The notes below the pieces were generated by a model that had not been told where the DNA came from, did no database searches, and was given only the letters and a program-made list of their open reading frames with translations. Positions 1 through 15,264 of a DNA stretch of 15,264 nucleotides are shown here, one piece after another (position 1 is the first letter of the stretch; each line of letters opens with the position of its first letter). The translations under genes and the position numbers were made by a program. This stretch comes from Verrucomicrobiota bacterium (GTDB lineage Bacteria; Verrucomicrobiota; Verrucomicrobiia; Verrucomicrobiales; DEV007): positions 1 to 15,264 of the forward strand of contig JAHDCN010000038.1 of assembly GCA_020629815.1 (NCBI GenBank). The letters are read 5' to 3'.

Positions 1-60
1 GAGAAGGAGTAGACCGGAGATTGGCGCGACCGGAGCGAAGCGGATTCGTGTTTGAGTTAT

Positions 61-90
61 TTAACACAGATGGGCACAAGTCTGATGAGC
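61..90. repeat. Possible copy 1 of a degenerate dispersed intergenic repeat
   Basis: This stretch downstream of the minus-strand gene pair reads TTAACACAGAT followed by GGGCACAAG and then GATGAGC. A second stretch at 12160-12190 has the same order of elements (TTAACACGGAT, TTTCACAAAT, AATGAGC). Both copies lie in short spacers next to gene 3' ends. The remainder of positions 1-139 shows no convincing gene; one forward frame is open from the window edge to about 92, but it is too short to interpret. Two copies only, so the repeat status is tentative. Confidence 0.35.
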
Positions 91-139
91 TCTGAAAAAA
101 GTCCGGCAGGTCGAAGCAAAGTCAGTTCAAAATGATAAT

Positions 140-874
140 TTAGGACTCGGCAATTTGGCTTGAGAACTGTTTCACGACTTCCAATTCGCAGGAAACGAAT
201 TCCGGCAACGGGAGAAGATCAACGGGTTTGGTCTCGAGCTTCTGAAGCACTCTTCTAACCTTTTCGGTTGAACAGATTTTCAGCAACAACTTCATTTCTT
301 TCACGACCTGCCGCTCTTTGATTTCGCCGGAGATTGCATCTTCCATGATTTCGAGAAAGTGTTCACGTAGAATGATGCAAAGCATCAAGACATGCTTTTT
401 GTCTTGTCTACTGGATTGATCTAGGCTCAGAAGGCAGTGGCATTTGCTCTGAAACAGATACAAAGGATCCATCACATGAACGCCTTCAAAGTCCGACGCT
501 CTCTCCTTGATTTTCGGCAGTCGGTCAGGCCGAATTCCATAAACACCGATCATCAGATCAATGACCAAAACCGGTAGGGAATTTGTCATGAAAATTCCCA
601 GTTGCCCGTCAGCAGGAGATTTCCCTTTTACCAGAGTGCCATCATCCCTCGACTCCAGGCAGCGAACCACCTGAGTGTCAACCCAGATGTCGCAATCTTT
701 TGAGGTAAAAGGAAGATGCCCCGATAGCAAATGCTCCTCTGTTGAATACTTGTTGGTGAAATATTCGGCCCAAAAGTTGACCGCCTGTCCGCCTTCCAGA
801 AAATAGGCGCAATTGGCTGCATCAAGTTCCTGCAGCAAAGGAACAAATTCTGAAACTGCGAATTCCTCAGCCAT
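140..874 (-). CDS. Nucleotidyltransferase-fold protein (AbiEii/MNT-like), possible toxin or modifier of a two-gene module
   Basis: A 244-residue cytoplasmic protein without signal peptide or membrane segment. It carries the pattern of the Pol-beta/MNT nucleotidyltransferase superfamily: a glycine pair in LEGGQAVNFWAEYF (G28-G29), a DxD carboxylate pair in FTSKDCDIWVD (D60, D62) and a third acidic residue after a hydrophobic strand in PVLVIDLMIG (D106). All three metal-binding acids appear intact, so it may transfer a nucleotide to protein, RNA or a small molecule. The C-terminal half is helical and charged with no recognised motif. The ATG directly follows the TAA of the upstream small ORF, so the two are surely co-transcribed and probably translationally coupled. 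The arrangement recalls AbiE-type and MNT/HEPN-type toxin-antitoxin modules. The fold call is fairly good; the biological role is inference, and a housekeeping or antibiotic-type nucleotidyltransferase is possible. Confidence 0.72.
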   Translation of the reverse strand: MAEEFAVSEFVPLLQELDAANCAYFLEGGQAVNFWAEYFTNKYSTEEHLLSGHLPFTSKDCDIWVDTQVVRCLESRDDGTLVKGKSPADGQLGIFMTNSLPVLVIDLMIGVYGIRPDRLPKIKERASDFEGVHVMDPLYLFQSKCHCLLSLDQSSRQDKKHVLMLCIILREHFLEIMEDAISGEIKERQVVKEMKLLLKICSTEKVRRVLQKLETKPVDLLPLPEFVSCELEVVKQFSSQIAES

Positions 875-1063
875 TTACCGGCCCACTGATTGCGCTCGAT
901 TCCGAATTCGCCCCTTCTTGAAAAAGTCTTTCGGGAAAATGGAATTCTCTCGCTGAAGCACCTCTGGATCTTCTCCGCTTGCCAATCGATCTGCATCAGC
1001 CTTGCGTGAGGCTGCTTTGGCAACATCACGGGCTTTGCGATCAGCTTTTTCAGAGATCTTCAT
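875..1063 (-). CDS. Small basic hypothetical protein, possible partner of the adjacent nucleotidyltransferase
   Basis: A 62-residue ORF with a strongly charged N-terminal helix rich in Lys, Arg, Ala and Asp (residues 1-30), then a segment reading GEDPEVLQRENSIFPKDFF and a basic tail. I do not recognise the family. Reasons to believe it is real are its stop codon abutting the ATG of the nucleotidyltransferase-like gene, the same strand, and a composition compatible with a small nucleic-acid-binding or antitoxin-like protein. No convincing Shine-Dalgarno sequence precedes the ATG, and 119 bp separate it from the end of the antiporter gene, so it may have its own promoter. An overlapping minus-strand frame (628-1029) is a shadow. 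Function unknown; the antitoxin idea rests on arrangement only. Confidence 0.6.
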   Translation of the reverse strand: MKISEKADRKARDVAKAASRKADADRLASGEDPEVLQRENSIFPKDFFKKGRIRNRAQSVGR

Positions 1064-1182
1064 CGGAGATCAAGTTACGGGGATTTGGGATAAAACGCAA
1101 GCTCGCCAAAATCAACGCGTTCTCATTGAGTCCGCTTTCTCGTGTTACGTATCCAGAAAAGTTCAGACCTCACGCGCAAGGG

Positions 1183-3060
1183 CTAGCCCGCAGAATCGCC
1201 ATCTCGATCAGGATCGTGTAGTTGTTCCTCTTCGAACAATTGCTCCAATTTCTGAACGCTTTGTTTCACGTGGGAAAGGTATTTATCTTCGTCGTTTTCT
1301 TGACTGACCTTTGCCAGGTGTGTCGCGTTTTCGAAATCATGCTCCAGGAATTTGTGAGATGCATTTGCCGCGGGCTCTCGATCTATTCCCAGCTCGACAA
1401 GCGCATGTCGCGCTAGAAATACCGCGCTGTGACCCTGTTCGTGAATGGACCAGACATCATTGCAAATCAAATCATACCAATGCGCCCGATCATGCGCCCG
1501 GGCGAGAATCGTGAGATTCGGGAAGTGTCTTCGAGCCGTTTCGACTAACTTCATTGTCGTTCCCGGTTCCCGAAAGGTGATAATCAAGAGCTTGGCTTCC
1601 GCTGCCCCGGCAGACTCCAGAAGATCCCGACGACTCGCGTCTCCATAGTAGGCTTTGATACCAATTTTACGCAGAAACTCTACGTGATCGGAATCGTGTT
1701 CGATCACGGTCACGCCGATTCTTTGCGAACGCAAAAAGCGCCCCACATAGTTTCCGAATCGCCCGAAGCCCGCGAGAATTACCTGGTTTTCCTCGTCAAT
1801 CGTGTCGGCTTCCCGATCCCTTATGGTATCCTCTCTGCAACCGAATCTCGGACGAAGTATCTTTTCTTCAAAGAGCATCACCAGCGGAGTCAGGGCCATC
1901 GTCAAAGCTATGACGGCAATCATGAACTGTCCGGTTTCCGGCCCGAATACTCCGTTTGCTGAACCAAACCCGACCAGGACAAATCCGAATTCACCCGCCT
2001 GACAAAGTCCAAAAGCGAAGAGGAATCGCTGATCAATCGACAGTTTGAAAACCCATCCTAAAAGCAGAAGAACACCTAGCTTTACGACTATCAAACCAAT
2101 CACCAATCCCGCGATGAGAAGGGGGTTTGCACCAATTAAACTGAAATCGATTCCTGCACCTACCGCGATAAAAAACACGCTTAGCAAAATACCCTTAAAC
2201 GGTTCGATATCCGACTCGAGCTCGTGGCGATATTCACTCGTAGCAAGAACCACGCCTGCCACAAACGCACCCAGTGCCGGGCTTACGCCAAGCGAATTCA
2301 TCAACAGGGCAATCCCGATGACAAGAAGAAGCGAGAACATGGTGAAGGTTTCGCGAAGTCCTGTTTTCGCAATTGCCCGCAAGAGATGCCGCAATACAAA
2401 ACGACCAATGAGGATGATCGCCACAATCGCAGCCAGCACCAATAAGCTACGCCCAATCGCCGGCAGATGATCGACCCATTGCTGAAAAGCTGAGCCCTCG
2501 CCATGACCATGCTGTTTTTCTCCGCCGGTGGAAGACAGTGTCGCGAGTAGTGGAAATGCCGCCAGAATCGGAATCACCGCAATATCTTGAAAGAGTAAAA
2601 CCGCGAACGAACTTTGCCCGCCTTCACTTTTCATGAGTCCTTTTTCGTTCAGACTCTGCAAAACAATTGCGGTCGATGAAAGCGCCAGTGTCAGACCGAT
2701 CGCGAGACTGATTTGCCATGAAAATTCAAACAGGAAAAACACGGCGACTGTGATGAGAGCAGTCGTCAGGATTACCTGTAAACCACCTAGACCGATAATG
2801 GGGCCGCGCAATTTCCAGAGCAGGCGCGGGGCTAGCTCCAGCCCAACGAGAAACAGCATCATGACGACACCGAATTCCGCAAAATGCATCACATCCTCAC
2901 CTTCTTTACCGACCAAGCCGAAGCCGAATGGTCCGATCACGATCCCTGCGACGAGATAACCTAAGACTGAACTGAGACCGAATTTTTTCGCCAATGGAAC
3001 GGCGACTACAGCGGCGCAGAGAAAGATGAACGCGTTGTAGAAAAGATGTTCGTTATGCAT
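1183..3060 (-). CDS. kefC: KefB/KefC-type monovalent cation:proton antiporter with RCK (TrkA-N) domain
   Basis: A 625-residue CPA2-family transporter that exchanges K+ (or Na+) for H+ across the inner membrane; Kef systems in Proteobacteria acidify the cytoplasm during electrophile stress under glutathione control. The N-terminal ~400 residues form about a dozen hydrophobic helices with family motifs: GLSSVLGYLVAGIVIGPFG (29-47), the exchange-site helix FAVLLFQDIA (D159) and the regulatory-loop motif HELESDIEPFKG (279-290). A cytoplasmic RCK domain begins near 425 with NAD-binding GFGRFG (431-436), an acidic strand end (IEHD) and YYGDASRRDLLESAGA (471-486), very close to E. coli KefC. The last ~60 residues are acidic and probably helical. 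A His/Gly-rich loop (EKQHGHGEG) follows residue 180. No KefF/KefG-like ancillary gene is next to it. It is divergent from the XylR-type regulator. The choice between KefB and KefC is not resolvable by eye, and glutathione-site conservation was not checked. Confidence 0.95.
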   Translation of the reverse strand: MHNEHLFYNAFIFLCAAVVAVPLAKKFGLSSVLGYLVAGIVIGPFGFGLVGKEGEDVMHFAEFGVVMMLFLVGLELAPRLLWKLRGPIIGLGGLQVILTTALITVAVFFLFEFSWQISLAIGLTLALSSTAIVLQSLNEKGLMKSEGGQSSFAVLLFQDIAVIPILAAFPLLATLSSTGGEKQHGHGEGSAFQQWVDHLPAIGRSLLVLAAIVAIILIGRFVLRHLLRAIAKTGLRETFTMFSLLLVIGIALLMNSLGVSPALGAFVAGVVLATSEYRHELESDIEPFKGILLSVFFIAVGAGIDFSLIGANPLLIAGLVIGLIVVKLGVLLLLGWVFKLSIDQRFLFAFGLCQAGEFGFVLVGFGSANGVFGPETGQFMIAVIALTMALTPLVMLFEEKILRPRFGCREDTIRDREADTIDEENQVILAGFGRFGNYVGRFLRSQRIGVTVIEHDSDHVEFLRKIGIKAYYGDASRRDLLESAGAAEAKLLIITFREPGTTMKLVETARRHFPNLTILARAHDRAHWYDLICNDVWSIHEQGHSAVFLARHALVELGIDREPAANASHKFLEHDFENATHLAKVSQENDEDKYLSHVKQSVQKLEQLFEEEQLHDPDRDGDSAG

Positions 3061-3256
3061 CAGTGATCAAAATGCGTGTTCAGCAACCAGTCAGATTTTC
3101 ACGGTTTTTCCACACTTATCTTAGGCCAGAGAAGGAGTGTGATTGGGGGCAAACGCGCTGCCCCGTAACTCAATTAGAAATAGCCACTCTTGTCGACTCT
3201 CCCGCCAGATGTAATCCTTCCCATACGCGGAGAAAATATGCAATATTGCGCAGGAA
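3061..3256. promoter_or_regulatory. Divergent intergenic region between antiporter and XylR-type regulator
   Basis: This 196-bp spacer must hold promoters for both divergent genes. A short hairpin is possible at 3146-3164 (GGGGCA, 7-nt loop, TGCCCC). No clear sigma-70 -10/-35 pair stands out. The only purine-rich ribosome-site candidate for the regulator is CAGGAA, directly before its GTG (3251-3256), which is closer than usual. Confidence 0.4.
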
Positions 3257-4432
3257 GTGGCTCTTCAAACAACAGAACATCGGCGACATGAGATTGCTCT
3301 GGCGATTCGGGTGGGCGTTCCGCATCTCGGGCGGGTGGTTCAGGGGATTCGGGATTACGCAGGCCGCGAAACCAATTGGCACTTTTTGATCAGCCCGGAA
3401 ACCCACGATTTGCCACCGCTGTCTCTGAAAGGTTGGCAGGGCGACGGAGTCATCGCGCAATGCAATACCCGGGAGGAGGAAAAGGTATTGGCCGATCTGA
3501 ATTGCCCAGTGGTCAACATTTCCGGCGCGCTGCCGCAGACCTGTTTTTCCCGGGTGCGGAATGACTATCGCGAAATCGGCGCCAAGGGTGCGGCGTTTTT
3601 ACGGGAACGGGGCTTCCGACGTTTCGGTTACTATGGAGTAGAGGAAGTCTGGTATTCTCTGGAAATCGAAACCGGGTTCTGCGACGCGATTGATCGACTC
3701 GGTTTCCAGGTGGAGACCTTGCGCAGTCCGAGTTCGATTGACGGCATCGCCAGCTGGGACCATGGCCAGGAAGAATTGGAGGATTGGCTGCTTTCGATTC
3801 AGCCGCCATTTGCGGTCATGGCGGCGCACGATCCCCGCGCGACTATGGTGATTCGGGCCTGTGAACGAGTCGGCCTGCGCGTGCCTGCAGATGTGGCGGT
3901 GCTTGGCGTGAATGATGATACCATCACCTGCGAAACCTGTTTGCCCTCGCTTTCCAGTATTCGCCGCAATGGTCACGAGGTCGGTGAGCAGGCCGCTGAA
4001 ATGCTGCACCGATTGATCCGGGGCAATGCTACGGCCAGTGAAATTGTCATCGTTCCCGAAGAGGTCACGGAGCGAGACTCAAGTCGGACCCTGGCTGTTG
4101 AGCACCCTTCCCTGAAGGCGGCGATTCAGTATATCAGGACGCAATACCACAACGCTCTGTCCATTGACCAAATCGCCGCCGCTACCGACAAATCACGTCG
4201 CTGGCTCGAGGAAGCCTTCCGCAATGAACTAAACAGTTCCCCCGCCGAATTTCTGAGCCGAACCCGCGTCGAGGCTGCCCGGGAGCTATTTGAAGAAAAC
4301 CCGGCTACCGGACTTGGCGTGGTCGCCAGCCAGTGTGGATTCAGTGGCACACGCCAACTCAATACAGCGTTTCTTCGGGAGTTGGATTACAGCGCCAGAA
4401 AATATCAGGAAGAATTGCGGAAAATTGCATAA
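3257..4432 (+). CDS. XylR-type transcriptional regulator (LacI-like sensor plus AraC DNA-binding domain)
   Basis: A 391-residue regulator, the length expected for the XylR family (E. coli XylR is about 392). Residues ~11-275 form a periplasmic-binding-protein-like sugar sensor: the N-terminal strand and helix HEIALAIRVGVPHLGRVVQGI, then VRNDYREIGAKGAAFL, FAVMAAHDPRA (185-195) and VAVLGVNDD (213-221). Residues ~284-390 are an AraC-type double helix-turn-helix, with LSIDQIAAATDKSRRWLEEAF (301-321) and VASQCGFSGTRQLNTAFLREL (356-376). The start is GTG at 3257; nearby ATGs at 3238 and 3288 are out of frame, and the frame has a stop at 3212. Family members bind a sugar and activate catabolic genes. 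Here the next genes are a cytochrome and a propeller/DUF6807 protein 54 bp downstream rather than xylose genes, so the ligand is unknown. Divergent from the antiporter. Confidence 0.9.
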   Translation: MALQTTEHRRHEIALAIRVGVPHLGRVVQGIRDYAGRETNWHFLISPETHDLPPLSLKGWQGDGVIAQCNTREEEKVLADLNCPVVNISGALPQTCFSRVRNDYREIGAKGAAFLRERGFRRFGYYGVEEVWYSLEIETGFCDAIDRLGFQVETLRSPSSIDGIASWDHGQEELEDWLLSIQPPFAVMAAHDPRATMVIRACERVGLRVPADVAVLGVNDDTITCETCLPSLSSIRRNGHEVGEQAAEMLHRLIRGNATASEIVIVPEEVTERDSSRTLAVEHPSLKAAIQYIRTQYHNALSIDQIAAATDKSRRWLEEAFRNELNSSPAEFLSRTRVEAARELFEENPATGLGVVASQCGFSGTRQLNTAFLRELDYSARKYQEELRKIA

Positions 4433-4440
4433 ACTTTCGC

Positions 4441-4477
4441 ATAACAGCCATTGCGCGCAGTTGTATTGGGCCGTTAT
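4441..4477. promoter_or_regulatory. Imperfect inverted repeat before the cytochrome gene, candidate operator
   Basis: ATAACAGCC (4441-4449) and GGCCGTTAT (4469-4477) are inverted copies matching at 8 of 9 positions, separated by 19 bases. They occupy most of the short gap between the XylR-type regulator and the cytochrome gene. This could be an operator for the regulator or a hairpin at the end of the regulator transcript. It has no T-tract, so an intrinsic terminator is less likely. Confidence 0.3.
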
Positions 4478-4486
4478 CCTAGAAAC

Positions 4487-5554
4487 ATGAACAGGATGAT
4501 TCTTGGCACAACTCTCAGTTTCGTCATCGCGGCATCAAGTCTGGCGGATGAAGTGGCGAGTTATCTGACGTTCGACAATCAGCCGCTCGGCTCAGAGGAA
4601 AAACCTTTGGTGGTGCGCACCTATTTGCCCAGTCTGGATCTCGATACGGTGGTGCTTTCCAACCACGGAACCGGGAAGAAGACGCCGCGTTATTCCGCCA
4701 AAACCGGTCTGCTGTCCTCCAGTTCCGAGGATCAACCGATCGCCGGTATACCTGCAGGGATCGCGGTGAATATCGGCAAAAAGCTGTCCTACGTTTGGGA
4801 TACCACGGAATGCCGACTGCTCTATGCCTGGAACAACGGCTTTCTCGATATGGAGTCCTACTGGGGCAGCCCGGAGCAAGGCTCACGAAAGAAAAATGAC
4901 TATGTGCCGCGCTTGATTGGCAATCTGTTTTACCAGGCTAAGGGGGCTCATCCCCTGATGATCAACGGCAAGCCGGTGCAGAATATCCAATACAAAGGCC
5001 ACCGTCGCGTCGATGGATTGCCCGTCTTTACCTATCTCGCCGACGGACACCCCATTGAGACGGAAATCGAGGCGGGAGACAGTGCCCAGACTCTGCGATT
5101 GATATTCCGGAGCCCCGGCCCCGATCCATTGAAACTCGATTTCCAGGCTGCGAATACCGCTTTCGAAATCGCATCAAAGGACGCTGGCGCTCTGAAGGTT
5201 TTGGTTCGCCCCAATGCCAGCGGCTCCTTCACCGGTTACAAAAAGGAAGTCATCACCATCGATACCGCGAATGCTGAGGCAGGCAAAAAGCTCTATACCA
5301 GTTTCGGTTGCTCCGCTTGCCACACGACCGACGGCAGCCGGAATCACGGCCCAAGTTTTCAGGGCTTAAGCGGAGCAATGCGAGAGTTGCTCGATGGGAC
5401 CAAAGTCAAAGCCGACGCTGACTATCTTGCGGAATCGATCAAAAATCCGAATGCGAAACACATCAAAGGATTTCCGGCAGGGATGATGCCCGCCTACCCG
5501 CTCAATGACAAGCAGATCGAATCTCTGGTTCTGTACATTCAAACCCTCAAGTAA
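4487..5554 (+). CDS. Secreted monoheme c-type cytochrome with large N-terminal domain of unknown function
   Basis: A 355-residue exported protein. The start is taken at ATG 4487, not the in-frame TTG at 4451, because it gives a normal signal peptide (MNRMILGTTLSFVIAASSLA, cleavage before DE). Residues ~21-260 hold a domain I associate with PVC cytochrome/propeller proteins, with motifs such as IAVNIGKKLSYVWDTTECRLLYAWNNGF (given in two overlapping parts: IAVNIGKKLSYVWD and TTECRLLYAWNNGF) and YVPRLIGNLFYQAKGAHPL. Residues ~265-355 are a class I cytochrome c domain with heme motif CSACH (C275, C278, H279) and a C-terminal Met ligand in AGMMPAYPL (M334 likely). It should carry electrons in the periplasm. 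The next gene starts 9 bp downstream and encodes a beta-propeller protein, so the two probably form an electron-transfer pair; in related organisms these domains can be parts of a single polypeptide. No strong ribosome site is visible. Confidence 0.87.
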   Translation: MNRMILGTTLSFVIAASSLADEVASYLTFDNQPLGSEEKPLVVRTYLPSLDLDTVVLSNHGTGKKTPRYSAKTGLLSSSSEDQPIAGIPAGIAVNIGKKLSYVWDTTECRLLYAWNNGFLDMESYWGSPEQGSRKKNDYVPRLIGNLFYQAKGAHPLMINGKPVQNIQYKGHRRVDGLPVFTYLADGHPIETEIEAGDSAQTLRLIFRSPGPDPLKLDFQAANTAFEIASKDAGALKVLVRPNASGSFTGYKKEVITIDTANAEAGKKLYTSFGCSACHTTDGSRNHGPSFQGLSGAMRELLDGTKVKADADYLAESIKNPNAKHIKGFPAGMMPAYPLNDKQIESLVLYIQTLK

Positions 5555-5563
5555 ACGAAAAAG

Positions 5564-8539
5564 ATGAAGGTTACTAAAGGATACATTTCGTCACTGCTTC
5601 GACAAAAGCCCGGAGCACCCAAAGTCTTGACTCAACCCTGTACACTCATGGACCAAACAGGGTATGCTCTGATTTTTTCCCTGCTTCTGTGCGCTGTTTC
5701 ACCCAACGCAGCAGCAGAGGAAAGCTACACCGTCGACACGATTGATTTCCCAAAAGACATGCCCGTTGAAGTCGGTGCGATCGATTTCGATACAAAGGGA
5801 GTTTTGTATCTGGCGATCCGCAGGGGGGATATTCTGACCGCGACTCCACAAGCCGATCCAGCCGAGTTCAAATGGAAACATTTCGCCAGCGGTTTTCACA
5901 ATCCCTGTGGGATCCACATCGTGAAACCCGGGCACATCATTATCAGCCAAATGGCGGAGCTGACCGAGGTGATCGATACCGACAACGATGGCATCGCCGA
6001 TACCTACAACGCCCTGTCCACCGATTTCGGGCTGAGCGGAAACTACCACGAGACCATGGATATTTGCCCCGATGGAAACGGTGGGCTTTACCTCGCTCCG
6101 GGAACCGCATCTCATAACGGGCCGACTTTCACTACACCTCGCGGCCGGTTTCTCGATGGCGGACGCCTGGGCCGAAACTACTCATCGGTCGAATGGCGCG
6201 GCTGGGTGCTGCACTGGCAGCCTGGCAAAGAGTTGATACCGGTGTCTTCCGGCTACCGCATGCACAACGGTATCGAGCGTTCACCGAAAGGCGACATTTG
6301 GTGTGGAGACAATCAGGGCGACTGGCGTTCGTCGTCACCCGTCTATCATGTGACGCCGGACAGCTTTGCCGGTCACCCATCGAGCCTGGTGTGGGACGAG
6401 CGGTTCGCAGGTGTCGAGAATCCACTCTATCTGCCACGAATCCTTCTCGATGATCTGTGGAACAAACCCGCCTTCCGATTGCCGCGCAGCATGATGAATT
6501 CCTGCGCGGAACCAGCCTTCATTCCGGAAGACGGCAGCTTTGGTCCTTTCGAAGGTCAGATGCTGATCCCGGATCAATCCGGTGACCGCATCGTGCGCTG
6601 CATGCCCGAATGGGTCGATGGCAACTACCAGGGAGCTGCGACACTATTCTATAACCAAAACGGCCTGCTGCGCGGCAACAACCGACTCGCTTTCTCGCCC
6701 GACGGCTCGACTCTTTATGTCGGTCAGACCGGCCGAGGTTGGGGCAAACTCAGCGAAGGACTGCAGCGGATCTGCTACCAGGGCAACCACTCGCTGGAAG
6801 TGGCCAACTGCCAACTCAAGCCGGATGGTTTCGACGTCACCTTTACCAAACCGGTTGATCAACCGGAGACCATCCGCATCGAGCGCTTCCGATATGATTA
6901 CGGCTATCAATATGGCGGCGACGAGCTGGATAAAGAGGAGATCAAACTCAGTTCTTTCAAAGCCGCCGACGGCGTGATTCGAATCAAAATAGCCGACGGC
7001 GAATTGCTGCCAAACTACGTCTATCGCTTCCACCTCAATGACGTCGTCGCAACCGATGGCACTCCTTTTCAAAACCTGCTCGAATACACCCTGAATCGCC
7101 TGGTTCGACCGCAGTCAGACACGCAGGTAACGATCACGGAACAGGATGGCAAATTCACCGTAAAGATGGGTGACGAACTGTTTACCGAATATCACACCGC
7201 CGGTTTCTCCAATCCCATCCTTTATCCTATCCAAAACGAGGCAGGCACCGGCATGACACGCGATTGGCCGGTGAACCCGAAAGGCCGCGACGGAGAGCAG
7301 CAGGATCACCCTCACCATCGGTCCCTGTTTATCGGCCACGAAAGCGTAAACGGCATCGACTTTTGGCACGACACCCGTCCGACGGATGGAACCATCGAGC
7401 ACGCCCGGACCATCGAGACCCGCAGTGGTGAAGACCGGGCTTTGATCCGCACCTTCAATCTATGGAAAGATCCGGACGGTAAAGTTCAGTGTACGGACAC
7501 CAGAGAAATGCAATTCGGGCTGATCGACGGCGTCCGCTACCTCGACCTGGAACTGAACATCCACGCCAGCCATGGGCCCGTGACCTTTGGCGAGAAGAAA
7601 GACGGCGTGATCGGCCTGCGCACTCATCCTGATCTGCGCCTGAAACCCGCGCCCGGCAAAGGCGTCGAAGAGGTCTTCGGTCACGCTGCGAACAGCGAAG
7701 GAGTCACCGGCGGTGACGTCTGGGGAAAGAAAGCCGACTGGGTTCACTACCACGGAAAAATCGACGGCAAGGACAGCGGAATCGCGATCCTGTCGCACCC
7801 GGGAAATGCCCGTTCCAAAACCTGGTGGCACGCGCGCGACTACGGCCTCGTGGCGGCCAATCCTTTCGGCCCGGTTCAGAGTGGTGGCGACGGTGAGTTG
7901 GTCCTGCCCGAAGGCGAAACTTTCACCATGCGTTACCGGTTCCTGTTCCACGATAAGAAACCGGAAGAAGCCGACATCGGGAAACAATTCACTCACTACG
8001 CCAAACAACCGCTCTATCCCCGAACCGTCTGTTTACCGATTCCGGAAGCAGGCGCTGAGAAAGAGATCGCAATCCCGAAAAACGTCGATCCGCGAGGCGA
8101 TGTGCTTTCGAAAGTGACCCGAACTGTTGATGGCAAAAAAGCCAAATCGCCCGAGCTGAAAATTCATGGCTTTGTGGAAGGGGAGAAGATTTACCGCGAC
8201 CGGGATTTTACTTATTCCAAGATTCCGGACTATCTGAGAGGTGGAGATTTATTAATCACTTTCAACAACGACAAGAAAAGGCAGGTTGCTGCCTACGAAG
8301 TCACCGTTTCGCAGCCGGGCATGCTCCACGTCCTGGTCGACTCCCGCGCCGAAGAATCCATGAAGTGGCTCTCCGACCAGACTGGAGATTTGAAATTCTC
8401 CCCATCAAAAGACACCGTGAAAACCAGTGGTGACTTCACCTTCAAGCTGTTCACGGCCGAAGTCGATCCCGGCGTCTACACCCTGGGCGATCAATTCGGC
8501 GGCAGCTTCTATGGAGTGGTGGGAGTGAATCGGGATTAA
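5564..8539 (+). CDS. Secreted three-part protein: PVC-type beta-propeller, DUF6807 (PmoA-like) domain, C-terminal beta-sandwich-like domain
   Basis: A 991-residue exported protein. Residues ~55-505 match the membrane-bound-dehydrogenase-like beta-propeller of PVC bacteria (NPCGIHIV, DTDNDGIAD near 138, GNYHETMDICPDGNGGLYLA, YRMHNGIERSPKGDIWCGDN). Residues ~521-800 match DUF6807/PF14100, once named PmoA, with the His cluster QDHPHHRSLFIGH (580-592) and VNGIDFWHD. Residues ~845-991 are a beta-rich domain of the kind that accompanies secreted PVC carbohydrate enzymes (AYEVTVSQPGMLHVLVDSR). Substrate and chemistry are not known; a sugar- or alcohol-oxidising role coupled to the upstream cytochrome is inference. 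The start is uncertain: ATG 5564 gives a 28-residue extension before MDQTGYALIFSLLLCAVSPN, which resembles a signal peptide, so ATG 5648 is a real alternative. An inverted repeat flanks that second ATG. Stop TAA; a perfect palindrome follows 32 bp later. Confidence 0.88.
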   Translation: MKVTKGYISSLLRQKPGAPKVLTQPCTLMDQTGYALIFSLLLCAVSPNAAAEESYTVDTIDFPKDMPVEVGAIDFDTKGVLYLAIRRGDILTATPQADPAEFKWKHFASGFHNPCGIHIVKPGHIIISQMAELTEVIDTDNDGIADTYNALSTDFGLSGNYHETMDICPDGNGGLYLAPGTASHNGPTFTTPRGRFLDGGRLGRNYSSVEWRGWVLHWQPGKELIPVSSGYRMHNGIERSPKGDIWCGDNQGDWRSSSPVYHVTPDSFAGHPSSLVWDERFAGVENPLYLPRILLDDLWNKPAFRLPRSMMNSCAEPAFIPEDGSFGPFEGQMLIPDQSGDRIVRCMPEWVDGNYQGAATLFYNQNGLLRGNNRLAFSPDGSTLYVGQTGRGWGKLSEGLQRICYQGNHSLEVANCQLKPDGFDVTFTKPVDQPETIRIERFRYDYGYQYGGDELDKEEIKLSSFKAADGVIRIKIADGELLPNYVYRFHLNDVVATDGTPFQNLLEYTLNRLVRPQSDTQVTITEQDGKFTVKMGDELFTEYHTAGFSNPILYPIQNEAGTGMTRDWPVNPKGRDGEQQDHPHHRSLFIGHESVNGIDFWHDTRPTDGTIEHARTIETRSGEDRALIRTFNLWKDPDGKVQCTDTREMQFGLIDGVRYLDLELNIHASHGPVTFGEKKDGVIGLRTHPDLRLKPAPGKGVEEVFGHAANSEGVTGGDVWGKKADWVHYHGKIDGKDSGIAILSHPGNARSKTWWHARDYGLVAANPFGPVQSGGDGELVLPEGETFTMRYRFLFHDKKPEEADIGKQFTHYAKQPLYPRTVCLPIPEAGAEKEIAIPKNVDPRGDVLSKVTRTVDGKKAKSPELKIHGFVEGEKIYRDRDFTYSKIPDYLRGGDLLITFNNDKKRQVAAYEVTVSQPGMLHVLVDSRAEESMKWLSDQTGDLKFSPSKDTVKTSGDFTFKLFTAEVDPGVYTLGDQFGGSFYGVVGVNRD
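5634..5664. repeat. Inverted repeat flanking the alternative start codon of the propeller gene
   Basis: ACCCTGT (5635-5641) and ACAGGGT (5657-5663) are perfect inverted copies with 15 bases between, and the in-frame ATG at 5648 lies in the loop. The 8-mer AACCCTGT/ACAGGGTT also appears in both arms of the palindrome after this gene (8572-8602). It may be a regulatory hairpin around an initiation codon, or coincidence. Confidence 0.3.
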
Positions 8540-8571
8540 GGAGCTGGGTTTCCGTCGTTGTCTTCCGATCC

Positions 8572-8602
8572 AACAGGGTTAGGTCACTGACCTAACCCTG
8601 TT
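8572..8602. repeat. Perfect 31-bp palindrome, operator or bidirectional terminator-like hairpin
   Basis: AACAGGGTTAGGTCA (8572-8586), one central base (8587), then its exact reverse complement (8588-8602). It lies 32 bp after the propeller/DUF6807 gene and about 100 bp before the amine oxidase start. As RNA it would form a long stem, but no T-tract follows on the plus strand, so an intrinsic terminator is possible but atypical. The near-zero spacer also fits a dimeric protein binding site or a mobile palindromic repeat. Confidence 0.75.
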
Positions 8603-8702
8603 AAGTCATGATTTGGCGGTGCTGATTCGACGAGATTCTTCGTAAATGCTCAGAGGAACATTGACTCTGTTCTCTCAGAGCGACAACTTCTCTCCTATTG
8701 GA

Positions 8703-9935
8703 ATGAACCGACGAACAAGTTTAGCAACGATGACAGCCGGATTTCTGCCCTGGGCCGCCGATGGTTCCGAAACACATCAGCTCAAAGGCTACCTCCGCAC
8801 CAATTGGAGCAAAGACCCGTATTCCTTCGGTTCTTATTCCTATGTCGCAAAAGGATCGAGGCAAAAGGACCGCGGAATCATTGAAGAGCCGATCGAGAAT
8901 CGAATCTTCTTCGCCGGTGAGGCGATGCATCCCAAATACAACAGCAGTGTTCATGCTGCCTATGAATCGGGATTACGAACAGCTGCGAAACTGGCTGAGG
9001 TCTCTACTTCCGGTCATGTCGTTATTATCGGTGCAGGGATCAGTGGTCTGGCTGCGGCTCAACAACTGACCGAACAGGGACGGAAGGTTACCGTGTTGGA
9101 GGCCCGCGACCGGATTGGGGGACGCATCTGGACAGATCGCAGTCTCGGGGCTGCGGTCGATCTCGGTGCAAGCTGGATTCATGGAACCGAGGGCAATCCA
9201 CTAATGGATTTGTGCGATCAGGCCGAGATCAAGCGAGTGGAGACGATCGAGAATTTTGTCTTCCGGGGAAAAGACGGAAGGGAGATTCCGGAGAAAGAGG
9301 CACCAAAGTGGCTTCTGGAAGAAGTATCCATCCAGCAAACGGCTGGCGCCGATGCCAAACAGCTGAACTTATTGCACTACGGATTGGATGCGTTGTTTCG
9401 GGGAGCCAATGTTGGCTATGACGGGCCCGACGTGAAATTCCCCAAAGGCTACGACCAGATTTTTTCCCAACTGAGGGGCGATTACCAAACCCGGCTTTCT
9501 TCAAAAACCGAACGCATTGCTTTGAAGGAAAACAGTGTCGAAATCTCAATCGAAAAGCAGGGCGCTGAGAAATTTGATCAGGTCATCGTCACCGTTCCAT
9601 TGGGCGTGTTGAAAAAAGGAACCATCAAATTCGATCCGCCGCTTTCGAAGAAGAAAACTCAGTCGATCGACAAGCTGGGCATGGGCACACTGGATAAACT
9701 CTATCTCCTTTTCGAAGAACCTTTCTGGGATGATAAGTTTACCTGGATTGGGACGCCGGAAAATGGCCAGCCGCAAGGTCAGTTCAATACCTGGCTGAAT
9801 CTACATCGCTATTTGAACGTGCCGATCCTGATGGCCTTCAATGGAGGTTCATCTGCCCTTGCATTAGCAGATTTACCGGACGAAAAATTGATTGGAATGG
9901 CTCTCCAAACGCTGAAAGCAGCGTATCCCATATAG
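8703..9935 (+). CDS. Flavin amine oxidase with circularly permuted segment order and Tat-like signal
   Basis: A 410-residue protein of the FAD-dependent amine (monoamine/polyamine) oxidase family with its parts out of order. Residues 1-20 ([20 protein letters not shown]) look like a Tat signal. Residues ~28-98 are the segment normally at the C-terminus: [28 protein letters not shown] (67-74) and [13 protein letters not shown] (82-94). Only then comes the normal N-terminal start: [18 protein letters not shown] (105-122), [11 protein letters not shown] (131-141), LGASWIHG (154-161), then VTVPLGVL and the substrate-domain segment [16 protein letters not shown] with the conserved Lys (K332). The ORF stops after [11 protein letters not shown], where the moved segment would ordinarily follow. 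Overall length is near normal and all inspected FAD motifs are present. ATG 8703 is preferred over an in-frame ATG at 8646 because it begins the signal. It may be functional, since both FAD-domain ends pack together in this fold, or a scrambled remnant of a tandem duplication. Confidence 0.85.
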
Positions 9936-9982
9936 GGGAATTAAAAGAGAGATGGGCGGGAGTCCGAAATTTTCATACAATC

Positions 9983-10537
9983 ATGTCAAATACTTCAACA
10001 ATCACCGCTCGCCCGGAACTTGCCCGAAAACTGGGTCGAATAGGGTTTGGTCTATCCATTCTGGTTTTGGCTTTGGTCGGAATCATGCGCAGTGATCACA
10101 AGATCCCTCTGCCGGAAGGAGTTTCGACCGGATTTATCCCGCCAGTGATGGCCACAATCAACACGCTTGTTTCGGTCTTCCTGATTCTCGCTTTGTTCGC
10201 AATTAAGAGGAGGAACATTTTGGTGCATCAGCGCTTCATCAATGCCGCAATGATTGGGTCGATTGTATTTCTTCTATTCTATGTCGCCTATCACTTTACC
10301 ACTGGAGAAACCAAATTCGGTGGTGAGGGTATGATCCGGAAAGTGTATTTTTTCCTGCTGATAACCCATATCATTCTGGCGGCGATCAGCCTTCCCATGA
10401 TTGTTCAAACCTGGGTGCTGGGATTTTGCGGAATGGTCGACCGGCATCGCAAGTGGACGCGTATCGTATTTCCCATCTGGCTGTATGTCGCCATTACCGG
10501 GCCGATTTGCTACCTGATGCTCCGCCCCTACTACTAG
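9983..10537 (+). CDS. DUF420 family membrane protein (CtaM/YozB-like)
   Basis: A 184-residue integral membrane protein with five hydrophobic helices at about 19-35, 55-74, 85-105, 121-148 and 161-181. Histidines at the helix ends or within helices (H39, H82 in VHQRF, H104 in AYHF, H129 in THI, H155 in DRHRKW) fit DUF420, whose conserved His residues suggest metal or heme contact. Family members include Bacillus YozB and Staphylococcus CtaM, which is required for maturation of an aa3-type heme-copper oxidase. No cytochrome oxidase genes are in the window, so its client here is unknown. The gene starts 47 bp after the permuted amine oxidase on the same strand and could share a transcript. No clear ribosome site precedes the ATG. 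Family call fairly sure; role by analogy only. Confidence 0.85.
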   Translation: MSNTSTITARPELARKLGRIGFGLSILVLALVGIMRSDHKIPLPEGVSTGFIPPVMATINTLVSVFLILALFAIKRRNILVHQRFINAAMIGSIVFLLFYVAYHFTTGETKFGGEGMIRKVYFFLLITHIILAAISLPMIVQTWVLGFCGMVDRHRKWTRIVFPIWLYVAITGPICYLMLRPYY

Positions 10538-10610
10538 GAATTCGGCGTTTGCTTTTTTTGTCCAAAAATCCGGCGTATCGTGGACCTGAAAAGAAAACTA
10601 CGATTCGTTG

Positions 10611-11141
10611 ATGGCGAGCCCGGACCAAAATGACAATCACGAACGCTTCACGCGGCTGCTCCTGGAGAGTGAGCCGGTGATGCTGCGTTCGATTCTGGTC
10701 GCTGTTCCCAACCTGGCCGATGCCCGCGAGATTATGCAGGAAACGGCGGTGGCGCTGTGGCGTCAGTTCGAATCCTATGATCCGCAGCGACCATTTACTA
10801 ACTGGGCGATGGGATTCTCGCGAATCGAAACGCGCCGTTTTCTGGCCCGCTCACAACGGCGGGCTCAGCTCAATGTGAAGGCGATCGAAGTGCTCGAGCA
10901 GGAGATGGAAGGTAACGACGATTTTGCGCAGGTGCTGGAGCGACATCTGGCGACCTGCCTGGGCAAGCTGACCGACAAACAGCGTCGTCTCGTGCAAGGC
11001 TACTATCACGAAAACCGGAGCCCGCAGTGGCTGTCTGAACGCGAAGGCCGAACTGTGGAAGCAGTTTACAAAGCGATCCAGCGTGCGCGACGTGATCTGC
11101 AAACGTGCATTGAACGACAAATGCGAAAGGAATTTTCATGA
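10611..11141 (+). CDS. ECF-like sigma-70 family sigma factor (Rhodopirellula/Verrucomicrobium type)
   Basis: A 176-residue RNA polymerase sigma factor. Region 2 spans about residues 8-85, with ADAREIMQETAVALWRQF (37-54) and FTNWAMGFSRIETRRFLAR (62-80). Region 4 spans about 113-170, with LGKLTDKQRRLVQGYYHE and the helix-turn-helix SPQWLSEREGRTVEAVYKAI (137-156). Regions 1.1 and 3 are absent, as in extracytoplasmic-function sigma factors. ATG 10611 is chosen; a TTG lies one codon upstream. The stop codon overlaps the next ATG (ATGA at 11138-11141), so the sigma factor and the membrane protein after it are translationally coupled, the usual arrangement of sigma and anti-sigma. Target promoters are unknown; the nearby sulfatase and beta-helix genes are candidates by proximity only. 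Confidence 0.93.
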   Translation: MASPDQNDNHERFTRLLLESEPVMLRSILVAVPNLADAREIMQETAVALWRQFESYDPQRPFTNWAMGFSRIETRRFLARSQRRAQLNVKAIEVLEQEMEGNDDFAQVLERHLATCLGKLTDKQRRLVQGYYHENRSPQWLSEREGRTVEAVYKAIQRARRDLQTCIERQMRKEFS

Positions 11142-12115
11142 ACGAATCAATCGACTGGGACGAGCTGATCCAGAAGCATATTGATGGACTGACAAGCGAA
11201 GCGGAGGCGGAGTCGCTTTCCGACGAAATTGTCGGGAACCCAGAGGTGCGTGCCAGGTATCTGAAGGCGACTCAGATACACGGTGCCTTGACCGAAGAAG
11301 CGTCCTTGATGGAGCTGGAAGGCGAGGTCGATGAGCCGACTGAATCTTCGGTACGGACCGGCGCCATTCATCGAATGGGTTGGCCGCAACAATTAGCAGC
11401 TGCTTTGGTGGGTGGCGCCTTCTTCGGAATTATCGGTGTCGGCGTCGCCTGGGCTGTTGGATCTCCAAAGTCGGAGGCGAGAGCGTTGCCGGTTGCGAAT
11501 GGCAATTTCGAAAGCTTTGTCGGCAAAACGAAAATCGGCTTTCCCAAAATTTTCGGCGAGTGGAGCGGTGACCCTGCGGAGGTAATTAAAAGGCCGGACG
11601 GGACACAGCTATTACGCTTTCTGGAAACAGCTAATGTGACTGGCAAGCCGAATGGGGGCGCAGCAGCCTGTAATCTTTTTCAACTGGTCGACTTGTCGTC
11701 TCTGCAACAGGAGTGGGCGACTGATGACATCGACACCCGGGTGACACTGGAGTTGTCAGCTACGTTCCTTCGGGAGGCAGCTCCAACGGATAAGAAAACG
11801 GCCAGATCGAAAGCGACTTGCACCATCCAACTCTATCAGGCACCGCCGGAATCGATCGGCCAAAAGTGGCCAAATGTCATTGCCGATGCTCTTGCGGTCG
11901 GGAACAGGAGGCTCCTTCTGAAGCCGAACGGTGAATCAGAAACCATTTCTGCCTCCTGTATCCTCGATCCGGATGCCAATCTGGCTCTGATCTCGGTCAA
12001 TGTGAATGCCATGACGGCATCCACGACCCCGACGCGTTTGGGCGGTTGGTATGCCGATGACGTAAAGTTGACGCTGATCAAGCAACCGACATTGCCGGTT
12101 CGGTTTGTGAAGTAG
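11138..12115 (+). CDS. Membrane anti-sigma-like protein with exported sensor domain
   Basis: A 325-residue single-pass membrane protein. The cytoplasmic residues 1-80 are helical and acidic, with a pattern seen in PVC anti-sigma/FecR-like proteins (LIQKHIDGLTSEAEAESLSD, then NPEVRARYLKATQIHGAL). No HxxxCxxC zinc motif is present. One membrane helix lies at about 85-108 (LAAALVGGAFFGIIGVGVAW). The exported residues ~117-325 start with VANGNFESF and contain GEWSGDPAEVI and GTQLLRFLETANV, which resemble galactose-binding-like beta-sandwich modules. It probably holds the upstream sigma factor until an external signal arrives; the ATGA overlap supports partnership. The sensor-domain assignment is by pattern and is weaker than the anti-sigma assignment. 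The sulfatase on the opposite strand converges toward its 3' end. Confidence 0.75.
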   Translation: MNESIDWDELIQKHIDGLTSEAEAESLSDEIVGNPEVRARYLKATQIHGALTEEASLMELEGEVDEPTESSVRTGAIHRMGWPQQLAAALVGGAFFGIIGVGVAWAVGSPKSEARALPVANGNFESFVGKTKIGFPKIFGEWSGDPAEVIKRPDGTQLLRFLETANVTGKPNGGAAACNLFQLVDLSSLQQEWATDDIDTRVTLELSATFLREAAPTDKKTARSKATCTIQLYQAPPESIGQKWPNVIADALAVGNRRLLLKPNGESETISASCILDPDANLALISVNVNAMTASTTPTRLGGWYADDVKLTLIKQPTLPVRFVK

Positions 12116-12159
12116 TGCTCGTTTATTCGTTCGCAGGGATGCTCAAAAATCCTTCGCGG

Positions 12160-12190
12160 TTAACACGGATTTTCACAAATTGCCACGAAT
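12160..12190. repeat. Possible copy 2 of a degenerate dispersed intergenic repeat
   Basis: The 98-bp spacer between the converging anti-sigma and sulfatase genes contains TTAACACGGAT, then TTTCACAAAT, then CACGAATGAGC. It parallels the stretch at 61-90 in sequence and element order. No terminator hairpin with T-tract is evident in this spacer. Confidence 0.35.
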
Positions 12191-12213
12191 GAGCCCGAAT
12201 TGATTTCACCCGC

Positions 12214-13629
12214 TCACTTTTTTTTCTTCGGCTTCTTTTTCTGAACTTCAAAGTTCCAACCAGCGACTTCACTCGACTTCCGATGCGTTTGCATCGTCTT
12301 GACTAGCTCATGCAACTTCTCTGGATGCTTCTTCGCCAGATCGTTGGTCTCGGAGATGTCGTCCTTCAAATTGTAGAGTTCGAAAGGCTTGGGCTTTGCC
12401 TTGGAGCGATCGACACCGACTACTTTCCAGTCACCCTGGCGGATCGCGACTTTGCCGCCCTTTTCGTGAAACTCCCAATAAAGAAAGTCATGCTTCGGTT
12501 GCTCGTTGCCGAGCAGGGTAGGGGCATACGAGATTCCCTGGATTCCGTTAGGCTTTTCCACGCCGGCAAGATCACAGGCCGTCGGTAAAAAATCCCAGAA
12601 GGCCGAAGGATGATCGGACTCCCGGCCAGCTTCAATCTTGGCCGGCCAGCGGACGAGGAAGGGCACACGGATTCCGCCTTCGTAGAGATCACGCTTGGCG
12701 CCGCGATAGATGCCGTTGGAATCAAAAAACTCTGGCTGATAGCCGCCGGCTGAGGTCGGGCCGTTGTCACTGGTGAAGCTTACGACTGTGTTGTCATCAA
12801 TGCCCGCTTTCTTCAATGTAGCGAGCAGTTTGCCGATATTCTTGTCGAGATTAGCCACCATACCGGCGTAGTTGGCCTTGATCGTTTTAGTGCCCTTGTA
12901 GTGCCCGCCTTTGTAAGCGACTTCCGGCTCGAACTTTCCGAGAAACGGTTTCACGTCTTCCGTCGGCGCGTCAATGTCCGCATGAGGGGTGCTGTAGGAA
13001 AGCAGGAGGAAAAACGGTTTCTCCTGATTGGCTTCGACGAACTCGATCGCCTTGTCCGTATAGCGATTCTGAATAAAAACTTTGCCGGTTTTTCCTTCGT
13101 TGCCCTCGATCTCGACCTGCTTTCCATCATCATAAACAAACTGCGGCCAGTGGTGGTGAGCTGTCACATGACTGAGCGTTCCGTAGTAGGTATCGAAGCC
13201 ACATTCGAACGGTGCCTGCGCTGCCTGAACGTTGCCAGTCACGCAGGATTTGCCGATCATGCCGGTAGTGTAGCCAGCGCCTTTGAGTAGCTCCGCCACC
13301 GTGGTGTCCTCTTTGAGCAAGCGGTGATTCCCGTTGCCACGCACCCGCGTGTGTCCCTGATCCTGACCCGTCATCAAGCTGCTGCGAGAAGGCGCACAAA
13401 CCGTGCTGCCCGAGTAGTGCGATGTGAATTTGATCCCTTCAGTCGCCAGCCGATCAATGTTCGGAGTCGTCCACGATTTCTGTCCATAGCAGGAAAGATC
13501 AGCGTAACCCATGTCATCGACGATGATGTAAATGATGTTCGGCTTCGAGCCGTCGGCATGGGAAAGGTTTATCGTTGCGAGCAGGAGAAAAGCGAGCAAG
13601 CAGCGTTGAACAAGAGAAGCCAAAGTCAT
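12214..13629 (-). CDS. Secreted sulfatase (arylsulfatase A-like, formylglycine type)
   Basis: A 471-residue exported hydrolase of sulfate esters. The signal peptide is about residues 1-26 (LVQRCLLAFLLLATINLSHA). Metal-site aspartates are in IIVDDMGYADLSC (D38, D39). The formylglycine motif is VCAPSRSSLMTG (C78, P80, R82), so it needs an FGly-generating maturase encoded elsewhere. Other active-site positions visible are K127 (MIGKS), H216 (STPHAD), D288-N289 (FTSDNGP) and K312 (GAKRDLYEGGIRVPF). The segment after K127 reads SCVTGNV, not the common KWHLG or KWGLG. The protein ends in a Lys-rich tail (KKKPKKKK). Substrate not predictable by eye; polysaccharide sulfatases of this type are abundant in marine Verrucomicrobiota. 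It is divergent from the beta-helix gene, which may act on the same polymer. Length is normal for the family. Confidence 0.95.
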   Translation of the reverse strand: MTLASLVQRCLLAFLLLATINLSHADGSKPNIIYIIVDDMGYADLSCYGQKSWTTPNIDRLATEGIKFTSHYSGSTVCAPSRSSLMTGQDQGHTRVRGNGNHRLLKEDTTVAELLKGAGYTTGMIGKSCVTGNVQAAQAPFECGFDTYYGTLSHVTAHHHWPQFVYDDGKQVEIEGNEGKTGKVFIQNRYTDKAIEFVEANQEKPFFLLLSYSTPHADIDAPTEDVKPFLGKFEPEVAYKGGHYKGTKTIKANYAGMVANLDKNIGKLLATLKKAGIDDNTVVSFTSDNGPTSAGGYQPEFFDSNGIYRGAKRDLYEGGIRVPFLVRWPAKIEAGRESDHPSAFWDFLPTACDLAGVEKPNGIQGISYAPTLLGNEQPKHDFLYWEFHEKGGKVAIRQGDWKVVGVDRSKAKPKPFELYNLKDDISETNDLAKKHPEKLHELVKTMQTHRKSSEVAGWNFEVQKKKPKKKK

Positions 13630-13768
13630 ATTGGTTCTTTACCGCAAAAATCCCAGACCAACAAGCAATGGGAAAAAGGGGAAATTTGGCTGATTTGCGT
13701 GTCTTACCGAAGCGGGTTTGTACCCCCAAAAAGTTTCCGGGAATCGTATCTGTTTAACAGGTGAGATT
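13630..13768. promoter_or_regulatory. Divergent promoter region between sulfatase and beta-helix genes, with ribosome site
   Basis: This 139-bp spacer separates two divergent exported-protein genes and must hold both promoters. AGGTGA at 13759-13764, four bases before ATG 13769, is one of the few convincing Shine-Dalgarno sites in the window and decides the start of the beta-helix gene over the in-frame ATG at 13718. A short palindrome, CTGTTTAACAG (13750-13760), overlaps its 5' edge. Confidence 0.5.
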
Positions 13769-15175
13769 ATGAGATTCGGTTTAATTGTCATTTTACTCCT
13801 TTTCGTAGCAGGACCTTTTTGCATAGGGAAACCCGCTGCCAATGTGCAGGAACTGCTTAGCGCTGTTGCGAATGAACCGGAGGGCAGCGAGATAGCGGTG
13901 GGAAAAGGAATCTTCATTCTTGAGGAGCCGCTTGTTTTGAAGGAGGGAACGAAACTGAAGGGCGCCGGGATCGGTGAGACAATTCTCGTTGCCAGCGAAA
14001 ATTGGAAAACGGGAAATTTTGCTCTTCCCGGAGGAGAGCTTAGGCCCAAAAAAGACGAGGAGAACTGCTACCTGATTCGCCTCGCCAATAAGGGAAAGGA
14101 CATTTCGATTTCTCATATGACCCTTCGGGGCCCGCAGGTTCACGGAGCAATTTTCGGAAACGGAAATGAGAATCTACATCTGCATCATTTGCGCGTGGAA
14201 GACGTTCTTTGGTCTGGGATTCGGACGTTCGGGATGAAAAACGCAAAGGTCCACAATTGCGACTTCATCGATGCCGGAGGCAAGTGGAAGAAAGGCGGAC
14301 TGCCGGGTCATGACGGCGGAGTCTCCGGCGGGGCCATTTTCGTGACCTGGGCCATTGATAGCGAGATTTGGAACAATCGATTCACCAAAACCATCGAAGG
14401 CAAAGCGAGAAACGTTTTCGGTATTAAGGGGCGCGGCGGACGTCGTTGCCACATTCATCACAATACCATAGGCGTGAACTTCTCCATAGAATTTCCATTT
14501 GAAGGAAATGAGGACTTCGAGATTGATCACAATATCTGTCATGGGGTGATCTCCATACCGAAGCATGAGGGAGGGAAAGTTCCTGAGAGTGGGGTGACCT
14601 TTCACATTCATCATAACTATTTCACGACCGGCTACGCGGTGGAGTTTCCGCGAAACGGAGTCGAGATCAGTCACAACCTTTTCGATTTTACCGTTGATAA
14701 GGATGGAGGAAATGCGATCTGCGGTTTTGCTAAATCACCGGCACCGGGACCGTTTCTATTTCACAATAACCTCGTGAACAATCCCGGCAGAGGCGTTCTC
14801 TGGAATCACGGAATCTATAATCAGGTAACGATTCGGAATAATCATATCATCGCTCGCGAAACGGTGACGCCCCGTAAAGAAGGGCTTTTCGGTATACACG
14901 GAGGCAGCGACTTCGACACGATTCGCTTGGTTGAAAACATCATTGAATGTCGTGGCCTGGCGCGTCCCCTGTTTCGAAACGAAAACAGCTATGGCGCGAC
15001 AGTGAAAGGCAACGAGCTGATCAATGTGAGTGACACGGAAAAGTATGAAAACCCCGCGAGCGATAAGAAGGCAGGATTGGAGAAGCCGCTCCTATTTAAG
15101 TGCGGCGTGAATGGTGAAATGACCGTAAACGGGTGGGAGATTGGCCCGACGAAAAGCGTAGCGGCGGCTGAGTAA
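13769..15175 (+). CDS. Secreted right-handed parallel beta-helix protein
   Basis: A 468-residue exported protein. The start at ATG 13769 is supported by AGGTGA four bases upstream and by a signal peptide (MRFGLIVILLLFVAGPFC). Residues ~25-75 form the usual cap (NVQELLSAVANEPEGSEIAV, then LKGAGIGETIL). From about 100 to 415 come successive coils of the Pbh1/NosD type, with stacked Asn and many His: HIHHNTIG (228-235), EIDHNICH, HIHHNYFT, EISHNLFD, LFHNNLVN, TIRNNHII, TVKGNELI. Such proteins include polysaccharide lyases, epimerases and glycosidases. No lyase-specific motif is recognised, so the activity is unknown. The divergent sulfatase suggests a sulfated or acidic glycan as the common substrate, which is inference. 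The C-terminal ~40 residues after the coils are less regular. Confidence 0.85.
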   Translation: MRFGLIVILLLFVAGPFCIGKPAANVQELLSAVANEPEGSEIAVGKGIFILEEPLVLKEGTKLKGAGIGETILVASENWKTGNFALPGGELRPKKDEENCYLIRLANKGKDISISHMTLRGPQVHGAIFGNGNENLHLHHLRVEDVLWSGIRTFGMKNAKVHNCDFIDAGGKWKKGGLPGHDGGVSGGAIFVTWAIDSEIWNNRFTKTIEGKARNVFGIKGRGGRRCHIHHNTIGVNFSIEFPFEGNEDFEIDHNICHGVISIPKHEGGKVPESGVTFHIHHNYFTTGYAVEFPRNGVEISHNLFDFTVDKDGGNAICGFAKSPAPGPFLFHNNLVNNPGRGVLWNHGIYNQVTIRNNHIIARETVTPRKEGLFGIHGGSDFDTIRLVENIIECRGLARPLFRNENSYGATVKGNELINVSDTEKYENPASDKKAGLEKPLLFKCGVNGEMTVNGWEIGPTKSVAAAE

Positions 15176-15193
15176 GAAATTACCCGGTTCCGT

Positions 15194-15264
15194 CTACATC
15201 CCCAAATACGCCTCTGCGTCGGCTGCCACGCTATCGAGGCAGCCTTTCTCAAACGGCGACTGCA
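15194..15264 (-). CDS. Probable 3' end of a minus-strand gene cut by the window edge
   Basis: On the minus strand a frame is open from the right edge to a TAG at 15194-15196, giving a C-terminal end that reads QSPFEKGCLDSVAADAEAYL followed by GM. It looks like a genuine protein terminus (helical, Ala/Glu/Asp-rich) and converges on the beta-helix gene. At 22 visible residues the family cannot be named; a sugar isomerase or oxidoreductase end is conceivable but not shown. Confidence 0.45.
   Translation of the reverse strand, partial: QSPFEKGCLDSVAADAEAYLGM

Follow-up and report, generated by a model that had tools for sequence, protein, structure and literature searches.

We asked whether one gene of a Verrucomicrobiota bacterium encodes a flavin amine oxidase with its segments in circularly permuted order, and whether such a gene is a working enzyme, a decaying remnant or an artefact. 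The DNA analysed (the window; contig JAHDCN010000038.1 of assembly GCA_020629815.1, 15,264 nucleotides) contains an open frame of 429 aa on the forward strand at 8646-9935. The gene can be read from ATG 8646, and the preliminary description began it at ATG 8703 (8703-9935, 410 aa); judged from the sequence, the latter is the likely start because the homologues open with an MxRR Tat-like stretch. The protein scores 223.1 bits against PF01593 (cut-off 19.8), and three stretches of the profile, each above this cut-off, follow one another in the frame: profile positions 374-442 at 8787-8993 (55.3 bits, 1.3e-14), 1-71 at 9039-9254 (84.2 bits, 1.1e-23), and 193-369 at 9420-9935 (85.1 bits, 5.9e-24). 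The PF01593 search gave no match of profile positions 72-192 in the frame. The canonical chain has the N-terminal Rossmann unit first and the FAD tail last; here the order is 374-442, 1-71, 193-369, and the protein is therefore filed as a permuted variant, which bears out the tail-then-core order proposed earlier. The cut falls between profile positions 369 and 374, and the permuted order is far above chance. Besides PF01593, the 429-aa protein matched general Rossmann families and nothing else, and none of the 25 NCBIfam models listed, of 69, reached its cut-off.

The protein was compared with its homologues in an alignment of 120 rows (A1). The Tat-like signal segment (8703-8780), whose MNRR stretch reads as an atypical and weak Tat motif, has low model confidence and a mean identity to the homologues of 33%. 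It is followed by the displaced C-terminal FAD segment (8781-8993; mean identity 67%; invariant R51, T52, W54, D57, G62, F89, A90, G91, E92 and A105), the linker region between the C-terminal helix and Rossmann strand 1 (8994-9014; 10% over residues 115-122), the N-terminal FAD Rossmann unit (9015-9254; 65%) and the remaining catalytic core (9255-9932; 52%), at whose end the moved segment would usually start. All 36 invariant columns of the alignment are kept in the window protein, among them G129, G131 and G134 of the Rossmann GxGxxG, G158, G159 and R160 of the GGR motif, A90, G91 and E92 of the C-terminal AGE motif, and Lys351 (codon 9696-9698), which is Lys in 120/120 rows and aligns with a lysine of LSD1 and LSD2; it would be the superfamily's conserved Lys near flavin N5. 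The motifs quoted in the preliminary description are found where it had placed them, with the cofactor motifs and the conserved Lys intact. Its suggestion that a short linker could sensibly join the tail helix to the Rossmann strand agrees with the predicted model, in which helix 102-119 would be followed by four residues and strand 124-128, with a mean pLDDT of 96-97 in these blocks. From sequence and model, the chain has its tail first, the helix joined to the Rossmann strand, and its end at the usual tail start.

A search with the window protein scored 8000 candidates, 5724 of them at E ≤ 0.001, and the best 120, including the window's own, were taken; the 119 homologues among these listed matches share 49-63% identity over 89-98% of the query. 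The segment order was examined using HMMs for the tail, the core and the Rossmann unit, each derived from A1, and the tail came first in all 120. In a second search, with a Cryobacterium protein (G1122) as query, 119 of the 120 proteins listed were permuted (P0282, 321 aa, was unclassed), and a third, from L145 of G818, a canonical relative, gave none permuted and 119 canonical among 120 listed (P0210 was unclassed). Besides the window, 238 further listed proteins have the permuted order, which occurs in Nitratireductor sp. XY-223 (contig of 1.06 Mb), Cochlodiniinecator piscidefendens (contig of 0.54 Mb), Cryobacterium sinapicolor, C. breve and Actinoplanes lutulentus, and in further genomes on contigs of up to 4.6 Mb. 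The same order, sought in related genomes, was found in several phyla, and the permutation is not a local event but marks an old subfamily, which the preliminary description had missed. A contig scan by unspecific patterns, which is not a census, gave at least 80 loci; three loci with wide query ranges (L041, L050, L051) were canonical on the order test.

These results bear directly on the possibility that two half genes of ordinary amine oxidases were misjoined in a fragmented bin. As might be expected of such an error, the assembly is split into 599 contigs at 69% completeness, and among the 288 genomes sampled from the phylum the window's genome is alone in having a match. Assembly error nevertheless cannot account for the order, which named strains (L036, L037) share on long contigs and which is present in the 238 other listed proteins; for the permuted family as a whole an artefact is refuted. 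For the window copy we give a misjoin almost no credence: a palindrome at 8572-8602 was found at 52 places in the same genome with ≤3 mismatches (control, 0), and because of this recurrence the contig most likely belongs to this genome. The palindrome is a perfect one of 31 bases, AACAGGGTTAGGTCA-C-TGACCTAACCCTGTT, with the DUF6807 gene on one side and the amine oxidase gene on the other, 100 bases before ATG 8703, and belongs to a REP-like repeat family of the window's genome.

The distribution of the permuted gene was counted in genome samples, whose counts include the centre genomes and may be low, since no more than 4 to 6 first-look candidates were scored in each genome: 1/288 genomes of the window's phylum, the window's own, matched A1 at 1e-40; in the class of Nitratireductor, at least 3/385 were permuted (A1, 1e-60) and four matched; in the family of Cochlodiniinecator, at least 14/295 were permuted (A1) and 15 matched, the other (G818) being canonical; and a cyanobacterium-centred class sample, which held no positive control, gave 0/388 at 1e-60 (A1). 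The fourth match in the Nitratireductor class (G494) has the core before the tail, with the tail in the next ORF, and two of the listed permuted proteins (P0004, P0116) bear cyanobacterial source names. With the C. sinapicolor protein as query, 63/150 genomes of its family matched at 1e-20; 46 of the 150 gave a single collinear match from query residue ≤67 to ≥485, and all 20 loci fetched from these 46 were permuted. Among the 74 genomes of the family to which the window belongs, the best match beyond its own genome was 1.7e-29 and covered query residues 249-424 only, and the best loci (L007-L014) were canonical. No plasmid matched by tblastn at 1e-30, and two relatives on viral contigs were both canonical. 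A genome of the same genus (G024) keeps a cytochrome c gene (56% identical to that of the window) alongside a DUF6807 gene (64% identical), and the permuted gene and the DUF420 gene were not found there (tblastn, 1e-5, 14 kb taken). Because the permuted gene was not found in the 14 kb taken from this relative and has a single carrier in the 288-genome sample, the distribution suggests that the window genome gained it horizontally.

The preliminary description had left open whether the gene is a working permuted enzyme or a decaying remnant. Of these, the working enzyme is favored by the same-order homologues, the 36 invariant columns and the dN/dS values, and the remnant found no support. Five distinct pairs of permuted genes, each from the Microbacteriaceae side (eight lines, four of which are one locus pair), gave dN/dS values of 0.10-0.28, which indicate purifying selection in those pairs, the window gene, whose nearest relative is 63% identical, lying outside the set. 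A gene that was rearranged and now evolves neutrally would fit the single carrier among 288 genomes, the weak and atypical Tat stretch of the window copy and its lack of a near relative for dN/dS, yet the frame is open, every invariant column is kept, the tail is closer to the homologues than the core is (67% vs 52%), and permuted relatives of another lineage are under purifying selection, so we regard decay as very improbable. Taken together, we put at roughly 85% the probability that the window gene is a working natural circular permutant of the flavin amine oxidase superfamily, with LSD1/LSD2, spermine oxidase and N1-acetylpolyamine oxidase as the nearest solved proteins; the structure searches run along the chain order, leaving the moved tail outside their alignments.

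How the permuted order arose was examined in two trees. On 58 rows (34 of the 112 dereplicated permuted rows and all 24 canonical ones), the free tree needs three changes of order, and the AU test does not reject one permuted clade (p-AU 0.148). Removal of 12 long or distant rows, among them the permuted L043 from Actinoplanes, leaves 46 rows, on which the free tree needs two changes and the tree with one permuted clade has a log-likelihood higher by 9.0 (p-AU 0.728). The changes in the free trees, the backbone forks that lack resolution and the membership of the lineages in different phyla would agree with the same loop having been permuted independently at least twice (in the Proteobacterial/window group, in Microbacteriaceae and perhaps in L043). 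Against this, the cut and the linker are nearly identical, the gap between the tail and Rossmann profile matches being 2-4 residues in 324/330 permuted rows (repeats counted), and the AU test leaves one clade standing, which on 46 rows is the likelier; repeated permutation is thus rather unlikely, and the permuted order probably has a single origin. We consider it fairly probable that a stable subfamily of exported flavin amine oxidases, spanning several phyla and with its chain starting from the C-terminal FAD segment, goes back to a single ancient permutation, that it spread between phyla by horizontal transfer and that it was overlooked because annotation uses order-blind family hits.

The route by tandem duplication put forward earlier is still conjectural. 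Judged from sequence, a Tat-core-tail gene may have been duplicated and then have lost the first core and the last tail. By a motif rule of our own, which asks for RR or RK and a hydrophobic stretch and is not SignalP, a Tat-like stretch is present in 239/276 permuted and 109/141 canonical distinct rows, and its presence in both orders fits this route; the intermediate was sought, and no two-tailed ORF of ≥150 aa was seen in 200 loci or 120 proteins.

We compared the window protein with known members of the superfamily. LSD1 and LSD2 (KDM1A/KDM1B) are nuclear and carry extra domains (SWIRM in both, a tower in LSD1). Their tail follows the core, whereas the window protein has its tail first, a Tat-like signal and a single PF01593 domain, and has neither the SWIRM/tower-type domains nor the canonical order. 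Lys351 and the tail motifs align by sequence with LSD1/LSD2, where they correspond to the active-site lysine and substrate-cage residues of LSD1. Spermine oxidase and N1-acetylpolyamine oxidase are kin in fold and sequence, but in these, as in maize polyamine oxidase and Fms1, the tail is last and the substrates are characterised. The canonical bacterial "flavin monoamine oxidase family" (the hits of the L145 search and L007-L014) shares PF01593 and, in many members, a Tat-like signal; its tail is at the C-terminus in 119/120 listed proteins (P0210 unclassed), while that of the window protein comes first. These canonical proteins (368-504 aa in the L145 search) are among the nearest sampled unpermuted kin, in a tree whose backbone lacks resolution. 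NicA2/Pnao-type amine dehydrogenases belong to the same superfamily and have a Tat signal, to which the Tat-like stretch of the window protein may correspond, according to the available part of PMC12224317, but are paired with a cytochrome c gene, and no such pair recurs at the permuted loci; in the window, a DUF6807 gene intervenes between the two.

By sequence and model, the C-terminal segment, which comprises an FAD-contacting strand, the FFAGE motif and the C-terminal helix, is made first, directly behind a Tat-like signal; some four residues link this helix to Rossmann strand 1, and the chain stops at the usual tail start. In the mechanism we propose, FAD would be bound in the cytoplasm and the folded enzyme exported via Tat; an amine, which may be a secondary amine of polyamine type, would pass a hydride to the flavin, and reoxidation of the flavin by O2 near Lys351 would give an imine or aldehyde and H2O2. 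Transfer of the electrons to cytochrome c, as in NicA2, would be compatible with the Tat-like signal and with the cytochrome c domain gene at 4451-5554, two genes upstream on the same strand, and such enzymes may draw on a cytochrome encoded elsewhere (available part of PMC12224317). However, this cytochrome gene adjoins the DUF6807 gene, and the pair is kept in G024 without the amine oxidase; CxxCH ORFs, candidate cytochromes at most, lie within 2.5 kb at 8/40 permuted loci and are unlike one another; and the available part of PMC12224317 describes Tat-signal flavin amine oxidases without a nearby cytochrome c gene as reacting rapidly with O2. We rejected a cytochrome c-coupled dehydrogenase, which we hold to be unlikely, as no cytochrome neighbor recurs at the 40 permuted loci. 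By analogy with those O2-using enzymes, and because of the same lack of a recurrent cytochrome neighbor, an exported oxidase appears likelier.

The flavin amine oxidases, among them MAO, LSD1 and the polyamine oxidases, serve as targets of drugs and as biocatalysts; descriptions of their fold usually give a single chain order. If our reading is true, the gene encodes the LSD1/polyamine oxidase fold in a naturally permuted form; under selection, it would demonstrate that the chain can run from one FAD-binding end into the other, point engineers to a loop that tolerates cutting, make the duplication-and-loss route to permutation testable in a real gene tree, and exemplify a class of variants hidden by family-hit annotation. 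Among the matches listed from titles and abstract openings of the open-licence PMC literature, a scope that leaves most subscription papers and all preprints outside, we found no circularly permuted flavin amine oxidase; the available parts of PMC6957218 and PMC2213659 do not contain "amine oxidase", nor that of PMC12224317 "permut".

The neighborhoods were surveyed at 40 fetched loci, at 33 of which simple gene picking recovered the permuted gene. The Alphaproteobacterial loci have no neighbor at a constant place; the clusters there are small (5 loci and 3 loci), and their positions vary. Thirteen Microbacteriaceae loci have a member of the same ORF family beside the permuted gene, in most cases on the other strand; the member at L183 (5317-5973) is membrane-like and has no Pfam match. 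At one Alphaproteobacterial locus (L165, 3841-5909), glutamine-synthetase-type and glutamine amidotransferase genes, which occur in gamma-glutamyl polyamine pathways, adjoin the permuted gene on the same strand. We rejected assigning a substrate from the gene neighbors, since the neighborhoods disagree and L165 alone decides nothing. In the window, the upstream region (4451-8539) holds the cytochrome c domain gene and then the large DUF6807 gene, which has a weak PVC-type N-terminal match; downstream (10608-12115) lie a gene for a sigma-70-like factor and, directly after it, one whose product has a hydrophobic stretch and matches no Pfam family. In five permuted proteins of the Microbacteriaceae type (L042, L044, L198, P0276, P0297), a Cys follows the Tat-like hydrophobic stretch (LTAC/LAAC), suggesting that these may be lipoproteins.
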